The position numbers and the translations under genes were made by a program. This document shows positions 1 to 64,000 of a stretch of 64,000 nucleotides of DNA, piece by piece. This DNA is from Haladaptatus cibarius D43. Lineage in GTDB: Archaea > Halobacteriota > Halobacteria > Halobacteriales > Haladaptataceae. The stretch is from positions 736,082 through 800,081 of the forward strand of contig NZ_JDTH01000002.1 in NCBI RefSeq assembly GCF_000710615.1, read 5' to 3'. The notes below the pieces were generated by a model. That model did no database searches. It was not told the origin of the DNA and was given only the letters and a program-made list of their open reading frames with translations. How positions within the stretch are numbered: position 1 is the stretch's first letter; every line of letters begins with the position of its first letter.

Positions 1-1
1 A

Positions 2-391
2 TATGACGGCGAGATAGTCCGGAACGACTTGAATCCCGACCGTGACGCTGACACGAACTACGACGTCGCGAACATCGCCGACTACTTCGATTCCGGGTCG
101 TTCGATACCATCATCTTTGACCCACCGTTCGACGACACGCAGGCAGACGACAAGTACGACGGTTTGCATGCGAAGGATGTGTATGCTGCGTTCCGATGCT
201 TCAACGAGTTAATCCGCCCCAGTGAAACGGTTATCACGTTCGGCTGGAACTCGTGGGGGATGAAGACATTTTCCGCATTCGAGCGGTCGGATGTCTACCT
301 CCTTCAGCGTGGCCCGTGTCTTCGCGATGTCATCGTAACCATCGACTATCGAACGACGGAGTCGATAACGGACGGTGGTTGGGGTGAGTGA
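2..391 (+). CDS. Methylase-like protein, 3' part (cut by left edge)
   Basis: The frame is open from the left edge, so only the last ~129 residues are visible. The sequence holds IIFDPPF, which matches the D-P-P-[FYW] catalytic motif of SAM-dependent amino-methyltransferases acting on DNA or RNA. After it comes a helix-rich stretch (LHAKDVYAAFRCFNELIRP) and a strand VITFGWNS, the order expected in the C-terminal half of a Rossmann-type methylase. The SAM-binding glycine motif is not in view. The stop overlaps the start of the downstream tyrosine recombinase, so the two are probably cotranscribed. Inference: an accessory methylase at the end of a mobile element. It could instead be an rRNA-type methylase-fold protein, because the DPPF motif alone does not set the substrate. 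Confidence 0.6.
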   Translation, partial: YDGEIVRNDLNPDRDADTNYDVANIADYFDSGSFDTIIFDPPFDDTQADDKYDGLHAKDVYAAFRCFNELIRPSETVITFGWNSWGMKTFSAFERSDVYLLQRGPCLRDVIVTIDYRTTESITDGGWGE

Positions 392-1433
392 GATCGACGA
401 GACGAAAAGTACAGTTCGAAATCTCTCGCCTGTCGAAGCGGCAGAGCGATTCATCGCGGCGCGCGAGAACAGGAACAGCCAGAAGACGGTTCGAAGCTAT
501 CGGAATCGGTTGAACGAGTTCGTCGCGTGGGCGGAAGAGAACGACATCGAGTCGATGCGTGACCTCGACGGCTGGTGGCTCGACGAATTCGAGCGCTATC
601 TGGAGACGACGGAGAACGCTCCCACCACGATCAAGGGCAAGATGTCGGCGCTGAACCAGTTGCTCCAGTACTGCGCATCTATCGAGGTCGTGGACGAGCG
701 TCTCCCCGAGAAGTGTGAGCCGCCGAAGCTCACGAGGGAGGAGGAGACGAGCGACGATTTGCTGGCGTCCGAGGATGCGAAGGAGTACCTCGCGTTTTAC
801 CGCGACTCGACGAAACACTACGGGACGATTCAGCACGTCGTGCTGGAACTCATCTGGCATATCGGTGGCCGAATCAGTTGTTTCCGTGCGCTCGATTACG
901 GCGATTGGTATCCTGACCAGCGAAAGCTGGAGTTTCGGCATCGGCCGCCGACGCGATTGAAGAAGGAGGGCCGCCACGAGCGCAACGTGTTGGTTTGCGA
1001 GCCGGTCGCGGAGGCGCTTGACTTCTGGAGGGAACGTGAGCGCCCGGAAAAGCGAGATGACAACGGGCGGAGGCCGTTGTTGACGACATCCCACGGTCGT
1101 GCGTCCGACTCGTCGATTCGGTGCTGGGCGTATCAGGCGACTCAGCCGTGTTTGTACACTGGCTGTCCGCACAACAGCGACCGTGAATCCTGTTCGTACA
1201 CGCAACGCCAGCATTCGAGCAAGTGTCCATCGAGCCGAGGCCCGCACGCGATTCGGACTGGTTCGATTACGTGGCAACTGAACAACGGTATCTCGTATGT
1301 GAAGGTGGCGAAGCGGGCGGCGGCGTCTCCTGAGACGATTCGGCGATACTACGACAAGCCGGATTACGACGAGGAACTGGAGCGGCGGCGTCCCGAAACA
1401 GAGAATCTCGACATCCTCACGAGTCCGTTCTAA
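384..1433 (+). CDS. Tyrosine recombinase / phage-type integrase
   Basis: Site-specific recombinase that cuts and rejoins DNA through a 3'-phosphotyrosine. Residues ~15-95 form a SAM-like core-binding domain; the catalytic domain follows. Likely catalytic residues are Arg163 (in GGRIS), the pair His288-x-x-Arg291 (HAIR) and Tyr322/323 (RRYYDKP). Between the two Arg boxes is a Cys/His cluster (Cys256, Cys261, His263, Cys270, Cys281) ending in SKCPSSRGPH, a layout I recall from other haloarchaeal integrases and likely to bind zinc. I chose GTG at 384, which overlaps the upstream stop by a few bases; GTG at 375 is an alternative. All catalytic residues are present, so the protein should be active. 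Its place beside a methylase-like gene points to a provirus or integrative element extending left of the window. Confidence 0.88.
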   Translation: MSEIDETKSTVRNLSPVEAAERFIAARENRNSQKTVRSYRNRLNEFVAWAEENDIESMRDLDGWWLDEFERYLETTENAPTTIKGKMSALNQLLQYCASIEVVDERLPEKCEPPKLTREEETSDDLLASEDAKEYLAFYRDSTKHYGTIQHVVLELIWHIGGRISCFRALDYGDWYPDQRKLEFRHRPPTRLKKEGRHERNVLVCEPVAEALDFWRERERPEKRDDNGRRPLLTTSHGRASDSSIRCWAYQATQPCLYTGCPHNSDRESCSYTQRQHSSKCPSSRGPHAIRTGSITWQLNNGISYVKVAKRAAASPETIRRYYDKPDYDEELERRRPETENLDILTSPF

Positions 1434-1677
1434 ACCGACCATGAATTACAGTTTCCTTCGGCAGAAATCGATAGACGGCAGTATCGCGCAGTTACTAGTT
1501 GATGACCCTCCGACCCCATTCTTATTTCGACGTAAATTGACGAGCGAAGCGAGGAGTCCGCGTCGGATTTCAGTCGAACCGACGCAGTAGGAATCAGTTG
1601 TCGTTTTCGTAGCCCGTTCAGACCATCCATAACAAAGTGTGAATCTGCCGTGCAGGCATCCACACAAGTGACTACTG

Positions 1678-3015
1678 ATGCCCTCGAAACGCCGTCCACG
1701 AACCCGCCGACAGCTACTCCGAATTTCCGGTACTGCCCTCATGGGAACTGTTCTCGCTGGTTGTGCTGGTTTGATGGATGACGAGGGCGAAACGACCAAG
1801 AACACCCAAACGACCACGAGCGAAAAGAAGGGTTCCGGAGAGTTGACGCTACAGAAAGTGGGTCAACTGCAACCGTCCGGTAACGCTCCTCCCAGCGGTG
1901 GCTATTCGGAAGTCTCGATCCGAGAGGACGGCAAATATGCCATCCTCGGTTCGAAGTGGGGAATTAGTGGTTCGTATCTCATCAACCTCGACGACCCCGA
2001 CAATCCGAACCAGGTTCATCATCTCGGCAATCCGAACAGCGCGCCGAACTTGGACGTCAAGTTCGACTTCCGAGACGGACTGTACTATCGAGCCATCGAG
2101 CGACATCATCCCGGGAATTTCGAAGTCGTCGATTACGGCTACGACGTCGGCACACCGAGCAACCCGACGGTCGTCGGCACCGCCTCGGATGGGAAATCAC
2201 ACAACGTGACACCGCATCCGACGAAGCCGGTTCTCTACACAGTGAATTACCGGTTAGAGACGAGTGGGTTCGACGTGTACGACGTGCGCGACCCGACGAA
2301 TCCCAACAAAATCAGTGAGCATGGCCCGCGGGGAGCGGGCCACGACGTTACGGTTGACCCGGAACGCGAGGTGCTCTGTTGTTTCTATCAGTCCGGAGAG
2401 TTCATCGGGATCGTCATCTACGACGTGAGCGAGCCACGAAAGCCGAGCGAAATCGGCCGATTCGACTACCAGCGGCGAAAATCGTACAGCACAGCCAACG
2501 TCGGAGAAGAAGCGTTTGGGAGCGCACACCACGGACATTTCGACCCCCGCCGCGAGTTGCTCATCGTGGGTGACGAGCGACCGCAGGGGATTCCGGGTGG
2601 AAAACACGTTTTCGACGTCGGATGGAAAGACGGGTCGCTATCGAATCCGATTCCGGTCGGGTTTACCGTTTCGCCGAACGCACAGCGTATGGCGGAGGAC
2701 GACTTCGCGAAACGTTTCGATTGGACAGGTCACCATTTCAGCATCGTCCCGTGGAGTGAACGGACGTTCATCGTCAGCGCCGACTGGCACGAAGGAGTGA
2801 TGGTGTACGACATTACAGACCCGACGAACCCGAATCCGGTCGACCGGTATCCGACCGACGACGGGATGAACTCGCTCACGCCGAACGACAAAGTTGCACA
2901 GTTCGGCGAGGCACCGATGGCGTGGACGGCGCGGTACGACGCGAACCGCGAACTCGTCGTCGTGAGTGATACGTTTACTGGGCTGTATACGTTCAAACTG
3001 GCGACGAGAAAGTAG
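1678..3015 (+). CDS. Tat-exported lipoprotein with LVIVD-like beta-propeller repeats
   Basis: The N-terminus has a twin-arginine signal (Arg10-Arg11, then LLRISGTALMGTVLAGC) with a lipobox Cys at residue 29, so the 445-residue protein should be exported folded and anchored outside the membrane by lipid. After a Thr/Lys-rich linker the body repeats a pattern in which a strand is followed by YDVxDPxNP (INLDDPDNPNQ, YDVRDPTNPNK, YDVSEPRKPSE, YDITDPTNPNP). This is the signature of LVIVD/choice-of-anchor repeats that build a beta-propeller. No catalytic residues are evident, and the role (surface binding or scaffold) is unknown. The gene stands alone, with about 240 bases of noncoding DNA upstream. 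ATG is the only sensible start because the Tat signal begins right after it. Confidence 0.8.
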   Translation: MPSKRRPRTRRQLLRISGTALMGTVLAGCAGLMDDEGETTKNTQTTTSEKKGSGELTLQKVGQLQPSGNAPPSGGYSEVSIREDGKYAILGSKWGISGSYLINLDDPDNPNQVHHLGNPNSAPNLDVKFDFRDGLYYRAIERHHPGNFEVVDYGYDVGTPSNPTVVGTASDGKSHNVTPHPTKPVLYTVNYRLETSGFDVYDVRDPTNPNKISEHGPRGAGHDVTVDPEREVLCCFYQSGEFIGIVIYDVSEPRKPSEIGRFDYQRRKSYSTANVGEEAFGSAHHGHFDPRRELLIVGDERPQGIPGGKHVFDVGWKDGSLSNPIPVGFTVSPNAQRMAEDDFAKRFDWTGHHFSIVPWSERTFIVSADWHEGVMVYDITDPTNPNPVDRYPTDDGMNSLTPNDKVAQFGEAPMAWTARYDANRELVVVSDTFTGLYTFKLATRK

Positions 3016-3049
3016 AACAGTTGAGTCGGTCGGCCGTGGCGGCGTTCCG

Positions 3050-3622
3050 CTATCGCCCCGTGACCGCCTGTCGGAGCTCCGCGACGATTGGCGCGCCGTC
3101 TACGAGCCAGAGGAGGAACACGAGCGAGTACGGCGCGAGGTAGATGGCGAGCACCATCAACTGCGTTTCCGTCGAGAGCGAGTACAGAAACGCGCCGATG
3201 ATGCTGAACGCGCGGTCGAACAGGGACACCTCGTGACCGTAGGGCGGCAACGTCACGACGGGCCAGAGGACGGGTGCGAACGGCGACTCGTCGCGCCCGA
3301 CGATTCGGATGAGCACGTCGCCAGCCAAGTGTGACCAGTAGCCGACCGTGAACGCCGCACCGACCGCAGTTCGGCCTTTGAACAGTGCGGCGGCAAGAAC
3401 CAGCAGGCCGACTGAAATCGCAACGAACACAGAGTGAGCGACGGAGTAGCCCTGCGGGAACAGATGCAGACCCCACGAGAGGGTTTTGTCCACGAGGTCG
3501 GGTAACTGCGTTCCGAAAAGGAGGGCGAGCACCGCGAGTCCGGCGGGCGGCGCGCGCGTCCAAATGCGATGGCCGAGTGAGTACACGACGTAGCCGAACG
3601 CAGCGTGACCCCACGGCATCAT
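3050..3622 (-). CDS. Membrane-bound metal-dependent hydrolase (DUF457/YdjM-like)
   Basis: A ~190-residue polytopic membrane protein starting MMPWGHAAFGYVVYSLG. It has the pattern of the YdjM/DUF457 family: an early WGHAAFGY histidine, QLPDLVDK, a central YSVAHSVF, and GYWSHLAGD. These His and Asp residues are the proposed metal ligands, and four to five hydrophobic segments separate them. Substrate is not known for the family. I placed the start at the double ATG near 3617-3622 because a GGTGA ribosome-binding sequence lies just upstream; a longer in-frame extension to 3697 would add a Cys/His-rich, poorly conserved tail. The gene ends 34 bases from the convergent lipoprotein gene. Confidence 0.72.
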   Translation of the reverse strand: MMPWGHAAFGYVVYSLGHRIWTRAPPAGLAVLALLFGTQLPDLVDKTLSWGLHLFPQGYSVAHSVFVAISVGLLVLAAALFKGRTAVGAAFTVGYWSHLAGDVLIRIVGRDESPFAPVLWPVVTLPPYGHEVSLFDRAFSIIGAFLYSLSTETQLMVLAIYLAPYSLVFLLWLVDGAPIVAELRQAVTGR

Positions 3623-3840
3623 GGCCTGCTCACCGCAGGGGATGCAGTGGCAGTGCGACGTGGGAGGGAACCAATCGTTCGCATCGGACTCCGACACGGG
3701 TAGCTCATCTGGCTTTGGGTAGCAGTTCGAGGAATAAAAATCCGAAGAAGTTCCCGATTGTTTCCGTATGGGGATGTGATTGTATCGGTTACCCTCGGCA
3801 GTACGGAGGTGAGTAAACGGTACAGTATAATTGTCTCCGA

Positions 3841-4152
3841 CTACTCTTTCACGACGACTTTCCCGTTCGCGTCAACGGTTACCTCGTACACGTCGTAGTG
3901 GAAGGTCATGGAGACGTTGTCGCGCGCCTCGCCGTACCGTCGGGTACGGAACAGGGCATCGATGGCGTCACAGTTCACGACTGCGTGAAGCGGGCGCATC
4001 TCGTTCGGATGCTCGTCCATCACCTCTGCGAGGACGCGTACGATACCTGCACACGTGTGTCCGTTGGCCATCTCCGATTCGATGTCGAAGACGTACGTCG
4101 AAGACGCTTCGGACGAATCGTCGCCACTGTGATTTTCTATTTCGATTCCCAT
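3841..4152 (-). CDS. HalOD1 domain protein (first of two)
   Basis: Small acidic protein of ~103 residues. The core (AGIVRVLAEVMDEHPNEMRPLHAVVNCDAIDALF ... VSMTFHYDVYEVTVDANGKVVV) matches the halobacterial output domain 1 fold: a helix pair with the MRPL motif, D-A-[IL]-D-x-LF, then two C-terminal strands with F-x-Y-x-x-[YH]-x-V-T-V. HalOD1 domains are found alone or at the end of haloarchaeal two-component response regulators; a molecular function is not established. A TATA-like GATATATAC (minus strand, near 4206-4214) lies ~55 bases upstream of the ATG chosen. A GTG at 4179 is an alternative nearly leaderless start. It is a diverged paralogue of the gene at 4361. Confidence 0.75.
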   Translation of the reverse strand: MGIEIENHSGDDSSEASSTYVFDIESEMANGHTCAGIVRVLAEVMDEHPNEMRPLHAVVNCDAIDALFRTRRYGEARDNVSMTFHYDVYEVTVDANGKVVVKE

Positions 4153-4360
4153 ACGATTGTCAGTAGGCGGTTTAACCACGATTGTACTACTACGGATTCA
4201 GAGGCGCAATGAGTATATATCTATCGACGACTTGCGGATACCACTGGTGAATTGTCCAGTATCACTGAAACACGACGACAATATTCGAATCCGAGAGATA
4301 TTATTCAACGGAGACATTCACGGTTGAAATACTATCTGTCCGTGAGACAGGAGTGATCTA

Positions 4361-4708
4361 TCAGTTGTCACCGGAAGTGGATTCGGATGCCGAGGAGAAA
4401 GATTCCATAGAACCGACTGATTCGGGCGACTCGGTCGAACGCTCTCGAAGACGTTCGATTTCGACTCGCCCGTCGCTGTACACCGTTACCTCGTGGCCAT
4501 CGTAGTCGAAACTCACGTGACCATCCGAGCGAGGGTTTCCGAGTTGTGTTTTCGAAAACAAGGAGTCGAGCGCGTCCGGGTCGATAATATCGTAGAGGAC
4601 TGGTCTGATTTCCGTGGGCATCGTCCCTTCGTGTTCGGCGATGGCGTTAACGACCCGAATACTGGGCCGGTCGTCGATACTCGACTCGCGCTCGGTGGAA
4701 TCATCCAT
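4361..4708 (-). CDS. HalOD1 domain protein (second of two)
   Basis: About 115 residues with the same core as its neighbour: RVVNAIAEHEGTMPTEIRPVLYDIIDPDALDSLF followed by HVSFDYDGHEVTVYSDGRVEI. Relative to the paralogue it has a longer Ser/Glu-rich disordered C-tail (RSTESPESVGSMESFSSAS). The ATG at 4708 is preceded by GAGGACGAG, which can act as a ribosome-binding site; an in-frame extension to 4804 would encode an unrelated hydrophobic stretch and is less likely. The gene is separated from the first HalOD1 gene by ~200 AT-rich bases, so they are probably independent units. It is divergent from dinB. Confidence 0.75.
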   Translation of the reverse strand: MDDSTERESSIDDRPSIRVVNAIAEHEGTMPTEIRPVLYDIIDPDALDSLFSKTQLGNPRSDGHVSFDYDGHEVTVYSDGRVEIERLRERSTESPESVGSMESFSSASESTSGDN

Positions 4709-4883
4709 CTCGTCCTCTGCTACCACACATCCCCCAATAAATATGCCGAAACATGCTATAGAGCGCCCAAAGCCCCTATATTTAGTGCTTTTGGCCTCTC
4801 CCATCCTCGCGCGCAGAATTTACCCGAACACTTCCACCGCGGTTTGCACAGTTTAATTCGACTGGCGCGAGAACGCACCACTG

Positions 4884-6194
4884 ATGTCGAACCGCGGCGG
4901 TTCACGCTTACCCGGCGTCGGCGACGAGCGCGAGGAGCGAATCGTCTTCCACGTCGATATGGACTGTTTCTACGCGGCTTGCGAACGCCTCCGCGAACCC
5001 GAACTCGAAGGCGAACCGGTTGTCGTCGGCATGGGATACGAAGAAGGGGAATCACATGGCGCAGTCGCAACCGCGAGTTACGAAGCCCGAGAACACGGCG
5101 TCGAGAGCGCACAAGCCATCGGAAAAGCACTCGAACGACTGCCGCGGAAAGGAGTCGCGGAGACCGCTGGCGATGATTCGGATGCGACGGGCTACTACCG
5201 TCCCGTGGACATCGACTTTTACAAATCCGTCAGCGAAGACGTGAGGGCCATTCTCCACGACTGCGCGGATACCGTGCGCGAGGTGAGCATCGACGAGGCC
5301 TACCTCGACGTGACCGACCGAACCGCGTGGACAGTCGCGGAGGGGTTCGCCCGGCACGTCAAAAACCGAATTCAGCGCGAGGTCGGCGTCCCGGCGAGCG
5401 TCGGCGTCGCGCCGAACATGAGCACCGCCAAAATCGCAAGCGACTACGACAAACCGGACGGCTTGGTCGTCGTGGAACCGGGAACCGTCCGCGACTTTCT
5501 CGCCCCACTCGGCGTGGCCGAGATTCACGGTGTCGGCCCCGTGACGGCGCGAGAACTCCACGAAATGGGCATCGAGACGGCGGGCGACTTAGCCGACGGC
5601 GACCCCCGTGCGCTCGCCGACCGATTCGGCGAGCGCGGACGCGAACTTCACCAGCGAGCGCGCGGCGACGACGACCGGGAGGTTACGCCGCGGGGGCGAC
5701 CGAAAAGTCTCTCGCGCGAATCCGCGTTTACCAGTGCGACGAGCGACTCCGAGGAAAAACGCTCGCGTGTCGAAACCCTCGCAACCGCCGTGGCGGAGCG
5801 CGCCAGCGACCGAAACGCGATGTACCGAACCATCGGCGTGAAGGTCGTGACGCCACCATTCGACGTACACACCCGCGAGCGGTCGCTTCCCGGCCCGGTT
5901 GACGACCCGGAACTCGTCGTCTCCGTCGCGCTCAATTTGCTTTCTGAGTTCGCAGACGACCGAGTTCGAAAAGTCGGCGTGCGCGTCTCGAATCTCCAAT
6001 TTACCGAAATCGACCAGACGAGTCTCGACGGATTCGACGCGCCAAAGCGCGTCGAATCGGAAGGGAATGGAGAGGAACCATCGGACACCGAGCGAGAATC
6101 GACCGAGAGCGATGCCGAGGAGAAGAACGCCGAAACGGACGAATCCCAAACTGAAAACTCCCGTTCCGGTCAGGTGTCGCTTTCCGACTTTTGA
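4884..6194 (+). CDS. dinB: DNA polymerase IV (Y-family translesion polymerase) with C-terminal PIP box
   Basis: Copies damaged DNA past lesions. The N-terminal palm has VFHVDMDCFYAACE, which carries the first catalytic Asp and the steric-gate aromatic residue, and SIDEAYLD, which carries the Asp-Glu pair for metal binding. PASVGVAPNMSTAKIASDYDKP and IHGVGPVTAREL (thumb helix-hairpin-helix) follow, then the little finger (about 235-350). After an acidic low-complexity linker the last residues are QVSLSDF (Gln430, Leu433, Phe436), a QxxLxxF PCNA-interacting box. At 436 residues it is longer than typical DinB (~350) because of that linker. A TTTAAT element ~28 bases before the ATG suggests a leaderless transcript. 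The gene is immediately followed by a small conserved gene on the same strand. Confidence 0.96.
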   Translation: MSNRGGSRLPGVGDEREERIVFHVDMDCFYAACERLREPELEGEPVVVGMGYEEGESHGAVATASYEAREHGVESAQAIGKALERLPRKGVAETAGDDSDATGYYRPVDIDFYKSVSEDVRAILHDCADTVREVSIDEAYLDVTDRTAWTVAEGFARHVKNRIQREVGVPASVGVAPNMSTAKIASDYDKPDGLVVVEPGTVRDFLAPLGVAEIHGVGPVTARELHEMGIETAGDLADGDPRALADRFGERGRELHQRARGDDDREVTPRGRPKSLSRESAFTSATSDSEEKRSRVETLATAVAERASDRNAMYRTIGVKVVTPPFDVHTRERSLPGPVDDPELVVSVALNLLSEFADDRVRKVGVRVSNLQFTEIDQTSLDGFDAPKRVESEGNGEEPSDTERESTESDAEEKNAETDESQTENSRSGQVSLSDF

Positions 6195-6219
6195 TTACCA
6201 TCGACTCCATACGCTCGAT

Positions 6220-6495
6220 ATGAACAAGCTAGCGCAGGCCGGTGAGGGTCGCTGGCATCTCCCGCAACACGCCCACATCATCGTCTACGAGGCCGAAAAG
6301 GGAGACGAACTCCTCACGATTTACGACTGCGGAGCGGCACAAAAACCGCCGTCTGCGCAGGTCATTGGAAACCTCGTCCGCGTTCGGGCCGAACACGAAC
6401 TCGACCGAACCGTGACTGGCTACATCGTCAAAATGCGGGAACGGTCGGTGCTGGTCGAACAGGACGCAGACCACTTCGTCATCACTCCGGTCTAA
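6220..6495 (+). CDS. Conserved small haloarchaeal protein of unknown function
   Basis: A 91-residue protein starting MNKLAQAGEGRWHLPQHAHIIVYEAEKGDELLTIYDC. It is predicted to be beta-rich, with no membrane segment or signal peptide. The alternation of strands and the closing segment RTVTGYIVKMRERSVLVEQDADHFVITPV resemble a small beta-barrel, but I do not recognise the family. It starts 25 bases after dinB, in the same direction, and may share its transcript. Codon and amino-acid use fit the surrounding genome, so I treat it as real although its role is unknown. Confidence 0.6.
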   Translation: MNKLAQAGEGRWHLPQHAHIIVYEAEKGDELLTIYDCGAAQKPPSAQVIGNLVRVRAEHELDRTVTGYIVKMRERSVLVEQDADHFVITPV

Positions 6496-6519
6496 TTTTC
6501 GAGGAGGTACTAAACCGGC

Positions 6520-7164
6520 TCAGAGCGGGGAAACGAGGTCTTCCAGCGCGGCCGTCGGGTCATCGGCCTTTGCGACGCCGCTGGCCAGCAGGACGCCCTC
6601 GGCACCCAATTCGCGCGCCGACACGAGGTCTTCGCCCGTGCTGATTCCCGCGCCGCAGAAGACGCTCACGTTCTCGTCCACTGCTTCCGCCGCGGCCACG
6701 GCGTCGGTGACGATGTCCGGGTCGGCCTTGCTGACGGGCGTTCCGGTGCCGATGAGTTCCGGCGGTTCGACCGCAACGGCATTCGGGCCGAGTGCGGCGA
6801 CCGCACCGACCTGTTCGGGGTTGTTCGCGCAGACGGTCGTGTCGAGTCCGGCGCGCTCTGCGGCGTCCAGTCCCGCGTCGATGTCCGCCAATTTGAGGCG
6901 ATTTTCGGAGTGGTTGAGCATGGTTCCGGTCGCGCCCGCGTCGGCGACTGCCTCCGCGAGGGTGCTTCCGGTGTGGCTTCCGTGTTCGACTGGACTGACG
7001 TGCTGCCCCCACGTTTCGACGCCCGTCTCCGCGACCTGCGAGAGGTGGGCCGTCTGGGGCGCGACAGCGATGTCCACGCCGCTCGCGTCGCTCACGTCGC
7101 GGACGGCTTCCGCGATTTCGATTGGGTCGCAGGGGTACGCCTTCAGGTTGACGAGTACGAACAT
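6520..7164 (-). CDS. tpiA: Triose-phosphate isomerase
   Basis: Interconverts glyceraldehyde-3-phosphate and dihydroxyacetone phosphate in the cytoplasm. At 214 residues it has the short archaeal length. Visible motifs are VLVNLKAYP (substrate Lys8), MLNHSENR with the catalytic His, [12 protein letters not shown] with the catalytic Glu, and the phosphate-binding [12 protein letters not shown] and [11 protein letters not shown] near the C-terminus. The ATG at 7164 is chosen because the family starts directly with the first barrel strand. About 270 bases of noncoding DNA separate it from the upstream F420 enzyme, so it likely has its own promoter. Confidence 0.96.
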
Positions 7165-7433
7165 GTCCGAATCGACTGTCGGCGCGCCCAAATAGATTCC
7201 GAGTGCGCGAAACCGTGGTGGAAGGGAGGAAGAAGACGACTCTCTCGTGTTGGTGTGGCTATTGGTTGGCAGTGGGGCGCACACATGTTGCAAGCCACAC
7301 CTGCGAGACAGTGACTTTGGTACTGTGATGACTGCTGTGGCTCCCACTCCGCCAAATCGGTGTCTGTGATTTGTACTCTTTTCCCTAATCGAAACGTTCA
7401 AAAAATATGTTCCAGTTCGCTTCCTGCAGTCGC

Positions 7434-8387
7434 TCACCCGAACTCGGGCAGAACCTCTTCTTCGTAAAAGTCGAAAAACGACTCCTGATTCGGGCCGATT
7501 TGGTGGACGTAAACGTGGTCGTAGCCCGCGTCCACGAACTGTTGTAGGTTGTCGAGATGCGTCTCCGGGTCGGGGTCGGTGACGATGCTTCCCGCCGCGA
7601 TGTCCTCTCTGGTGACCATCTGGCAGGTCTGCTCGAAATGCGTCGGCGTGGACAGTTGGGCGGCGAGTTCGCCCGGAAGCGACGTATTCGGCCAGTTTTC
7701 CAGCGCCGTGTCGATTGCCTCCTCCTCGTCTTCGGCGTAGCAAACCGACATCTGGCTGTACTTCGGCCCGGAACCACCGGCTTCTTCGAACGTCTCGACC
7801 ACGTCTTGCGGGCCAACACTCCAGAAGCCGTCACTGATTTCGGCGGCTGATTTCGCCGCCCGAGGCCCGTAGGCCGAGACGACGATGTCCGGCGGTTCGT
7901 CGGGGAGGGTGTACAGACGCGCGTTTTCGACCGTAAAGTGGTCGCCGTGATAGCTCTGTTGTCCGCCCTGCCAGAGTTTCCGGATGATTTCGACCGCCTC
8001 TTCGAGCATGTCGAGTCGAATCGGATGTTCGGGCCAATGTTCGCCGGTGATGTGCTCGTTCAGTCGCTCGCCCGTCCCGACGCCGAGGAAGAACTTTCCC
8101 TCGAACATCGTGGCGGCGGTCGCGGCGGCCTGCGCCACGATTACCGGATGGATTCGCATAATTGGACACGTGACACCCACTCCTACCGGCAGGTCGTCGG
8201 TCGCAGTGGCAACACCGCCGAGAGTTGACCAAACGAACGGACTGTGGCCCTGCTGGCTAATCCACGGATGGAAGTGGTCAGAAATCGACGCGAAATCGAA
8301 CCCCACCGCTTCGGCGCGGGTGGCGTGTTCGACCAAGTCGTTCGGATGATGCTCCTCGCTCGACAGCGTGTAGCCGAGTTGCGTCAT
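7434..8387 (-). CDS. LLM-class F420-dependent oxidoreductase (G6PDH-like family)
   Basis: 317-residue flavin-superfamily TIM barrel. It begins [39 protein letters not shown], with the ISDHFHPW motif typical of the F420-dependent glucose-6-phosphate dehydrogenase-like branch. Next are [22 protein letters not shown], the cofactor-binding [13 protein letters not shown], and [19 protein letters not shown]. It should transfer hydride to or from coenzyme F420. True glucose-6-phosphate activity is not implied: many haloarchaeal members have no known substrate. It is a single gene, with ~110 bases separating it from the downstream end of the Gln-rich gene. Confidence 0.85.
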
Positions 8388-8499
8388 CGGCTTCCCTCCA
8401 CTGGTTCGAATTTCATAGCATCCACGCTACACCAGTCGTTCGCATGAACGCACTGGCTGAAAAAGCAAGGTCGAAATCGTACCGCACCTCCTCACGACT

Positions 8500-9147
8500 C
8501 TACTGCTGAGGCAGTTGGCGACCACGGCGTTGCTGTCGTCCCTGCTGTTCTTGCAGGCGCTCACCTTGATGTTCTTCGTATCTGTGTGACTGCTGGCCGT
8601 GCCCCTGCCGTTGTTGGTGTCCCTGCTGTTGTCCCTGTTGACGGCTCTGGCCGTGTTGGTGACCACTTTGACCCTGCTGTTGAGTTTCCTGTGAACCCTG
8701 CTGGCGACCGTACCGTTTTTGTCGTCCCTGCCGCCGTTGGTGGCGTTGCTGTTGGCTCTGTTGTTGTCCCTGTCGCTGCTGGCCATACCGGCGTTGCTGT
8801 CCTTGCTGCCGGAACTGTGATTTTCGCTGTCCCTGTTGCTGTTGTTGACCTTGCGGCCGTCGCTGTTGAGTTTGTTGTCCCTGCCGACCGTGTTCGGGTT
8901 GTTGTTGCCCGTGCTGACCGCCCTTCTGTATTTCCTGTTGTCTCTGCTCTTGACGACCGTATCGTCGCTGGTCGCCTCGCTGGTCGCCTCGCTGTCGCCC
9001 GTGCCTTCGTCGTTCTTGCCCGCCTCGTCTTTGTTCGTCCTGTCCTTGCTCCCTGCCCTGCTCACGCCGTCGCGGGCCACCGTATCGTTCCATTCCGGAT
9101 TTCTGCTCGTCACTGCGACGCGACTCGTCGTGCTGATGGTGTGTCAT
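8500..9147 (-). CDS. Gln/Arg/Gly-rich low-complexity basic protein (unrecognised)
   Basis: A 215-residue protein, about a third Gln, the rest mostly Arg, Gly, His and Ser. It has no Ala, Val, Asn, Cys or Trp and only a handful of hydrophobic residues apart from five Tyr. The Tyr recur as RYG motifs (RYGG, RYGR, RYGQ, RYGR, then RYEE). It is predicted to be wholly disordered and strongly basic, the opposite of the acidic haloarchaeal proteome. The ATG has a GGTGGGAG ribosome-binding sequence 7-14 bases upstream, and a TATA-like CTTAAG shared with hisC lies ~65 bases upstream, supporting expression. No family is recognised. By composition it could be a nucleic-acid-binding, phase-separating or spore-coat-like protein; this is inference. 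The same DNA is open in other frames too, so the coding claim needs proteomics. Confidence 0.6.
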   Translation of the reverse strand: MTHHQHDESRRSDEQKSGMERYGGPRRREQGREQGQDEQRRGGQERRRHGRQRGDQRGDQRRYGRQEQRQQEIQKGGQHGQQQPEHGRQGQQTQQRRPQGQQQQQGQRKSQFRQQGQQRRYGQQRQGQQQSQQQRHQRRQGRQKRYGRQQGSQETQQQGQSGHQHGQSRQQGQQQGHQQRQGHGQQSHRYEEHQGERLQEQQGRQQRRGRQLPQQ

Positions 9148-9207
9148 GATTCAACTCCCACCAAGGGAACACCGCAGATTTCCTTAGGCGTGTTGGCCTC
9201 AGGTGGC

Positions 9208-9220
9208 CATACTTAAGGCT
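9208..9220. promoter_or_regulatory. Shared divergent promoter of hisC and the Gln-rich gene
   Basis: CATACTTAAGGCT contains a palindromic CTTAAG TATA-like core. It lies ~27 bases before the hisC ATG, which fits a leaderless hisC transcript. Read on the other strand it is ~65 bases before the Gln-rich ATG, leaving a ~36-base leader that carries a ribosome-binding site. The 94-base gap has no other TATA-like element, so both genes may use the same one. Confidence 0.4.
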
Positions 9221-9241
9221 AGTCGGTCACTTCCTCCCGAT

Positions 9242-10315
9242 ATGGAACCACGAGACCTCTCCGCGCACGTCGCATATCAAGCCGGACGGGGCATCGAGGA
9301 GGTCGCTCGGGAACTCGGATTCGACCCGGACGACCTCGTGAAACTCGCGTCGAACGAGAACCCGTTCGGCCCGAGTCCGGCGGCAGTCGATGCCATCCGA
9401 AACGGGGCCGGAAACGCCAGTTCGTACCCGAAAGCGTCACACACCGACCTGACCGCTCAACTCGCCGAACGCTGGAACGTCGAACCGGCACAGGTCTGGT
9501 TGGCCAACGGCGGCGATGGCGCGCTGGATTATCTTTCCCGCGCCATGCTCGAACCCGGTGACGAAGTTCTCGTTCCGAGTCCCGGATTCGCCTATTACGG
9601 CATGAGCGCGCGGTACCACCACGGCGGGGTGTCGGAGTACTCCCTCTCGAAGGACGACGGATTCAAACTGGCCGCCGACGCGGTTCTCTCGGCCTACGAT
9701 GGCGAGCGAATCGTCTATCTCACGAGTCCGCACAACCCATCCGGCGGAATGTTCTCACTGGACGCCGTGGACACGATTGCGGACGAAACGGACGAGAAAA
9801 CCCTCGTCGTCGTGGACGAAGCATACGGAGAGTACGCCGAGGCATCGAGCGCAATCAGCCTGCTGGACGAGCGAGACGACGTGGCCGTCCTCAGAACCTT
9901 TTCGAAAGCGTTCGGGTTGGCGGGCGTCCGACTCGGCTACGCCGTCGTTCCGGACGACTGGGCGGACGCCTACGCCTGCGTGAACACGCCGTTCGCGGCG
10001 AGCGAACTGGCGTGTCGGGGTGGCCTCGCCGCACTGACTGACGATGAACACGTCGAGAAATCGGTCGAAACGGCGCGTTGGGCGCGCGAGTACATCTACG
10101 ACAATCTCGACGCCCCGACGTGGGAAAGCCACGGGAACTTCGTCCTCGCGGAGGTCGGAAACGCCAGCGAGGTCACGGAGGCGGTTCAAGAACGCGGCGT
10201 CATCCTCCGCGACTGCACGAGTTTCGGCCTCCCTGAATGCGTGCGAATCACCTGCGGAACGAAAGACGAAACCGAGCGAGCGGTTCAGGAACTCAACGAG
10301 GTGCTGACGGCGTGA
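9242..10315 (+). CDS. hisC: Histidinol-phosphate aminotransferase
   Basis: PLP-dependent fold-type I aminotransferase of histidine biosynthesis (imidazole acetol-phosphate to histidinol-phosphate). Diagnostic segments are KLASNENPFGPSP near residue 35, ANGGDGALDYLSRAML, SPHNPSGGMF with the PLP-contacting Asn, VVVDEAYGEY with Asp and Tyr, and the Schiff-base Lys in RTFSKAFGLAGVRLGYAVV. The C-terminus carries the substrate-phosphate Arg in ECVRITCGTKDET. At 357 residues it has standard length. The ATG at 9242 fits the TATA spacing. The stop overlaps the next gene's GTG by 4 bases, so hisC, the kinase and the CDP-alcohol transferase are one operon. Confidence 0.95.
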   Translation: MEPRDLSAHVAYQAGRGIEEVARELGFDPDDLVKLASNENPFGPSPAAVDAIRNGAGNASSYPKASHTDLTAQLAERWNVEPAQVWLANGGDGALDYLSRAMLEPGDEVLVPSPGFAYYGMSARYHHGGVSEYSLSKDDGFKLAADAVLSAYDGERIVYLTSPHNPSGGMFSLDAVDTIADETDEKTLVVVDEAYGEYAEASSAISLLDERDDVAVLRTFSKAFGLAGVRLGYAVVPDDWADAYACVNTPFAASELACRGGLAALTDDEHVEKSVETARWAREYIYDNLDAPTWESHGNFVLAEVGNASEVTEAVQERGVILRDCTSFGLPECVRITCGTKDETERAVQELNEVLTA

Positions 10316-10839
10316 AAGTTGCCGTAACCGGCACGCCCGGAACCGGAAAAACGACCGCGACCGAACTGGTCGAAACCGACCTCGAAGTCGTGCACCTAAA
10401 CGACGTGATTCGGGAAGAAGGACTGGACGAGGGCACGGACGAGGAACGAAATAGCCTCTATGCGGATTTCGACGCGATTCGGGGGTGGTTGGCCGAGCGC
10501 GAGGATGAAGATGGAAACGAGAACGGCGTTCTCATCGACTCGCATCTGGCCCACCACTTCGATGTGGACAAGGTCGTCGTTCTTCGATGCCATCCCGAGC
10601 AGTTGGCAGAACGATTGGTTGAGCGCGGGGAGACGGCACCAAAAGCCGAAGAAAACGCGGAAAGCGAAGCCCTCGACGTAATTCTGTCGGAGGCAGTCGC
10701 GGAGCACGGCACCGAATCGGTGTACGAAATCGACACCACCGACCGAACACCGGAGGACGTGTCAACTGACATCGAAGCGGTTATTCGGGGCGAGCGCGCG
10801 CCTTCCGCTGGAACCGTCGATTACCTCGATTATCTATGA
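10312..10839 (+). CDS. Fap7/AK6-type adenylate kinase (P-loop nucleotide kinase)
   Basis: 175-residue small P-loop kinase with Walker A GTPGTGKT at residues 7-14, LNDVIREEGL as the NMP-binding helix, VLIDSHLAHHF as the Walker B region, and VVVLRCHPEQLAERLVERG as the LID-proximal strand and helix. This pattern fits the AK6/Fap7 family, which has adenylate kinase/ATPase activity and assists small-subunit ribosome maturation with uS11 in eukaryotes and archaea. An acidic insert (EREDEDGNENG) is haloarchaeal in style. The GTG start overlaps hisC by 4 bases (GTGA), and the stop overlaps the following gene by 4 bases (ATGA), so translation is probably coupled. Confidence 0.85.
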   Translation: MKVAVTGTPGTGKTTATELVETDLEVVHLNDVIREEGLDEGTDEERNSLYADFDAIRGWLAEREDEDGNENGVLIDSHLAHHFDVDKVVVLRCHPEQLAERLVERGETAPKAEENAESEALDVILSEAVAEHGTESVYEIDTTDRTPEDVSTDIEAVIRGERAPSAGTVDYLDYL

Positions 10840-11441
10840 CGCTCGACCAACTTCGCCCCATCGCAGACCGCGCGCTCCGTCCGTTCGTCTCGGTATCGAA
10901 ACAAGCCGGACTGACCCCGGACTCCATCAGCGTCATCGCCTTCCTGCTCGCTGGCGGTGCTGGTTGGGCGTTCTATCTCGGCGATTCAGTTCCGATGTGG
11001 TACCTCGTCGGCGCAGTACTCGTCTTTTTGAACGGCTGGCTCGACCTGCTCGACGGTGCCTTGGCGCGCGAACTCGGAACTGATTCCAAAGCAGGGGACT
11101 TACTCGACCACGTCCTCGACCGCTACGCCGACATCGTGCTGATTGCGGGATTGGCGGCGGGACTTGAGCAGTACGCCCTCGGACTCGCGGCAGTGACGGG
11201 CGTGCTGATGACCTCGTACCTCGGCACGCAAGCCCAAGCGGTCGGTTTAGACCGCGTCTACGGCGGGCTGGTCGGACGGGCGGACAGACTGGCCCTCATC
11301 GGACTCGTCGGCGGAATCGCTCCGTTCGTCGGTGCAGTCGGTGGCTACTCGCTCGTCGTGCTTCTGCTCGGTTTCCTCGCGGTCATCGGTCATTTCACCG
11401 CGCTGCAGCGGTTCTATTACTCGTGGCGCGCGCTGGCCTGA
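10836..11441 (+). CDS. CDP-alcohol phosphatidyltransferase family membrane enzyme
   Basis: 201 residues with about six membrane segments. The family signature D-G-x2-A-R-x8-G-x3-D-x3-D is perfect: LLDGALARELGTDSKAGDLLDHVLD, positions ~69-92. These Asp residues bind the metal and the CDP-activated lipid. In archaea such enzymes make phospholipid headgroups by condensing CDP-archaeol with an alcohol or inositol phosphate. The acceptor is not evident here; archaetidylinositol-phosphate synthase is one possibility. It is the last gene of the hisC operon, overlapping the kinase by 4 bases. Confidence 0.85.
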   Translation: MTLDQLRPIADRALRPFVSVSKQAGLTPDSISVIAFLLAGGAGWAFYLGDSVPMWYLVGAVLVFLNGWLDLLDGALARELGTDSKAGDLLDHVLDRYADIVLIAGLAAGLEQYALGLAAVTGVLMTSYLGTQAQAVGLDRVYGGLVGRADRLALIGLVGGIAPFVGAVGGYSLVVLLLGFLAVIGHFTALQRFYYSWRALA

Positions 11442-11492
11442 TATAGCCACTGTGGCGTGCCATTTATGAGTCGAGACGGTAAACGTTGACAC

Positions 11493-12023
11493 ATGGTTCA
11501 GTGTGAGATGTGCGGTGCCGAAACGGCCTCGCCGAAGAAAATCAAGGTCGAAGGCGCGGAGTTGGATGTCTGTGACAACTGCGTTGACTTCGGGACGGAA
11601 GTAAAGACACAGCAGTCCTCAACCACGTCAACCAAATACTCTACCTCCTCGTCGTCGGGCAAATCGAGCGGGAGTTCCGGTACTTCGAGCCCGTCTTCCG
11701 GCGGGTCGCGCTCGCGCCCCTCGGACATGTTCGACGACATGGACGAAATCGTGCAGGATTACGACGACCGAATCCGCGACGCGCGTGAATCGTCCGGCCT
11801 GAGTCAGGAAGACCTCGCCAAGGAACTCAACGAGAAGGCCAGTCTCATCCGAAAACTCGAACGCGGCGACATGCTCCCCAGCGACCGCGTGCAGAAGAAA
11901 CTCGAAAAGAAACTCGAAATCAGCCTCACCGCCGGAAGCGCCGGGGCAGACGACGAAGAGTGGAGCGGCGGCAGTTCGACCGGCGGCACCACGCTCGGCG
12001 ACGTCGTCAAACGCAAGGACTGA
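11493..12023 (+). CDS. mbf1: MBF1-type transcription factor (zinc ribbon plus HTH)
   Basis: Archaeal multiprotein bridging factor 1, a coactivator-like protein thought to link regulators and the basal machinery. The N-terminal zinc ribbon is CEMC (Cys4, Cys7) plus VCDNC. A Ser/Thr/Gly-rich linker of ~50 residues follows. Then comes an XRE helix-turn-helix (RIRDARESSGLSQEDLAKELNEKASLIRKLERGDMLPS) and a terminal SGGSSTGGTTLGDVVKRKD. The length of 176 residues fits the family. A CATTTATGAG TATA-like box about 28 bases upstream suggests a leaderless transcript, separate from the hisC operon. The following gene is convergent across ~190 noncoding bases. Confidence 0.93.
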   Translation: MVQCEMCGAETASPKKIKVEGAELDVCDNCVDFGTEVKTQQSSTTSTKYSTSSSSGKSSGSSGTSSPSSGGSRSRPSDMFDDMDEIVQDYDDRIRDARESSGLSQEDLAKELNEKASLIRKLERGDMLPSDRVQKKLEKKLEISLTAGSAGADDEEWSGGSSTGGTTLGDVVKRKD

Positions 12024-12214
12024 GACTGAACGGTCGGGGTTCAGTTTGCGGTTTTCGTTTTCGACATCGATACTGACCGGTTCCGAATAGTAAGCCTGGT
12101 TCAACAGAGCGGCGACCACAGAAGTCACGTCACTAACATCACTGTCTCGGTAGCGTGACGGAGAATCAGTCCGCGCCTCACCAAAATCAACGCACTGCCT
12201 TTCCTCCCTCCAGT

Positions 12215-13474
12215 CTACAACCCAAAGTCGGACAAGTTGGCCTGCACGCCGGAGACCATCTCGGATTTCCGCCGGAGGGTGTTCATCGAAATCGGGAGTT
12301 CTGGGACGATGTTTCGAACCGCGGCGTGGAACGATTCGGATTCGCCGAACTCGCCCTCGAAGGCGTTTCTGACGCTTTCGCGCACCTGCCAGACGCCGAC
12401 GGGTGCCCAGTAGTCGTCGCTGACCTCGCGGAGGACGAGGGCTTTGGCCTGTCGCCCGATGTCTTCCAGCTGTTCGAGCACGCCGAGTCGGGAGGCGTAG
12501 TACGCGCCCGCTGTTTCATCGACGTATTTCGTCCGACCTTCGAATCCCTCGTGGGCGCTTCCCATCCAGATGTCGCCTGTTGCGGATGGATTCCAGATGC
12601 TTCCCGGCGCTTTCATCTCCACGAGTTCGAATTCCCACTGCCCCGGCGAGAGGACGACCCAGTAGCGATTGCCCATGTACTCGTTCACCCAAACTTGCGT
12701 TTCGTCGATGCTCGGGGCGTTGCGGATTCGACCACGGAGATACTGTCCCACGGTGTCGTCAACCGCCGTAATCGACCAGCGCGTCGGGACGAGTCTTCGG
12801 TTTTGTCCCTTCCCGAGCGCGCCCGCAGACAGGACGTTGTTGATGTCGTACACGTCGAATCCGCGCCGGTAGAGGTAGGTCATCGCGCCTTGGGCCTGCC
12901 AGTCGTCGTCCTCCAAGGTTTTCTTCACGTGGCGCGGAACGTGCGGGTTTTCGGTGAGATTTGCCGAGGTTGCGCGAGCAGAGGGGCCGGTCGGCGTTGC
13001 GATGTCGTCCACGTTCACGTCCAAATCTAGCTTTTCCGTGAGCCCGATTTCCACGTCAACCGGGCGGTCGGCGATGGCGATTTCGCGCTGGACGCCGACG
13101 AAGCCGTCCCACACGTCTTCTACGTTCACCTTCGCGGAGCGATTCGAGTTCAGCAGGCCGGTTCGATACTGGAGGACGTTGTCGATGTCGAGGCCGCGCT
13201 GGTACCAGTCGCCGCTGGTGGCGAACTCCGACGCGCGCTCTTCTTCCCCGACCGGCGAGAGGATACCGGTCGAGACGTTGGGGTACGACGACCGACCGAC
13301 GAACACCGAAGGCGAGGTGCTTCCGAATAGCGAATCACCTTGGGCGACTTCCGAAAACCGGTCTTGGAAGTCGTCCACGTAATCCAGAATTTCGTAGGAT
13401 TTTTCCTCGGCGAGTTGGCGGCGGCGCTCCTCCTCGTCCGGGCGCAAATCCTCGATGTAGTCGTCCAACCGCAT
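12215..13474 (-). CDS. nreA: DNA repair protein NreA with C-terminal PIP box
   Basis: 419-residue archaeal NreA, implicated in repair of mitomycin C-type damage in Haloferax. Recognisable blocks are SVFVGRSSYPNVSTGILSP, a YQRGLDIDNVLQYRTGLLNSNR core, VQREIAIADRPVDVEIGL, LVPTRWSITAVDDTVGQYL and YWVVLSPGQWEFELVEMKAPGSIW. The last residues QANLSDFGL (Gln411, Leu414, Phe417) form a QxxLxxF PCNA-interacting box, and the tail resembles that of DinB 6 kb away. I do not see the N-terminal zinc-finger motif some archaeal homologues carry. Transcribed alone; a 14-base palindrome holding a TATA-like core lies ~60-70 bases upstream. Confidence 0.93.
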   Translation of the reverse strand: MRLDDYIEDLRPDEEERRRQLAEEKSYEILDYVDDFQDRFSEVAQGDSLFGSTSPSVFVGRSSYPNVSTGILSPVGEEERASEFATSGDWYQRGLDIDNVLQYRTGLLNSNRSAKVNVEDVWDGFVGVQREIAIADRPVDVEIGLTEKLDLDVNVDDIATPTGPSARATSANLTENPHVPRHVKKTLEDDDWQAQGAMTYLYRRGFDVYDINNVLSAGALGKGQNRRLVPTRWSITAVDDTVGQYLRGRIRNAPSIDETQVWVNEYMGNRYWVVLSPGQWEFELVEMKAPGSIWNPSATGDIWMGSAHEGFEGRTKYVDETAGAYYASRLGVLEQLEDIGRQAKALVLREVSDDYWAPVGVWQVRESVRNAFEGEFGESESFHAAVRNIVPELPISMNTLRRKSEMVSGVQANLSDFGL

Positions 13475-13531
13475 TCGCTCGATGTAGGGAGGGGAGTGGC
13501 TTCAACGTTCGGACAGCGGACTGAAAGTGGT

Positions 13532-13545
13532 GCAAAATATTTTGC
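13532..13545 (-). promoter_or_regulatory. Palindromic TATA element upstream of nreA
   Basis: GCAAAATATTTTGC is a perfect 14-base palindrome 58-71 bases before the nreA ATG, in the 118-base gap between nreA and tfb. Its AT core can serve as TATA for nreA, giving a ~30-40 base leader. Its symmetry would also suit a dimeric regulator. Which of the two it is cannot be told from sequence. Confidence 0.35.
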
Positions 13546-13592
13546 CAGTGGCAGACGCTCGGGGGGAGCAGACTGCAAAAAAGTGAACGTGC

Positions 13593-14558
13593 TTAGCTGT
13601 GGATTCCCATCGCTTCTATCTGTTCTTGATACCGATTTCGGATGGTGACTTCGGTCACCTGTGCCACATCGGCGACTTCCCGCTGGGTCTTCTTCTCGTT
13701 GCAGAGAAGCGAAGCGGCGTAAATCGCGGCGGCCGCATACCCGGTTGGGGATTTCCCCGAGAGCAATCCTTCTTCGGCGGTGGTTTCGATGATGTCGTTC
13801 GCTTTCGACTGCACTTCTTCGCTGAGTTCGAGTTCAGAACAGAACCGCGGGACGTATTTTTTCGGGTCAACCGGTTTCATCTCCAGGCCAAGTTCCTGTG
13901 AGATGTAGCGATAGGTTCGTCCGATTTCCTTTCGTTCGACGCGCGATACCTCCGAGATTTCTTCGAGACTTCGCGGAATCCCCTCCTTTCGACAGGCGGC
14001 GTACAGCGCGCTTGTCGCAACCCCCTCGATGGAACGCCCCCGAATCAAATCCTCCTTGAGCGCCCGTCGGTAGATGACGGACGCGACTTCGCGTACCGAC
14101 CGCGGTACGCCGAGTGCGGAGGCCATTCGGTCGATTTCGGACAGGGCAAACTGGAGATTTCGCTCGCCCGCGTCCTTGGTTCGGATTCGTTCCTGCCATT
14201 TGCGCAGTCGGTGCATCTGACTGCGCTTTTTCGAAGAAATAGACCGACCGTAGGCGTCTTTGTCCTTCCAGTCGATGGTCGTCGTCAGCCCTTTGTCGTG
14301 CATCGTCTGCGTGGTCGGTGCGCCCACGCGAGATTTCTGCTGGCGCTCTTGGTGGTTGAACGCACGCCATTCCGGGCCGGGGTCTATCTTTTCTTCTTCG
14401 ACGACCAACCCACAGTCGTCACAGATGAGTTCGGAGCGGTCGTTGCTTTTTACTAAATTTTCGGACCCACATTCAGGACAAGCACGCTCTCCCTCTCGTT
14501 CGTTCGCCGTTTGCTCCCCTTCAAGTTGGCGCTCCCGCTGGCGAGTAGACCGTGTCAT
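13593..14558 (-). CDS. tfb: Transcription initiation factor IIB (TFB)
   Basis: General factor that binds TBP, the BRE and RNA polymerase. The N-terminal zinc ribbon is [27 protein letters not shown] (residues ~24-50). A B-finger/linker follows ([20 protein letters not shown]). Two cyclin repeats follow: one around [40 protein letters not shown], the other around [41 protein letters not shown]. The C-terminal helix-turn-helix is [27 protein letters not shown]. Length 321 is standard. Haloarchaea carry several TFB paralogues; this one sits divergent from rnhA, near a RosR-like gene and ppa, a neighbourhood I recall from Halobacterium (tfbG region), though I am not certain of the paralogue. Confidence 0.96.
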
Positions 14559-14687
14559 CGCACTTTTATAGTAGTAACTTCTTCACACTTAAAGGCTTGG
14601 GCAAAAGCCATATATACTTGACAACCGGTACCACAGTTTCTCCTCGCACCGGAACCTGTTTACTCGCCCACAGACGAATGACTTGCA

Positions 14688-15281
14688 ATGCCAGTCATCG
14701 AGTGTGACGTGGACGAGGCGCGCGAGACGCTCGCCGACGCCGGGGTGGTTATCTCGGATGGAAAGAGCGAATATGAACACTGGCGGGCCAGATATAACGA
14801 TGCAATCGCCATCGCCTACGACGACAAACTCGTGATTCAGGGGTCGAATCCGCAATCTATCGAAGCTCTGCTCCGCGATTCCGGCGGCCACGCCTACCTC
14901 TATTTCGACGGCGGAAGTCGCGGGAACCCCGGCCCGGCGGCCATCGGCTGGGTCATCGTCACCAGCGACGGAATCGCCGGGGAAGGGAGCGAACGAATCG
15001 GGCGCGCGACGAACAACCAAGCCGAGTACGACGCGCTCATCGCGGGCCTCGAAGCGGCCCGCGATTACGGCTTCGATTCGGTGGACGTGAAGGGAGATTC
15101 ACAACTCGCCATCAAGCAGGTCACTGGCGCGTGGAAGACGAACGACCCGGAACTCCGCGAACGGCGGGTTCGCGCCCGCGAACTCCTCGACGGCTTCGAC
15201 AAATGGTCGCTCAAACACGTTCCGCGGGAGGTAAACGAGCGCGCGGACAAGTTGGTCAACGAGGCGTTAGACGATGGCTGA
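14688..15281 (+). CDS. rnhA: Ribonuclease HI
   Basis: Cuts the RNA strand of RNA-DNA hybrids. After an N-terminal ~65-residue domain particular to haloarchaeal RNase HI, the catalytic domain shows the four acidic residues in YFDGGSRGNPGPAAIGW, NNQAEYDALIAGL, VDVKGDSQLAIKQV and REVNERADKLVNEA. Length 197 residues. It overlaps the next gene by 8 bases, indicating cotranscription. The TATA-like CATATATAC near 14610 is ~75 bases upstream, in the gap shared with tfb. Confidence 0.95.
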   Translation: MPVIECDVDEARETLADAGVVISDGKSEYEHWRARYNDAIAIAYDDKLVIQGSNPQSIEALLRDSGGHAYLYFDGGSRGNPGPAAIGWVIVTSDGIAGEGSERIGRATNNQAEYDALIAGLEAARDYGFDSVDVKGDSQLAIKQVTGAWKTNDPELRERRVRARELLDGFDKWSLKHVPREVNERADKLVNEALDDG

Positions 15282-15876
15282 TTTGCCGGACGAGACAGAA
15301 GCATCTGATGAACTAGAATCAAGAGACGAAGCAGAATCGCCGGACGAATCCGAACTTCCGCAAGAAACCGTCGAAGAGGCGGAGCGACTGACCCACCTCG
15401 CGCGCGATGTAGAGGGCGACGAGGCCGACGCCTACCGCAATGAGCGCGACGAACTGCTCGCAGAACAGGATTTCGTCGCGCGTGTGCGGGAGGACGAGGC
15501 ACGAAGCGTTCTCGTCCTCCATCCAGCGGACTGGCTGGAAGACAGCACGATTCAGGTCGAACGAATCGAGGATACCGAACGAGCGGTCGAAATCCCGTTA
15601 GACGGTCCAGGCGACCCGGACGATTGGGACGACATCGACGCCCACAACCGTGCGGTTGCGGCGACGGTTCGAGAGCAACACGGCGACGTTCACGGTGCAA
15701 ATGCCGAAGCCTTCGCCGATTTCATGAGCAACCACTACGCCCGGCCGGTAGAGTCGGCAACGGATGAAGAGGTCACTGAGTTCTGTACCGAGTATTTCCC
15801 GCGAAACGCATGGCCCACGGACGAAGAAAAATCGATTGTCGAAACGTCGGTCGAACTCGTGTTCGACTGCGTTTAG
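15274..15876 (+). CDS. Conserved haloarchaeal acidic protein (unknown function)
   Basis: 200 residues, highly acidic, no signal or membrane segment. The first ~30 residues are a Glu/Asp-rich disordered tail (LPDETEASDELESRDEAESPDESEL). A helical segment (VEEAERLTHLARDVEGDEADAYRNERDELLAEQDFVARVREDEARSVLVLHPADWL) and a domain ending FADFMSNHYARPVESATDEEVTEFCTEYFPRNAWPTDEEKSIVETSVELVFDCV follow. I recognise it only as a conserved partner of rnhA in haloarchaea. The 8-base overlap with rnhA supports a functional or translational link. Its 3' end overlaps the convergent PadR gene by 4 bases. Confidence 0.7.
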   Translation: MADLPDETEASDELESRDEAESPDESELPQETVEEAERLTHLARDVEGDEADAYRNERDELLAEQDFVARVREDEARSVLVLHPADWLEDSTIQVERIEDTERAVEIPLDGPGDPDDWDDIDAHNRAVAATVREQHGDVHGANAEAFADFMSNHYARPVESATDEEVTEFCTEYFPRNAWPTDEEKSIVETSVELVFDCV

Positions 15877-16229
15877 CTGTGTTTCTCGATGAGCGCACGA
15901 ACCTGCTCTACGCGTTCGTCGTCCGTGACGAACTTCGAGAGCGACCACGCAAAGGAGTCTTCGACCGCTTCGAGACCGGCTTGCGTCAGACCGTACTGGT
16001 TGGTACGCTTGTCGAGTTCGCTCTTCTCGACCAATCCACGCTCGACGAGCGTGTCGAGGTTGGGGTACAGACGGCCGTGGTTCACTTCCTCGTCGTAGTA
16101 GTTTTCGAGTTCACGCTTGATGGCGAGTCCGTACATCGGTTCCTCGGTAAGGACGATGAGGATGTTACGCTGGAAAGCGGTGAGGTCGCGGGCGGTACTG
16201 CTTTCGGTGAGTGTTTGTGCCTCTGACAT
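15873..16229 (-). CDS. rosR: PadR-family winged-helix regulator, RosR-like
   Basis: 118-residue PadR regulator: LTAFQRNILIVLTEEPMYGLAIKRELENYYDEEVNHGRLYPNLDTLVERGLVEKSELDKRTNQYGLTQAGLEAV gives the winged helix with the G-R-L-Y-P-x-L-x-x-L recognition block. A C-terminal helix for dimerisation follows. The sequence and the position next to ppa resemble RosR, the oxidative-stress regulator of Halobacterium; the name is by resemblance, not proof. Its ATG is ~30 bases from a TATA-like TTAAATATC, and an AAATAT-N9-ATATTT inverted repeat covers this promoter, suggesting self-regulation. Confidence 0.82.
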   Translation of the reverse strand: MSEAQTLTESSTARDLTAFQRNILIVLTEEPMYGLAIKRELENYYDEEVNHGRLYPNLDTLVERGLVEKSELDKRTNQYGLTQAGLEAVEDSFAWSLSKFVTDDERVEQVRALIEKHS

Positions 16230-16245
16230 TGGCTTTGACAGGACG

Positions 16246-16266
16246 AAATATGTAACCGAGATATTT
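16246..16266. promoter_or_regulatory. Inverted repeat over the RosR-like gene promoter
   Basis: AAATAT (16246-16251) and ATATTT (16261-16266) form a perfect inverted repeat with a 9-base spacer, 17-37 bases before the regulator's ATG and overlapping its TATA-like element. This is where an autorepressor dimer would block TBP/TFB. It also faces ppa, whose start is ~177 bases away. Confidence 0.4.
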
Positions 16267-16442
16267 AACCCTTCTCAAGTTTCTTGGTGTTTCTCTCCGC
16301 TTTCGCTCGATTTTACTCGGGAATACCACAAGTCGATTACGGAGGTGTGTTTCGTTTTTGGGTGGTTCATCGAGCGATGCAATGGGGTTTGAGTCGATGC
16401 CGAAAGGACTTTTTGGTCTTCCCGTGCAGTCGCAAACGACCC

Positions 16443-16976
16443 ATGACGAATCTCTGGGAAGACCTGGAAACAGGACCGAACGCCCCTGAAGAAATCTACG
16501 CCGTCGTCGAGTGTCTCAAAGGCGACCGGAACAAGTACGAGTACGACAAGGACATTCCCGGCGTCATGCTCGACCGCGTACTTCACAGCAACGTTCACTA
16601 CCCCGGCGACTACGGGTTCATCCCGCAGTCTTACTACGACGACGAAGACCCGTTCGACGTGCTCGTCCTCGTTGAAGATTCGACGTTCCCCGGCTGTGTC
16701 ATCGAGGTTCGCCCGGTCGGCCTCATGAAGATGGACGACGACGGCGAACAGGACGACAAGGTCATCGCCGTCCCCATCGAAGACCCGCGCTTCGACCACA
16801 TCGAGGACGTCGACGACATCACCCAACAGCAGAAAGACGAAATCGACGAATTCTTCCAGACCTACAAAAATCTCGAAGCAGGCAAGGAAGTCGAGACGCA
16901 GGGCTGGGAGGACAAACAGTCCGCACTCGACGCAATCGAACACGCACAAGACCTGTACAACCAAAACTTCGCGTAA
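16443..16976 (+). CDS. ppa: Inorganic pyrophosphatase (family I)
   Basis: Cytoplasmic Mg-dependent hydrolysis of pyrophosphate, which pulls biosynthetic reactions forward. 177 residues. It has the family signature DDEDPFDVLVL (residues ~60-70) with the three metal-binding Asp, plus KYEYDKDIPGVMLDRVL, NVHYPGDYGFIPQSYYDD, VIAVPIEDPRF and FFQTYKNLE. The ATG at 16443 gives the normal N-terminus MTNLWEDLETGPNAPEEIYAVVECLKGDRNKYE. It is divergent from the RosR-like regulator. The sequence is more acidic than mesophilic relatives, as expected for a salt-in cytoplasm. Confidence 0.97.
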   Translation: MTNLWEDLETGPNAPEEIYAVVECLKGDRNKYEYDKDIPGVMLDRVLHSNVHYPGDYGFIPQSYYDDEDPFDVLVLVEDSTFPGCVIEVRPVGLMKMDDDGEQDDKVIAVPIEDPRFDHIEDVDDITQQQKDEIDEFFQTYKNLEAGKEVETQGWEDKQSALDAIEHAQDLYNQNFA

Positions 16977-17131
16977 TCGTCGCTCTCCAATCTCGTCTTT
17001 TTCGACGGCGTATCTCGCTAGTGACACGAACTACATCGCTACTCGAATTTCGCCCAAAACAGACCTGTCTTATAACTGCTACAGTAATCCAGCCGAGATG
17101 ATTTACTCCATACGCCAGTTGTGTGATACTA

Positions 17132-18244
17132 ATGCCCGTCGGAGTCCTCACCGAAAACTTGCCCGTCGTGCTCACAGCAGTGCTGTTGGTTCTCTCCGGC
17201 GGCGGCATCCTCTACGCCGTTCAGTTCCGTTCTCTTCGCCGCACAACCGAGAGAGCACCCATCGACCGACTTCGGGACACCGTCGCGGGACAGAACCGGG
17301 TCGCACTCGTCGTCCCTGAAGGTGCGAGCATCGACTCGCTCGCGTCGGCAGTCGGTTTGCAAGCCCTCTGTAAGGATTGGGGCGTTGCGGGGCGAATCGC
17401 CGCAGAAGGCGAGGTAACCGGCGAGGACAGCAAAGCGTTCTGCAACATCTTCGACGTGGATTTGACGACCATCGACGAGCGAGGTGACGAACTGCAAGAT
17501 TGCGACGCGGCAATCGCGGTCGGCGGCGGCGGTGCGGTTCCCCGATTGGCGAACAACCCGCCGGTCGTCGGCGTCATCCGCCACCGCCCGACCGCGGAGG
17601 AAAACATTCTAACCGTTACGCGAACCGACGACGGGGCGACTTCGACCGTCGTCACAAAACTCGTTCGGGACGCGGAACTGATTCCCGACCAGCGAGTCGC
17701 CACGGCACTGCTGTACGGTATCCGTGCGGGAACCCGGGAGTTCCGGCGCGCGAACGGGAAAAACGATTACGACGCCGCAGGCTTCCTCCACGCCTTCGCG
17801 GATTTGGGCCGTATCGAGGATTTGCGCTCGCCGGGTGTCAGCGGTGACACCTTCGACGTACTCGGCGAGGCCATTGCAAACCGAGAACGCCGGGCGAGTT
17901 TCGCCGTGACGAACGTCGGCGTGGTTCCTTCGGTAAGCGCACTCGAAGAGGCCGCGGATTCCCTGCTCCGACTGGAAGGCGTCTCCACCGCGGCGGTGTT
18001 CGGCATTCACGAGGAAACCATCGTCATCTCCTGCCGGGCCGAAGACGTTCGAACCAGCGCAGTGGACATCCTCGACGGCGCGTTCGACGCGAGCGAAACG
18101 ACCGGTGGGAACACGGACGCCGCAACCGCCCGCGTTCCGCTGGGAATCTTCGCACAGGTCGATGGGGAACACGCAACCACGTTGGATTCGCTCATCGACG
18201 CCAGCACGCGCAAAGCGTTGTTCACTGCGTTCGAGAGTTCGTAG
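17132..18244 (+). CDS. Membrane-anchored DHH-like phosphoesterase domain protein with altered catalytic motifs
   Basis: 370 residues: one N-terminal membrane helix (LPVVLTAVLLVLSGGGILYAVQF), then a DHH/DHHA1-like soluble part with VALVVPEGASIDSLASAVGLQALC (motif I position), DCDAAIAVGGGGAVPRL (motif II), VVGVIRHRPTAEEN where DHH would be expected, TSTVVTKLV, ALLYGIRAGTREFRR, and a C-terminal DHHA1-like ADSLLRLEGVSTAAVFGIHEETIVISCRA. The usual D-x-D and DHH residues are largely replaced, so it may bind nucleotides without cutting them. I used ATG 17132; GTG 17123 would add three residues. It stands alone after ppa. Confidence 0.72.
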   Translation: MPVGVLTENLPVVLTAVLLVLSGGGILYAVQFRSLRRTTERAPIDRLRDTVAGQNRVALVVPEGASIDSLASAVGLQALCKDWGVAGRIAAEGEVTGEDSKAFCNIFDVDLTTIDERGDELQDCDAAIAVGGGGAVPRLANNPPVVGVIRHRPTAEENILTVTRTDDGATSTVVTKLVRDAELIPDQRVATALLYGIRAGTREFRRANGKNDYDAAGFLHAFADLGRIEDLRSPGVSGDTFDVLGEAIANRERRASFAVTNVGVVPSVSALEEAADSLLRLEGVSTAAVFGIHEETIVISCRAEDVRTSAVDILDGAFDASETTGGNTDAATARVPLGIFAQVDGEHATTLDSLIDASTRKALFTAFESS

Positions 18245-18326
18245 GTTTGACAGCAGGTGTTCGTAGGTTCGACACTCTGTACCACGGAAACGAAGGTTCT
18301 TGTAGTCGCCTGTGGTAGGGCCGCGT

Positions 18327-19673
18327 ATGGGTCTCTTCGATAGGCTCCGTGGAGATGACGACCCCCGGGTAGCCTTCTTTGGTATCGACGGCGTGCCGTA
18401 TAGCTTTCTTAAAAACAACGCCTCGGAATTCCCGAACATTGCGTCTCTTGCGAAGGAGGGAAGCGCCGGTGCAATAGACAGTATCGTTCCCCCCGAATCC
18501 TCCGCCTGCTGGCCCGCCCTCACGACGGGTGTCAACCCCGGCGAGACCGGTGTGTACGGTTTCCAAGACCGGGAAGTCGGTTCCTACGACACCTACGTTC
18601 CGATGGGTCGAGACGTGCAGGCGACGCGAATTTGGGACCGCGTGGCAGAATCGGGCCGTGACGCGACCGTGATGAACGTCCCCGTGACGTTCCCGCCACA
18701 GCGAAACGTCCAGCGGATGGTTTCGGGATTCCTGTCGCCCGGCGTGGACAAGGCGGCGTACCCCGACGAACTGCGAAATCACCTGAACTCCATCGACTAT
18801 CGCATCGACGCGAACGCGAAGTTGGGACACAAAGAGGACAAATCCGAGTTCATCGAAAACGCCCACGAGACGCTCGAAGCGCGCTACGAGGCGTTCCGCC
18901 ACTACATCGAGCAGGACGACTGGGATCTCTTTTTCGGCGTCTTCATGACAACCGACCGCGTGAACCACTTCCTGTTCAAACATTACGAGGAGGACGGCGA
19001 GTACAAACAGGAGTTCATCGACTTCTACAAGAAGGTGGACGAATACCTCGGCAAACTCCGCGACGCCCTCGCGGACGACGTGACGATGGTCGTCGCAAGC
19101 GACCACGGTTTCACCAGCCTTGACCACGAAGTTCACTTCAACCAGTGGCTCGCGGACGAGGGCTGGCTCTCCTACGAAGACGACGACCACGAGGAACTCG
19201 GTGACATCGCCGACGAGACGAAGGCGTACTCGCTCATTCCGGGTCGATTCTACGTCAATCTCGAAGGGCGCGAACCGCGCGGAAGCGTCCCCGAAGACGA
19301 GTACGAGGAAGTGCGCGCCGAGCTTAAGGAGAAACTCGAAAACCTCGAAGGGCCAAACGGCGAGAAGGTCTGTGCCCAAGTCGTCGAGAAGGAAGACGCC
19401 TTCCACGGCGACCACGAGGACATCGCTCCCGACCTCGTCGCCATCCCGAACCACGGCTTCGACCTCAAAGCCGGGTTCAAGGGCCACGACGACGTGTTCG
19501 GCGTCGGCCCGCGAAACGGTATGCACAGCTTCGACAACGCGTCGCTGTTCGTTGACGATTCGAACGTGACCATTCCGGAGGACGTTGACCTACTCGACAT
19601 CGCGCCGACGATTCTCGACCTGATGGGTGTCGAATACTCCGCGAGCGAGCTCGACGGTCGTAGTTTGGCCTGA
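18327..19673 (+). CDS. Alkaline phosphatase superfamily phosphodiesterase
   Basis: 448-residue member of the type I phosphodiesterase/nucleotide pyrophosphatase group. Metal and nucleophile motifs are AFFGIDGVPYSFL (first Asp), SSACWPALTTGVNPGETGVYGF (nucleophile region with Thr/Ser), TTDRVNHFLFKHY, VVASDHGFTSLDHEVHFNQW (Asp-His pair) and GMHSFDNASLFVDD near the C-terminus. There is no signal peptide, so it is probably cytoplasmic. Substrate is unknown; relatives cut phosphodiesters, phosphonates or phosphoglycerate. I chose the ATG at 18327 (MGLFDRLRGDDDPRVAFFGIDG). A 30-base perfect palindrome lies ~110 bases after the stop. Confidence 0.88.
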   Translation: MGLFDRLRGDDDPRVAFFGIDGVPYSFLKNNASEFPNIASLAKEGSAGAIDSIVPPESSACWPALTTGVNPGETGVYGFQDREVGSYDTYVPMGRDVQATRIWDRVAESGRDATVMNVPVTFPPQRNVQRMVSGFLSPGVDKAAYPDELRNHLNSIDYRIDANAKLGHKEDKSEFIENAHETLEARYEAFRHYIEQDDWDLFFGVFMTTDRVNHFLFKHYEEDGEYKQEFIDFYKKVDEYLGKLRDALADDVTMVVASDHGFTSLDHEVHFNQWLADEGWLSYEDDDHEELGDIADETKAYSLIPGRFYVNLEGREPRGSVPEDEYEEVRAELKEKLENLEGPNGEKVCAQVVEKEDAFHGDHEDIAPDLVAIPNHGFDLKAGFKGHDDVFGVGPRNGMHSFDNASLFVDDSNVTIPEDVDLLDIAPTILDLMGVEYSASELDGRSLA

Positions 19674-19782
19674 AAACGGCGATTTTGGAAACCGCCGAGT
19701 TCGTTTTTCTCCGAGCGCTTTCATTCGATTTCGACCAACTGTCACTCGGCTCTGACCGACTTTCGTCCGACATCTATTTTCG

Positions 19783-19812
19783 GCGGGAACGCTCCCCGGG
19801 GAGCGTTCCCGC
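19783..19812. promoter_or_regulatory. 30-base perfect palindrome before the EamA gene
   Basis: Arm GCGGGAACGCTCCCC (19783-19797) is followed directly by its exact complement (19798-19812), with no spacer. It sits between the phosphodiesterase stop (19673) and the EamA ATG (19862), about 20 bases ahead of a TATA-like TGTTTTATC. It could be an operator for the transporter gene or a cruciform/termination structure for the gene before it. No long T-run follows immediately, which argues mildly against termination. Confidence 0.6.
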
Positions 19813-19861
19813 TTTCCGCTTGCGAATCTGTTTTATCGGCGAACTGCAAAACCCGGGATGA

Positions 19862-20719
19862 ATGAGCGACAGAGTCGGTGTTCTGCTGGTCGTCGTCTCC
19901 GCGGTCGGATTCGGCACTCTCGGCATCTTCGGCAAACTCGCGGCGGACGCCGGACTGTCGATTCCGACCGTCCTCTTCTTTCGGTTTCTGCTCGCCACCG
20001 TACTTGTTTGGATGGGACTCGCCGCCCGAGGACGACTCCACCGGTTTTCCGGCAGGAACTTGGCCATCGGACTCGGCCTCGGCGCGTTCGGCTACGCACT
20101 GATGAGCGGTCTGTACTTCTGGGGCTTGTCGTTCATGACCGCCGGACTCGTCGGTATTTTGCTCTACACGTATCCGGTCTTCGTCGTGGTGCTGTCCGCG
20201 CTCGTCCTCGACGAGCGCGTGACTTCGAAAACCGCGTTCGCCTTAGTTCTCGCCCTCTCCGGCGTCGCGCTCATTACGGGTGGCAACCCGGCGGGCGCAG
20301 ACCCGCGCGGAATCGTCATCGTTCTCGTCGGCGCTGTGGTGTACGCAGGGTACATCACGGTCGGTCGGGTCGCGCTGGACAGCGTTCCGGCAGACCAACT
20401 GACGGCCCACGTCCTTCCGGCGGCAGCCTGTGCATACCTGTTTTTCGGCTCGGTTACGGGTAAACTGTCGGTTCCCGGCGCGATTTCCGAGTGGGCAATC
20501 GTCGTCGCCATCGCCGTCATCGCAACCGCGATTCCCATCTTCACGTTCTTCGCCGGAATCGACAGAATCGGTGCAAGTCGGGCCAGCATCGTCAGCACCG
20601 TCGAACCCGTCGTGACGCTTCTTCTCGGGGCGGCGATTCTCGCGGAACCGATTACTGCGGTGACGGTCGGCGGCGGTGGGTTGGTGCTCATCGGCGTGTT
20701 GTTGGTGCAGGTTGAGTAG
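19862..20719 (+). CDS. EamA/DMT-family membrane transporter
   Basis: 285 residues with ten predicted membrane helices in two EamA repeats: the first around VSAVGFGTLGIFGKLAADAGLSIPTVLFFRFLLATVLVW ... YLYFWGLSFMTAGLVGILLYTYPVFVVVLSALVLDERV, the second around VVYAGYITVGRVAL ... ASIVSTVEPVVTLLLGAAILAEPIT. The TYP-x-F and E-P-V-V-T kinks are typical of the drug/metabolite transporter superfamily. Substrate is unknown (metabolite or amino-acid export is usual). A TTTTAT element ~27 bases upstream suggests a leaderless transcript. Confidence 0.88.
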   Translation: MSDRVGVLLVVVSAVGFGTLGIFGKLAADAGLSIPTVLFFRFLLATVLVWMGLAARGRLHRFSGRNLAIGLGLGAFGYALMSGLYFWGLSFMTAGLVGILLYTYPVFVVVLSALVLDERVTSKTAFALVLALSGVALITGGNPAGADPRGIVIVLVGAVVYAGYITVGRVALDSVPADQLTAHVLPAAACAYLFFGSVTGKLSVPGAISEWAIVVAIAVIATAIPIFTFFAGIDRIGASRASIVSTVEPVVTLLLGAAILAEPITAVTVGGGGLVLIGVLLVQVE

Positions 20720-20771
20720 CCATCATCGTCGAAAGCCACGAAAATCACGTCGTCTTTAGAGTCGAACTACG

Positions 20772-21947
20772 TTAGAGTTGAACTACGAGGCCGTCGCCAT
20801 CTCGTTCGTATGTCGTCTCGAACGGCTTCGAGCGTGCGTGTAGCGTCTCTCGAAGCCATGCCGCCTCACTTTCGGTGGCGGAACGGACGCCGTCGTCGAT
20901 GTGAAACGGAACGAGCCGTATTTCCTCGAAATCTCCGTCTTTGAGCACGACTTCGAAGAGATAGCTCTTGTCGTTGCCAAGGTCGTCTTTAATGCCGAAA
21001 TCGTCAACAAGGTCGCCAGTGTCGTGGAGAATGATGCCGTCGCCGTACTGCTCGACTGATTGGACGACGTGCGCGCTATGACCGTGAACGAGGTCAACAC
21101 CCTGTTCCACGAGCCAGTGGCCGAATGCGACGAGTCGGTCGTTGGGGTGCTCTATCCAGTTTTCTCCCCAATGGAGCGATACGACGAGCAAATCTGGGTT
21201 CGTTGACTGTGCGCGCTCGATTGCGTTTCCAACGAGCCGCTGAGTTCTCGGATTTTCGGGGTCTGTCTTTGCCCACGCAATTCCGGGTCGGTCGTCAGTC
21301 GCGGCGTACACTTCGTACTCGTCGGAAAACGAAACGACGGCGACGTCGAGGCCGCCGACGGAAAACGTCGCTGGCTCCCACGCCTCCGTCGGAGTCTCAC
21401 CAGTCCCCGCGTTTGCGATTCCACCCTCGTCGAGTGTGTCTATCGTATCGGTTAGAGCGGCCGCTCCGAAATCCATCGAGTGATTGTTCGATAGCGTTGC
21501 GAACCGAATGTTCCCGGCGTTGAGTGCGGGCACTGCCCAATCGGGGTCGCCTCGGAAATAGTACGCGCGGTCTGGAAACGGTTCGCCTCGCTTCGAGAGA
21601 CAGCATTCGAGGTTGCAAAAGACACCGTCGAGAGATTCGAGTTCGGATTGAAAGTCGCCCCAAATGGTTGCCGGGTTGGTGTCTCCATCACCATAAATCC
21701 CGTTGAGGCCCCGTCCGACCATCGTGTCACCCGCGAATCCGATCGTTGTCTCGCGGTGTTCGTCTTGGGTCGTGGTCTGCCTCTCGGGCAGCTCGGTCGT
21801 ATCGGTCGTGTTACCATTGCCCGACGGGGGATTAGTATCGGACGAACGAGTCCCGTCCGTGGACGGCGAATTATTCGAGTTTCCTACACAGCCTCCAACC
21901 GACACCGCCCCCACAGCCGTGAGGAATGCCCGTCGATTTCTATCCAT
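20772..21947 (-). CDS. CapA-like lipoprotein (metallophosphatase fold)
   Basis: 391 residues. A Tat signal (Arg5-Arg6 AFLTAVGAVSVGGC) ends in a lipobox Cys at residue 20, and a Ser/Thr/Asn-rich linker leads to a PGA_cap/CapA domain. Diagnostic pieces are TIGFAGDTMVGRG, VFCNLECCLS, ATLSNNHSMDFG, VVSLHWGENWIEHP, and DLVHGHSAHVVQSVEQYGDGIILHDTGDLVDDF. Bacterial CapA helps make or anchor poly-gamma-glutamate; in archaea the substrate is unproven. It is probably a lipid-anchored surface enzyme. There are no capBC neighbours, so a capsule role is not supported by context. The promoter region upstream is AT-rich (TTATTTATG, GTATTTATA). Confidence 0.85.
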   Translation of the reverse strand: MDRNRRAFLTAVGAVSVGGCVGNSNNSPSTDGTRSSDTNPPSGNGNTTDTTELPERQTTTQDEHRETTIGFAGDTMVGRGLNGIYGDGDTNPATIWGDFQSELESLDGVFCNLECCLSKRGEPFPDRAYYFRGDPDWAVPALNAGNIRFATLSNNHSMDFGAAALTDTIDTLDEGGIANAGTGETPTEAWEPATFSVGGLDVAVVSFSDEYEVYAATDDRPGIAWAKTDPENPRTQRLVGNAIERAQSTNPDLLVVSLHWGENWIEHPNDRLVAFGHWLVEQGVDLVHGHSAHVVQSVEQYGDGIILHDTGDLVDDFGIKDDLGNDKSYLFEVVLKDGDFEEIRLVPFHIDDGVRSATESEAAWLRETLHARSKPFETTYERDGDGLVVQL

Positions 21948-22090
21948 TTTCTATAAATACTACCGCAATTGCATAAATAATTGATGTATGGATAAATCAG
22001 CTTCTTACACCTAGTCGTGGCAAAATCGCTGCTGAACCAATCACTCGACTCGAAAGCACGTGATACCAAAACGCCAGTGAAAATCGAGAC

Positions 22091-22621
22091 TCAGACTGAA
22101 TCCGGTTTGTCGTGAACCACGAGATTCACGTCGCGTTTTTCGCCCTCCAAATCCGCGACGATTCGCTCTACGACGCGCTCTGCTTCCTTCAGCACGAGCG
22201 GTTTCACTTTGTTCACGACCCAGCCCATCGAGACGAACATCGGCAAGTTGAGCATGCCGCTGTCGGCCGAATCCGCGTCGAAGTTGATGGAAATCCACAC
22301 CCGTGAAGCGGTTTCTTTGCCCTCGGGGGCTTCCTCGGGAACTTCTTCGACTCGCCAGTGGCCGTGGGCGTGAATGTCTTTGATTATCTTCCAGTCGATG
22401 CGATTCGGGTGATCGAGTTCCGTCACTTCGGAGCGCACGGTGTACTGCACTTTCCACCATTTCAGGTGGATGTCGTACTCCGTCCCCGGCCCACCGTCGC
22501 CCTCGCGGGTGACGCCGGTGAGGTGTTCCGAATAGTTTGCGTAGCCCGGAAAGTCGATGAGGAACTCGTAGGCCTCCTCCGGCGGCACGTAGACGACGGT
22601 GCTGAGTTCGACTGAATCCAC
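22091..22621 (-). CDS. SRPBCC (START-like, polyketide cyclase) family protein
   Basis: 176-residue ligand-cavity protein. VDSVELSTVVYVPPEEAYEFLIDFPGYANYSEHLTGVTREG is the classic beginning of a coenzyme Q-binding/COQ10-like SRPBCC domain (strand, two helices, Y-x-x-Y). Then come four to five strands and a long C-terminal helix (VVNKVKPLVLKEAERVVERIVADLEGEKRDVNLVVHDKPDSV). It probably binds a hydrophobic small molecule or quinone; no catalytic residue can be named. I chose the GTG at 22621 since the domain begins there; longer extensions encode no conserved sequence. Divergent from the zinc-finger gene. Confidence 0.75.
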   Translation of the reverse strand: MDSVELSTVVYVPPEEAYEFLIDFPGYANYSEHLTGVTREGDGGPGTEYDIHLKWWKVQYTVRSEVTELDHPNRIDWKIIKDIHAHGHWRVEEVPEEAPEGKETASRVWISINFDADSADSGMLNLPMFVSMGWVVNKVKPLVLKEAERVVERIVADLEGEKRDVNLVVHDKPDSV

Positions 22622-22788
22622 ACCGTTCAGTTCTGTGGGACTGAAAGTAAATATTCCGGCGAACAGTGGCCGGTGGTCGTATTGGGTCAGGCGTACCAGT
22701 CGAAAGTCGGTACACGAAGCAACCATGTAAAACCGAGGTTGCGTGTGCCAGTAGAATCGTTTCAACGCTACCGCGAAAAGCGTAGAGC

Positions 22789-23136
22789 ATGGCAGAATCA
22801 GAAGCAGACAAATTTTCGTGTGAACAGTGCGACGAATCGTTCGAACGGAAAGAACAGTTGAACGAGCATCTGAAAGAATCTCACGGCGTCGCCCCGAACG
22901 AAGCCAGTGAAGATGCCGCGGCGGCGGGGTCGGATGCCAGTGCATCGACTGGGTCTATCACCGAGGAAACGAACGACTCTCCGTCGGCGGCGGAGCCGTC
23001 CGAGGCCGCTGGCCCGTCCGAGAGTGATGCGGACGTTCGTCCTGAAACCGCTGACTCTGACTCGGACGAGAATGATTCGGATTCGGACTCTGATAACGGC
23101 GATTCGGATTCCGATTCTGACGAAGACGGTTCTTAA
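22789..23136 (+). CDS. C2H2 zinc-finger protein with acidic Ser-Asp tail
   Basis: 115 residues. Near the N-terminus is a textbook C2H2 finger, C-x2-C-x12-H-x4-H (CEQCDESFERKEQLNEHLKESH). The other ~80 residues are disordered and extremely acidic, ending in runs of Ser-Asp (DSDSDENDSDSDSDNGDSDSDSDEDGS). Such short single-finger proteins occur in haloarchaea; one finger could contact nucleic acid or a protein, but no target is known. Followed 54 bases later by an FAD-protein gene on the same strand, possibly cotranscribed. Confidence 0.82.
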   Translation: MAESEADKFSCEQCDESFERKEQLNEHLKESHGVAPNEASEDAAAAGSDASASTGSITEETNDSPSAAEPSEAAGPSESDADVRPETADSDSDENDSDSDSDNGDSDSDSDEDGS

Positions 23137-23190
23137 ACGCGGCGGCGGCCAACACCGCAGTTTATACTGCCCCACGAGCAACCCCCGACC

Positions 23191-23955
23191 ATGACACGCT
23201 ACGACGTAGTCATCGTCGGCGGCGGTGTCGCGGGACTTTCCGCGGGCACCTTCACCGCCCGCGCAGACCTCGACACGCTGGTCGTGAACGACGGGGTTTC
23301 GATTCTCTACCGAAACGCTATTTTGGAGAACTTCCCCGGTTTCCCTGCCGGAATCGACTCGCGCCTGTTCTGCCTGATGCTGGAAGAGCAGGCCGAACGC
23401 GCCGGTTGCGCCCGACTCGACGCGACGGTTTCGGACGTGCGACACGCGGACGAAGATAACGATGGCGAAGGCGACGGCGAATCCGTCGCCTTCGCGGTCG
23501 AAACCGAGGACGAAACCATCGACGCAGATCGAGTCATCGCGGCGTCGTGGTCGGATTCCGGCTACCTCGACGGACTCGGCCTCGATTTCGAGCGGTCGGG
23601 AAGCAAGCAGTTCGTTTCTGTGGACGACACGGGACGAACCGGCGTCGATGGCCTTTACGCCGCCGGACGACTGGCGGACAAGTACCACCAAGCAATCGTT
23701 TCTGCGGGCCACGGGTCGCAGGTCGGACTTACCGTGGTTCACGACGCCGACTCCGATTTCTACCACGACTGGGTCGCCCCGGAGGGCTACTTCACCAACC
23801 GCGACCGCGAGGTTCCGGTGGGTTGCGAAGAGATTTCGGAGGACGAACGCCAGCGTCGGGCGCGCAAGGCACACGACCGCCTTCGGAAGTACGTCGAGGA
23901 GTGGGAGGACGAGACGCCCGTTCCGCATCCGAGTTTCGTCGAAGAGATGGAATAA
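23191..23955 (+). CDS. Thioredoxin-reductase-like FAD oxidoreductase lacking the CxxC
   Basis: 254 residues. The FAD-binding Rossmann motif YDVVIVGGGVAGLSAGTFTARADL opens the protein, and GVDGLYAAGRLADKYHQAIVSAGHGSQVGLTVV near residue 155 is the second FAD motif (thioredoxin reductase GD/GR-type). Between them, where thioredoxin reductases have a redox CxxC and an NADPH domain, this protein has neither. It has only an acidic insert (HADEDNDGEGDGES) and a C-terminal basic/helical tail (CEEISEDERQRRARKAHDRLRKYVEEWEDE). It is probably an FAD protein with a different electron partner or a single-domain relative. Substrate is unknown. Confidence 0.82.
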   Translation: MTRYDVVIVGGGVAGLSAGTFTARADLDTLVVNDGVSILYRNAILENFPGFPAGIDSRLFCLMLEEQAERAGCARLDATVSDVRHADEDNDGEGDGESVAFAVETEDETIDADRVIAASWSDSGYLDGLGLDFERSGSKQFVSVDDTGRTGVDGLYAAGRLADKYHQAIVSAGHGSQVGLTVVHDADSDFYHDWVAPEGYFTNRDREVPVGCEEISEDERQRRARKAHDRLRKYVEEWEDETPVPHPSFVEEME

Positions 23956-24290
23956 GGCGTGCGCGAGTCGGCGGGAAAGTGCGACTTTATAGAACTGCGT
24001 TTTCCCGTTCGGCGCGGGGGAGTGAACGAAGTGAACGACTCGCGCGAGGGATGACCGAATGGCGTTCTCGTGAGCGAATGCGAAACGAGAACCCGGACGA
24101 GGTTCGCTCGTCCGGAATGAGGGAAGAGGCTGGGGAGGGCGAGGTGCGGTTGCGGTTATTTTGGAGCCGGAAGTAGCTAGCTACGGCTCACTCATTCACT
24201 AGTATGCCGTTAGTTGATGCCGAGTCCAATAAAACCGCTCCGCACCGCCACCGTGGTTTGTTTCGTTTCTGTTTCGAATACCTGTCCGAC
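23956..24290. other. 335-base noncoding gap with two abutting hairpins
   Basis: No credible gene. It holds a direct repeat GTGAACGAAGTGAAC near 24022 and two adjoining hairpins: GTTCTCG/CGAGAAC (24064-24070 with 24086-24092) and CCGGACGAG/CTCGTCCGG around a GTTCG loop (24093-24115). Reverse-complemented, 24010-24055 partly resembles the repeat at 48.03-48.11 kb. The style matches the hairpin-rich gaps at 32.5 and 60.4 kb. Confidence 0.5.
24064..24115. repeat. Pair of abutting perfect hairpins
   Basis: The first hairpin pairs GTTCTCG with CGAGAAC across a 15-base loop; the second starts at the very next base and pairs CCGGACGAG with CTCGTCCGG across GTTCG. The second loop is identical to that of a hairpin at 32501-32519. 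Confidence 0.6.
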
Positions 24291-24614
24291 TCAGTGTCCA
24301 CCCGAGGAGAGGTGCAGGCCGACGATGCCGACGACGATGAGGCCGATGAAGGCGACCCGAACCAACTCCGCAGACTCCTCGAACAGGACGATGCCGAGCG
24401 TCGCGGTGCCGACCGCGCCAATGCCAGTCCAAACCGCGTAGGCTGTTCCGACGGGAAGCGTTTTGAGGGCTTCCGCCAGCAGTATCATGCTGATAACGAG
24501 GGCGACGACGGTGCCGACGGAAGGCCAGAATTTCGAGAGGCCGTCCGAGTATTCCAGCCCGATAGCCCACGCGATTTCGAACAATCCAGCGACAATCAGA
24601 ATTTTCCACGACAT
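24291..24614 (-). CDS. gdx: SMR-family exporter, Gdx/SugE type (guanidinium exporter-like)
   Basis: 107 residues, four membrane helices, dual-topology SMR fold. The N-terminus MSWKILIVAGLFEIAWAIGLEYSDG has the essential Glu13, and ALKTLPVGTAYAVWTGIGAVGTATLGIVLFEE is the diagnostic block of the Gdx (formerly SugE) branch, which exports guanidinium in exchange for protons, rather than of the EmrE multidrug branch. The ATG at 24614 matches the family start. No guanidine riboswitch fold is evident in the ~120-base divergent gap with the ABC exporter. Single gene. Confidence 0.88.
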   Translation of the reverse strand: MSWKILIVAGLFEIAWAIGLEYSDGLSKFWPSVGTVVALVISMILLAEALKTLPVGTAYAVWTGIGAVGTATLGIVLFEESAELVRVAFIGLIVVGIVGLHLSSGGH

Positions 24615-24735
24615 TGGTTCGACTTGGAACGGACACGTGGAGTGTATTCCGTTTCGGTTCGCAGTCGCGGTCGTCTCCCGCCCTGCCGAAATCCAAGTGA
24701 CTTTATCAATCTGTTCTGAACCGTCTACGAAATGA

Positions 24736-26667
24736 ATGGGGCTCGAAATGAGTGACGACGAGGTAGACCCGAACGAATTGGGAGAGTCGGTCGAACGACC
24801 GATGTTTCGGCTGTTCACCGAGTATGGCGACGACCACATCCACTGGTTTATCATTGGCCTGCTGACGAGCATCTCCGCGAGGTTTCTCGCGCTCGTTCCC
24901 CCAGTCGTCCTCGGTGTCGCGCTGGATGCCGTCTTCTACGAGGAAAAGGCCTATTCGCTTCCACTTCTGCCGGAGGCGTGGATTCCCGGGAGTACGATGG
25001 GACAGTTCTGGCTTTCCATTCAAATCATGGCGGTTTCGATGGTTCTCGCCGCCTTCAGCAATTTTGCGCGGTCGTCAAGTCTAAACCTGTTTTCCCATCG
25101 CGTGAAACACGAGGTTCGGACGGAGACGTATCAGTGGATGCAACGACTCGATATGGAGTTCTTCGACGACCACAAAACGGGAGAACTCATGAGCATCCTG
25201 AACAACGATACGAACCGACTCGAACTGTTCCTCGATAACATGATGGGGAGCGCCATCCAACTCGTCGTTCTCGTCATCGGAATTGGCTGGGTTCTGTTCA
25301 CCATCAACGGGCAGTTGGCGCTGGTCACCCTCTCGGTCATTCCCATCGCGGCGCTGTTTACGTGGTGGTTCATGCGCCGAGTCGAGGCGTTTTACGCCGA
25401 TATTCGCTCCTCGGTCGGCGATTTGAACACGCGATTAGAGAACAACCTCGCTGGCGTCGAAGTCATCAAAACCGCCGGAACGGAGGAGTTCGAGGACGAG
25501 CGAGTTCGAAAAGCGTCATACAAATATTTCCAACGCGACTGGAAGGCGCTTCGGATGAACTTCATCTACCGCCCCGGACTACAACTGCTCACGTCAATCG
25601 CGTTCATCGCCACCTTCATCGTCGGCGGACTGTGGTATCTCTCCGAACCGCCACTGGGATTCTCCGGGACGCTCTACGTCGGCCAACTCGTCACCTTCCT
25701 CCTCCTGACTCAGCGCATGGTCGAACCCCTGACCCAGATGAGCGAAGTCGTGGACAGATACGAGGACGCGAAAGCCTCCTCGCGGCGCATCTTCGGTCTG
25801 ATGTCGATTCCGCCCGCCATTACCAGCAGTCCGGACGCCGTCGAACTCGATTCCGTTGAAGGCCGAGTTGACTACGACCACGTGGATTTCTCTTACGAAG
25901 ACGACGGCGAGCGAGTCCTGCAGGACATAACCTTCACCGCAGACCCCGGCGAGACGGTCGGCCTCGTCGGGCCGACCGGCGCAGGAAAATCCACGATTTG
26001 CAAACTCCTGCCGCGCCTCTACGACGTGACGGGCGGCGAGATTCGAGTCGATGGAACCGACGTTCGAGATTTGACCGTCGAAAGCCTCCGCGAACACATC
26101 GGCTACGTCGGACAGGACACGTTCCTCTTCGACGGAACAGTGAAAGAGAACATCAAATACGGAGCGTTCGACGCGGAAGAAGAAGCAATCATTGCCGCCG
26201 CGAAAGCCGCGGAAGCCCACGAGTTCGTTACCAATCTCCCCGAGGGCTACGACACGCGAGTCGGGGAACGCGGCGTGAAACTCTCCGGCGGCCAACGCCA
26301 ACGAATCTCCATCGCGCGAACGATTCTGGCCGACCCCGAACTGCTCGTGTTGGACGAGGCGACGAGCGCGGTGGACACCGAGACGGAGATGCTCATCCAG
26401 CGCAGTCTCGACAAACTCACCGAAGACCGAACGACGTTCATTATCGCCCACCGACTTTCGACGGTGAAAGGAGCGGACACGATTATCTCGGTCGAAAACG
26501 GGGAAATCGTAGAACGCGGTACCCACGACGAACTGCTGGGCAACGACGGCCTCTACGCAGACCTCTGGCGGGTGCAGGCGGGCGAAATAGACGCGCTTTC
26601 GACCGAGTTCGTGAAGGAAGCATCCCGACGGGCGAGCGCAAATCAGGTAAATCAGGGGTCGAACTGA
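24736..26667 (+). CDS. ABC exporter half-transporter (fused membrane and ATPase domains)
   Basis: 643 residues: an ABC type 1 membrane domain with six helices (about 30-330), then a nucleotide-binding domain with Walker A GPTGAGKST, Q-loop YVGQDTFLFDG, signature LSGGQRQRIS, Walker B LLVLDEATSAVD and switch His in IIAHRLSTV. It is a half-transporter expected to act as a homodimer; the substrate (lipid, drug or peptide) cannot be told. The start at 24736 is ~30 bases after a CTTTATC TATA-like box; ATG 24748 is an alternative. It is divergent from gdx across a short gap. A Ser/Asn-rich tail (SANQVNQGSN) follows the ATPase domain. Confidence 0.93.
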   Translation: MGLEMSDDEVDPNELGESVERPMFRLFTEYGDDHIHWFIIGLLTSISARFLALVPPVVLGVALDAVFYEEKAYSLPLLPEAWIPGSTMGQFWLSIQIMAVSMVLAAFSNFARSSSLNLFSHRVKHEVRTETYQWMQRLDMEFFDDHKTGELMSILNNDTNRLELFLDNMMGSAIQLVVLVIGIGWVLFTINGQLALVTLSVIPIAALFTWWFMRRVEAFYADIRSSVGDLNTRLENNLAGVEVIKTAGTEEFEDERVRKASYKYFQRDWKALRMNFIYRPGLQLLTSIAFIATFIVGGLWYLSEPPLGFSGTLYVGQLVTFLLLTQRMVEPLTQMSEVVDRYEDAKASSRRIFGLMSIPPAITSSPDAVELDSVEGRVDYDHVDFSYEDDGERVLQDITFTADPGETVGLVGPTGAGKSTICKLLPRLYDVTGGEIRVDGTDVRDLTVESLREHIGYVGQDTFLFDGTVKENIKYGAFDAEEEAIIAAAKAAEAHEFVTNLPEGYDTRVGERGVKLSGGQRQRISIARTILADPELLVLDEATSAVDTETEMLIQRSLDKLTEDRTTFIIAHRLSTVKGADTIISVENGEIVERGTHDELLGNDGLYADLWRVQAGEIDALSTEFVKEASRRASANQVNQGSN

Positions 26668-26720
26668 ATCAAGGCTCGAACCAGTTACCTTTTACGGGCT
26701 ACCGAACCCAGTAGCGGGTA

Positions 26721-27893
26721 ATGCTTAGCGGAGTGAACGTGGCGTTGGGGGTGACGGGAAGCATCGCGGCGGTGAAAGTGGTCGAGTTGGCACACGAACT
26801 GCGCAGGCGAGGCGCAAACGTCCGGGCGGTGATGTCGAACAGTGCGCAGGGCATCATCAACCCGTGGGCCGTCGAGTTCGCAACCGACAACCACGTGGTC
26901 ACCGAAATCACGGGCAAGGTCGAACACGTCGAACTCTGTGGCCGCGACGAGTGGGCCGACGTATTTCTCATCGCTCCGGCGACGGCGAACACGGTCGGGA
27001 AAATCGCGGGCGCGGTGGACGACACCCCGGTGACGACCTGTGCGACGACTGCCCTCGGCGCGGACGTTCCGGTCGTCATCGCGCCAGCAATGCACGAGCC
27101 GATGTACGACCATCCCGGCGTCCTCGACGCCATCGAGCGCGTCGAGTCGTGGGGCGTCGATTTCGTCGAACCGCGCATCGAAGAGGGGAAAGCGAAAATC
27201 GCCACCGAGGATATGATTGCGCTCGACGTGGCGAGAGCGACCGGCGACCAACCCCTCGCCGGAAAAGGAATCGTCGTCACCAGCGGCGCGACGAGCGAAC
27301 CCATCGACCCAGTCCGGGTGTTGACCAGTCGCGCCTCGGGAAAAACGGGCAGAGCGGTCGCCCGCGCCTGCTACGTCGCGGGCGCGAACGTCGCGCTCGT
27401 CCACGACGCGCCGGACGTGCCCTACGCAACCGGCGTGCGGGTCGAAACTGCCGAGGAGATGACGGATGCCGTGAACGACCTCGTGACGGCGTTTCCCGCG
27501 GACGCCCTGATTTCCGTGGCCGCAATCAGCGACTACACGACAGATACGGCAGATCAAAAGATTCGCTCTGGGCAAGACCTCTCGCTCGATTTGCAACCGA
27601 CGCGGAAACTCATCGACACGGTTCGTGAGAGTCACCCTGATATCCCAATCGTTGGCTTCAAGGCCGAAACGAGCGGCGACGACACAGCGATGGTCGCCGC
27701 CGCCCGCGAAACGCTCGTCCGTGCGGAGTGTTCGTTCGTCGTGGCGAACGACGCGAGCGTGATGGGCGAAGACGAAACGCGAACGCTGTTCGTCCGCGAC
27801 AACAGCGTTCGGAAATACAGCGGGAGCAAAAAAGAACTGGGAACTCGCGTAGCGAAAGAAGTCGCAGAGGAGTTATCAGCGGCAAGGCGATAA
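26721..27893 (+). CDS. coaBC: Bifunctional CoaBC (phosphopantothenoylcysteine synthetase/decarboxylase)
   Basis: Two steps of coenzyme A synthesis from phosphopantothenate and cysteine. Residues 1-180 are the flavoprotein decarboxylase: LGVTGSIAAVKVVELAHELRRRG (flavin binding), LIAPATANTVGKIAGAVDD and IAPAMHEPMYDHP. Residues ~185-390 are the ligase: VVTSGATSEPIDPVRVLTSRASGKTG, DALISVAAISDYTTD, QPTRKLIDTVR, IVGFKAETS and FVVANDASVMGEDETR. The length of 390 is normal. The TTTTACG-like element ~30 bases upstream of the ATG suggests a leaderless transcript. Confidence 0.95.
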   Translation: MLSGVNVALGVTGSIAAVKVVELAHELRRRGANVRAVMSNSAQGIINPWAVEFATDNHVVTEITGKVEHVELCGRDEWADVFLIAPATANTVGKIAGAVDDTPVTTCATTALGADVPVVIAPAMHEPMYDHPGVLDAIERVESWGVDFVEPRIEEGKAKIATEDMIALDVARATGDQPLAGKGIVVTSGATSEPIDPVRVLTSRASGKTGRAVARACYVAGANVALVHDAPDVPYATGVRVETAEEMTDAVNDLVTAFPADALISVAAISDYTTDTADQKIRSGQDLSLDLQPTRKLIDTVRESHPDIPIVGFKAETSGDDTAMVAAARETLVRAECSFVVANDASVMGEDETRTLFVRDNSVRKYSGSKKELGTRVAKEVAEELSAARR

Positions 27894-27934
27894 TTCGGAA
27901 TGCAACGTCGGAGATAACCGAAGAACAGCACGAT

Positions 27935-28846
27935 TTACGACTTATTCGGGAGGAATGCCATACCGAGAAGGAGGATTGCAGCAAGCATACCGAGTATCAC
28001 GATTCCCCAAAATCCGGCGAATCGTTCCGTTTGGTGGCGAACATCGTCCAACTGTGTCTGATAGCCATCAACATCGCTCGACAGGACGAGCGTGCTGTTA
28101 TCGGGATAATGGACAGCGTACTGCTTTCCGTTCAACTCCGCTGTTCCTCCTGCCGGGAACTGGAACTTCTCGGGCGTTCCGCCGCGAACCAGCGTCGTTT
28201 TGATGGCGGTCGTTTCACCGAGGGAAACCGAGTTCGTTTTTGGCCCAGTCCATTGGAGCGTCATCGATTGATTCGTGATATTCTGAACAGTCGTGGAATT
28301 GTTCTGGTATTGGAACTGATTACCTTCTCGAAGTTCTTGCGTATCGGGTTGGTCGAACTGCTGGCGTTTGTACTCGTCAACTGGAACCAGTGACTTGTTG
28401 GTACTGGAATTGTCGCTCGTCTCGTTGACGACCACGTAGGTCACACCATTCTGCTTAACCGTCTGCGTGTCCTCGCTCAGGTTCTGGACTTCGCTGAGCG
28501 TTGCAGTCGTCGGGTTCGACTCGTTCGGGATGAGGACGCGATATGTTACGTTGTCGTTTGTTTGGAGGGTGGAGTTGTTCTCCAACGACGCGGAAAACAT
28601 CGCGGATTGATTCGTCCATGTCGCTTCAGCGGAGCGAACGAGTTCGCCGTCCTCGTTTACTGTTGCACTAATGTCAGAAATGTTGTACTCGCGATTATCA
28701 ACCGAGAACGTGTCTCCGGAGGTAGCACTATAGTCTGGGTTGTCTACCTCGGCCACAGGCTGTGCTGCAGTTGCGAGCATGATGTACGACCCTGTTACGA
28801 TCAGGAAAAAGAACGCCGCATACAGGGCGGCAGCGCGTCGTTGCAT
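27935..28846 (-). CDS. Surface protein with two membrane anchors and many glycosylation sites (unknown)
   Basis: 303 residues. A hydrophobic N-terminal segment (LYAAFFFLIVTGSYIMLATAA) and a C-terminal one (FAGFWGIVILGMLAAILLLGMAFL) flank ~245 residues rich in Asn, Ser, Thr and acidic residues, with many N-x-S/T sequons (NISD, NQS, NNST, NVT, NLS, NETS, NKS). Topology suggests a domain outside the cell held at both ends. Haloarchaeal homologues are likely, but I do not recognise a named family. Convergent with coaBC; its start borders the AT-rich island that follows. Confidence 0.65.
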   Translation of the reverse strand: MQRRAAALYAAFFFLIVTGSYIMLATAAQPVAEVDNPDYSATSGDTFSVDNREYNISDISATVNEDGELVRSAEATWTNQSAMFSASLENNSTLQTNDNVTYRVLIPNESNPTTATLSEVQNLSEDTQTVKQNGVTYVVVNETSDNSSTNKSLVPVDEYKRQQFDQPDTQELREGNQFQYQNNSTTVQNITNQSMTLQWTGPKTNSVSLGETTAIKTTLVRGGTPEKFQFPAGGTAELNGKQYAVHYPDNSTLVLSSDVDGYQTQLDDVRHQTERFAGFWGIVILGMLAAILLLGMAFLPNKS

Positions 28847-28916
28847 AGTTTTAGGTAAACCAGATATTCATAAAATAGTTACTATTCATCTTCCGAGAAA
28901 AATGGTTATTGTCTGT

Positions 28917-29281
28917 TTATATTGGTGTGCTAACTGGGCTAAGACCCGCAACGAAACACCAGCCATCCGGATCGTCGCCACTATCCCAGCTGACTTCGAT
29001 CATGTTCTCGTTGCTACCGGAATCATAGACTTCGCCAAAAATTGTCGTTCCGTAAGGCCGTTCACACCGTCAGTTGCACTTCCGAGGCAATTTGAACTTG
29101 CATCCGGCTGTACGAAAACCGAAACACGGTCGTCGCCATCACTATCAGTAACTCAGTGATCCTTGTGGAGCTGTACTGTTACATCAGATGCCGATGCACT
29201 CATCGTTGCAGCAAGGCCTGCAGTCGCAACCGCACTGGATTTGAGAATTTTTCGACGGGTCCTGTCGACTTCTTTTGCCAT
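28917..29281 (-). pseudogene. Broken small Tat-secreted protein
   Basis: The ATG at 29281 opens an intact Tat signal (MAKEVDRTRRKILKSS, Arg9-Arg10, then AVATAGLAATMSASAS). After ten more residues a TGA at 29155-29153 stops it. The same frame continues past the stop as a plausible mature domain (VTDSDGDDRVSVFVQPDASS). Near 29054 a one-base shift is needed to continue as YGTTIFGEVYDSGSNEN and EVSWDSGDDPDGWCF, ending at TAA 28919-28917. The missing base falls in a short T-run (CTT where CTTT would restore the frame). Both parts keep haloarchaeal acidic composition, so this is one gene broken twice, about 120 codons. It is either a true pseudogene or partly a sequencing artefact. Confidence 0.6.
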
Positions 29282-29419
29282 TGGTTTTGACACCGTCTAT
29301 ACATCCAGATCTTACCAATAAGTAATAACTAGTAATTGAATTATTTATTTTAACAACTAATATTTGATTTTTCTACTATTATGTGGAAATCTATTTAATA
29401 TAAAATAATATTTACTACT
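29282..29419. other. Strongly AT-rich gap
   Basis: Nearly all A and T over 29320-29419, unlike the GC-rich surroundings. It lies between the divergent broken Tat protein and the frameshifted regulator and would contain both promoters. It has repeated TAATATTT units and no gene. Confidence 0.5.
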
Positions 29420-30248
29420 ATGAATCTTAAGCCCTCCACCTGTTAATCGAGACTATCCCGAGACGGGGAAATATCTGTCACCAATCCTTGGCGAACCAAA
29501 ACAAAAGTCCGAATTAATTGAGCAGTTAGATGAGCCACGGTCAACCGTTGATCGGGGAATTCGGCAGTTGGTATCGAACGGTTTTGCGGAGCGTACTGCA
29601 AACGGCTATCGAAGCACTGCTTTTGGTCGATTAGTGTATCGAAATTTTATCGATACAATTACAATTTGTCAAGAGATGAAGCGGGCACAGATTATGATTG
29701 AACAAACTCAAAATGTCGCACTTGTAGACGATGCTCTCTTTCGGAATCCAGAATTCACATTTCCATCACAAAGCACACCTAACCAACCTCTCCGCCGACT
29801 ACACGAGAAATTTCTGGGAGCGTCGTGTATAAAGATACTCTCTCCCGCATTATTCGAAAATTCGGTAAACAAGTATCACGAGTATATAATCGACGAATCG
29901 ACCGAATTAGAGTTCGTGCTATCGAAAGACTGTATTCAAACTCTAATAGCGAAATATCCAGATAAATTACAAACTGCGGTGAATGCAGAGCAAGCAACGA
30001 TATTTCAGTCGCCTAGTAAACCACCGTTTGAATTAGTTATCAGTCAACACGACGCTCATCGGATGGTTGCGGTAGTGCTTCAAGGAGTCCATGGTATCTC
30101 GGGGTTACTTTTAGCAACGAATCGAAGTGCAATCGACTGGGGTATCCGATTCTATCAACAGTACAGGGGCAGGGGAAAGCACATACAACACACCCTGGCT
30201 CGTTTACCATCTACACAGCAACCGCAATTGGTTGGCCTCTCACAGTGA
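29420..30248 (+). pseudogene. FilR1-like (DUF1724-type) winged-helix regulator, frameshifted at the N-terminus
   Basis: The body (29568-30248 plus in-frame codons back to 29424) has a winged helix (PILGEPKQKSELIEQLDEPRSTVDRGIRQLVSNGFAERT) and a C-terminal FilR1-type domain (IKILSPALFENSVNKYHEYIIDESTELEFVL ... VAVVLQGVHGISGLLLATNRSAIDWGIRFYQQYR). In this frame there is no start codon before the winged helix, and a TGA lies at 29421-29423. ATG 29420 starts MNLKPST in another frame, and a middle segment (LLIETIPRR) lies in the third. Adding one base near 29440 and one near 29467, both in short homopolymers, would join them into one ~270-residue protein. A TTG at 29568 would give only a truncated product lacking most of the DNA-binding domain. 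Confidence 0.65.
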
Positions 30249-30554
30249 GTGTCCACCGAAACCCCGGTTGTTCGGTCAAAAGACAGAAAGACAGAATTAT
30301 GTAAATAATCCCATATTTATAATAGAATTTCCTACGGATGAATTATCATATTCTAATACATGGATATAGACAGCCATATCTTTATTAGGTAGGAGTATCA
30401 AAGCCTGTTATAACGCGCTTACCATCCGAAGAAAGCGAATTGAACCGGGGGCGGAAATCTGCTAAATTCGACATTAGAATTTACCTGTCGAGATATTTAG
30501 CATGTACGTTTGTCCTCAGTGATGAAAACGCGCGTCGCAGGAGAACACAAACAT
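30249..30554. other. AT-rich promoter region of the pilin gene
   Basis: 306 bases without a gene. The left part is AT-rich (CCCATATTTATAATAG near 30310). GAGATATTTAGC at 30489-30500 is a good TATA-like element for the downstream pilin, with a GGAG ribosome-binding sequence near 30540. Confidence 0.45.
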
Positions 30555-30983
30555 ATGACACTCAAAGAAAAATTCAACGAATTCAGGTCTGAAACAAGAT
30601 TAGTTTCGCCAGTTATTGGTGTAATTTTAATGGTTGCTATCACTGTAATATTGGCCGCCGTGATAGGGACGTTCGTGATGGGTCTTGGTGACAGCGTTCA
30701 AAGCAACGTTCAGGCAGGTGTGAGCGTCGATGCAAATGCACAAGATGATACGATTGACGTAACGTTTACTTCGGAACAGCAGGAAGGAACAAATTTGAAT
30801 GTTTCTGCTACCATTGTTGGTACTAGTACTGATGAATCCGATGACTTAGACTCAATCGGTCAGTCGCGAACATTCACCGATGTCGATGGAACTTCGATTG
30901 ACGGTGAAAGCGTCAAGGTTGTCGTGACCGCTGAGGCAGACGGTCGTTCAACCGTTATCTACTCCGAAACGCACGACTTATAA
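30555..30983 (+). CDS. Type IV pilin (archaeal PilA-like)
   Basis: 142 residues. The short N-terminal leader [16 protein letters not shown] is followed by the conserved pilin helix [24 protein letters not shown], the hallmark of haloarchaeal type IV pilins processed by a prepilin peptidase such as PibD. The rest is a Ser/Thr/Asp-rich beta domain. I chose ATG 30555 because its leader resembles Haloferax PilA leaders (MNLKE...) and a GGAG site precedes it; ATG 30522 is an alternative that would fit a leaderless transcript. No assembly gene is adjacent; a PilB/PilC pair lies 25 kb away. Flanked by two broken genes. Confidence 0.87.
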
Positions 30984-30997
30984 ACGGGGTCGGTTAT

Positions 30998-32000
30998 CTA
31001 CGTTTTCTTTTTCAATGTACTGCTTTCCCACACATAGTGGCAAGACCGACACAATGAAATCAAATTCTTCAATTGATTTGCTTTCTTGTAGCTATCGAAC
31101 TTTCTCCTCTTTTTCAGATGATGCACATGTAATCCTTCACCAATTGCTTCTCGCTGTTCATCATCTGAAATCCCGCAATCTTGGCAAACGTATCTATCAC
31201 GCTCTAATGCGAGTTCGCGCTGTTCCGGCCAATTCGGCCCGTAGTCAATTGCACCATCTAAAACACCGTGCGCCTTGTTGATTGCAAGGTTTGAGGCCCG
31301 AAGTGCATCGTTCCACGAACCAAACGCTCGAAGATAGGGCCAAATAGAAAATTGCCCATGTTCCGTTAGTTCCATCCATGTTGGTGTTTTTCCAAGCGAA
31401 CCTGTCAATCTCTGCAATTCCTCTATAAGTTCCTCCTTGGGGATCCCAAGCTCGTGCTCTGGGTCAATGCCAGCTGATACGAGTGCCTCCTCCCAGGAAT
31501 TGAACTCCCGATAGTACGGTTGATGTGAGTACCGACCGTGTTCGCACATATCCTCTTGAGAAGGCGTTTTTCCCAATTTACTCTCCAACTCAACTAGTGC
31601 TTCAACCAGTTCGTCACGCGAAATCCTCCGGCTGGTCGTCGTTTTCGGATCAAGCCCTGCGGCCTCCTTCGCCTCCGGCCACGAACCGAACTGGCGGAAG
31701 TATGAATGAGCCGAATACTCTCCGTGTTCGTTCATTTCCTCGAACTTTGGCGGACGACCCAGTTCCTCAGCGAACTCTCGGAGCGCGCGAATTAGCTCCT
31801 CGTTCGAGATTCCGTTCTCGTGGTTCGTTTCGAACCCTGAGGCCTGCAGTGTCATTCCACGACCCAAATCGGTTGTAGTACGGCGTCGAAGAATGTGGCC
31901 CACGGTCGTTCATTGCGGTTTGTGTCGGCACCTCACCCAACTTCTCTGCAAACGCTTGCAAATCCGAAATCAACTGGTCGGCGGACAGTTTGCTCACCAT
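30998..32000 (-). pseudogene. HNH endonuclease with four homing-endonuclease-associated repeats, frameshifted
   Basis: Reads as one gene if a frameshift near 31850 is repaired. The N-terminal piece starts MVSKLSADQL at 32000; the remainder runs to 30998. There are four ~55-residue repeats, each with LGxxPTxxxMxxxGxYSxxPYxRxFGSWxxAL (the first broken by the shift right after FGSWND). Then comes an HNH nuclease: YVCQDCG, HVHHLKK, and NLISLCRSCH, with two CxxC metal pairs and the catalytic HH. Repeats of this type are thought to bind DNA. No intein or intron host is visible, so it is a free-standing nuclease. Repeats 2-4 plus HNH are intact and could still be made from a downstream start. Confidence 0.72.
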
Positions 32001-32447
32001 GTAGTCACTAGTGACTATTTTGACCATCGTATTTAAATTCTCGCTCGAAGAGGGGAAAATGACCCTCTCGAATACCGTTACTCAGCCGGGAAAACGCCGT
32101 CAGCCATGATTTCAGGAGAACCCCCCGGGGAGGGGGTGTGGAAACAAATCGAACCCTGCTGGGTCAGAGTAGGGGTTTTGGCAACCGATTTGCTGCAGTG
32201 CGGGTCTCTCCCACCCGCATTTGCTCAGAGGAACGGGATGATAAAAGAACTGAGCCTTACCCGCGGTGAAAGTGAAAGTAGTTCGATGACGCGTTGGTTG
32301 GAAGCGAGTACAAACAGCGTCTTCGGCATAATAGCACTGATTCTGTCGAAGTGTTGCTTGCTGGTGGCGACCCGAAGGTATGCTCTGCATACGATTCGAT
32401 TTTTGTGAAGGTGTGTTGGTTACAATTTCCGACTCCAAGCTACGCCT

Positions 32448-32545
32448 GCGAAAGACGCAGTCTTTCGCGGTACCTGAAAACCCTTGGTTTTCCGTAGCTC
32501 GCAAACGGTTCGCGTTTGCTCACCCGAGAAATCTCCGATTTTCTC
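32448..32545. repeat. Row of four consecutive perfect hairpins
   Basis: GCGAAAGA/TCTTTCGC (32448-32468, loop CGCAG), GAAAACC/GGTTTTC (32476-32492, loop CTT), GCAAACG/CGTTTGC (32501-32519, loop GTTCG) and GAGAAA/TTTCTC (32526-32545). All four occur within 98 bases with 6-8 bases between them. The stems are unrelated in sequence, so this is a structural array rather than a sequence repeat. Confidence 0.65.
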
Positions 32546-32619
32546 CGATCCTCGCTCGTCGCTCGCTCTTTCCAGTTGCTCACTTCTCGCTTCGCCCGTT
32601 GCCACCAGGCCACAGGAGA

Positions 32620-32641
32620 CCGGGCCTGTGTGCAGGCCCGG
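32620..32641. repeat. Strong 9-bp G/C hairpin
   Basis: CCGGGCCTG pairs perfectly with CAGGCCCGG across a TGTG tetraloop. It is the most stable structure in the gap before hpt. No T-run follows, so it is not an obvious terminator. Confidence 0.6.
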
Positions 32642-32834
32642 CCAAGCCAAGTTCGGCCAGCCGTTTTTGCGAAAACTAATTTTCTGACACCCTGTGGAAA
32701 GTCAAGCAATTGAGGGTCGAGAGCGTGGCTCGCATTCGGCACAATATGACAAGAAAAACTACTTCGCCCGCGCCCAACTCACACCCTCGGCGGCGATACC
32801 ATCACCTTTTACTGCTGGGTTGAATATCCCCAGC

Positions 32835-33401
32835 ATGGACCAGTTGAAGCAGTCGCTTCTCGAAGCCCCGATTATCGAGAAAGACGGATACCACTACTTT
32901 GTCCATCCCATCAGCGACGGGATTCCGATGCTCGAACCGACGCTCCTGCGGGAAATCGTCATCAAAATCATCCGCAAGGCGGATTTGGAGAACGTCGATA
33001 AAATCGTCACGCCCGCGGCGATGGGGATTCACATCTCGACCGCCGTCTCGCTGATGACCGACATTCCGCTGGTGGTCATCCGCAAGCGAAAGTACGGCTT
33101 GGAGGGCGAGGTCGCGCTCTCTCAGCAGACCGGCTACTCCGAGAACGAGATGTACATCAACAACGTCGACGAGGGCGACCGCGTCCTCCTGCTGGACGAC
33201 GTGCTCAGCACCGGCGGCACGATGAAGGCCGTCACCGAGGCACTCGAATACATCGGCGCGGAAGTCGTGGACGTCTGTGCCGTCATCAAGAAGGTCGGCG
33301 CGAACGAACTGGACGACACCGGCTATCAGGTCAAGACGCTCATCAACGTGGACGTAGTGGGCGGCGAGGTCGTCATCGCGGACGAATACGGCGACGGCTG
33401 A
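32835..33401 (+). CDS. hpt: Hypoxanthine/guanine (adenine-type) phosphoribosyltransferase
   Basis: Purine salvage: joins a purine base to PRPP. 188 residues beginning [35 protein letters not shown], the start of archaeal Hpt. The PRPP-binding loop is [18 protein letters not shown] (residues ~118-135), and [35 protein letters not shown] is the conserved middle. By sequence this archaeal type is closer to adenine PRTases, and base specificity must be tested. A TATA-like CCTTTTACT about 25 bases upstream fits a leaderless transcript. One base separates the stop from the following membrane gene, implying an operon. Confidence 0.93.
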
Positions 33402-33402
33402 G

Positions 33403-33750
33403 ATGTTCACCCGTCAGTTCCTGGCGATGATGTCGACGTTCACGCTCGTGACGGGCGCGCTCCTCGTGGGCGACGCGCTCAACGGGACTATCGTTACGAA
33501 CACGTATGGAATAACCTCGCCAGCGTCCGTTTTCCGGGTCGTTCCCGGCATTGTGCTTATTTGGGTGGGCTACACCCTGCGCGAGAACAAAGAGAAGTTC
33601 GTCTCCGCCTACTTCGCCGGGCGAAATGCGGCGGCGAAATCCAACGAGAAATCGAACGATGATGAGTTCGACGAACAGATGTCGCCACTCTCCGAAGATG
33701 GTCTGGAGAATCTCGAAGCCCGAAAAAGCGACACGGACGACAACGAGTAA
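33403..33750 (+). CDS. Small two-helix membrane protein with acidic tail
   Basis: 115 residues: hydrophobic segments FLAMMSTFTLVTGALLVGDAL and VFRVVPGIVLIWVGYTL, then a ~55-residue polar tail (NEKSNDDEFDEQMSPLSEDGLENLEARKSDTDDNE). Starts immediately after hpt and probably shares its transcript. No known family; a role in purine uptake would be speculation. Confidence 0.7.
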   Translation: MFTRQFLAMMSTFTLVTGALLVGDALNGTIVTNTYGITSPASVFRVVPGIVLIWVGYTLRENKEKFVSAYFAGRNAAAKSNEKSNDDEFDEQMSPLSEDGLENLEARKSDTDDNE

Positions 33751-33795
33751 GGCTCATTGCAGAAGTTTTATGCTTGTGCCACAGTAGCACAAACC

Positions 33796-34047
33796 ATGGC
33801 GTTAAAAAATAGTGTCCCTCGGTCGCTTCGAGGCCCGGTCGGGCTACTGTCGATAATGGTAGCTCTGTTGGGTATCATTGTCGGGTACATATACGTCCTG
33901 TTCGGCATCTCGCTGTACTTCAAACTGATTCCACAGATGGAGAGTACGATGAGTACGGGTGAATCGCTCATCGTTCTCGTTACTGGAATCGCCTTCTTCG
34001 GCCTCGGCTACGCTGGCTGGCGCGGTTTCAACTACTTCGCCTACTAA
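33796..34047 (+). CDS. Small two-helix membrane protein
   Basis: 83 residues with two hydrophobic segments (GLLSIMVALLGIIVGYIYVLFGISLYF and ESLIVLVTGIAFFGLGYAGW) around a short polar loop. Begins 46 bases after the previous gene; its own weak TATA-like AGTTTTATG sits ~25 bases upstream. Followed after 3 bases by the next gene. Function unknown. Confidence 0.68.
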   Translation: MALKNSVPRSLRGPVGLLSIMVALLGIIVGYIYVLFGISLYFKLIPQMESTMSTGESLIVLVTGIAFFGLGYAGWRGFNYFAY

Positions 34048-34050
34048 GCT

Positions 34051-34578
34051 ATGGACATCCGAAATCACCCAGAGGCACCGGATTTCAGTGAACTTCAGGA
34101 CATCGTCATCGAGTCGATTCCACGGGCAGAAATCGAGGCTCGGCGAGCAGACGGTGACGTGCTAGTCGAAGATAACGTCCGCGAACGCGACGACCTGAAC
34201 GTCGTCGCGTATATCAGTGGTGAGCGCGACGCCTCCCAAAGTGACAACATCGGGATTCCGTACTATCGGCTCACGCAGTTGTTCGGAACCCCGCAATTCC
34301 CCGAACTACAGGCAGGAGAAGATATTAGCGGGAGAACGGATGCGACGTTTAAGTATCTCTTTCGGGTGACGTATAAGGGGAACCACGACGAACTTCCAAC
34401 TGAGTGGCTTATGACAGTTCACGATTCCCACGTCAGGTTTGCCGCCAGTGTCGCCGAATGGCGCGACGAAGCGACGGCGTTCACCGCCGATTCGAAACTC
34501 GCGCTCACGACGTACATGCTCGCGCTCCAACTCATCCTCGAACCGGTCGAGTGCGTCTACGAAGAGATGCTCTTTTAG
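34051..34578 (+). CDS. Conserved soluble haloarchaeal protein (unknown function)
   Basis: 175 residues, no membrane segment. A mixed alpha/beta sequence: PDFSELQDIVIESIPRAEIEARRADGDVLVEDNVRERDDLNVVAYISGERDASQSDNIGIPYYRLTQLFGTPQFP, then YLFRVTYKGNHDELPTEWLMTVHDSHVRFAASVAEW and a helical end. I do not recognise a domain. It is tightly packed with small membrane-protein genes on both sides (3 and 6 bases), so it likely works with them at the membrane. Confidence 0.7.
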   Translation: MDIRNHPEAPDFSELQDIVIESIPRAEIEARRADGDVLVEDNVRERDDLNVVAYISGERDASQSDNIGIPYYRLTQLFGTPQFPELQAGEDISGRTDATFKYLFRVTYKGNHDELPTEWLMTVHDSHVRFAASVAEWRDEATAFTADSKLALTTYMLALQLILEPVECVYEEMLF

Positions 34579-34584
34579 ACCATC

Positions 34585-34797
34585 ATGGACGACATTGGTG
34601 ACCGGGTTTTCTACTGGTTGACCGACGAGACAAACCTGACGATGCTGTTGTTCGGTCTTGCCGCACTGCTCGGACTGTCGAGTCTGTTGTTGTTTTTCGT
34701 TTCCGGCGAGCAGTCAGCCTCCCGATTGGAGTTTAGCCTCCTCGTTGCGGCGATGGGTGTCCTGTTCTATCTGACTCTGCGGAACAGCGGCGTCTGA
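34585..34797 (+). CDS. Small membrane protein (70 residues)
   Basis: MDDIGDRVFYWLTDETNLTMLLFGLAALLGLSSLLLFFVSGEQSASRLEFSLLVAAMGVLFYLTLRNSGV: two hydrophobic hairpin-like helices after an acidic N-terminus. It ends 3 bases before the convergent neighbour's stop. Last gene of the hpt-led run. Function unknown. Confidence 0.66.
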   Translation: MDDIGDRVFYWLTDETNLTMLLFGLAALLGLSSLLLFFVSGEQSASRLEFSLLVAAMGVLFYLTLRNSGV

Positions 34798-34799
34798 GG

Positions 34800-35057
34800 C
34801 TATCGAGTCACGACGTGCATGATGGTGAACGTGAGCGCAATCGACCCGACGAGCAGGCCACCGAACACGAGCAGTATCGTGTCGTATTCGTACAGGCCGT
34901 ACCAGTGGCCGCCGTATGCCAGCAGAACGAACGACGGCACCGAGAGCAGTAAGAAAAGCGACGAGAGATAACTGGCCAGCGTCGGGTCGTCACCGTGGTT
35001 TGCGAAGGTGCCACGTTCTCGAACCGAGCGTTCGCGCGTGGGAACGTCTTTCGACAC
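34800..35057 (-). CDS. Small two-helix membrane protein
   Basis: 85 residues from a GTG at 35057: a charged N-terminus (SKDVPTRERSVRERGTFANHGDDP) then LASYLSSLFLLLSVPSFVLLAYGG and TILLVFGGLLVGSIALTFTIMHVV. It lies 32 bases downstream of the next minus-strand gene, so it is likely the last gene of a three-gene membrane operon (36036 to 34800). Function unknown. Longer upstream extensions overlap that gene and have non-membrane composition. Confidence 0.62.
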   Translation of the reverse strand: MSKDVPTRERSVRERGTFANHGDDPTLASYLSSLFLLLSVPSFVLLAYGGHWYGLYEYDTILLVFGGLLVGSIALTFTIMHVVTR

Positions 35058-35089
35058 AGACCCGTCTACAAACGCACAGAACAAAACCC

Positions 35090-35545
35090 TTACGTTGAGG
35101 CATACGCGTCGATTGTCAGCATCGAAAGATACGCGCCGAGGAACACCGATGAGTAGACGATAATCGCGGCCGTGACCGCAGTTCCGGTCAGCTTCGGGAG
35201 CAGAATGTCGCGTGCGCCAGCGGTGTACGAAAGAATCCACAGCGGAGCCACCCACGCACCGACCAGCGTGATGCTCCCGGTAAAGAAGCCGATGAGTCCG
35301 ACGCGAATGCTTTCGTGGAGGCCGTCCGCGAGCAGATGCGCATACACTCCCGCGAGCGCGGTGATACCCAACACCAACAGTGGGTCAATCGACGCGACCA
35401 TTAGCTCGGACATGTTGTACGTAAACGCTCCAATTCCCCCGATTGCACCGGTAACGACACCCTTTGCGAGCGCCGACAGCCAGTATCGGCGTCGAATGTT
35501 TTTTTGGGCGCTGTCGCCCGACCACTCGTTTGCCGTTTCGGTCAT
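35090..35545 (-). CDS. Polytopic membrane protein (unknown)
   Basis: 151 residues with four hydrophobic segments: KGVVTGAIGGIGAFTYNM, PLLVLGITALAGVYAHLLADGL, VGLIGFFTGSITLVGAWVAPLWILSYTAG and LTGTAVTAAIIVYSSVFLGAYLSML. A charged N-terminus precedes them. It overlaps the upstream membrane-anchored protein by 4 bases (coupled translation). No family is recognised. Confidence 0.7.
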   Translation of the reverse strand: MTETANEWSGDSAQKNIRRRYWLSALAKGVVTGAIGGIGAFTYNMSELMVASIDPLLVLGITALAGVYAHLLADGLHESIRVGLIGFFTGSITLVGAWVAPLWILSYTAGARDILLPKLTGTAVTAAIIVYSSVFLGAYLSMLTIDAYAST

Positions 35546-36036
35546 CGTCCACCCTCCTCGGCCCGAACCGGTATCGAAACGTCCTTGTCACCGATTTGGG
35601 CCCGAACCGTTCCCGAGAGTACTACTGACTCCGACTCGACTGCTGTTTTCGCTTGCGACGCTCGTTCCGTGTCCAAACCGATTTGTATCGTCGTCTCGAC
35701 CGTTTCGCCAGCAGGAATCCGGATTTCGTCGAACGAAGTCGTCGTTCCATCCGTCAACTGCACGTCTCCATCGTGTGCGTGGAGAATGCTACTCGTAAAG
35801 ACGATGTCCCGTCCCGTCGGATTCTGTATCTGGAGCGTCGTAGACAGATGCTCATCGTCGTCCGTGACGGCGTACTCCGTCGGTGTCACATCGACACTAC
35901 CGCTGTTCATCGTCGCAAGATGGCCTTGCATGGTCGGAACGAACAACCACGCCGTAACTAGCGCAGTGACGACGACTGCACCAACGAGAAGCGGTTGTTT
36001 CGGCCAGAGGGCGGAGCGAGTACGTGAATTTGACAT
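35542..36036 (-). CDS. Membrane-anchored LEA-like/beta-sandwich protein
   Basis: 164 residues. One N-terminal helix (PLLVGAVVVTALVTAWLFVP) anchors an external beta domain: STTLQIQNPTGRDIVFTSSILHAHDGDVQLTDGTTTSFDEIRIPAGETVETTIQIGL ... SVVLSGTVRAQIGDKDVSIPV. The alternating strands with N-P-T and I-P-A-G-E-T-V resemble the LEA_2/water-stress fold, suggested here by pattern only. First gene of the small minus-strand membrane operon. Confidence 0.66.
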   Translation of the reverse strand: MSNSRTRSALWPKQPLLVGAVVVTALVTAWLFVPTMQGHLATMNSGSVDVTPTEYAVTDDDEHLSTTLQIQNPTGRDIVFTSSILHAHDGDVQLTDGTTTSFDEIRIPAGETVETTIQIGLDTERASQAKTAVESESVVLSGTVRAQIGDKDVSIPVRAEEGGR

Positions 36037-36113
36037 GAAGATATGACTGTGGCTATGTGTATCAGTACCGTAAGAGTTTCCCTCGGTGTCGGAAAAGGCG
36101 ATGTCGATGACGC

Positions 36114-37478
36114 TCAGTCGGAGGCGTCCGGCGCAACAGCTTCTGGGTTCGACGCCGACGATTCGAACAGATGACAGGCCGCAATCTGGTCGCCGGATTG
36201 TTGAAGTTCCGGGTGGCGCTGTTCACACACCGTCTGGAACTCCCGATTGAGTTGCTCCATGGCGTCTTCTTCGTTCCCCTCGATGAGGTCACGAGCGGCA
36301 GATCGGAGCGCGTTCTCGGCTTGCCGAGGCATGTCGAGTGACTCTACATCGACTTTCCCATTGTTCTCGGCTTCGTTACGGTGCTCTTCCGGCAGTTCCA
36401 ACGCGAGTCCGGATGCGAGCAGTTGGTCAACCGCCGAACGTTGTTCGTCGGCATCGATTTCTCCGACGCCGAGGTCGCCCATCGCCGCGCGGCGCTTGAA
36501 CTGGAACGCTCGCCGGAACGCATCCTGACTACCAGTCCAGTCCTCCGGTGGAATGATTTTCGAACACCGCGGGTGGAACCGACAGCCACTTGGCGGGTTT
36601 CGCGGATCTGGAACCTCTCCGGTGACGTTCGCTCGGCGTCGTTCCGCGTCGGGTTCGATTTCCGGTACTGCGTCGAACAGCGCCTCCGTGTAGGGGTGTT
36701 TCGAGTTCGTCACCACTTCGCCCGTCGGTCCCTGTTCGATGATGTCCCCGAGGTACATGATGGCCGTTCGGTCGCACATGTATCGGATGAGAGAGAGGTC
36801 GTGACTGATGAACAGATAGGTGAGTCCGTACTCGTCTTGCAACTCTTTCATCAGGTTCAGCACGCCCGCTCGGATCGACACGTCGAGCATCGACACTGGC
36901 TCGTCACAGACGACAAAATCCGGATTGACGACCAGCGCACGCGCAATCGCAACACGCTGGCGCTCCCCACCCGAGAGTTCCTTCGGGAACTCGTTCAGGT
37001 ACGCCTCCGCGGGCGAGAGTCCCACGTCGTTCAGCACCTTGACGACCTGCTCCCTTCGGTCTTGGTAGCCGTCTCCGATGTCGTTTATCTTCAACGGCTC
37101 GACGACGGACTGGAAGACGGTCATCCGCGGATTCAGACTCTCGAACGGGTCTTGGAATATCATCTGGACGCGCTGGCGGAACACCTTCTGGTCTTCGCGT
37201 GAGAGTTGGGTTACGTCTCTGCCGTCGAAGCGAATCGTTCCCTCCGTCGGGTCGTAGAGCTTCACCAGCAGTTTGCCGAGCGTGGTTTTCCCACAGCCGG
37301 ATTCGCCAGCGATACCCATGATGTCGCCACGGTTGATGGTGAGGTCGACGTTCTGAACTGCCCGAACCGGCTGTGCTTCGTTTCCGAGCAGTCGGTCGAC
37401 GACACCCACCGACAGGTCGAACAACTTCGAGACGTTCTCGATTTCTACTAGTGGGTCTGCGTTGTGTTCTGATGCCAT
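36114..37478 (-). CDS. dppF: Oligopeptide/dipeptide ABC transporter ATP-binding protein (DppF/OppF type)
   Basis: 454-residue ATPase that powers peptide import. It has Walker A GESGCGKTT, Q-loop MIFQDPFESLNPRMT, signature LSGGERQRVAIAR, Walker B FVVCDEPVSMLD and switch His FISHDLSLI. The oligo-HPY tail, which normally runs GCRFHPRC...CxxxxPxL...ACHL, is split by ~110 extra residues between HPRC and CEQRHPEL; the insert is helical and acidic (SAVDQLLASGLALELPEEHRNEA). Such extensions occur in other haloarchaeal paralogues as far as I recall. Its start overlaps the end of dppD by 31 bases, the tightest coupling in this operon. Confidence 0.92.
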   Translation of the reverse strand: MASEHNADPLVEIENVSKLFDLSVGVVDRLLGNEAQPVRAVQNVDLTINRGDIMGIAGESGCGKTTLGKLLVKLYDPTEGTIRFDGRDVTQLSREDQKVFRQRVQMIFQDPFESLNPRMTVFQSVVEPLKINDIGDGYQDRREQVVKVLNDVGLSPAEAYLNEFPKELSGGERQRVAIARALVVNPDFVVCDEPVSMLDVSIRAGVLNLMKELQDEYGLTYLFISHDLSLIRYMCDRTAIMYLGDIIEQGPTGEVVTNSKHPYTEALFDAVPEIEPDAERRRANVTGEVPDPRNPPSGCRFHPRCSKIIPPEDWTGSQDAFRRAFQFKRRAAMGDLGVGEIDADEQRSAVDQLLASGLALELPEEHRNEAENNGKVDVESLDMPRQAENALRSAARDLIEGNEEDAMEQLNREFQTVCEQRHPELQQSGDQIAACHLFESSASNPEAVAPDASD

Positions 37479-38599
37479 GTTTCCTCCTTTTGCGCTTCAG
37501 TGCGCATCGTTTCGAGTTCGTCAATTCGATAGCAAGCCGACCGGTGCATATCGGGAGAAACCGCTTCCGTTCGCCGTCCTCCTTCCGCCTGTTCAACGTC
37601 GTATCCCGGTGGATGTGCCGAATGACATTCGTCCACGACGAACGGACATCGCGGTGCGAACCGACAGCCATCGTTCGGGTCGAGCAGCGTCGGTGGCGAC
37701 CCCGGTATCGAGATGAGTTCCTGTTGTGCTTCTTCGACCGTCGGGAACGAGTTCTTCAACCCGAGCGTGTACGGGTTTGCGGCGTTGTTGAGCACCTCAC
37801 CCATTGGACCGCTTTCCATCATCTTCCCGCCGTACATCACGGCGAGTTTGTCACAGATTTCGGCCATGACGCTGATGTCGTGGCTCACGACGAGGATTGC
37901 GACGTTGAACTCGTCTTGTAGCGCTTCGAGTTCCTCAAGGATACGGTCTTGAATGATAACGTCGAGTGCCGTCGTCGGTTCGTCCGCGATGAGCAAATCC
38001 GGGTTGCACGCCATCGCCATCGCAATAACGGCGCGCTGTTTCATCCCCCCACTGAACTGGTGGGCATAATCGTCTGCGCGGTCGGGTTCGATACCCACGC
38101 GTTCGATGAGGTCGCGTGCGCGTTCGTCCGCTTCCTCTACGGGAGTGCCCGGTTCGTGACGCAGTATTGCTTCCGTGATCTGGTCACCGACTTTGTACAC
38201 CGGGTTGAGCGCGTTCATCGCACTCTGTGGAATGAGCGCGATGTCCCGCCACCGGACGTCTCGAATCTGTTGGTTGTCCAGTTTTGCGAGGTCGGTTTTT
38301 CCGTCCGCTCTAACCGGGTATCGGTCGTCGTTGATTATCTCTTGTCGCGCGTTTCCATTTTCGTCCTCCCATTCGGGAAGGGTTCCGTCGAACCAGATTT
38401 CACCACTCTCGACGTATCCGTTCGAGTCGAGCAGGTGGATGAGTGATTTTGCTAACGTCGTTTTTCCGCACCCCGATTCACCGACGAGTCCGTAGGTTTC
38501 GCCGTGACTAACGTTGAACGTGACACCATCGACTGCGTGAACTTGCTTGTCTCCGGCGTCGTAGCGAACACGAAGGTCGTTTACTTCTAACAGTGACAT
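37448..38599 (-). CDS. dppD: Oligopeptide/dipeptide ABC transporter ATP-binding protein (DppD/OppD type)
   Basis: 383 residues. ATPase partner of DppF: Walker A GESGCGKTT, signature FSGGMKQRAVIAMAMA, Walker B LLIADEPTTALD, switch His VVSHDISV, and the C-terminal oligo-HPY motif (DGCRFAPRCPFVVDECHSAHPPG). An ~25-residue insert near residue 75-100 (GTLPEWEDENGNARQEI) is acidic. ATG 38599 starts MSLLEVNDLRVRYD; a longer TTG start is unlikely. It is 4 bases after the dppC stop. Confidence 0.92.
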   Translation of the reverse strand: MSLLEVNDLRVRYDAGDKQVHAVDGVTFNVSHGETYGLVGESGCGKTTLAKSLIHLLDSNGYVESGEIWFDGTLPEWEDENGNARQEIINDDRYPVRADGKTDLAKLDNQQIRDVRWRDIALIPQSAMNALNPVYKVGDQITEAILRHEPGTPVEEADERARDLIERVGIEPDRADDYAHQFSGGMKQRAVIAMAMACNPDLLIADEPTTALDVIIQDRILEELEALQDEFNVAILVVSHDISVMAEICDKLAVMYGGKMMESGPMGEVLNNAANPYTLGLKNSFPTVEEAQQELISIPGSPPTLLDPNDGCRFAPRCPFVVDECHSAHPPGYDVEQAEGGRRTEAVSPDMHRSACYRIDELETMRTEAQKEETWHQNTTQTH

Positions 38600-38603
38600 A
38601 TCA

Positions 38604-39560
38604 TTACTCCTGTGGGTTTGCAACGTCCTCCACCGAGAATCCGATGAAGTAGAACGCCGCGGCGATGGACGTGATTGCCAGTCCCGGCGGAATCAGCCAC
38701 CACGGCGCGTCGTAGATGTGATTCTTCGCTTTTACGGTCTCGATCATCATTCCCCACGAGTTGGCCTTGAAGTCGGCCAGACCGAGGTACGCGAGCGATG
38801 CCTGTGCAAGAATTGCCGCCGCGGCGTCCTGTGCCAGAAAGACGAACGCGAGCGGAACGACGTTCGGCAGGATATGCCGGAACACGATTCGCGTGTCGCT
38901 GGCACCGGCGACTCGTGCGGACTCAACGTACGCTCGTTCCTTGAGCGAGAGTGTCTCCCCGCGTATCAGGATGCAGTTGTTGAGCCACGACGTAATCGCG
39001 ATGCCGAGGATAATGTTCGTCGTCGAAATTCCCCGAATCGCGACAAGGACGATGAGGAACGGGAGGAACGGCATCCCGTACATCACGTCGACGATTCGCT
39101 GGATTGTCTCGTCAACCCATGTGTCACCGTAGAAACCGCTGATGAGGCCCAGTGGAACGCCCACCAAACTCGACAGGATTCCGGCGGCGAATCCGATGTA
39201 GAGTGCGTTCTTTGCCGAGTAGACGAGCAGCGTCAGGACACCTTCCCCGGATTTGGTCGTTCCGAGCGGTGCGAAGAACGGATCGCCGAACGCTGGCGGG
39301 TGGGGCAGTTGCTGTTTCTGCTGGAGCGTTAGGTACGCATACTGGTCGTTTCCGATGAACGCCCGCCACTCCAAACTGTGTGGCGCGAACACTGACGGGA
39401 AAAGCGCCCACAGGATGTACATCACCAAGATGAGTATTCCGAGAACGCCCATCTTGTGCTGGGTGTATCGGCTCCAACCCCGTTTGAAGCGCTCGATACG
39501 CGGTTCCCATCGTTCCTTGACCGAACTGGTCGCTGACGCGTTTTCAGATTGTGTTGACAT
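38604..39560 (-). CDS. dppC: Oligopeptide/dipeptide ABC transporter permease (DppC type)
   Basis: 318 residues, six membrane helices. Pattern of the OppC/DppC family: N-terminal cytosolic tail, helix MGVLGILILVMYILWALFPSVF, a periplasmic-type loop (WRAFIGNDQYAYLTLQQKQQLPHPPAFGDPFFAPLGTTKSGEGVL), and the EAA loop in YVESARVAGASDTRIVFRHILPNVVPLAFV that docks to the ATPases. Directly follows dppB (adjacent bases). Confidence 0.92.
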   Translation of the reverse strand: MSTQSENASATSSVKERWEPRIERFKRGWSRYTQHKMGVLGILILVMYILWALFPSVFAPHSLEWRAFIGNDQYAYLTLQQKQQLPHPPAFGDPFFAPLGTTKSGEGVLTLLVYSAKNALYIGFAAGILSSLVGVPLGLISGFYGDTWVDETIQRIVDVMYGMPFLPFLIVLVAIRGISTTNIILGIAITSWLNNCILIRGETLSLKERAYVESARVAGASDTRIVFRHILPNVVPLAFVFLAQDAAAAILAQASLAYLGLADFKANSWGMMIETVKAKNHIYDAPWWLIPPGLAITSIAAAFYFIGFSVEDVANPQE

Positions 39561-40550
39561 TTATGATTCCCCCCCGAACTTGATTCGCGGGTCGAGATAC
39601 GTGTACGCGATGTCCGTCAGCAATCGCATGACGATGATGAGGACTGCGAGGATGAAGAACGCGGCCTGTGTGACCGGATAATCCTGTTCTAACACCGCAC
39701 CGACCAGGAGTTTTCCGATGCCGGGCCAACTGAACACGCTCTCGATGAGGACGCTCCCGTCGATGAGGAACGCCAGTCCGACGATTGCCTGCGTTGCAAC
39801 TGGAATCAGCGCGTTGCGGGCCGCGTGTTTCATCATCACGGTGCGCTCGCTGAGGCCCTTGGCTCTCGCGAGGAAGACATAGTCCTCGCCGGTGACGTTG
39901 TTCATCGACGGGCGCATGACGAGCATGGCCCCGACCCACCCCACGAACGCGATACTGAACAGCGGTAACGCGATGTGATGTAAGATGTTCGTCATCGCTA
40001 ACCACGGCGTCCAATCCGCTATCCCGAACTGGTCGACCATGTACGTGCTTTTTAGTAAGCCAAGCTCGAAGTCGAACAGCCAGATGAACAGCCATGCAAT
40101 CCAGAACGCGGGCATGGAGTACATCGTCAGGCCGGACGTGTAGATGATTTTGTCCTTACTCGTCCCGCGCCACCAGCCCAGATACATGCCGACGAGTGGG
40201 CCGACGGTGTACGCGACGACGAACCCTGCACCGAACAAGATGAGGGTGCGTGGTAGTCGTCGAATGACAACGTCCCAGACGGGTTCTTTGTGCATCGGGG
40301 AGCGCCCGAATTCGCCAGTCTGGTAGTTTATCATGAAGTTCGTGTACTGTTTCCACAACGGTTCGTTGAGTCCCCAAATCTCTCGCAGGCGCTCAACCTG
40401 TGACGGTTGCATCTCCGGTGTAATCATGTTCGTGATAAACGACCCCGGCATGCTCCGAACCAGAACGAACAGAATCGTCATTATCACGAGCAGAGTCAGG
40501 TAGGAGACGACGAGACGCTTTGCGAGATAGCGTGTGCTAATCCTACTCAT
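39561..40550 (-). CDS. dppB: Oligopeptide/dipeptide ABC transporter permease (DppB type)
   Basis: 329 residues, six membrane helices. Begins TRYLAKRLVVSYLTLLVIMTILFVLVRSMPGSF, typical of the DppB/OppB permease. The EAA loop is DYVFLARAKGLSERTVMMKHAARNALIPV. Separated from the upstream substrate-binding gene by ~180 bases that hold a terminator-like hairpin, so part of the operon signal from the binding protein is expected to stop before dppB. Confidence 0.92.
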   Translation of the reverse strand: MSRISTRYLAKRLVVSYLTLLVIMTILFVLVRSMPGSFITNMITPEMQPSQVERLREIWGLNEPLWKQYTNFMINYQTGEFGRSPMHKEPVWDVVIRRLPRTLILFGAGFVVAYTVGPLVGMYLGWWRGTSKDKIIYTSGLTMYSMPAFWIAWLFIWLFDFELGLLKSTYMVDQFGIADWTPWLAMTNILHHIALPLFSIAFVGWVGAMLVMRPSMNNVTGEDYVFLARAKGLSERTVMMKHAARNALIPVATQAIVGLAFLIDGSVLIESVFSWPGIGKLLVGAVLEQDYPVTQAAFFILAVLIIVMRLLTDIAYTYLDPRIKFGGES

Positions 40551-40698
40551 TGTTTGCTAACTATTAATTTCGGTGTACTGTTTACCATATCGCTTACTTT
40601 TGCGTATCCATGCCATGCATGGTACACATTCATTATCAATGTAGTGATTCTTGTATCGACTACGTACTAAATACAACCAGACCCCCAACTAATCGGTG

Positions 40699-40728
40699 AA
40701 AAAACCGGCAACGAGGGTCGCAGACCCT
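40699..40728 (-). terminator. Terminator/attenuator after the peptide-binding protein gene
   Basis: Read on the minus strand just after the binding-protein stop: stem AGGGTC/GACCCT with loop TGC (40714-40728), then CGTTGCCGG and a run of six T (40699-40704). Placed between the binding protein and dppB, it would lower permease expression relative to the binding protein, the usual stoichiometry for ABC importers. Confidence 0.5.
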
Positions 40729-40732
40729 ATCG

Positions 40733-42778
40733 TTATCCTTCGAGGTTTTCGTTGAGGTACATGTTGCCGTACTCGGTGCTCCAGTTCGCGTAGCCGGGGT
40801 CAACGATGTTCTCGACGTAGCCACCGAATTTGTTCGTGTTCATTGGCCAGCGGTACTTCGAGTAGTCACGAAGCATGTACGGCATGTCGAGGTAGATTTT
40901 CTCCATCGCTCGTGCGAACTTCTTCGCACGTGCTTCGGGGTCGGTTTCGCTGTACGCGTCCGAGAGGAGGTCGTCGGCACCGCTGTCGCCGACACCGTAT
41001 CCCGTGGAGTTGTAGGCGAACTGTTCCGTGTCGTCGCCCGCGTTCTGGGAGTGGAAGAACGAGTGGAGCGACGTTCCGTATGCACTGGTTCCGCCCCAGC
41101 CCATCGGGTAGATGTCGAAGTCTTCCTGATTGAACACCTTACCGGACATGGTGTTGAACGCAATCGGTTCGGTGCGAACCGGGATACCGACTCGGTGGAG
41201 GTTGCTCGCCCACTGCTGAATGGCTTCCGCCTCGTCCGGCTGTTCGCTCGGCGGGTCGATGAAGAGAGTAATCGGGTTACCGTCCATCATCTCCGGGACG
41301 GTCTGACCGTTGACTCGAATCTCCTTGTCCACTTCGACGTCAGCATCTTGGAGAATCGACGACTGGACGGAGTCGAACGTGTATTCGTGCTTCGCTTCCG
41401 ACTGGCTGGCTTCGACGCCGGAGAACGTACCGGGGAAGTCCTGTCCTGCGTAGGTACCGGACTTGCTGACGACCTGCCCGTCGGTGAGGAATTTGCGAAC
41501 CGCTTCCACGTTGGGTTGCTTGCTGCCGTCCTGTCCACGGAAATTGAACGCTTCCGTTTCCGGGGCGGTCAGCAGTTCGCCGTCGTGGACGGTTTCGGGT
41601 CGGACGCCTTTGTAACCGGGGGACTGTGCGTAGTCGCCCTTGATGACGAAGTTGCCTTTGAGGGATTTGACCCAGAACTGTTCGTCCCACATGAACGCCA
41701 TCGCCTGTCGGAACGCCACGTCGTCGAGCGGTTGGCGTCGGAGGTTGAAGCCGTAGTAGGAGAAACCGCTGTCGTAGCCTTTAACGAGGCCGATTCCATC
41801 CTGTTTTTTCGCCTTCGGAATGCTCGAAACGTCGAGGCTTCCGTAGTGGGTGTCGATGTCGCCGTTCATGAACGCCTGCGTCATGGGTGCGACACCGCCG
41901 TACACCTTGAAGTTCACACCGTCGAGGAACGGACCGCCATGGAGGAGCGAACTGTGTTCTTTGATCCAGTCGAGGTTGTTGAGCGCGTAGGTGTTCTCGA
42001 TGTAATCGCGTCGGAACTTGACCTGCATCGAGGTGTCCGGGTTGTACTGGACGAGCTTACCCGGCCCGGTACCGACCGGCCCTTCCTCGTTTTCGTCCAT
42101 CGGGTTGTAGTTCTGGTAATCGACGTTCTCCCAGATGTGTTTGGGAAGCATCGGAACGTAGCCGAGAACCTTCGAGTCCCACACACCGACCTGCCGAGAG
42201 AGTTTGATGTGGAAATCCCAGTCGTTGCTCGCCTCTTCGATTGACTCGTAATCGTTGTAAACCGAGTACTGACCCGGCTCGTTGTCGAGCATGAACTGGT
42301 AGGAGAACAGGATGTCCTCCGTTTTGAACGACTCGCCGTCATTCCACTCCAACCCGTCGGAGCGGGCGTTGAAGTAGACGTCCGGTTTTTCACTGTCCGC
42401 GTTCTGGAGTTCCCAATCAGTGAAAACGCTGGGCTTGACCTCGAACGTAACTGGGTCTTGGGAGACACCATAGTTGTAGACCGGGCTCAGTCCAACCGCG
42501 GAGTACACACTGCTTTGCAGTATGATACTCGGACTGTCAGGGGCTTCCGGCAGACCGTAACGGAGCGTTCCACCCGGTTTGATGTTCTCGGGATTAACGT
42601 CAACGGTGTTCGCGCCTTGCGTCGTCCCGTTGCCGTTCGAATCGGTGCCCTGTGGGTCTTCGCCGTCGTTGTTCCCAGAACAGCCAGCAAGGGAGAGAGC
42701 AACAGCGCCGGCCCCACTCGCCTTCAGGAAGTTCCGTCGGCTTTCATCTGTACCACTTCGGTTGCGTCGCCGTGGCAT
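40733..42778 (-). CDS. dppA: Peptide ABC transporter substrate-binding lipoprotein (SBP family 5)
   Basis: 681 residues: Tat lipoprotein signal (Arg14-Arg15 NFLKASGAGAVALSLAGC, Cys33), a Gly/Asn/Asp linker, then an SBP_bac_5 domain. Visible: GGTLRYGLPEAPDSPS, GLEWNDGESFKTEDILFSYQFMLD, PLDDVAFRQAMAFMWD and ...YDIYPMGWGGTSA. It captures peptides outside the cell and hands them to DppB/DppC. It is longer than typical (~530-600) because of inserts. A TTTAAAT element (42800-42808) ~26 bases before ATG predicts a leaderless transcript; the gene leads the operon. Confidence 0.92.
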   Translation of the reverse strand: MPRRRNRSGTDESRRNFLKASGAGAVALSLAGCSGNNDGEDPQGTDSNGNGTTQGANTVDVNPENIKPGGTLRYGLPEAPDSPSIILQSSVYSAVGLSPVYNYGVSQDPVTFEVKPSVFTDWELQNADSEKPDVYFNARSDGLEWNDGESFKTEDILFSYQFMLDNEPGQYSVYNDYESIEEASNDWDFHIKLSRQVGVWDSKVLGYVPMLPKHIWENVDYQNYNPMDENEEGPVGTGPGKLVQYNPDTSMQVKFRRDYIENTYALNNLDWIKEHSSLLHGGPFLDGVNFKVYGGVAPMTQAFMNGDIDTHYGSLDVSSIPKAKKQDGIGLVKGYDSGFSYYGFNLRRQPLDDVAFRQAMAFMWDEQFWVKSLKGNFVIKGDYAQSPGYKGVRPETVHDGELLTAPETEAFNFRGQDGSKQPNVEAVRKFLTDGQVVSKSGTYAGQDFPGTFSGVEASQSEAKHEYTFDSVQSSILQDADVEVDKEIRVNGQTVPEMMDGNPITLFIDPPSEQPDEAEAIQQWASNLHRVGIPVRTEPIAFNTMSGKVFNQEDFDIYPMGWGGTSAYGTSLHSFFHSQNAGDDTEQFAYNSTGYGVGDSGADDLLSDAYSETDPEARAKKFARAMEKIYLDMPYMLRDYSKYRWPMNTNKFGGYVENIVDPGYANWSTEYGNMYLNENLEG

Positions 42779-42799
42779 ACCAAAGACTTGTAGAAGATG

Positions 42800-42808
42800 T
42801 ATTTAAAG
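42800..42808 (-). promoter_or_regulatory. Promoter of the peptide transporter operon
   Basis: On the minus strand a TTTAAAT TATA-like element is centred ~26 bases before the binding-protein ATG, the spacing for a leaderless transcript. The ~110 bases beyond are AT-rich and contain no gene. Confidence 0.45.
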
Positions 42809-42919
42809 CTACTGATTGCCGAAAGGTTTTAGTTTTAATAGTGTTATAGAAGATAAGAGCAGTTCTAAACAAGTCTCCGGGATTTATAACGGAAAGAAAT
42901 GCGGTATGATAATTTATCG

Positions 42920-43192
42920 TTACCATTCACCAGCAGCTTCTTTGGCTAACATCCAGTAGTATATCGTTGCGGCGACCGCCGTTGTCCCCAGCAGGAGGTG
43001 TGACTCCGATGACAGCGCTCCTGTGTTCTCCTGCGTCCAGAAAATACTCAATGCCGACCAGATACTAGCCATAAAAAACCCGGCGCTCAACAACCAGAGG
43101 CCAAGCGGCTTCCGACCGGAGCGAAAAACGATGATGGCGACGGTCATCGTAACTCCTGCCATAACCGCCGCCACGCCACGCGTTCCCAACAT
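42920..43192 (-). CDS. Small membrane protein (unknown)
   Basis: 90 residues with three hydrophobic segments: AAVMAGVTMTVAIIVF, PLGLWLLSAGFFMASIWSALSIFW and HLLLGTTAVAATIYYWMLAKE. Haloarchaeal-style unknown; no domain recognised. It stands between the peptide transporter operon and a DJ-1 gene on the same strand, each with its own gap. Confidence 0.62.
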   Translation of the reverse strand: MLGTRGVAAVMAGVTMTVAIIVFRSGRKPLGLWLLSAGFFMASIWSALSIFWTQENTGALSSESHLLLGTTAVAATIYYWMLAKEAAGEW

Positions 43193-43272
43193 TCCGTTGC
43201 TACTGCGAACGAAAACGGTATAAATGGTCCGTTTTCTGCTGACCGTTCAACGTTCGATAATGTAAATCTTGG

Positions 43273-43956
43273 CTATTTGACATCAAGTACTTCGAGAAGC
43301 GTCGTCGCCGCGGCGTGCGACGACCCCGGCCCACGTGCGGTGAGCAAGTCGCCGTCCACCCGAACGCTGGTGTCCGAATCGAGTTCCGCGTCCCAGTTGC
43401 CGCCCGCCACTTTTACTTCGTCTTCGACCCAGTAGGGAAGCTTTCGACCATCCGGCATGCGGTCGTGGTCGTCCACGATTTCTTCTTCCCACTCGTTCGG
43501 GAAACCGGTTACATCGCGGCCCGCGACGAGAAACTCCCCGTCGCTGTCTCGCGTAAATGCGAGCAGTCCGATTGCATGACAGACGACGAGCGCCTTTCCG
43601 TCCTCACCCTCGACAGTGTCCCGAAGCAACCGACGTGCGTGTTTGTCCTGATTCACGTCCCACTCGGTTCCATGTCCGCCGGGGAACACCACTGCGTCGT
43701 ACATGTCGCCGTCCGCATTCGCAACGGGCATCGGATTTTGTAGCCGCTGGTCGTTCTCGTGTGCCTCGCGAACGCGCTCGGCGGTTTCCTCGCCGACGTT
43801 TTCCGGGTCGATAGAACGGTCGTCTACGACCGCTTTCGAGCCGCTCGGCGTCGCAATGTCTATATCGGCACCCGCGTCCGAAAGCGTCTGAAGCGGGTCG
43901 ATACACTCTTCGCCCCAATAGCCCTCTTCGCTGACTACGAACAGTACGGAGGTCAT
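43273..43956 (-). CDS. DJ-1/PfpI-superfamily protein (Hsp31-like)
   Basis: 227 residues. Begins SVLFVVSEEGYWGEECIDPLQTLSDAGADIDIATPSG, includes DMYDAVVFPGGHGTEWD (the conserved oxyanion/Glu side), and the nucleophile elbow LVVCHAIGLLAF with Cys flanked by His. This layout is the Hsp31/glyoxalase III-like branch of DJ-1/PfpI proteins, which handle damaged proteins or methylglyoxal. Substrate here is not proven. Single gene; an NVTG-like end carries VRVDGDLLTARGPGSSHAAATTLLEVL, the usual C-terminus. Confidence 0.85.
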   Translation of the reverse strand: MTSVLFVVSEEGYWGEECIDPLQTLSDAGADIDIATPSGSKAVVDDRSIDPENVGEETAERVREAHENDQRLQNPMPVANADGDMYDAVVFPGGHGTEWDVNQDKHARRLLRDTVEGEDGKALVVCHAIGLLAFTRDSDGEFLVAGRDVTGFPNEWEEEIVDDHDRMPDGRKLPYWVEDEVKVAGGNWDAELDSDTSVRVDGDLLTARGPGSSHAAATTLLEVLDVK

Positions 43957-44098
43957 ACGACGGACTAGCGTGTCCGTCTCAATAAACCGGATGGCCCCGG
44001 AAGAATGCGCTTGTTCTCCCTTCGTTCGAAGGTCTTACATTCTGTTCGTTGGCGAACGTCGGAGGAACAATTCAGTAGAGAGTTTGTTTCTTCAAAAG

Positions 44099-44173
44099 TA
44101 GCGGGAGGTAGATTTGAACTACCGGTCTGCGGGTTATGAGCCCGCCGGAATCTCCTGGCTATCCCATCCCGCT
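44099..44173 (-). tRNA. Initiator tRNA-Met (CAU)
   Basis: A 75-base cloverleaf on the minus strand: acceptor AGCGGGA/TCCCGCT with discriminator A, D-arm, anticodon stem GCGGG/CCCGC with CAT at 44136-44138, variable AGACC, and T-arm GGTAG/CTACC. The A1-U72 pair at the acceptor end and three consecutive G-C pairs (GGG/CCC) next to the anticodon loop are the hallmarks of archaeal/eukaryal initiators, which tells it from elongator Met or Ile(CAU) tRNA. No intron. The 3' CCA is not encoded. Confidence 0.95.
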
Positions 44174-44323
44174 GTATCATCGTAATGCCGTCCGGTAGTT
44201 AAGGGTTGTGATTCACTAGCCGTATGCGGTTTTGTACCGTGATTTCACTGGACGATTGAAAATATCCGATTACTTTCATGACCCCAAGACGTATATCGTT
44301 CCGGCGCACGCACAGAAGCAGAG

Positions 44324-46627
44324 ATGGAGTTCGTGCTTATCGCTCTCTGGCTAACCGTCTACTACGCGCTCGCGCTTGCTGGTCTTCCAGTCGCGTCCGC
44401 ACTTTTTTCCCGATTTCCCGACCGCGGAGCGACGTTTGCACTGCCGATTTCGCTGACGATACTGACCATCATCACCTACTGGCTCGGCCAGTTCGCATTC
44501 AACACGGCAGTTGTCGTCGCTACAGTTCTCGTTCTCGTTTGCCTCTCCGGGCTTCTCACGAGGCGCACCCTCAAAATCGACCTCCGCGGCTACGCCGAAG
44601 CGATGATGGTTTTCACGGTTGCATTCGGATTTCTCGTTCTGGTTCGGGCAATCGACCCGGCAATCGTGGCGACCGGTGGCGAGAAGTTCCTCGATTTCGG
44701 ACTGCTGAAATCGCTCATGCGCGCCCCCGAACTTCCACCCGAGGACATGTGGTTCGCGGGCGAACCGATTCGCTACTACTACGGCGGCCACCTCATCGCC
44801 GCCATTTTGACCAAGCTAACGGGAACCGCACCGAAGTTCAGCTACAACCTCGCACTCGCGGGATTCTACGGGATGCTCGTCACCACGGCCTACGGATTGG
44901 CTCGGGCAGTGGCCGACCGCCACAAAACTTCGTCCCGTCTCGCTGGCGTCCTCGCCGGATTTTTTGTCGGATTCGCTGGCAATATCTTCACTCCGCTTCG
45001 GTTGCTCGCAAACGTGTCTCCGAACGCGCTGGTCGAAGTCATCACGACTCCGTTGGAGATGGAACCTGCGAACTTCCCGCTCGACCCGATGGAGTTCTGG
45101 TACTGGGAAGCCAGCCGCGTCATGGTCGATACGATAAACGAGTTTCCCCTTTTCGCGTACATCAACGGCGACCTCCACGCCCACATGATGGGACAGCCGT
45201 TTTTGCTGTTCATCACCGCGCTCTGTTACGCGACATATCGCTCTCACGCAGAGATTCGATGGCGTCAACTGCTCGTCTTCGGCGTGCTCCCACCGGCCGT
45301 GGCGTTTCTCGGCACGATTAGCTTCTGGAGTTTCCCGACCGCGTTGGGTATCGTCTGGCTTTCGCTCACCTTCGCCGAGGAACACCCGGCAACGCTCCTT
45401 CCCGGCGGAATGCGACTGACAGAATCCCAATCAGCACTCGCCGACGAACTCGGCAGAATCGCCGTTTCGCTGGCGATTGCTGCCGTCGTCGGCGTGCTGG
45501 CGTTCATCTGGGCCGGGCCGTTCGTGGTGAACATCCTGCTCGGGTCGGCAAGCACCCGGAGCATCGCTCTTTTCCCAGACAGGAGTAGCTTCGTGGAACT
45601 GCTCGTCGTTCACGGTGCGTTCCTCCTCCCATTCGCACTCTATCTCGGGAGCCACGTTCGATGGGACGAGCAAAACGCAACAGGTGTCGGTATCCTCGGC
45701 GGAGTGCTGTTCCTGCTTGGCTGGCAAAGCGGCTTTGCGGTGTTGGTGCTAGTCGCCCCGCTTCTCGTCGCTGGCTGGCTCCTCCTCCGCCTCGATGCCG
45801 ACCTCGGTTTCGAGACGGTGCTATTGGTCGCAGGTGCCGGTCTCGTCATCCTCGTTGAGTTCGTGTACGTGCAGGACAACGCGATTGCGGGTCGGTTTAA
45901 CACCGTTTTCAAGGTCTACATGCAAGTGTGGGTGTTCTGGGCCGTCGCAGTCGGCGTTGCGCTCGCGAGACTCGTGACGGATTCAGTTCCCGGCTACGCC
46001 GCGAAAACGAGGTTCGATTCGGCGGAAACATCATCTACACCATCTGCGCCCATTTCGCGCCGCGCCGGAATGGCTGTTTTCGTCTGCCTCCTCCTCCTCT
46101 CGACGTCCGTGTACGGTGCGTTCGCCCTCGGCGAGCACGTCGGGTCGGAGAAAGCGGTTCATCGTGCGGACGACCCATCGCTCGACGGAATGGCATTTAT
46201 TTGGACGACGCATCCGGACGAAGCCGGGGCAATCGAGTGGCTAGACGAAAGAGAGGGGCGGCCGCACATCGTCTCTGCACAAGGACAGCCCTACCAGTGG
46301 GGAAGTCCGGGGTCGTCGCTCACCGGTCTGCCGACCGTTCTCGGCTGGTATCAGGAGCGAATCTATCGCGGCGAAGCGGTCTACGCGGAGCGACAACGCG
46401 ACGTGGAACTAATTTTCAGGTCGAACACTGCGTGGTCTACGCGCGCCGACAAACTCGACAAACACGACGTGAAATACATCTACTACGGCCCGCGCGAGCG
46501 CCAGCAGTACGGCAGAACGGCGTTCGGAACCTACCCCGGAATCGAGCAAGTTCATCGCTCCGGTTCGGTGTCGATTTACGAGGTGAATAAGACGGTTATC
46601 GAAAACGAAACGAGCAGTTCGGATTAG
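44324..46627 (+). CDS. DUF2298 (Chlor_Arch_YYY) giant membrane protein
   Basis: 767 residues with many membrane helices. The family landmark FAGEPIRYYYGGHLIAAILTKLTGTAPKFSYNLALAG (Tyr-Tyr-Tyr-Gly-Gly) is present near residue 145-180, as are EFPLFAYINGDLHAHMMGQPFLLF (His/Asp metal-like pair) and a C-terminal soluble segment with AIEWLDEREGRPHIVSAQGQPYQWGSPGSSLTGLPTVLGWYQER. The whole has the look of a GT-C glycosyltransferase (lipid-linked sugar donor) and is often so classified, but activity is unproven. Its 3' end overlaps udp by 4 bases (convergent). Lies ~150 bases downstream of the tRNA on the other strand. Confidence 0.88.
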   Translation: MEFVLIALWLTVYYALALAGLPVASALFSRFPDRGATFALPISLTILTIITYWLGQFAFNTAVVVATVLVLVCLSGLLTRRTLKIDLRGYAEAMMVFTVAFGFLVLVRAIDPAIVATGGEKFLDFGLLKSLMRAPELPPEDMWFAGEPIRYYYGGHLIAAILTKLTGTAPKFSYNLALAGFYGMLVTTAYGLARAVADRHKTSSRLAGVLAGFFVGFAGNIFTPLRLLANVSPNALVEVITTPLEMEPANFPLDPMEFWYWEASRVMVDTINEFPLFAYINGDLHAHMMGQPFLLFITALCYATYRSHAEIRWRQLLVFGVLPPAVAFLGTISFWSFPTALGIVWLSLTFAEEHPATLLPGGMRLTESQSALADELGRIAVSLAIAAVVGVLAFIWAGPFVVNILLGSASTRSIALFPDRSSFVELLVVHGAFLLPFALYLGSHVRWDEQNATGVGILGGVLFLLGWQSGFAVLVLVAPLLVAGWLLLRLDADLGFETVLLVAGAGLVILVEFVYVQDNAIAGRFNTVFKVYMQVWVFWAVAVGVALARLVTDSVPGYAAKTRFDSAETSSTPSAPISRRAGMAVFVCLLLLSTSVYGAFALGEHVGSEKAVHRADDPSLDGMAFIWTTHPDEAGAIEWLDEREGRPHIVSAQGQPYQWGSPGSSLTGLPTVLGWYQERIYRGEAVYAERQRDVELIFRSNTAWSTRADKLDKHDVKYIYYGPRERQQYGRTAFGTYPGIEQVHRSGSVSIYEVNKTVIENETSSSD

Positions 46628-47442
46628 TCCAACGACAGTCCCGGATGCCAGCGGTCAACGCCGGCCTCCGCCTTCTGTTCGTCCATTTTGGCAAGCAACT
46701 TCACGGCGAGGCTGGCCGTTTCCGCGGCGCGGGATTCGCCCTCGGTTCGGAATTCGCCGGTTTCGCGGTTGGCGTAGACCGAACAGACCGCACCCGCGCG
46801 AAGGCCGTAGATGTTCGCAATCGTCAGAATTGCGCTCGCTTCCATCTCGATGTTCTTCACGTTCGCGTTTTTCAAGTGCTCCACTAACTCGTCGCCGCCC
46901 TCCGCGCTGAAGCCCTCGAATCCGGGGCGGCCCTGCCCAGCGTAGAAACTGTCCGCACTCATCGTGATTCCCGTGTGGTAGTCGTAGCCGAGTCGCTCCG
47001 CGGCGGCGACGAGCGCCGCGACGACTTCGTAATCCGCAACCGCCGGGTAATCTTCGCGGACGTATTCGTCGCTAGTGCCTTCCTGTCGAACCCCGCCGGT
47101 CGTGATGACGAGGTCGCCGACGTCCATCTCCTCTTGAATCGCGCCGCACGACCCGACGCGGATGAACGTGTCCGCACCGATTCGGGCCAGTTCCTCCACC
47201 GCGATTGCGGTGGACGGACTGCCGATTCCCGTCGATGTGACGCTGATTGGCGCGTCATCGTAGGTTCCCGTTGCGGTTCGGTACTCGCGGTGGTAGGCGA
47301 CTTCCTCCGCTGAATCCCAGAACTGCGTTATCTTATCGACGCGCTCGGGATTTCCGGGCAGGAGAACCGCGTCGGCAACGTCCCCCTCGCCGACTTCGAT
47401 GTGGTACTGTACGTCCGCATTCGGGTCTTCGCTGTCATCCAT
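46624..47442 (-). CDS. udp: Uridine phosphorylase
   Basis: 272 residues, cytoplasmic. Splits uridine with phosphate to uracil and ribose-1-phosphate. PNP/UDP-family motifs: ADAVLLPGNPERVDKI at the N-terminus, VTSTGIGSPSTAIAVEELARIG (phosphate), FIRVGSCGAIQEEMDVGD, and NVKNIEMEASAILTIANIYGLRAG with the substrate Met-Glu. Ends GVDRWHPGLSLD. The next gene upstream, cdd, is ~50 bases away on the same strand, so both may be cotranscribed. Cytidine enters this pathway through Cdd, then Udp. Confidence 0.93.
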   Translation of the reverse strand: MDDSEDPNADVQYHIEVGEGDVADAVLLPGNPERVDKITQFWDSAEEVAYHREYRTATGTYDDAPISVTSTGIGSPSTAIAVEELARIGADTFIRVGSCGAIQEEMDVGDLVITTGGVRQEGTSDEYVREDYPAVADYEVVAALVAAAERLGYDYHTGITMSADSFYAGQGRPGFEGFSAEGGDELVEHLKNANVKNIEMEASAILTIANIYGLRAGAVCSVYANRETGEFRTEGESRAAETASLAVKLLAKMDEQKAEAGVDRWHPGLSLD

Positions 47443-47495
47443 GTCATGTGGGTTCGTCGCGGGAAAAATAGGTGCTTCGTCGTGGCTTTGCTAAC

Positions 47496-47885
47496 CTACT
47501 CTAGCATTTCCTCGGTAATCGTGTTCGGAAGCAGTTCGCCGAGCGTGTAGGCCGTCACTTCATCGTCGCCCTCGTCGCAGACTACTTCCAGCGACTCGTC
47601 GCAGAACTCCGCGAGTGTTTGGCGGCACATCCCGCAGGGAGTGACGCCATCCCGTCGCGCCGAACTCACGGCCAGTCGGTTGAACTCCCGGTGACCCCCT
47701 TTTATCGCCTCGGCGATGGCGACTTCTTCGGCGTGGAGCGAGTTGCTGTAGTTCGCATTTTCGATGTTACAGCCGACGAAAACGGTTCCGTCCGTGGTTC
47801 GAAGCGCCGCTCCGACCGGATACTCCGAGTACGGGACGTGCGCCTGTTCCTGCACTTCGCGCGCCTGCTCGACGAGTTCGTCCAT
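47496..47885 (-). CDS. cdd: Cytidine deaminase
   Basis: 129 residues. Converts cytidine to uridine. Zinc-binding residues are in HAEEVAIAEAI (His-x-Glu, catalytic Glu) and TPCGMCRQTLAEF (Cys-x2-Cys). The nucleoside-binding N-terminus VPYSEYPVGAALRTTDGTVFVGCNIENANYSN is intact. Small homotetramer type, normal length. Placed upstream of udp and downstream of the nucleoside transporter, making import and salvage a single locus. Confidence 0.94.
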   Translation of the reverse strand: MDELVEQAREVQEQAHVPYSEYPVGAALRTTDGTVFVGCNIENANYSNSLHAEEVAIAEAIKGGHREFNRLAVSSARRDGVTPCGMCRQTLAEFCDESLEVVCDEGDDEVTAYTLGELLPNTITEEMLE

Positions 47886-48269
47886 GTAGGAAAACTGTGT
47901 GTCGGCGGTTCAAATAATACGCGAAGGTGAATGCTGGTGTGGAAGAACGAAGGTCGGCAAAAATCGAGGTCTCAATGACGGTAAAACTGCTATCGTATCG
48001 TTAGCAAATCACGACTTCAAAAACCGCACCTCGTCCTCCCCAACTCCCTCGTTCACTCCCGTTGGTCGCTCACATCGTCCCTCGCGCGGGCGACTGTCGT
48101 CGCCTTCGTGCGCCAAAAGACGGAGAGAAACGTTCCAAGACCGATCTACCTCGCTGACCAGTTCCTCCTCACGAATCTTTTTAAACAAAAACGAAGCCAG
48201 AATCGCTGTGTCTCACTGAGAAACTGAACAAAATCAAAAACGAATTCTACCAACAGACCGCCCGCCGCC
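47886..48269. other. 384-base gap holding a dispersed hairpin repeat
   Basis: No gene. Contains a copy of the repeat described at 48025-48114 and otherwise unstructured sequence. It separates cdd from the end of the nucleoside transporter operon. Any ~100-codon frame here is not supported by composition. Confidence 0.5.
48025..48114. repeat. Dispersed repeat copy A (hairpin-bearing)
   Basis: Shares CCGCACC, CCTCCCCAAC, TCCCTC, TCGTCCCTCGCGCGGGCG and CGCCTTCG...GCGCCA in order with 61183-61281. Its hairpin is CGCGCG-GGCGAC, loop TGTC, GTCGCC-TT-CGTGCG (48083-48112), with one G-T pair in the outer stem. Confidence 0.6.
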
Positions 48270-49322
48270 TTACTCTTCGCCGGATTCGTAGTGTTCGCCT
48301 GCCGCATCCGGAATACGGGTTCGACCGACGAACGCCAGCACGACGATAACCGTCACGTAGGGGATGATGCCGATGAGTTCGTTCGGCAGTTGGAAGCCGA
48401 CCTGCTGGAGCCGAATCTGAAGCGCGTCGAGACTCGCAAAGAGGAACGACGCGCCGAAGGCACCCAGCGGGTTGTAGTTTCCGAACAGGAACGCCGTGAT
48501 GCCAATCCAGCCGCGACCATCGACCATCGTCGTGCCGCTTCCGTTGAACAGTCCGGCCTGTCCGAGCGACAGCCCTGCCCCGCCGATTCCCGCCAGCACG
48601 CCGGAGAGGAGGACGCTCGCGTAGCGAACGCGCCGCACGTCCACCCCGACTGTGTCGAGTGCCATCGGGTTCTCACCGCTGGCTTTCACCCATCTGCCGA
48701 ACGCCGTTTCGTTCAGGACGAACCATGTGAGCGGAACGGCGGCGAGAAGCATGTACACCGTCGGATTGGCGTCGAAGAGTATCGGCCCGACGACTGGAAT
48801 GTCCGCGAGGAGCGGAATCTGCCAGTTGTTTAGCGTGCCGACGCTGGGGCTGTTGACGCGACCCCAGATGATTTTACTGCCGAACGGTGCGAGTCCGAGC
48901 GCGATGAGCCACACCGCAAGCCCGGCGATGATTTGGTCGGCCTTGAACTCGATGCAGACGATTGCGAAGAGGAGCGCAAAGAGCGTGCTCGCCAGCACTG
49001 CGGCGAAAAAGCCGAGCCAGAGCGTCGTTTGTGTTGCTCCGGCAGACCCCGCCATCGTATCGGCAACTGCGATACCGATGAATGCGGAGATGATGAGCAA
49101 GCCTTCCAATCCGATGTTGATGACGCCGCTCTTCTCGGCGAAGATACCGCCGAGCGCGGCGAACGCGATTGGAACCGTGTATCGGAGTGCCGCACTGGCG
49201 TAGCTCCCGTCGATAGTCCCGACGAGTCGGCCCAGTACACTTCCCGGGAAGATAAATCCGAGAACGCCGAGGACGATGGCGGAACCAATCGACAGTCCGG
49301 CGATTCGGACGCGACTATTCAT
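48270..49322 (-). CDS. Nucleoside ABC transporter permease (second, NupQ type)
   Basis: 350 residues, 8-10 membrane helices of the BPD_transp_2/RbsC-like family. Landmarks: VPIAFAALGGIFAEKSGVINIGLEGLLIISAFIG (the E-x-x-G-V-x-N-I-G-x-E-G-x-x block typical of nucleoside/simple-sugar permeases) and MALDTVGVDVRRVRYASVLLSGVLAGIGGAGLSLGQ (docking loop). The ATG at 49322 gives the normal N-terminus and an 8-base overlap with the upstream permease gene. A 49355 start would overlap it by 41 bases and is less likely. Forms the channel with the other permease. Last gene of the operon. Confidence 0.9.
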   Translation of the reverse strand: MNSRVRIAGLSIGSAIVLGVLGFIFPGSVLGRLVGTIDGSYASAALRYTVPIAFAALGGIFAEKSGVINIGLEGLLIISAFIGIAVADTMAGSAGATQTTLWLGFFAAVLASTLFALLFAIVCIEFKADQIIAGLAVWLIALGLAPFGSKIIWGRVNSPSVGTLNNWQIPLLADIPVVGPILFDANPTVYMLLAAVPLTWFVLNETAFGRWVKASGENPMALDTVGVDVRRVRYASVLLSGVLAGIGGAGLSLGQAGLFNGSGTTMVDGRGWIGITAFLFGNYNPLGAFGASFLFASLDALQIRLQQVGFQLPNELIGIIPYVTVIVVLAFVGRTRIPDAAGEHYESGEE

Positions 49323-50628
49323 CGCGCTCACCTCCTTCGACCGCGGTGCCGCCATCTGTCGCTACGGCACTCTGCCTCTCCGGCGTCACCCAGCGCTTGC
49401 CGATCATGCGGAAGAACTCCGGCATGGCGACGAACAGGATAATCAGGCCGCGGAGGACGCCAACGAGTTGCTTCGGAACGCCGAGCGCGAAGTCGATGGT
49501 GAGACTGCCGCTTTTGAGCATCCCGAAGAGCAGTGCGGCCAGCGGAACGCCGAGCGGGTTGTTTCCGGCTAAAATCGTCACCGTGATACCGTCAAATCCG
49601 AACGACGGGACACCCGTTTGCCATCGGCCGAGAATCATCAACACGTAAATTGCACCGCCGATACCGCCGATGACGCCCGACAGTGCCATGCTCGACACCA
49701 TCGTTTTCTTCGAGTCCACGCCGCCGTACTCCGCCGCTTTCGGTTGAATCCCACTCGTTCGGAGGTCGTATCCGAACGCGGTTCGGTGTAACAGCAGGTA
49801 GATACCGATTGCGAGGATGAGCGCGCCAACGATAACGAGAAGAGAAAACGACGACCCGCGAGGAAAGAGCGCTGGTGAGAGTGTCGCGTACTCGGGAATC
49901 GAGCGCGTCTGGACGTTTCCGCTACCGGGCTTTTGGAAGTATTCGGAGACGAGAACGAAGGCGAGTCCCGTCGCAATGAAGTTCAGCATGATGGTCGTAA
50001 TCACCTCGTTCGCGTCCGCGTAGGCTTTCATCGCGCCGGGAATCGCGCCGTAGATTCCACCGACGACCGCGCCAGCGAGCAGTCCGAGCGGAATCAAAAT
50101 GATACCGCCGACGATTCCGGTCGGAACGTAGGATGCGGTCCAGAGGACGGCTATCACGGAGCCAAGTGCGCCCAAAACGAGCTGCCCCTGCGTTCCGATG
50201 TTGAACATACCGGCGCGGAACGCGACTGCGACGGCTAATCCGGTGAACAGGAGCATCGTCGTCTCTCGAAGCGTACTCGCCAAACTGTACAGATCGATTG
50301 CCGGGTTGAACGGAATCAACGAGAACTGTTGTGGATTGGCGAATGCGCCGATGAAGAGATATTTGTACACCCGTATCGGGTTATAGCAGAACGACCCCGG
50401 TAGCGGGAGTTCGACGCCCCAGCCGCCGCTTCCGGGAATGGTGATGAGCATTCGCTGTGCGAGGAAGGGTTCAGAACAGGTTGCGACGAATCCCGACACG
50501 AGGATGACGAATCCACCGACGAGAATCGACATGGCAAGCGCGGCGAGACTGATGAAAATGCGTTCGGCCGCAGAAGCCTCGACGAGCCGCCCGAGTGATT
50601 GTTCGGCTCGTTTTCGCCACGAACTCAC
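49315..50628 (-). CDS. Nucleoside ABC transporter permease (first, NupP type)
   Basis: 437 residues, about ten helices. Has ETTMLLFTGLAVAVAFRAGMFNIGTQGQLVLGALG (the N-I-G-x-x-G-Q block) and YGGVDSKKTMVSSMALSGVIGGIGGAIYVLMILGRWQTGVPSFGFDGITVTILAGNNPLG (docking and core). The length includes a large N-terminal loop typical of the longer permease of the pair. Its start overlaps the ATPase gene end by 4 bases, so translation is coupled. Confidence 0.91.
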   Translation of the reverse strand: MSSWRKRAEQSLGRLVEASAAERIFISLAALAMSILVGGFVILVSGFVATCSEPFLAQRMLITIPGSGGWGVELPLPGSFCYNPIRVYKYLFIGAFANPQQFSLIPFNPAIDLYSLASTLRETTMLLFTGLAVAVAFRAGMFNIGTQGQLVLGALGSVIAVLWTASYVPTGIVGGIILIPLGLLAGAVVGGIYGAIPGAMKAYADANEVITTIMLNFIATGLAFVLVSEYFQKPGSGNVQTRSIPEYATLSPALFPRGSSFSLLVIVGALILAIGIYLLLHRTAFGYDLRTSGIQPKAAEYGGVDSKKTMVSSMALSGVIGGIGGAIYVLMILGRWQTGVPSFGFDGITVTILAGNNPLGVPLAALLFGMLKSGSLTIDFALGVPKQLVGVLRGLIILFVAMPEFFRMIGKRWVTPERQSAVATDGGTAVEGGERDE

Positions 50629-52172
50629 TGTGCCTCACCTCTGATGCTGGGGGCGTTCCCCGGTCGTTCGCCCGCCATCAGCAGGCCGAGTTCCTCTTCG
50701 GTCACGCGGTTCGGGTCAACAACGTCCATGATTTCACCTTCGTACATAACTGCCAGTCGGTCGGAAAGTTGCTGAACCTCGTCGAGTTTCGAGGAGACGA
50801 GGAATATCGCCTTCCCCTCGGCGCGCAAATCCAGCAGACGGTCGTGAATGAACTCGATACTGCCAACGTCCACGCCGCGCGTGGGGTGGGCGGCGACGAC
50901 GAGCGAGGGGTCGCGGGCGAACTCCCGCCCGACGATGAACTTCTGCTGGTTGCCGCCGGAGAGCGACTCCGCGCTCACATCGGCGTTCGGCGGGCGAACG
51001 TCGTACTCCTCGATGATGTCCTCCGCGTGCGTTCGCGTTCTATCCCAGTCGATTCGACCGTCGTTCGAAAACGGTTGTGTGCGCTGACTGCCGAGCAGTC
51101 CGTTCTCCACGAGGTCGAACTCCATCACCAGCCCTTGTTCGTGGCGGTCTTGGGGAATGTAGGCCATTCCCGAGTCGATTCGTTCTCGACGGCTCGTCTC
51201 CGAAACGTCGTCGCCGAAAAATTCGATTTGACCGTCGTCAGGGGTTTCGAGGCCAGTGACACTCTCGATAACTTCGGATTGGCCGTTTCCATCCACGCCC
51301 GCGATACCGAACACCTCGCCTTCTCGGATTTCGAACCCGACGTCGTCCACCTGTACCACGTCCCGGTCGTCTGTCACCGTGAGGTCGGAAACCGAGAGAA
51401 CGGTGTCGCCGGGCTCGTTTGTGGATTTTTCGGTTTCGAGGAGCACCTCGCGTCCGACCATCAGTTCTGCGAGTTCCTCCCGAGAGGTTTCGTCGGTGTT
51501 CACCGACCCGACGTTTTTCCCGTCCCGGAGGACGGTAATTCGGTCGGCGGCGTCCATCGCTTCCCCGAGTTTGTGCGTGATGAAGATGATGCTCTTTCCT
51601 TGCGCCGTGAGTTCGTCGAGAACGGCGAGCAGGTCGTCGATTTCCTGCGGTGTGAGTACGGCGGTCGGTTCGTCGAGAATGAGTACGTCAGCGCCGCGAT
51701 ACAGCGCCTTCAGAATTTCGACGCGCTGTTGAACACCGACGCTCACGTCTTCGACGAGTGCGTTCGGGTCGACGTCGAAGCCGTATCGCTCACTTAGTTC
51801 GCGCACCTCGCGTTCGGCACGGCTTCTGTCCATGGCCAGTCCACCCCACTTTCGGGGTTCGTTTCCGAGGACGACGTTTTCCCCAATCGTGAGGGTATCG
51901 ACCAGCATGAAATGCTGGTGAATCATGCCGATGCCTGCATGGATAGCGTCCCGCGGAGAATCGAAATCGTGGGGGTCGCCGTCGATGACGACCTGTCCAT
52001 CGGTTGGCTCGTACAGCCCGTACAGGACGTTCATCAGCGTCGTTTTTCCGGCGCCGTTCTCCCCTAAAAGTGCGTGGATGGAACCCGATTCCACGGCGAG
52101 GTCAACGTCATCGTTTGCGATGACTCCCGGGAATCGTTTCGTAATGCCGTCGAGATATACCGCCCGGCTCAT
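50625..52172 (-). CDS. Nucleoside ABC transporter ATP-binding protein (two fused ATPase domains)
   Basis: 515 residues with two nucleotide-binding domains, as in RbsA/NupO. The first has GENGAGKTT, signature VSVGVQQRVEILKAL, Walker B VLILDEPTAVLTPQE and switch His FITHKLGEAM. The second has a degenerate Walker A (GVDGNGQSE), signature LSGGNQQKFIVGRE and Walker B-like LVVAAHPTRGVD. One catalytic and one degenerate site is normal for this family. Sits between the lipoprotein and the permeases. Confidence 0.92.
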   Translation of the reverse strand: MSRAVYLDGITKRFPGVIANDDVDLAVESGSIHALLGENGAGKTTLMNVLYGLYEPTDGQVVIDGDPHDFDSPRDAIHAGIGMIHQHFMLVDTLTIGENVVLGNEPRKWGGLAMDRSRAEREVRELSERYGFDVDPNALVEDVSVGVQQRVEILKALYRGADVLILDEPTAVLTPQEIDDLLAVLDELTAQGKSIIFITHKLGEAMDAADRITVLRDGKNVGSVNTDETSREELAELMVGREVLLETEKSTNEPGDTVLSVSDLTVTDDRDVVQVDDVGFEIREGEVFGIAGVDGNGQSEVIESVTGLETPDDGQIEFFGDDVSETSRRERIDSGMAYIPQDRHEQGLVMEFDLVENGLLGSQRTQPFSNDGRIDWDRTRTHAEDIIEEYDVRPPNADVSAESLSGGNQQKFIVGREFARDPSLVVAAHPTRGVDVGSIEFIHDRLLDLRAEGKAIFLVSSKLDEVQQLSDRLAVMYEGEIMDVVDPNRVTEEELGLLMAGERPGNAPSIRGEAQ

Positions 52173-52218
52173 TGAATCTGGATTTCCATTCTACCTGTTT
52201 AAACGCGCGGATTTGCAC

Positions 52219-53385
52219 TTATTTGTCTACCGTCGTTGGCACTTCGATGTCGCCATCGATGATGGCTTGACGGGACTCTTCGAGCTTGGATTTCACGTCG
52301 TCCGGAATCTCCGAGCCGAGGTCTGCGCCGTACACTGCCTCGACCCCGTCGGTTTCCAGCCCGAGGTTGTTGACCGAGCCGCCCTTGAAGTTGCCGTTCA
52401 CGACGTTCTCGGTTGCTGTGAACACGGCTTCGTTGACGTGTTTGACCATGCTCGCGAGGATGACGTTGCTGAACTTCGCCGTTCCCTTCGCTTTCGATTG
52501 GTCGCTGTCGACGCCGATTGCGAACAGGCCTTTCTGCTGGGCCGCCTCGAACACACCGGTTCCGCTCCCACCGGCGGCGTGGTAGACGATGTCCGCGCCG
52601 TCTTCGTACATCGAGACTGCGGCTTCCTTCCCCGCAACGGGGTCGTTGAACGCACCGGTGTACGCGGTTCGGACTTCGATGTCTTCGCTCGCGTGTGCGA
52701 CACCGGCTTTGTATCCCGCTTCGAACTTCTTGATGAGGGGCACTTCCTCGCCGCCGACGAAACCGACGACCGTCTCGCCGGATTTCGTCGTGCTGTCTGC
52801 CGCGCTGAAATCCTGCTGGGTGAGCAGGCCAGCGAGGTGGCCGACTTGGAACGAGCCTTGGTGCTCTTTGAACACATAGTTCGAAACGTTCTGGATGGGG
52901 TCGCCGTTTTCCTTCTCGGCGACGCTGTCCACGAGCATGAAGTTCTGGTCGGGGAACTGCTGTGCGTTGCTTACCAGGCCACTCGTCTGAACGAACCCGA
53001 TACAGCAGATGAGGTCGTTGTTTCCGGACTGCGCGAACTGTCGCTGAAGGTTTTCCACGTCGCTCGGCGAACTCGGTTCAACGTTCTGGTAACTGACGCC
53101 GAGTTCCTGTTCCGCTCGCTGAATGCCGGAGTGGGCCATGTCGTTGAACGAGTTGTCGCCCAGACCGCCGGTTGCGTACACCATACCGACACTAACATCG
53201 CTTTCCGCGTTCGAACCGTCGCCGTCTCCGCCGTTCGTGGAGTTGTCGTTGCCGTCGTCGCCGCCATCGTCTCCGCCATCCCCCCCGCCGTCGCTCGGAC
53301 TGCTGATACAGCCAGCAAGACCGGCGACACCGACCGCACCGCCAGCCACCATCAATTTACGCCGCTGTTTGTCAATGTTCGTCAT
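52219..53385 (-). CDS. BMP-family nucleoside-binding lipoprotein
   Basis: 388 residues: a Tat-type signal (Arg8-Arg9 KLMVAGGAVGVAGLAGC) with lipobox Cys26 and an acidic/Gly-rich linker, then a BMP (PnrA/Med) domain. Diagnostic pieces are VGMVYATGGLGDNSFNDMAHSGIQRAEQELG, DLICCIGFVQTSGLVSNAQQFPDQNFMLVD, VVGFVGGEEVPLIKKFEAGYKAGVAHA and GADIVYHAAGGSGTGVFEAA. BMP proteins of this type capture purine and pyrimidine nucleosides, which fits the neighbouring cdd and udp. It leads the operon; a TTTATC-like TATA lies ~30 bases upstream with a palindrome just beyond it. Confidence 0.92.
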   Translation of the reverse strand: MTNIDKQRRKLMVAGGAVGVAGLAGCISSPSDGGGDGGDDGGDDGNDNSTNGGDGDGSNAESDVSVGMVYATGGLGDNSFNDMAHSGIQRAEQELGVSYQNVEPSSPSDVENLQRQFAQSGNNDLICCIGFVQTSGLVSNAQQFPDQNFMLVDSVAEKENGDPIQNVSNYVFKEHQGSFQVGHLAGLLTQQDFSAADSTTKSGETVVGFVGGEEVPLIKKFEAGYKAGVAHASEDIEVRTAYTGAFNDPVAGKEAAVSMYEDGADIVYHAAGGSGTGVFEAAQQKGLFAIGVDSDQSKAKGTAKFSNVILASMVKHVNEAVFTATENVVNGNFKGGSVNNLGLETDGVEAVYGADLGSEIPDDVKSKLEESRQAIIDGDIEVPTTVDK

Positions 53386-53426
53386 CTATGCGTAATTCAA
53401 CAATTTATTTGTGATAAACGCGTCGC

Positions 53427-53438
53427 TTCACGCGTGAA
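53427..53438. promoter_or_regulatory. Palindrome upstream of the nucleoside transporter operon
   Basis: TTCACGCGTGAA is a perfect 12-base palindrome 42-53 bases before the binding-protein ATG, just upstream of the TATA-like GTTTATC. The location suits an operator, for example one controlled by nucleoside supply. No regulator gene is adjacent. Confidence 0.4.
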
Positions 53439-53472
53439 AGTGCGAAAATAACTGTTTGCGCCGTCTGAGTTA

Positions 53473-54834
53473 CTATTCTTTCGCCACCGAAACGGCAGCC
53501 GCAACGAGGTCTTTCGCTTCCGCGACTAACCCATCTACGTCCTCGCTTTCGGCGTAAATTCTGACATATGGCTCGGTTCCGCTCGGGCGGACGAGCACCC
53601 ACGAACCGTCCGTCAGTTCGGCCCGAACGCCGTGTTCGGTTTGCACGGTTGCCTCGGGGAATCGTTTTGGAACGCTCGTTTCCAATCGGTTCATCGCCCC
53701 CACCTTCGCGTCGTCCGGGCACTCGATGCTCACTTTTCGGTAGGGTCGCTCGGTTACGTCGGTTCGAAGTGCGTCGATACCGCCAGCGTCGCCGACGAGT
53801 CGCGCCAGCACTGCCGCGCTGGCGACGCCGTCAATCCAACCGCCGAACTGCGTGTGGATGTGCTTCCACGGTTCCGCGGCGAAGACGACTTCAGTGCCGT
53901 CGTCGCCGTCTTCGAGGGCGGACGCGATTCCCTCGTGAAGTGCGCCGAGTCGAACGCGTTCGACTCGACCGCCCGCCTCTCGAACGCGCTCGTCGATTCT
54001 TGCCGAGGCGTTCGGCGTCGTCACGACGACTGGGTCGTCGGCGTCGCTTGTTCCGGTGTAATGCTCTGCGAGAACCGCAACGATGGTATCCTCGTGCACT
54101 ACGTCTCCGTTGCCGTCCACGAGGACGATTCTGTCGGCATCGCCGTCGTGGGCTAGTCCGAACGCGAAATCGCCGTTGGCGGTAAATTCCATCAGGTCGG
54201 TCAGCGTCTCCGGCGTCGGCTTGCTCGGTCGGCCGGGGAAATGGCCGTCCACGTTCGCGTTGAGCGTGACGACCTTTGCACCCAACGCACGGAGGACTTG
54301 CGGGGTTGCCACGCTTCCCATCCCGTTGCCGCAGTCAACCGCGATTCGGACGCCGTCGAGGGGTGCGCCGTGTTCGCGGGCGTACTCCATGACCGCATCG
54401 CGGTAGTTATCGAGAACCTCGATGCGCGTGCTGTCGCCCCATTCGTTCCACGGGAGCGGTGGTGTTTCGTCCTCGACACCAGCGTCCACGTCACGCTCGG
54501 CCTCGCGGGCGTACTCCTGTCCGTCGTCGAACAGCTTGATTCCGTTATCCGTCGGCGGGTTGTGACTCGCGGTGAGCATGACGCCGTTTCGTTCCTGCGA
54601 GGCGAACGCAAGCGCGGGGGTTGGCAGTTGTCCAGCACGGCAGACGTTCGCGCCCGCGCTTTCCAATCCGGCTTCCATCGCGGCGGCGAGTGCGGCACCA
54701 GTTTCGCGCCCATCGCGGGCGACTACGAACGTTTCACCCGGCGCTCCCGCCGACCGCCCGACTGCGAGCGCGAGTTCGGGTGTCACGCGCGAGACGACGT
54801 TGCCGCGGATTCCCGCGGTTCCGAACAGATTCAT
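53473..54834 (-). CDS. glmM: Phosphoglucosamine mutase/phosphohexomutase
   Basis: 453 residues. Starts NLFGTAGIRGNVVSRVTPELALAVGRS (phosphosugar-mutase beginning). The catalytic phospho-Ser is in VMLTASHNPPTDNGIKLF, the metal loop is LAHDGDADRIVLVD (Asp-x-Asp-x-Asp-Arg), and the sugar/phosphate-binding ends are VFAAEPWKHIHTQFGGWIDGV and WVLVRPSGTEPYVRIYAES. The family interconverts glucosamine or hexose 1- and 6-phosphates; exact substrate (GlcN, Man or Glc) is undecided by sequence. Transcribed alone; short gap to the small membrane gene. Confidence 0.9.
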   Translation of the reverse strand: MNLFGTAGIRGNVVSRVTPELALAVGRSAGAPGETFVVARDGRETGAALAAAMEAGLESAGANVCRAGQLPTPALAFASQERNGVMLTASHNPPTDNGIKLFDDGQEYAREAERDVDAGVEDETPPLPWNEWGDSTRIEVLDNYRDAVMEYAREHGAPLDGVRIAVDCGNGMGSVATPQVLRALGAKVVTLNANVDGHFPGRPSKPTPETLTDLMEFTANGDFAFGLAHDGDADRIVLVDGNGDVVHEDTIVAVLAEHYTGTSDADDPVVVTTPNASARIDERVREAGGRVERVRLGALHEGIASALEDGDDGTEVVFAAEPWKHIHTQFGGWIDGVASAAVLARLVGDAGGIDALRTDVTERPYRKVSIECPDDAKVGAMNRLETSVPKRFPEATVQTEHGVRAELTDGSWVLVRPSGTEPYVRIYAESEDVDGLVAEAKDLVAAAVSVAKE

Positions 54835-54894
54835 ACGGGTGGGTTCGCTCGTGGCTACTTAGGTTCCCGCGATTTCTTTTTGTCCAATAACGAT

Positions 54895-55053
54895 ATGCGT
54901 CTCTCCGTCGTAGCGATTGACATGAACATGCCAAAGATGACGACGCCACGGGGAGTGTTCGATTACATTCTCGGACTCATCATCGTCCTTGCAGTACTCG
55001 TCGGACTCTACGTCGTGGCCGTGATGGCAGGCGTCATCACGCCGTGGTTCTGA
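54895..55053 (+). CDS. Small single-helix membrane protein
   Basis: 52 residues: MRLSVVAIDMNMPKMTTPRGVFDYILGLIIVLAVLVGLYVVAVMAGVITPWF. One long hydrophobic segment follows a short basic N-terminus. The start is uncertain: the in-frame ATGs at 54922 and 54928 give shorter forms. Divergent from glmM. Too short to assign a family, but its hydrophobic periodicity is unlikely by chance. Function unknown. Confidence 0.5.
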   Translation: MRLSVVAIDMNMPKMTTPRGVFDYILGLIIVLAVLVGLYVVAVMAGVITPWF

Positions 55054-55103
55054 CGCGCAAAAAGAACGAGAAGAGACGGACGCGACGGCTGACGGACTAC
55101 AGT

Positions 55104-55577
55104 TTACAGTTCCACGCCGCTCGGGATGAGACTGTGCTGACGGAGAAGATTTCCTTCGCGGTTGTAGACGAGAAACGTGCTTTTGTCGTATTCAACGACT
55201 TGCTCGCCGTTAATGGCAATATCGACGTGATAGCGTCCGTCGGCTTCGTCCGATTCGTCGCCGTATGCACGGGCGGCCCGAATGAATTTCAGAACGTCTT
55301 CTGCGTCCTCGTTGAGTTCGAGGATGAAATCACCGGTCGTTCGGTTCGTGACGCTCACCACGCCGGTTGCGTCCGAGTCGTCCAGATTTGCCTGCAAGCG
55401 GAAGGTAACGTCCGTCTCGTCGGCTTCGAGCAGGTCACCGTCGAGAGCCGTGAGGCGCTCGCGGAGCGTTGAAGACGGTCCCTCAAAATCGATGATTACC
55501 GTCGGCTTACGCGGTGTTCCGTCCGCATCCGCCCAATCTATATTTTCGACATCCAGTGTGAAGTAGTCGCGCCTCAT
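55104..55577 (-). CDS. Conserved haloarchaeal DUF5793-like protein
   Basis: 157 residues: MRRDYFTLDVENIDWADADGTPRKPTVIIDFEGPSSTLRERLTALDGDLLEADETDVTFRLQANLDDSDATGVVSVTNRTTGDFILELNEDAEDVLKFIRAARAYG, then an AINGEQVVEYDKSTFLVYNREGNLLRQHSLIPSGVEL ending. Two beta sheets and one helix, cytoplasmic, acidic. The family is recognised only as a haloarchaeal unknown. Divergent from the pilus ATPase gene across ~280 bases. Confidence 0.7.
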   Translation of the reverse strand: MRRDYFTLDVENIDWADADGTPRKPTVIIDFEGPSSTLRERLTALDGDLLEADETDVTFRLQANLDDSDATGVVSVTNRTTGDFILELNEDAEDVLKFIRAARAYGDESDEADGRYHVDIAINGEQVVEYDKSTFLVYNREGNLLRQHSLIPSGVEL

Positions 55578-55855
55578 TCCGTAGGCCCGTCTACGTTCTC
55601 GCGTCTCATGAACGTAACGCCATGCGACGACACGCCGTGAGTTCGAATCACCGTCGAGTTGTCGTCGAAACACCGCTTCTAACCAGCGGACAATGCTGTT
55701 TCGATGACTTGTTCTGTTATCCAACACTGAAACTATCCAGCCATAATTTAAGTAGTCACACTCCAATGAGCGTGACGAAACACGTCTGTCACGCGCGAAA
55801 CGAACCAAAATCGGCTGGAGAAACGAAAGCTCCGCGTGATAGACAGCATCAACAC

Positions 55856-57490
55856 ATGTCGAGTTTAGAGACAGAGGAACTGACCGTCCGCGTCCGGGAG
55901 TTCCGCAAAACGATTCGTCGTACCGTCGAGATGCTTCACGGTTCCACGATTTCGGTCGGCGAGTACAATCCCACCGAGGACGGTTCGCTCATCACGTTCA
56001 CGGGGGTTCCGGGCTACGAGGAAGTCGAACGCTACTGGGTGAACGCGCCCTTTGCGTTCGTTTCCATCAACTACGACGCGGACGCGAATGACCATCTGTA
56101 CTACGTGGTCGAACCCGAGTTGGACGAGTTCGAGGCGGAACTACTCGACCGACTGTTTTCCGATTTGCGCGAATCGCTCATCTATCGCCGGGAGATGGGC
56201 GACCAAACCGCGGAAGACGTGCTTCGTGACGAACTCCGCGAACTACTGGAGGTGTACGGCGTCGAAGTCGATTCGGCGACCTTCTACCGCCTTTTTTACT
56301 ACCTCTTCCGCGCCTTCCGCGGGTTCGGCAAACTCGACCCGCTCATGCACGACTCGCACATCGAGGACATCTCGTGTGACGGCTACGACCTCCCGCTGTT
56401 CGTCTATCACGACGAGTACAACGACATCGGATCGAACGTCGCCTACGGCGAGGAGGAACTCGATAGTCTCGTCGTCCGCCTCGCCCAACAGTCGGGCCAA
56501 CACGTCAGCGTCGGCGAACCGGTTGTGGAGGCGACCCTGCCGGACGGCAGTCGTGCGGAACTCGCCCTCGGCAAGGAAGTCACACCGCGCGGGTCGGCAT
56601 TCACCATCCGAAAGTACGCGGACGAACCGTTCACGCCCGTCGATTTGGTAAACTACGGAACCTTCTCGCTCGACCAGATGGCTTACCTCTGGTTGGCCAT
56701 CGAGAACAACAAATCGCTCGTCTTCGCGGGCGGAACCGCGTCCGGGAAGACCACCTCGATGAACGCGATTTCGATGTTCATTCCGCCGCGCTCGAAGGTG
56801 CTCACCATCGAGGACACCCGGGAACTAACCCTGTATCACGACAACTGGCTGTCCTCCGTGACCCGCGACCGACTGGACGAGGGTGCGGACATCACGATGT
56901 ACGATTTGCTTCGCTCCGCTCTGCGTCACCGACCGGAATACATCGCGGTCGGCGAGGTTCGCGGACAAGAAGCGATGACGCTGTTTCAGGCGATGAACAC
57001 CGGCCACACAACGTATTCCACGATGCACGCCGACAGCGTCCAAACGGTCATCAACCGCCTCGAAAACGAACCCATCAACGTGCCGCGGGCGATGATTCAG
57101 TCGCTCGACATTCTCTCCATTCAGACGCTCACCTACGTCGGAGAAGAGCGCGTCCGCCGGAACCGAACCCTCGCGGAAATCAACGGCATCGACCAGCGAA
57201 CCGGCGATTTGGACTACTCGACTGCGTTCTCGTGGGACGCCGCGACGGACACCGTGAAAAAGCGTGACAGCGACGTACTGGACGAAATTCGGGACAATCA
57301 CGGCTGGTCGCGTTCCCAACTCCTCGCGGAACTGCGCAACAGAAAACTCGTGTTGCAGTACCTCCGCGAGAACGACGTGACCGACTATCGGCGATTCACC
57401 GCGATGGTCAACGAATACTATGCTGACCCCGAGCGAGTGGTCGAAAAAGTTCGGCGGACCGTCGAAGCCGAAGTTTCGGAGTTCGACTGA
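55856..57490 (+). CDS. Type II/IV secretion-type ATPase (archaeal pilus assembly, PilB-like)
   Basis: 544 residues. Hexameric ATPase that drives pilin polymerisation or export. The ATPase core has Walker A VFAGGTASGKTTSMNAI, an Asp box VLTIEDTRELTLYHDNW, Walker B EYIAVGEVRGQEAMTLFQAMNTGH with the His box TYSTMHADS. An N-terminal ~200-residue domain (N1/N2-like, including DPLMHDSHIEDISCDGYDLPLFVYHDEY) precedes it. The ATG 55856 start is uncertain; an in-frame ATG at 55766 lies close to a TATA-like ATAATTTAAG and would add 30 residues. The stop overlaps the platform protein by one base (TGATG). Confidence 0.92.
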   Translation: MSSLETEELTVRVREFRKTIRRTVEMLHGSTISVGEYNPTEDGSLITFTGVPGYEEVERYWVNAPFAFVSINYDADANDHLYYVVEPELDEFEAELLDRLFSDLRESLIYRREMGDQTAEDVLRDELRELLEVYGVEVDSATFYRLFYYLFRAFRGFGKLDPLMHDSHIEDISCDGYDLPLFVYHDEYNDIGSNVAYGEEELDSLVVRLAQQSGQHVSVGEPVVEATLPDGSRAELALGKEVTPRGSAFTIRKYADEPFTPVDLVNYGTFSLDQMAYLWLAIENNKSLVFAGGTASGKTTSMNAISMFIPPRSKVLTIEDTRELTLYHDNWLSSVTRDRLDEGADITMYDLLRSALRHRPEYIAVGEVRGQEAMTLFQAMNTGHTTYSTMHADSVQTVINRLENEPINVPRAMIQSLDILSIQTLTYVGEERVRRNRTLAEINGIDQRTGDLDYSTAFSWDAATDTVKKRDSDVLDEIRDNHGWSRSQLLAELRNRKLVLQYLRENDVTDYRRFTAMVNEYYADPERVVEKVRRTVEAEVSEFD

Positions 57491-59592
57491 TGGGCCTGCT
57501 CAACTTTGTTCCGCTCGTTTTCGCGCTGTGTCTGCTCGCACCCGTCGCGCTGTCGCCAATCAGCAAGACGGCTTATCGAACCGTCACCCGATTCTCCCTG
57601 CAAACGTTCGGCACCTACGTCCAAGACAGCGGGCGGCGGCGTGCGAAACGCTCCGACGTACTCCAGTCCGCCCACGTCGGGGAAACCTACCGACTGTACG
57701 CCTCGAAAACGTGGGTGTACTCCGCACTGGCCGCGGTTTCGGGGAGCATCATCGGCGTCTATCTCGTCGGATTGGTGCTGTCCCTGCTTTCTGTCTCTCC
57801 CGAATCGGTTCGGCAAACACTTCCGTCGCAGTTCGTGTTTCTCGCGGACTTGCTTTCGGTTCCGAACCTCTCGCTCGGCGAACTGTTCGTCCTGTTGTTG
57901 TTCAGCAGTGCGACGGTCGGGTTGCTCGGCGGACTGCTGACCTACTGGCTTCGGTGGGAAACGCCCTCCCATCGTGGGAGCGCCCGCGCCAGACAAATCG
58001 ACGCCAGTCTCGCGCGAACCGTGGCGTTCATCTACGCCCTCTCGCGCAGTGGGATGGCGTTCCCCGAAATCATGCGAACCCTGGCGCGAAACCGGGACGT
58101 GTACGGCGAAACCGCGGAGGAAATCGCGGTCGGCGTGAAGGCGATGGACTTGTTCGGACTCGACATGCTGACCGCCATCCGACAGATGGCGCGTCAATCC
58201 CCGAGCGAGAAGTTCGAGGAGTTCGGCGACAATTTGGCTAGCGTGCTCCAAAGCGGGCAAAGCCTTCCCTCGTACCTGCACGACCAGTACGAGCGCTATC
58301 AGAAAGATGCCAAAGTGCAACAGGAGGCGTTTTTGGAACTGCTGGCGACGTTGGCCGAGGGGTACGTCTCCCTGTTCGTCGTCGGCCCGCTCCTCCTCAT
58401 CACCATCCTCGTCGTCATCGGCCTGATGGGAATGGCGGACACGCTCACGATTCTGTACCTGATGGCGTACCTGTTCATTCCCCTCGGAAACCTCGGATTC
58501 GTGGTCTACCTCGACAGTATCACCGAATCGCTGAGCGTTAGTAAGGAAACGCGGAAACTGCTCGAATCGAATCATCTCGACGTGCGCCGCGCCAGCGACC
58601 CTGACGCCGGACGCGCGGTCAGCGACGGCGGATTTTCTCCCGTCAACGAGGAACGACTGAACGCCTACGACAGGTTCGAGGGGATTCGAACCGCGCTCTC
58701 CGACCCGTTCCGCGTCGTGCGCGAAGAACCGGTGACCATCCTCTACGTGACGATTCCTCTCGCATTTCTTTCCGTCCCCATTCGTCTCGCGCCGGAAATC
58801 GGAGCAGGAACGGTCACACTCGCCTCCGCGGACGACGTACTCGTACAGGCCACTCTGTTCGTGCTGGGGACGTTTGCGGTCGTCCGAGAGATGAAACGAC
58901 GACGGATGAAAGCAATCGAGGCCGCCGTCCCCGACCTGTTAGACCGCCTCGCCAGCGTCAACGAAGCCGGAATGACCGTGGTCGAGAGTTTCCGGCGCGT
59001 CACGAGCACCGACCTCGGCGTGTTGAACGCGGAACTACAGCGAATGTGGCGCGACATCGAATGGGGAACCGACACCGCAACCGCACTCCGGCGGTTCGAA
59101 CACCGCGTCGATACGCCGACGATTACGCGCGTCGTGACTCTCGTGACGAACGCGATGCATGCAAGCGGTGACGTGGGGCGAGTGCTTCGAATCGCGGCGG
59201 ACGAAGCACAGGCGTCCCGGCGACTGAAACGACAGCGTGCACAGGAGATGATGACCTACCTCATCATCATCTACATCTCGTTTTTCGTCTTCCTCGTCAT
59301 CGTGGTGGCGCTCTCCACCATCCTCATGCCCGCGCTCGAAACCCTCCCCGAGGCGAACGCGGGCGGCAACGCCCCAACGGGTGGAAGTCTCGGCGGGTTG
59401 GGCAACATTGCAGGCGTGGATTTCGACGCGTACCGACTCGTCTTCTTCCACACCGCGCTGATGCAGGCCCTCTTCTCCGGGTTCGTCGCGGGGAAGATGG
59501 GTGAAGGCAAGATACGCGACGGCACGAAACACGCGACCGCGATGTTCGCCATCGCCTACGTCGTCTTCCTCGTGCTCCAGTATTTCCTGTAG
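57490..59592 (+). CDS. Archaeal pilus platform membrane protein (T2SS-F/TadC type, PilC-like)
   Basis: 700 residues. Two T2SSF repeats: first around LARTVAFIYALSRSGMAFPEIMRTLARNRDVYGETAEEIAVGVKAMDLFGLDMLTAIR, second around LLDRLASVNEAGMTVVESFRRVTSTDLGVLNAELQRMWRDIEWGTDTATALRRF, each followed by membrane helices (nine or so in total). It is the inner-membrane partner of the ATPase just upstream, with which it overlaps by one base. Duplicated-F-domain platforms of this length are usual in haloarchaea. No pilin or prepilin peptidase gene is adjacent. Confidence 0.92.
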   Translation: MGLLNFVPLVFALCLLAPVALSPISKTAYRTVTRFSLQTFGTYVQDSGRRRAKRSDVLQSAHVGETYRLYASKTWVYSALAAVSGSIIGVYLVGLVLSLLSVSPESVRQTLPSQFVFLADLLSVPNLSLGELFVLLLFSSATVGLLGGLLTYWLRWETPSHRGSARARQIDASLARTVAFIYALSRSGMAFPEIMRTLARNRDVYGETAEEIAVGVKAMDLFGLDMLTAIRQMARQSPSEKFEEFGDNLASVLQSGQSLPSYLHDQYERYQKDAKVQQEAFLELLATLAEGYVSLFVVGPLLLITILVVIGLMGMADTLTILYLMAYLFIPLGNLGFVVYLDSITESLSVSKETRKLLESNHLDVRRASDPDAGRAVSDGGFSPVNEERLNAYDRFEGIRTALSDPFRVVREEPVTILYVTIPLAFLSVPIRLAPEIGAGTVTLASADDVLVQATLFVLGTFAVVREMKRRRMKAIEAAVPDLLDRLASVNEAGMTVVESFRRVTSTDLGVLNAELQRMWRDIEWGTDTATALRRFEHRVDTPTITRVVTLVTNAMHASGDVGRVLRIAADEAQASRRLKRQRAQEMMTYLIIIYISFFVFLVIVVALSTILMPALETLPEANAGGNAPTGGSLGGLGNIAGVDFDAYRLVFFHTALMQALFSGFVAGKMGEGKIRDGTKHATAMFAIAYVVFLVLQYFL

Positions 59593-59659
59593 CCGTCTCG
59601 CCGATTGTTCTGACCCGCCGACCCGCAGGACATTTGCCTCCCGGCCCGAGAGTTCGGGT

Positions 59660-60301
59660 ATGGAACCGAACAGGGGTGACGTGCAGGCCACCTACGACCG
59701 AATCGCGGCGCATTTCGCCAAGACGCGGGAGTACGCGTGGCCCGAAGTCGAATCCTTTCTCGACGGGCGAACTGCCGACACAGCCCTCGACCTCGGATGC
59801 GGAAACGGGCGACATGCGGAGTTGTTGACCGCGCACGCGAAGCGCGTCGTCGGGGCAGACGTGAGCGCGGGCCTGCTGGCGGAAGCCAGCGCCCGCGCTC
59901 GGGAACGAGGATTCGAAGCCGACCTCGTCCAGTGCGATGCGGCGCGAATCCCGCTGACGGAGAACGCAATCGACCTCGCGGTGTACGTCGCAACGCTTCA
60001 TCACCTGCCGACGAGAGACGCACGAATCAGCAGTTTGGACGAACTGGCGCGCGTACTGTCACCCGACGGCGTTGCACTGGTCAGCGCGTGGAGCACGGCC
60101 CACGACAAGTTCGACCAAGAGGATGCCTTCGATACGACCGTGGACTGGACGCTTCCCGGTGGGGAAACTGTGCCGCGGTTTTACCACATCTACTCGCCCG
60201 ACGAGTTTCGGGAGGACGTCGCGGAAAGCGCGCTCGTTCCCGAGAACGTGTCGATTTCGAGTGGGAACTGCTACGCCGTGGTTCGTGGGCGGAAACAGTA
60301 A
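59660..60301 (+). CDS. Trm9-like SAM-dependent methyltransferase
   Basis: 213 residues. Motif I is ALDLGCGNGRHAELL, motif II region VVGADVSAGLLAEA, and motif IV-like YVATLHHLPTRDARISSLDELARVLSPDGVALVSAWS. The N-terminus VQATYDRIAAHFAKTREYAWPEVESFL closely follows Trm9/ALKBH8, which methylates the wobble uridine side chain of tRNA (Trm9 has Y-N-E-I-A-x-x-F-S-x-T-R-x-x-P-W-P), but no Trm112 partner gene is visible. Function in haloarchaea is by resemblance. It lies directly before a tRNA-Gly gene, which may be chance. Confidence 0.82.
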   Translation: MEPNRGDVQATYDRIAAHFAKTREYAWPEVESFLDGRTADTALDLGCGNGRHAELLTAHAKRVVGADVSAGLLAEASARARERGFEADLVQCDAARIPLTENAIDLAVYVATLHHLPTRDARISSLDELARVLSPDGVALVSAWSTAHDKFDQEDAFDTTVDWTLPGGETVPRFYHIYSPDEFREDVAESALVPENVSISSGNCYAVVRGRKQ

Positions 60302-60349
60302 CACCCTTAAACGGGGATGCACAATTTGGAAGTACATTCGTATTCGAGT

Positions 60350-60393
60350 GCACCGGTGGTGAGCAAATCCTTCGGATTTGCGAACCTCGGTGC
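60350..60393 (+). other. tRNA-Gly-like minihelix just upstream of the tRNA gene
   Basis: GCACCGGTGGT at 60350-60360 repeats exactly the first 11 bases of tRNA-Gly (60413-60423). Its GCACCG pairs with CGGTGC at 60388-60393 to form an acceptor-like stem enclosing a perfect hairpin GCAAATCC/GGATTTGC with loop TTC (60363-60381). A second stem, 60388-60399 with 60407-60418, can instead pair the same CGGTGC with the 5' end of the real tRNA. Confidence 0.5.
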
Positions 60394-60412
60394 GAACTCG
60401 AAGCGAGAGTTT

Positions 60413-60483
60413 GCACCGGTGGTCTAGTGGTAGGACCTGAGCCTTCCAAGCTCATGGCACGGGTTCAAGTCCCGTCCGGTGCA
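60413..60483 (+). tRNA. tRNA-Gly (UCC)
   Basis: 71-base cloverleaf: acceptor GCACCGG/CCGGTGC, discriminator A, a short D-arm (TGGTCTAGTGGTAGGA), anticodon stem GAGCC-type with loop CTTCCAA (anticodon TCC), and T-arm CGGG/CCCG around TTCAAGT. No intron, no encoded CCA. A minihelix copying its first bases lies 63 bases upstream. Confidence 0.94.
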
Positions 60484-60597
60484 TTTTACCACACACTGCA
60501 TTTTGATTCGTAGTCACACGTTTAGCGATTCGAGCGACTCCCAATCGGCCGCCAAGTCGCCAACTGCTTAGGCATTTACTCCATACACTCCGATTTG

Positions 60598-61044
60598 ATG
60601 GACTTCGATTCCATTTCCCCGACCCGTTTCGTGGCGGCCCAACTCGCGGTCGTCGTCGCGGTGATTCATCTGACGCTGGGCGCGTTCAACTGGATTCGCT
60701 GGGTGGATGCCGGATTCATCATCCCTCGTGACCTTCGGTGGCCCCTGTTCGTTCTCTCCGGACTGCTCATCGTCATCGGACTGTTTCTCGCCGCGGCGGG
60801 CCGGTACGAAAAACCGGTGTACGCTGGCGGCATCGTACTCATGCTGGTCTACATCCTCGGCTACTTCGGCTGGCATCTCACCGGGCACCGACCACTGCTC
60901 TTGTTCGGCGAGGGACACCTCCACGAAGGGCCGTTTTTACCGTTCGTTCTCGACCACCTGCTCGCTGGCCCGGTGAAGTTCGTCGCCCTCGTCTCCGAGT
61001 TTAGTCTGCTTCTGTTGTTGGTGTATCTGCTGATTCGGGAGTGA
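60598..61044 (+). CDS. Four-helix membrane protein (unknown)
   Basis: 148 residues with four hydrophobic segments: FVAAQLAVVVAVIHLTLGAFNW, WPLFVLSGLLIVIGLFLAAAG, VYAGGIVLMLVYILGYFGWHL and PVKFVALVSEFSLLLLLVYLLI. Histidines in VIHLTLG, GWHLTGH and GEGHLHEGP resemble ligands in other small membrane redox proteins, but no cofactor motif is certain. Single gene; haloarchaeal unknown. Confidence 0.7.
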   Translation: MDFDSISPTRFVAAQLAVVVAVIHLTLGAFNWIRWVDAGFIIPRDLRWPLFVLSGLLIVIGLFLAAAGRYEKPVYAGGIVLMLVYILGYFGWHLTGHRPLLLFGEGHLHEGPFLPFVLDHLLAGPVKFVALVSEFSLLLLLVYLLIRE

Positions 61045-61182
61045 TATGAAAAGCGAGAAACGGAGCCGAGTCGCTGACTTTCGTCGGAAATACGACCTCC
61101 ACTCGTGTTTCCGTGGTGGAAATGCGCAATACCCCATTTTTCTGTCAGTCGATGGTAGTTCCGACATCAATGAAACCGTCAC

Positions 61183-61281
61183 CGCACCCGCCCACACCTC
61201 CCCAACCGACTCCCTCACTCGCTGTCGCTCGTTCAGTCGTCCCTCGCGCGGGCGCACCTTCTGGTGCGCCTTCGCGCGCCA
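61183..61281. repeat. Dispersed repeat copy B (hairpin-bearing)
   Basis: Ordered matches to 48025-48114 on the same strand, including an 18-base identical block TCGTCCCTCGCGCGGGCG. Its hairpin is CGCGCG-GGCGCACC, loop TTCT, GGTGCGCC-TT-CGCGCG (61245-61278). The stem sequence differs from copy A while full pairing is kept. Confidence 0.6.
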
Positions 61282-61309
61282 CTGGGATTGGGGAAATTCA
61301 CGAAACCGT

Positions 61310-61654
61310 TTAAACCAGCGCACGCGCAAGGCCGCCAATCGTCCCCGCGGCGAGCGGAATCGCCACCAACAGTACGGTAATCTGGCCCATTCCGAGGGCG
61401 GGGGTGAGCGACCCATAAAACGCCAGCAGGGAGAGGAAAACGAGAAGCGAAAGAACGCCGAAACCTAATCCGGCCAGAACACCGCGTTTCCAGTTTTTCG
61501 TCGGGAAGCTGACCAGCATCCCGCCGACCAGCAGGCCGAGCCAGTGAACCCACGCGAGGGCGAGTCCGATGACGACACCGGCACCGACCGCAAGCAAACG
61601 GTGGGTCGGATTCGCTCGAAGTTCGGCGAGTGGACTTTCATCGAATCGACTCAT
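61310..61654 (-). CDS. Small multi-helix membrane protein
   Basis: 114 residues: cytosolic MSRFDESPLAELRANPTHR, then helices LLAVGAGVVIGLALAWVHWLGLLVGGMLV, RGVLAGLGFGVLSLLVFLSLLAFYG and MGQITVLLVAIPLAAGTIGGLARAL. Its ATG overlaps the acylase stop by 4 bases (ATGA), so it is translated from the same message and probably accompanies the acylase at the membrane. Function unknown. Confidence 0.72.
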   Translation of the reverse strand: MSRFDESPLAELRANPTHRLLAVGAGVVIGLALAWVHWLGLLVGGMLVSFPTKNWKRGVLAGLGFGVLSLLVFLSLLAFYGSLTPALGMGQITVLLVAIPLAAGTIGGLARALV

Positions 61655-64000
61655 TGCTCGCCTCCGTCGAACGTAACCGCCACGTCGCCGCGGATTTCGA
61701 GCGGCATGGGTTTGTACTCCGTGTCCGCCCACGCTTTCAGTTGGTCGCGGTAGTGATCGGAGAAATAATCTCCCGAGTTACCGCCCGGAATGATGGCCTC
61801 CGAATCGCTCCCCGTCGGGCATATCATGCGCCAACTACTGCCGACTGCCGACTCGACGCGATAGTTGTTCACCGTGTGAGCCGACCCGTCTGTCGGCAGC
61901 TCGGGATAATTTAGGAACGACTGGTCGAACGGGTGGGTGATGGTTCGGGTCGTGTTGTAGTCGCCGAACGTTTCGTACCCTTCCTCGTCAATCGTCTCCA
62001 CGGCAGTTCGCAGGGCGCGAACCATCGTGCCCTGCTTTCCGCCGTCGCCGAACCAGCGGCCTGTCGCCGAACCTTCGAGGTTCGCAAGCGCCCAATCTCG
62101 CGGGTAGTAGCTTTCGTCCAATCCCGCTTGTTCGAACTCGTCGCCGAACGTCTCGTCGTGAAACGCGTCGAACCAGTGGACGAACAGCAGGGCACCCCGA
62201 GAGTCGCGTTCCATCCTGAAATTCCAGTCTGCCAGCATTTCGACTGGCGACTGAAGGTCATTCTCCCCGCTTGCGGATTCGACCAGTTCCGGCACGAGAT
62301 TTCGGGCGCGGATGTCGAACGTGTCGTCCTGAATCCGTTTCATTGTCGCCACGTCGATGTCGCTGGATTCGGCCGCCTCGTCCAGCATCTCGTAGATTCG
62401 TTCTCCGCGATACGGACTGGAGTAGCCCTCCGAAAGGTACGGGTCGTCTGTCACTCGCTGGTTCGCGGTCGCCAGCACGTCGGGGTTGACGACGTGCGGT
62501 TTCTCTTCGAACGGGACGAATCCCTCCCACGACGAGACGCCAAAGGGAGTGAATCCTTCCCATTCGCCTTCTCCGGCAGAACCGTCGAAGATTCGATTTC
62601 CGCGAACTTGCTCCCCATCTACCATCCGCCGCGGAATTCGCCCCGTGACGTAGTAGAGCGTGTTGCCGGATTCGTCCGCGTACACGAGATTCTGCGTCGG
62701 CAGGTCGAACTGCCGAGTCGCAGAAAGAACGTCCTCCATCCCCTCGCTCTTTGCGTACTGATGAATCGCCAGCGTCGTCTCGGTCGCCGTGTGGCCAGTC
62801 CACGCGACGCCGACGCGGTGGCCTTCGCGCTCCAGCATCGGCCCGTGAACCGTCTTCCGGGTGGTTATGGTTCTGTTCTCGCCGTCCGCGACCTCGATTT
62901 CTCGCTGTTCCGTCTCGAATTGCCGCCACTCATTTCGGTAGCGATAACGATTTCCGTCCGTCTCGTACCGATAGAAGTCGATAACGTCCGCCCCGGTGTT
63001 CGTGAAGCCCCACGCTCCGGCGTGATTTTCCCCGATGACGACGAACGGGACACCCGGGAAGGTGACGCCGCGTGTCCGCGTTTCGCCGACTTCGAGATTC
63101 ATCTCGTACCAGACCGGCGGGGCCATCAGACTGAGGTGCGGGTCGTTCGCCACGATTGGCTGGCCGCTTTTCGTGTGGTTCCCGGAGACGACCCAGCTGT
63201 TCGACCCGATTCCGTGGTCGCGTTCGAACTCGCCCAACCAGTCAAGTAGAGGCGTTCCGACCGAATCCACCGCCGATGTTCCGTCGCTTCCGCTCACCGA
63301 TTTCCTCTCGCTTTCCGTCGCTGATTTCTCGGCGGTTAGTTCGCCTGGCGAACCAACCGCGTTCGTGGACTCCTCACTGGCATCCCCGTCGTTTCGGATG
63401 ATGGGCGAATCGTGGTCGAGGCGTGCCGGATACAGTTGATTTGCGGCCTCCTTTCCGAGCACCTCGGCGACCTTCGCCCGGCGCAGTGTTAGAAAACTTC
63501 CCGTCAGATTCCACGAAATCTGTTTTTCCATCAACATCGTGTCCGCGGGCGTCCACGAGTCGGGTTCGTACTCCAACAGGGAAAATTCGAGCGGGAGCGG
63601 TTCGTTCTCGATGTAGCTGTTAACGCCGTCGGAAAACGCCCGAACGAGGTCGCCGGTTTCGGTGTCGGCAACGTGGTTCCACGTCGCTGCCGCCGCGCCC
63701 GCGAAATCCATCCGGATGTGGAACTCGTCGCTCGAAACCGTCGATTCGCCGACCACGGCGGACACTTCCCCGCGCATCAGTCGGCGCTGAAGGTCGAGTT
63801 GAAACAGTCTGTCCCTCGCCTGTGCGTAGCCAACCGCGAAGTAAAGTGCCTCCTCGCGTTCGGCGGTGATATTCGGAACCCCGTCCTCATCGTATCGAAG
63901 TTCCGCCGAACCGTAGGAACTTTCCACCCGGGAGTTGGTGCGGTCGGTCGCACCCTCCCACGCCGTCCCGCTGAGTGGGGCAAACTGCTGGAGATAGCTC
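61651..64000 (-). CDS. Penicillin-acylase-family Ntn hydrolase (N-terminus beyond right edge)
   Basis: The frame is open past the edge (SYLQQFAPLSGTAWEG upstream of the first visible GTG), so the start is missing; about 782 residues are seen. Ntn-hydrolase acylases self-cleave before a Ser that becomes the catalytic N-terminus: here HGIGSNSWVVSGNHTKSG, Ser after Gly. Other landmarks: YDEDGVPNITAEREEALYFAVGYAQARDRLFQLDLQRRLMRGEVSAVVG (alpha chain), PIVANDPHLSLMAPPVWYEMNLEV, GVTFPGVPFVVIGENHAGAWGFTNTGADVIDFY, and LATANQRVTDDPY. Families of this type hydrolyse amides including penicillins and acyl-homoserine lactones; the natural substrate is unknown. The region between the chains (TAEKSATESERKSVSGSDGTS) is the expected spacer. 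Confidence 0.92.
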   Translation of the reverse strand, partial: SYLQQFAPLSGTAWEGATDRTNSRVESSYGSAELRYDEDGVPNITAEREEALYFAVGYAQARDRLFQLDLQRRLMRGEVSAVVGESTVSSDEFHIRMDFAGAAAATWNHVADTETGDLVRAFSDGVNSYIENEPLPLEFSLLEYEPDSWTPADTMLMEKQISWNLTGSFLTLRRAKVAEVLGKEAANQLYPARLDHDSPIIRNDGDASEESTNAVGSPGELTAEKSATESERKSVSGSDGTSAVDSVGTPLLDWLGEFERDHGIGSNSWVVSGNHTKSGQPIVANDPHLSLMAPPVWYEMNLEVGETRTRGVTFPGVPFVVIGENHAGAWGFTNTGADVIDFYRYETDGNRYRYRNEWRQFETEQREIEVADGENRTITTRKTVHGPMLEREGHRVGVAWTGHTATETTLAIHQYAKSEGMEDVLSATRQFDLPTQNLVYADESGNTLYYVTGRIPRRMVDGEQVRGNRIFDGSAGEGEWEGFTPFGVSSWEGFVPFEEKPHVVNPDVLATANQRVTDDPYLSEGYSSPYRGERIYEMLDEAAESSDIDVATMKRIQDDTFDIRARNLVPELVESASGENDLQSPVEMLADWNFRMERDSRGALLFVHWFDAFHDETFGDEFEQAGLDESYYPRDWALANLEGSATGRWFGDGGKQGTMVRALRTAVETIDEEGYETFGDYNTTRTITHPFDQSFLNYPELPTDGSAHTVNNYRVESAVGSSWRMICPTGSDSEAIIPGGNSGDYFSDHYRDQLKAWADTEYKPMPLEIRGDVAVTFDGGEQ

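Follow-up and report, generated by a model that had tools for sequence, protein, structure and literature searches.

Introduction

Conserved Tyr-Arg-Gly motifs in a net-positive Gln/Gly chain are the pattern of sticker-and-spacer scaffolds such as the FUS-type proteins. The RG/RGG and Tyr/Arg sticker-spacer domains of these proteins are disordered and rich in Gln and Gly, place Tyr regularly beside Arg and Gly, and conserve composition and motifs more than sequence. Gln-rich low-complexity regions reach high per-residue occupancy in eukaryotes only (PMC11132505). Hydrophilins are recognized by two sequence criteria, a Gly content above 6% and a hydrophilicity index above 1.0 (PMC11277543), and the Hpn-like protein (Hpnl) of Helicobacter pylori is a Q/H-rich nickel-binding protein that starts MAHHEQQQQQQA and bears an ATCUN motif there, the motif being used here as defined in that work (PMC8704837).

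Here we describe a gene with points of likeness to all three, in a window of 64,000 nucleotides from Haladaptatus cibarius D43 (contig NZ_JDTH01000002.1, positions 736,082 to 800,081). Like the FUS-type domains, its product is predicted to be disordered, is Gln/Gly-rich with regular Tyr beside Arg and Gly, and has relatives that conserve composition and motifs more than sequence. Unlike them, it is not attached to any folded RNA-binding domain, contains far more Arg and Gln, far fewer Tyr and a single RGG, is 30% charged and comes from an archaeon of the salt-in type; no sequence homology to them was found. It lies above both hydrophilin thresholds and is disordered by composition, but it is basic and Arg/Gln-dominated and has conserved Tyr motifs. 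With Hpnl it shares Gln-richness and His at positions 3 and 4 (M-T-H-H, against M-A-H-H in Hpnl), whereas it is Arg/Gly-rich with RYG motifs and Hpnl is about three times shorter; homology is not claimed.

Searches of Pfam, NCBIfam and PDB sequences gave no match to the protein, Pfam yielded nothing credible for the C-terminal motif of its relatives, and a literature search found no paper on this protein. As far as family libraries and literature searches show, this is a new, undescribed protein family; it is of a known general kind, the low-complexity disordered protein, in an unusual setting. The earlier note on this DNA had proposed an undescribed system. The first word stands, whereas "system" proved too strong, since only the position beside hisC is universal and no functionally suggestive partner is invariant.

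A basic Gln-rich protein among acidic ones

The product of the gene contains 76 Gln (35.3%), 41 Arg, 34 Gly, 15 Glu and 13 His, with 9 Ser, 5 Asp, 5 Tyr and 4 Lys as minor residues; Ala, Val, Asn, Cys and Trp are absent from all 215 positions. Its net charge is +25, in a window whose 54 non-overlapping ORFs have a median charge of -0.065 per residue. The earlier description of a protein of this length, about one third Gln, lacking those five residues and basic where others are acidic, is thus confirmed by residue count. Gly makes up 15.8%, GRAVY is -2.77, and each residue holds about 2.07 nitrogen atoms (1.8 in two sister-genus proteins). On a charge-hydropathy plot the protein lies deep in the disordered zone (hydropathy 0.193, boundary 0.455), and from this composition it is probably disordered in the cell. 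A single-sequence AlphaFold2 model, built without an alignment, placed long Q/R helices at residues 29-76 and 103-150 with moderate confidence (mean pLDDT 64, pTM 0.25); we give this model no weight for or against disorder. GC3, at 0.52, is below the window's median (0.74) and so gives no hint that the gene is highly expressed.

The five Tyr, together with two other aromatic or large hydrophobic positions, are all that the 215 residues hold of this kind. Residue shuffling predicts 0.15 RYG motifs; four were observed, and none of 20,000 shuffles reached four. The four RYG and the RYEE recorded in the earlier note were found again at the positions listed in Table 1. RGG occurs once (residue 41) and RG four times, and the closely spaced RGG repeats of an RGG/RG box are lacking. 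Nor does the protein resemble a prion-like domain, Q/N-rich with few charges, as it is 30% charged and has no Asn. The His at position 3 is kept with or without removal of Met (M-T-H or T-H-H), and the N-terminal MTHHxH could in principle form an ATCUN-type Cu/Ni site.

Table 1. Features of the Q-rich locus, in window coordinates
Feature	Position	Strand	Remarks
TIGR03557 F420-dependent LLM-class oxidoreductase	7434..8387	minus	432 bits; directly downstream neighbour in Haladaptatus
Conserved non-coding 57-nt block	8414..8470	minus	T-run, TCAGCCAG...TGTAGCG...CATG; nine-species Haladaptatus alignment
Q/R/G-rich basic protein CDS	8500..9147	minus	ATG at 9147, stop 8502-8500, 215 aa
C-terminal block EHQGERLQEQQGRQQ	8530..8574	minus	residues 192-206; alignment; common to four other Haladaptatus species
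RYE, within RYEE	8575..8583	minus	residues 189-191; fifth Tyr, Arg before it too
RYG motif 4 (KRYGRQ)	8707..8715	minus	residues 145-147
RYG motif 3 (RRYGQQ)	8782..8790	minus	residues 120-122
RYG motif 2 (RRYGRQ)	8956..8964	minus	residues 62-64
First RYG, in RYGGPR	9070..9087	minus	residues 21-26; invariant in 9/9 Haladaptatus
N-terminal MTHHQH	9130..9147	minus	MTHHxH invariant in 9/9 Haladaptatus (column table)
SD-like GGGAG	9155..9159	minus	7-8 nt before ATG
CTTAAG, TATA-like palindrome between divergent genes	9212..9217	unassigned	present in all nine Haladaptatus
hisC (histidinol-phosphate transaminase)	9242..10315	plus	TIGR01141, 340.8 bits; divergent neighbour

Selection acts on the annotated frame

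In seven pairs of Haladaptatus orthologues, the annotated frame had dN/dS of 0.17-0.26 with dS of 0.45-2.4. For the two other frames of the same strand the ratio exceeded 1 in all pairs (1.3 to 2.5), and for rc0 and rc2 on the opposite strand it was 0.67 to 2.0. Antisense frame rc1 had a low ratio (0.22-0.34), because its third positions face those of the annotated frame, yet it is broken by 5-16 stops and was rejected as coding. Second codon positions are A or G at 198 of 216 codons, which is why several overlapping frames remain open; those at 8427-9113 (minus), 8586-9149 (plus) and 8836-9216 (plus) are by-products of CAR, CGN and GGN codons, and none of them is conserved at the protein level. 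Gln is written with both of its codons and Arg with up to six, so the gene is not a trinucleotide expansion, and the high dS speaks against the DNA or RNA as such being what is constrained. By these substitution patterns, the frame is under purifying selection that acts on the protein, and 8500-9147 is a real protein-coding gene. Conservation of another frame in its place had been named beforehand as grounds for dropping the gene; the comparison favored the annotated one.

Orthologues throughout Haladaptatus

A direct protein search of 99 relatives recovered one orthologue, 82% identical, in H. litoreus (NZ_FTNO01000001.1), and a contig scan did likewise. This apparent absence was misleading: the remaining relatives had been hidden by composition filters and were recovered through synteny with hisC. 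An orthologue is present in all nine Haladaptatus genomes, between the divergent hisC and the TIGR03557 oxidoreductase, and is intact in eight (119-225 aa, the shortest in G008). In G001 (L022) the frame shifts after about 26 residues, with the remainder readable in another frame, either through mutation or through an assembly error. The broken frame of G001 and the short protein of G008 mean that a full-length copy may be dispensable, and low GC3 together with the broken copy counsels caution against presuming high abundance or essentiality.

Overall identity among the orthologues drops to about 34%. Of the first 26 residues, those of MTHH, His6 and RYGGPR are identical in all nine species, and nearly all positions between them vary. 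A DNA pattern for this N-terminus (MTHH...YGGP) matched 9/9 Haladaptatus genomes and 0/383 other genomes of the order. It also matched two viral contigs, which on reading held unrelated sequence, and a viral origin was discarded. Of the eight intact orthologues, seven have exactly four RYG and the shortest has three. In the genus, 37 of 43 Tyr stand in the context [RKQN]Y[GS], where 4.3 would be expected by shuffling and the highest of 1000 shuffles gave 12. Of the question raised earlier, whether orthologues keep frame and RYG spacing, the first part is answered in the affirmative, with eight of nine in frame; RYG number and context are kept as well.

Neighbours and intergenic elements

hisC is the only neighbour kept at the Q-rich locus in every Haladaptataceae genome examined. 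The two genes are directly adjacent in Haladaptatus and in a large sister genus; in the one genome of a third genus (G010) the oxidoreductase gene comes between them, upstream of the Q-rich gene. Between the Q-rich gene and the oxidoreductase, most genomes of the large sister genus (L054-L070) have a fused NuoC/NuoD-like (NuoCD-like) gene of about 558 aa. No neighbour points to a pathway or function.

The ribosome-binding site noticed previously was seen before the start codon; a GGAG/GAGG-like stretch precedes most orthologues, though not all, and none was seen in G001. The palindrome CTTAAG is 24 nt away from the start codon of hisC and 64 nt away from that of the Q-rich gene; a promoter role is plausible, at a distance right for leaderless hisC. 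The conserved 57-nt block, in the spacer between the Q-rich and oxidoreductase genes, had no match in Rfam and may be a terminator of the former and/or a promoter of the latter, or a small RNA. Elsewhere in the window, 28500-32000 has a GC content of 42-50%, against about 59% around it, and is a possible foreign island.

A family-wide gene with short conserved motifs

A hisC-linked Q-rich counterpart was found in all 28 family genomes sampled, including 19/19 in two sister genera (18 genomes of one genus and the single genome G010 of the other), which by NCBI taxonomy we infer to be Halorussus and Halomicrococcus. The large genus supplied 17 complete proteins and one cut by the locus end. Outside the family, no Q-rich ORF was found upstream of hisC at any of 27 loci, two of which have less than 1 kb upstream. 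Judged from these samples, the gene is both family-wide and specific to the Haladaptataceae.

The sister-genera proteins are Q/G/R/H/S-rich, 194-429 aa long and always net basic. RYxxGGR or RYVGGH occurs near the start of 17 of the 18 complete ones, L058 being the exception, and RYSSGGR/RYSAGGR is the sister-genus counterpart of RYGGPR. Tyr again stands mostly in [RKQN]Y[GS] (64/108; expected 13.5, maximum 26 in 1000 shuffles). The 26 intact proteins all carry a net positive charge, which ranges from +2 to +37; two sister-genus relatives are almost without excess charge (+2, +3). Gly is 7.7-24% in every intact relative over lengths of 119-429 aa. His makes up 6% of the window protein (13 scattered residues, longest run two) and at most 11% in the sister genus; runs of nine His were seen in L054, L055 and L068 only.

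Of the 17 proteins from the large sister genus that are complete, 16 carry NQYGGSSESGFSPVQQTMMRG or a close variant near the C-terminus (GFSPVQQTMMRG is a segment of one sister-genus protein). A profile from that genus alone found the same segment as the sole match in six frames of G002, G007 and G010; it was seen in L018, L020, L021, most sister-genus proteins and partly G010, with a diverged form (LSDVERTVIRGG) in Haladaptatus G003 and G004. It was not found in the window protein, H. litoreus or G008. By this distribution the window species has lost the motif, and the membership of its protein in the family rests on orthology at the locus, the C-terminal segment being absent. Homology across genera is argued from place and short motifs, not from full-length alignment. 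In this family, sequence and length evolve fast, with place, composition, sign of charge and short Tyr motifs remaining stable.

We considered SPVQQTxM as a widespread haloarchaeal motif, but pattern and profile searches place it essentially only in the Haladaptataceae Q-rich family. Acidic disordered proteins of another haloarchaeal family (L087, 1408-1725, plus; L088, 1414-1701, plus) contain a short stretch, QNQYGG...AVEQTEMR, like the sister-genus C-terminal motif (E about 5e-4), and an ORF neighbouring them (L088, 972-1289, plus) has SPVEQTMM. These proteins, in contrast to the Q-rich family, are acidic, about 100 aa long and encoded at another locus, near DUF2243-like and Mn-catalase-like genes (by eye); only some of their relatives keep the motif. 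The likeness is probably convergent or very distant.

Possible functions

Our leading reading, held tentatively, is that the protein acts as a multivalent sticker-and-spacer scaffold built on Tyr and Arg, able to associate with itself and to bind RNA or DNA. Tyr fixed in R-Y-G and N-Q-Y-G contexts, with the many Arg, would be the stickers, and Gln/Gly/Ser/His tracts the flexible spacers. The net positive charge would let the protein cover or collect RNA or DNA, or else acidic proteins, in the KCl-rich cytoplasm, with Arg contacting the nucleic acid and cation-pi and hydrogen bonds outlasting charge screening at high salt. The C-terminal NQYGGSSESGFSPVQQTMMRG of most relatives, lost in the window species, could supply a specific partner site. 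RYG number and Tyr context exceed shuffled expectation by far in two genera and are kept across species, as this reading would predict; disorder in the cell, self-association, nucleic-acid binding and salt tolerance are the parts that we infer. Against a scaffold, sticker density is low, the protein lacks the RGG spacing that RNA-binding RG domains typically show, two relatives are weakly charged, and one Haladaptatus copy is broken and another short. As far as tested, hydrophilin-like and metal-binding readings would fit the sequence about as well.

A hydrophilin/LEA-like protectant, a Gly-rich, extremely hydrophilic disordered shield for proteins or membranes when cells dry out or salinity fluctuates, with RYG as a secondary feature, is a rather unlikely alternative that agrees with the Gly content and hydrophilicity of the window protein, with the Gly-richness of every intact relative, and with fast sequence turnover at kept composition and variable length. 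It leaves unexplained why RYG are kept in number and context, and why RYGGPR and the SPVQQTMMRG segment persist, and the protein is Arg-rich and basic rather than Lys/Glu-rich, with no known hydrophilin or LEA model matched in Pfam or NCBIfam, or in Pfam for the C-terminal motif. We consider it unlikely that the protein is an Hpn-like binder or store of metal, in which MTHHxH would form an ATCUN Cu/Ni site and scattered His and Gln tracts would bind more ions. MTHHxH is invariant in the genus with most of the next 14 residues variable, Hpnl has its ATCUN motif at the same place (PMC8704837), and His is frequent here and more so in the sister genus, with nine-His runs in three species. Yet His3 occurs in only 2 of 18 sister-genera proteins and none of them starts MTHH, so metal binding cannot be the family-wide function and would be limited to Haladaptatus. 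His (CAY) is, moreover, one mutation from Gln (CAR), and scattered His is therefore partly expected in such a gene. The ATCUN His3 of Hpn-like proteins is found in Haladaptatus, but the dense His-rich region is not, such clusters being confined to the three sister-genus species; no metal-transport genes lie near the Q-rich gene; and urease-alpha PF00449 gave only partial matches of 21-27 bits in 12 of 28 family genomes, so that nickel storage for urease was set aside, its clearest client missing without a convincing urease in the family. A combination, in which a family-wide condensate scaffold in multimolar KCl is made metal-responsive by the N-terminal Cu/Ni His cluster of Haladaptatus, strikes us as improbable.

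That the gene has low or no importance, a low-complexity ORF born beside hisC in the family ancestor and held by weak constraint against toxicity or mis-folding, we judge quite unlikely. Its restriction to the Haladaptataceae, the broken frame in one species, low GC3 and the loss of the C-terminal motif in the window species, H. litoreus and G008 are in keeping with such a history; its retention in 28/28 family genomes, dN/dS of about 0.2, invariant N-terminal residues and an RYG count far above chance are not. There is very little to recommend a nitrogen-rich reserve protein of Gln, Arg and His, co-regulated with hisC: the nitrogen content is high, and across the family the gene diverges from a histidine-biosynthesis gene with an intergenic region in common, but a reserve has no need of conserved RYG, MTHHxH or SPVQQTMMRG, low GC3 does not point to mass production, and in the third genus the oxidoreductase gene separates the Q-rich gene from hisC.

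If the sticker-and-spacer reading is true, the family would offer a natural, genetically accessible test of how disordered proteins condense in molar salt, under conditions that screen simple charge attraction. It would then also be a rare example, beyond the eukaryotes, of a scaffold that is both basic and rich in Gln. Even if the protein is a protectant or metal binder, the family illustrates that low-complexity proteins left unlinked by similarity search can be traced across genera by synteny and short motifs.
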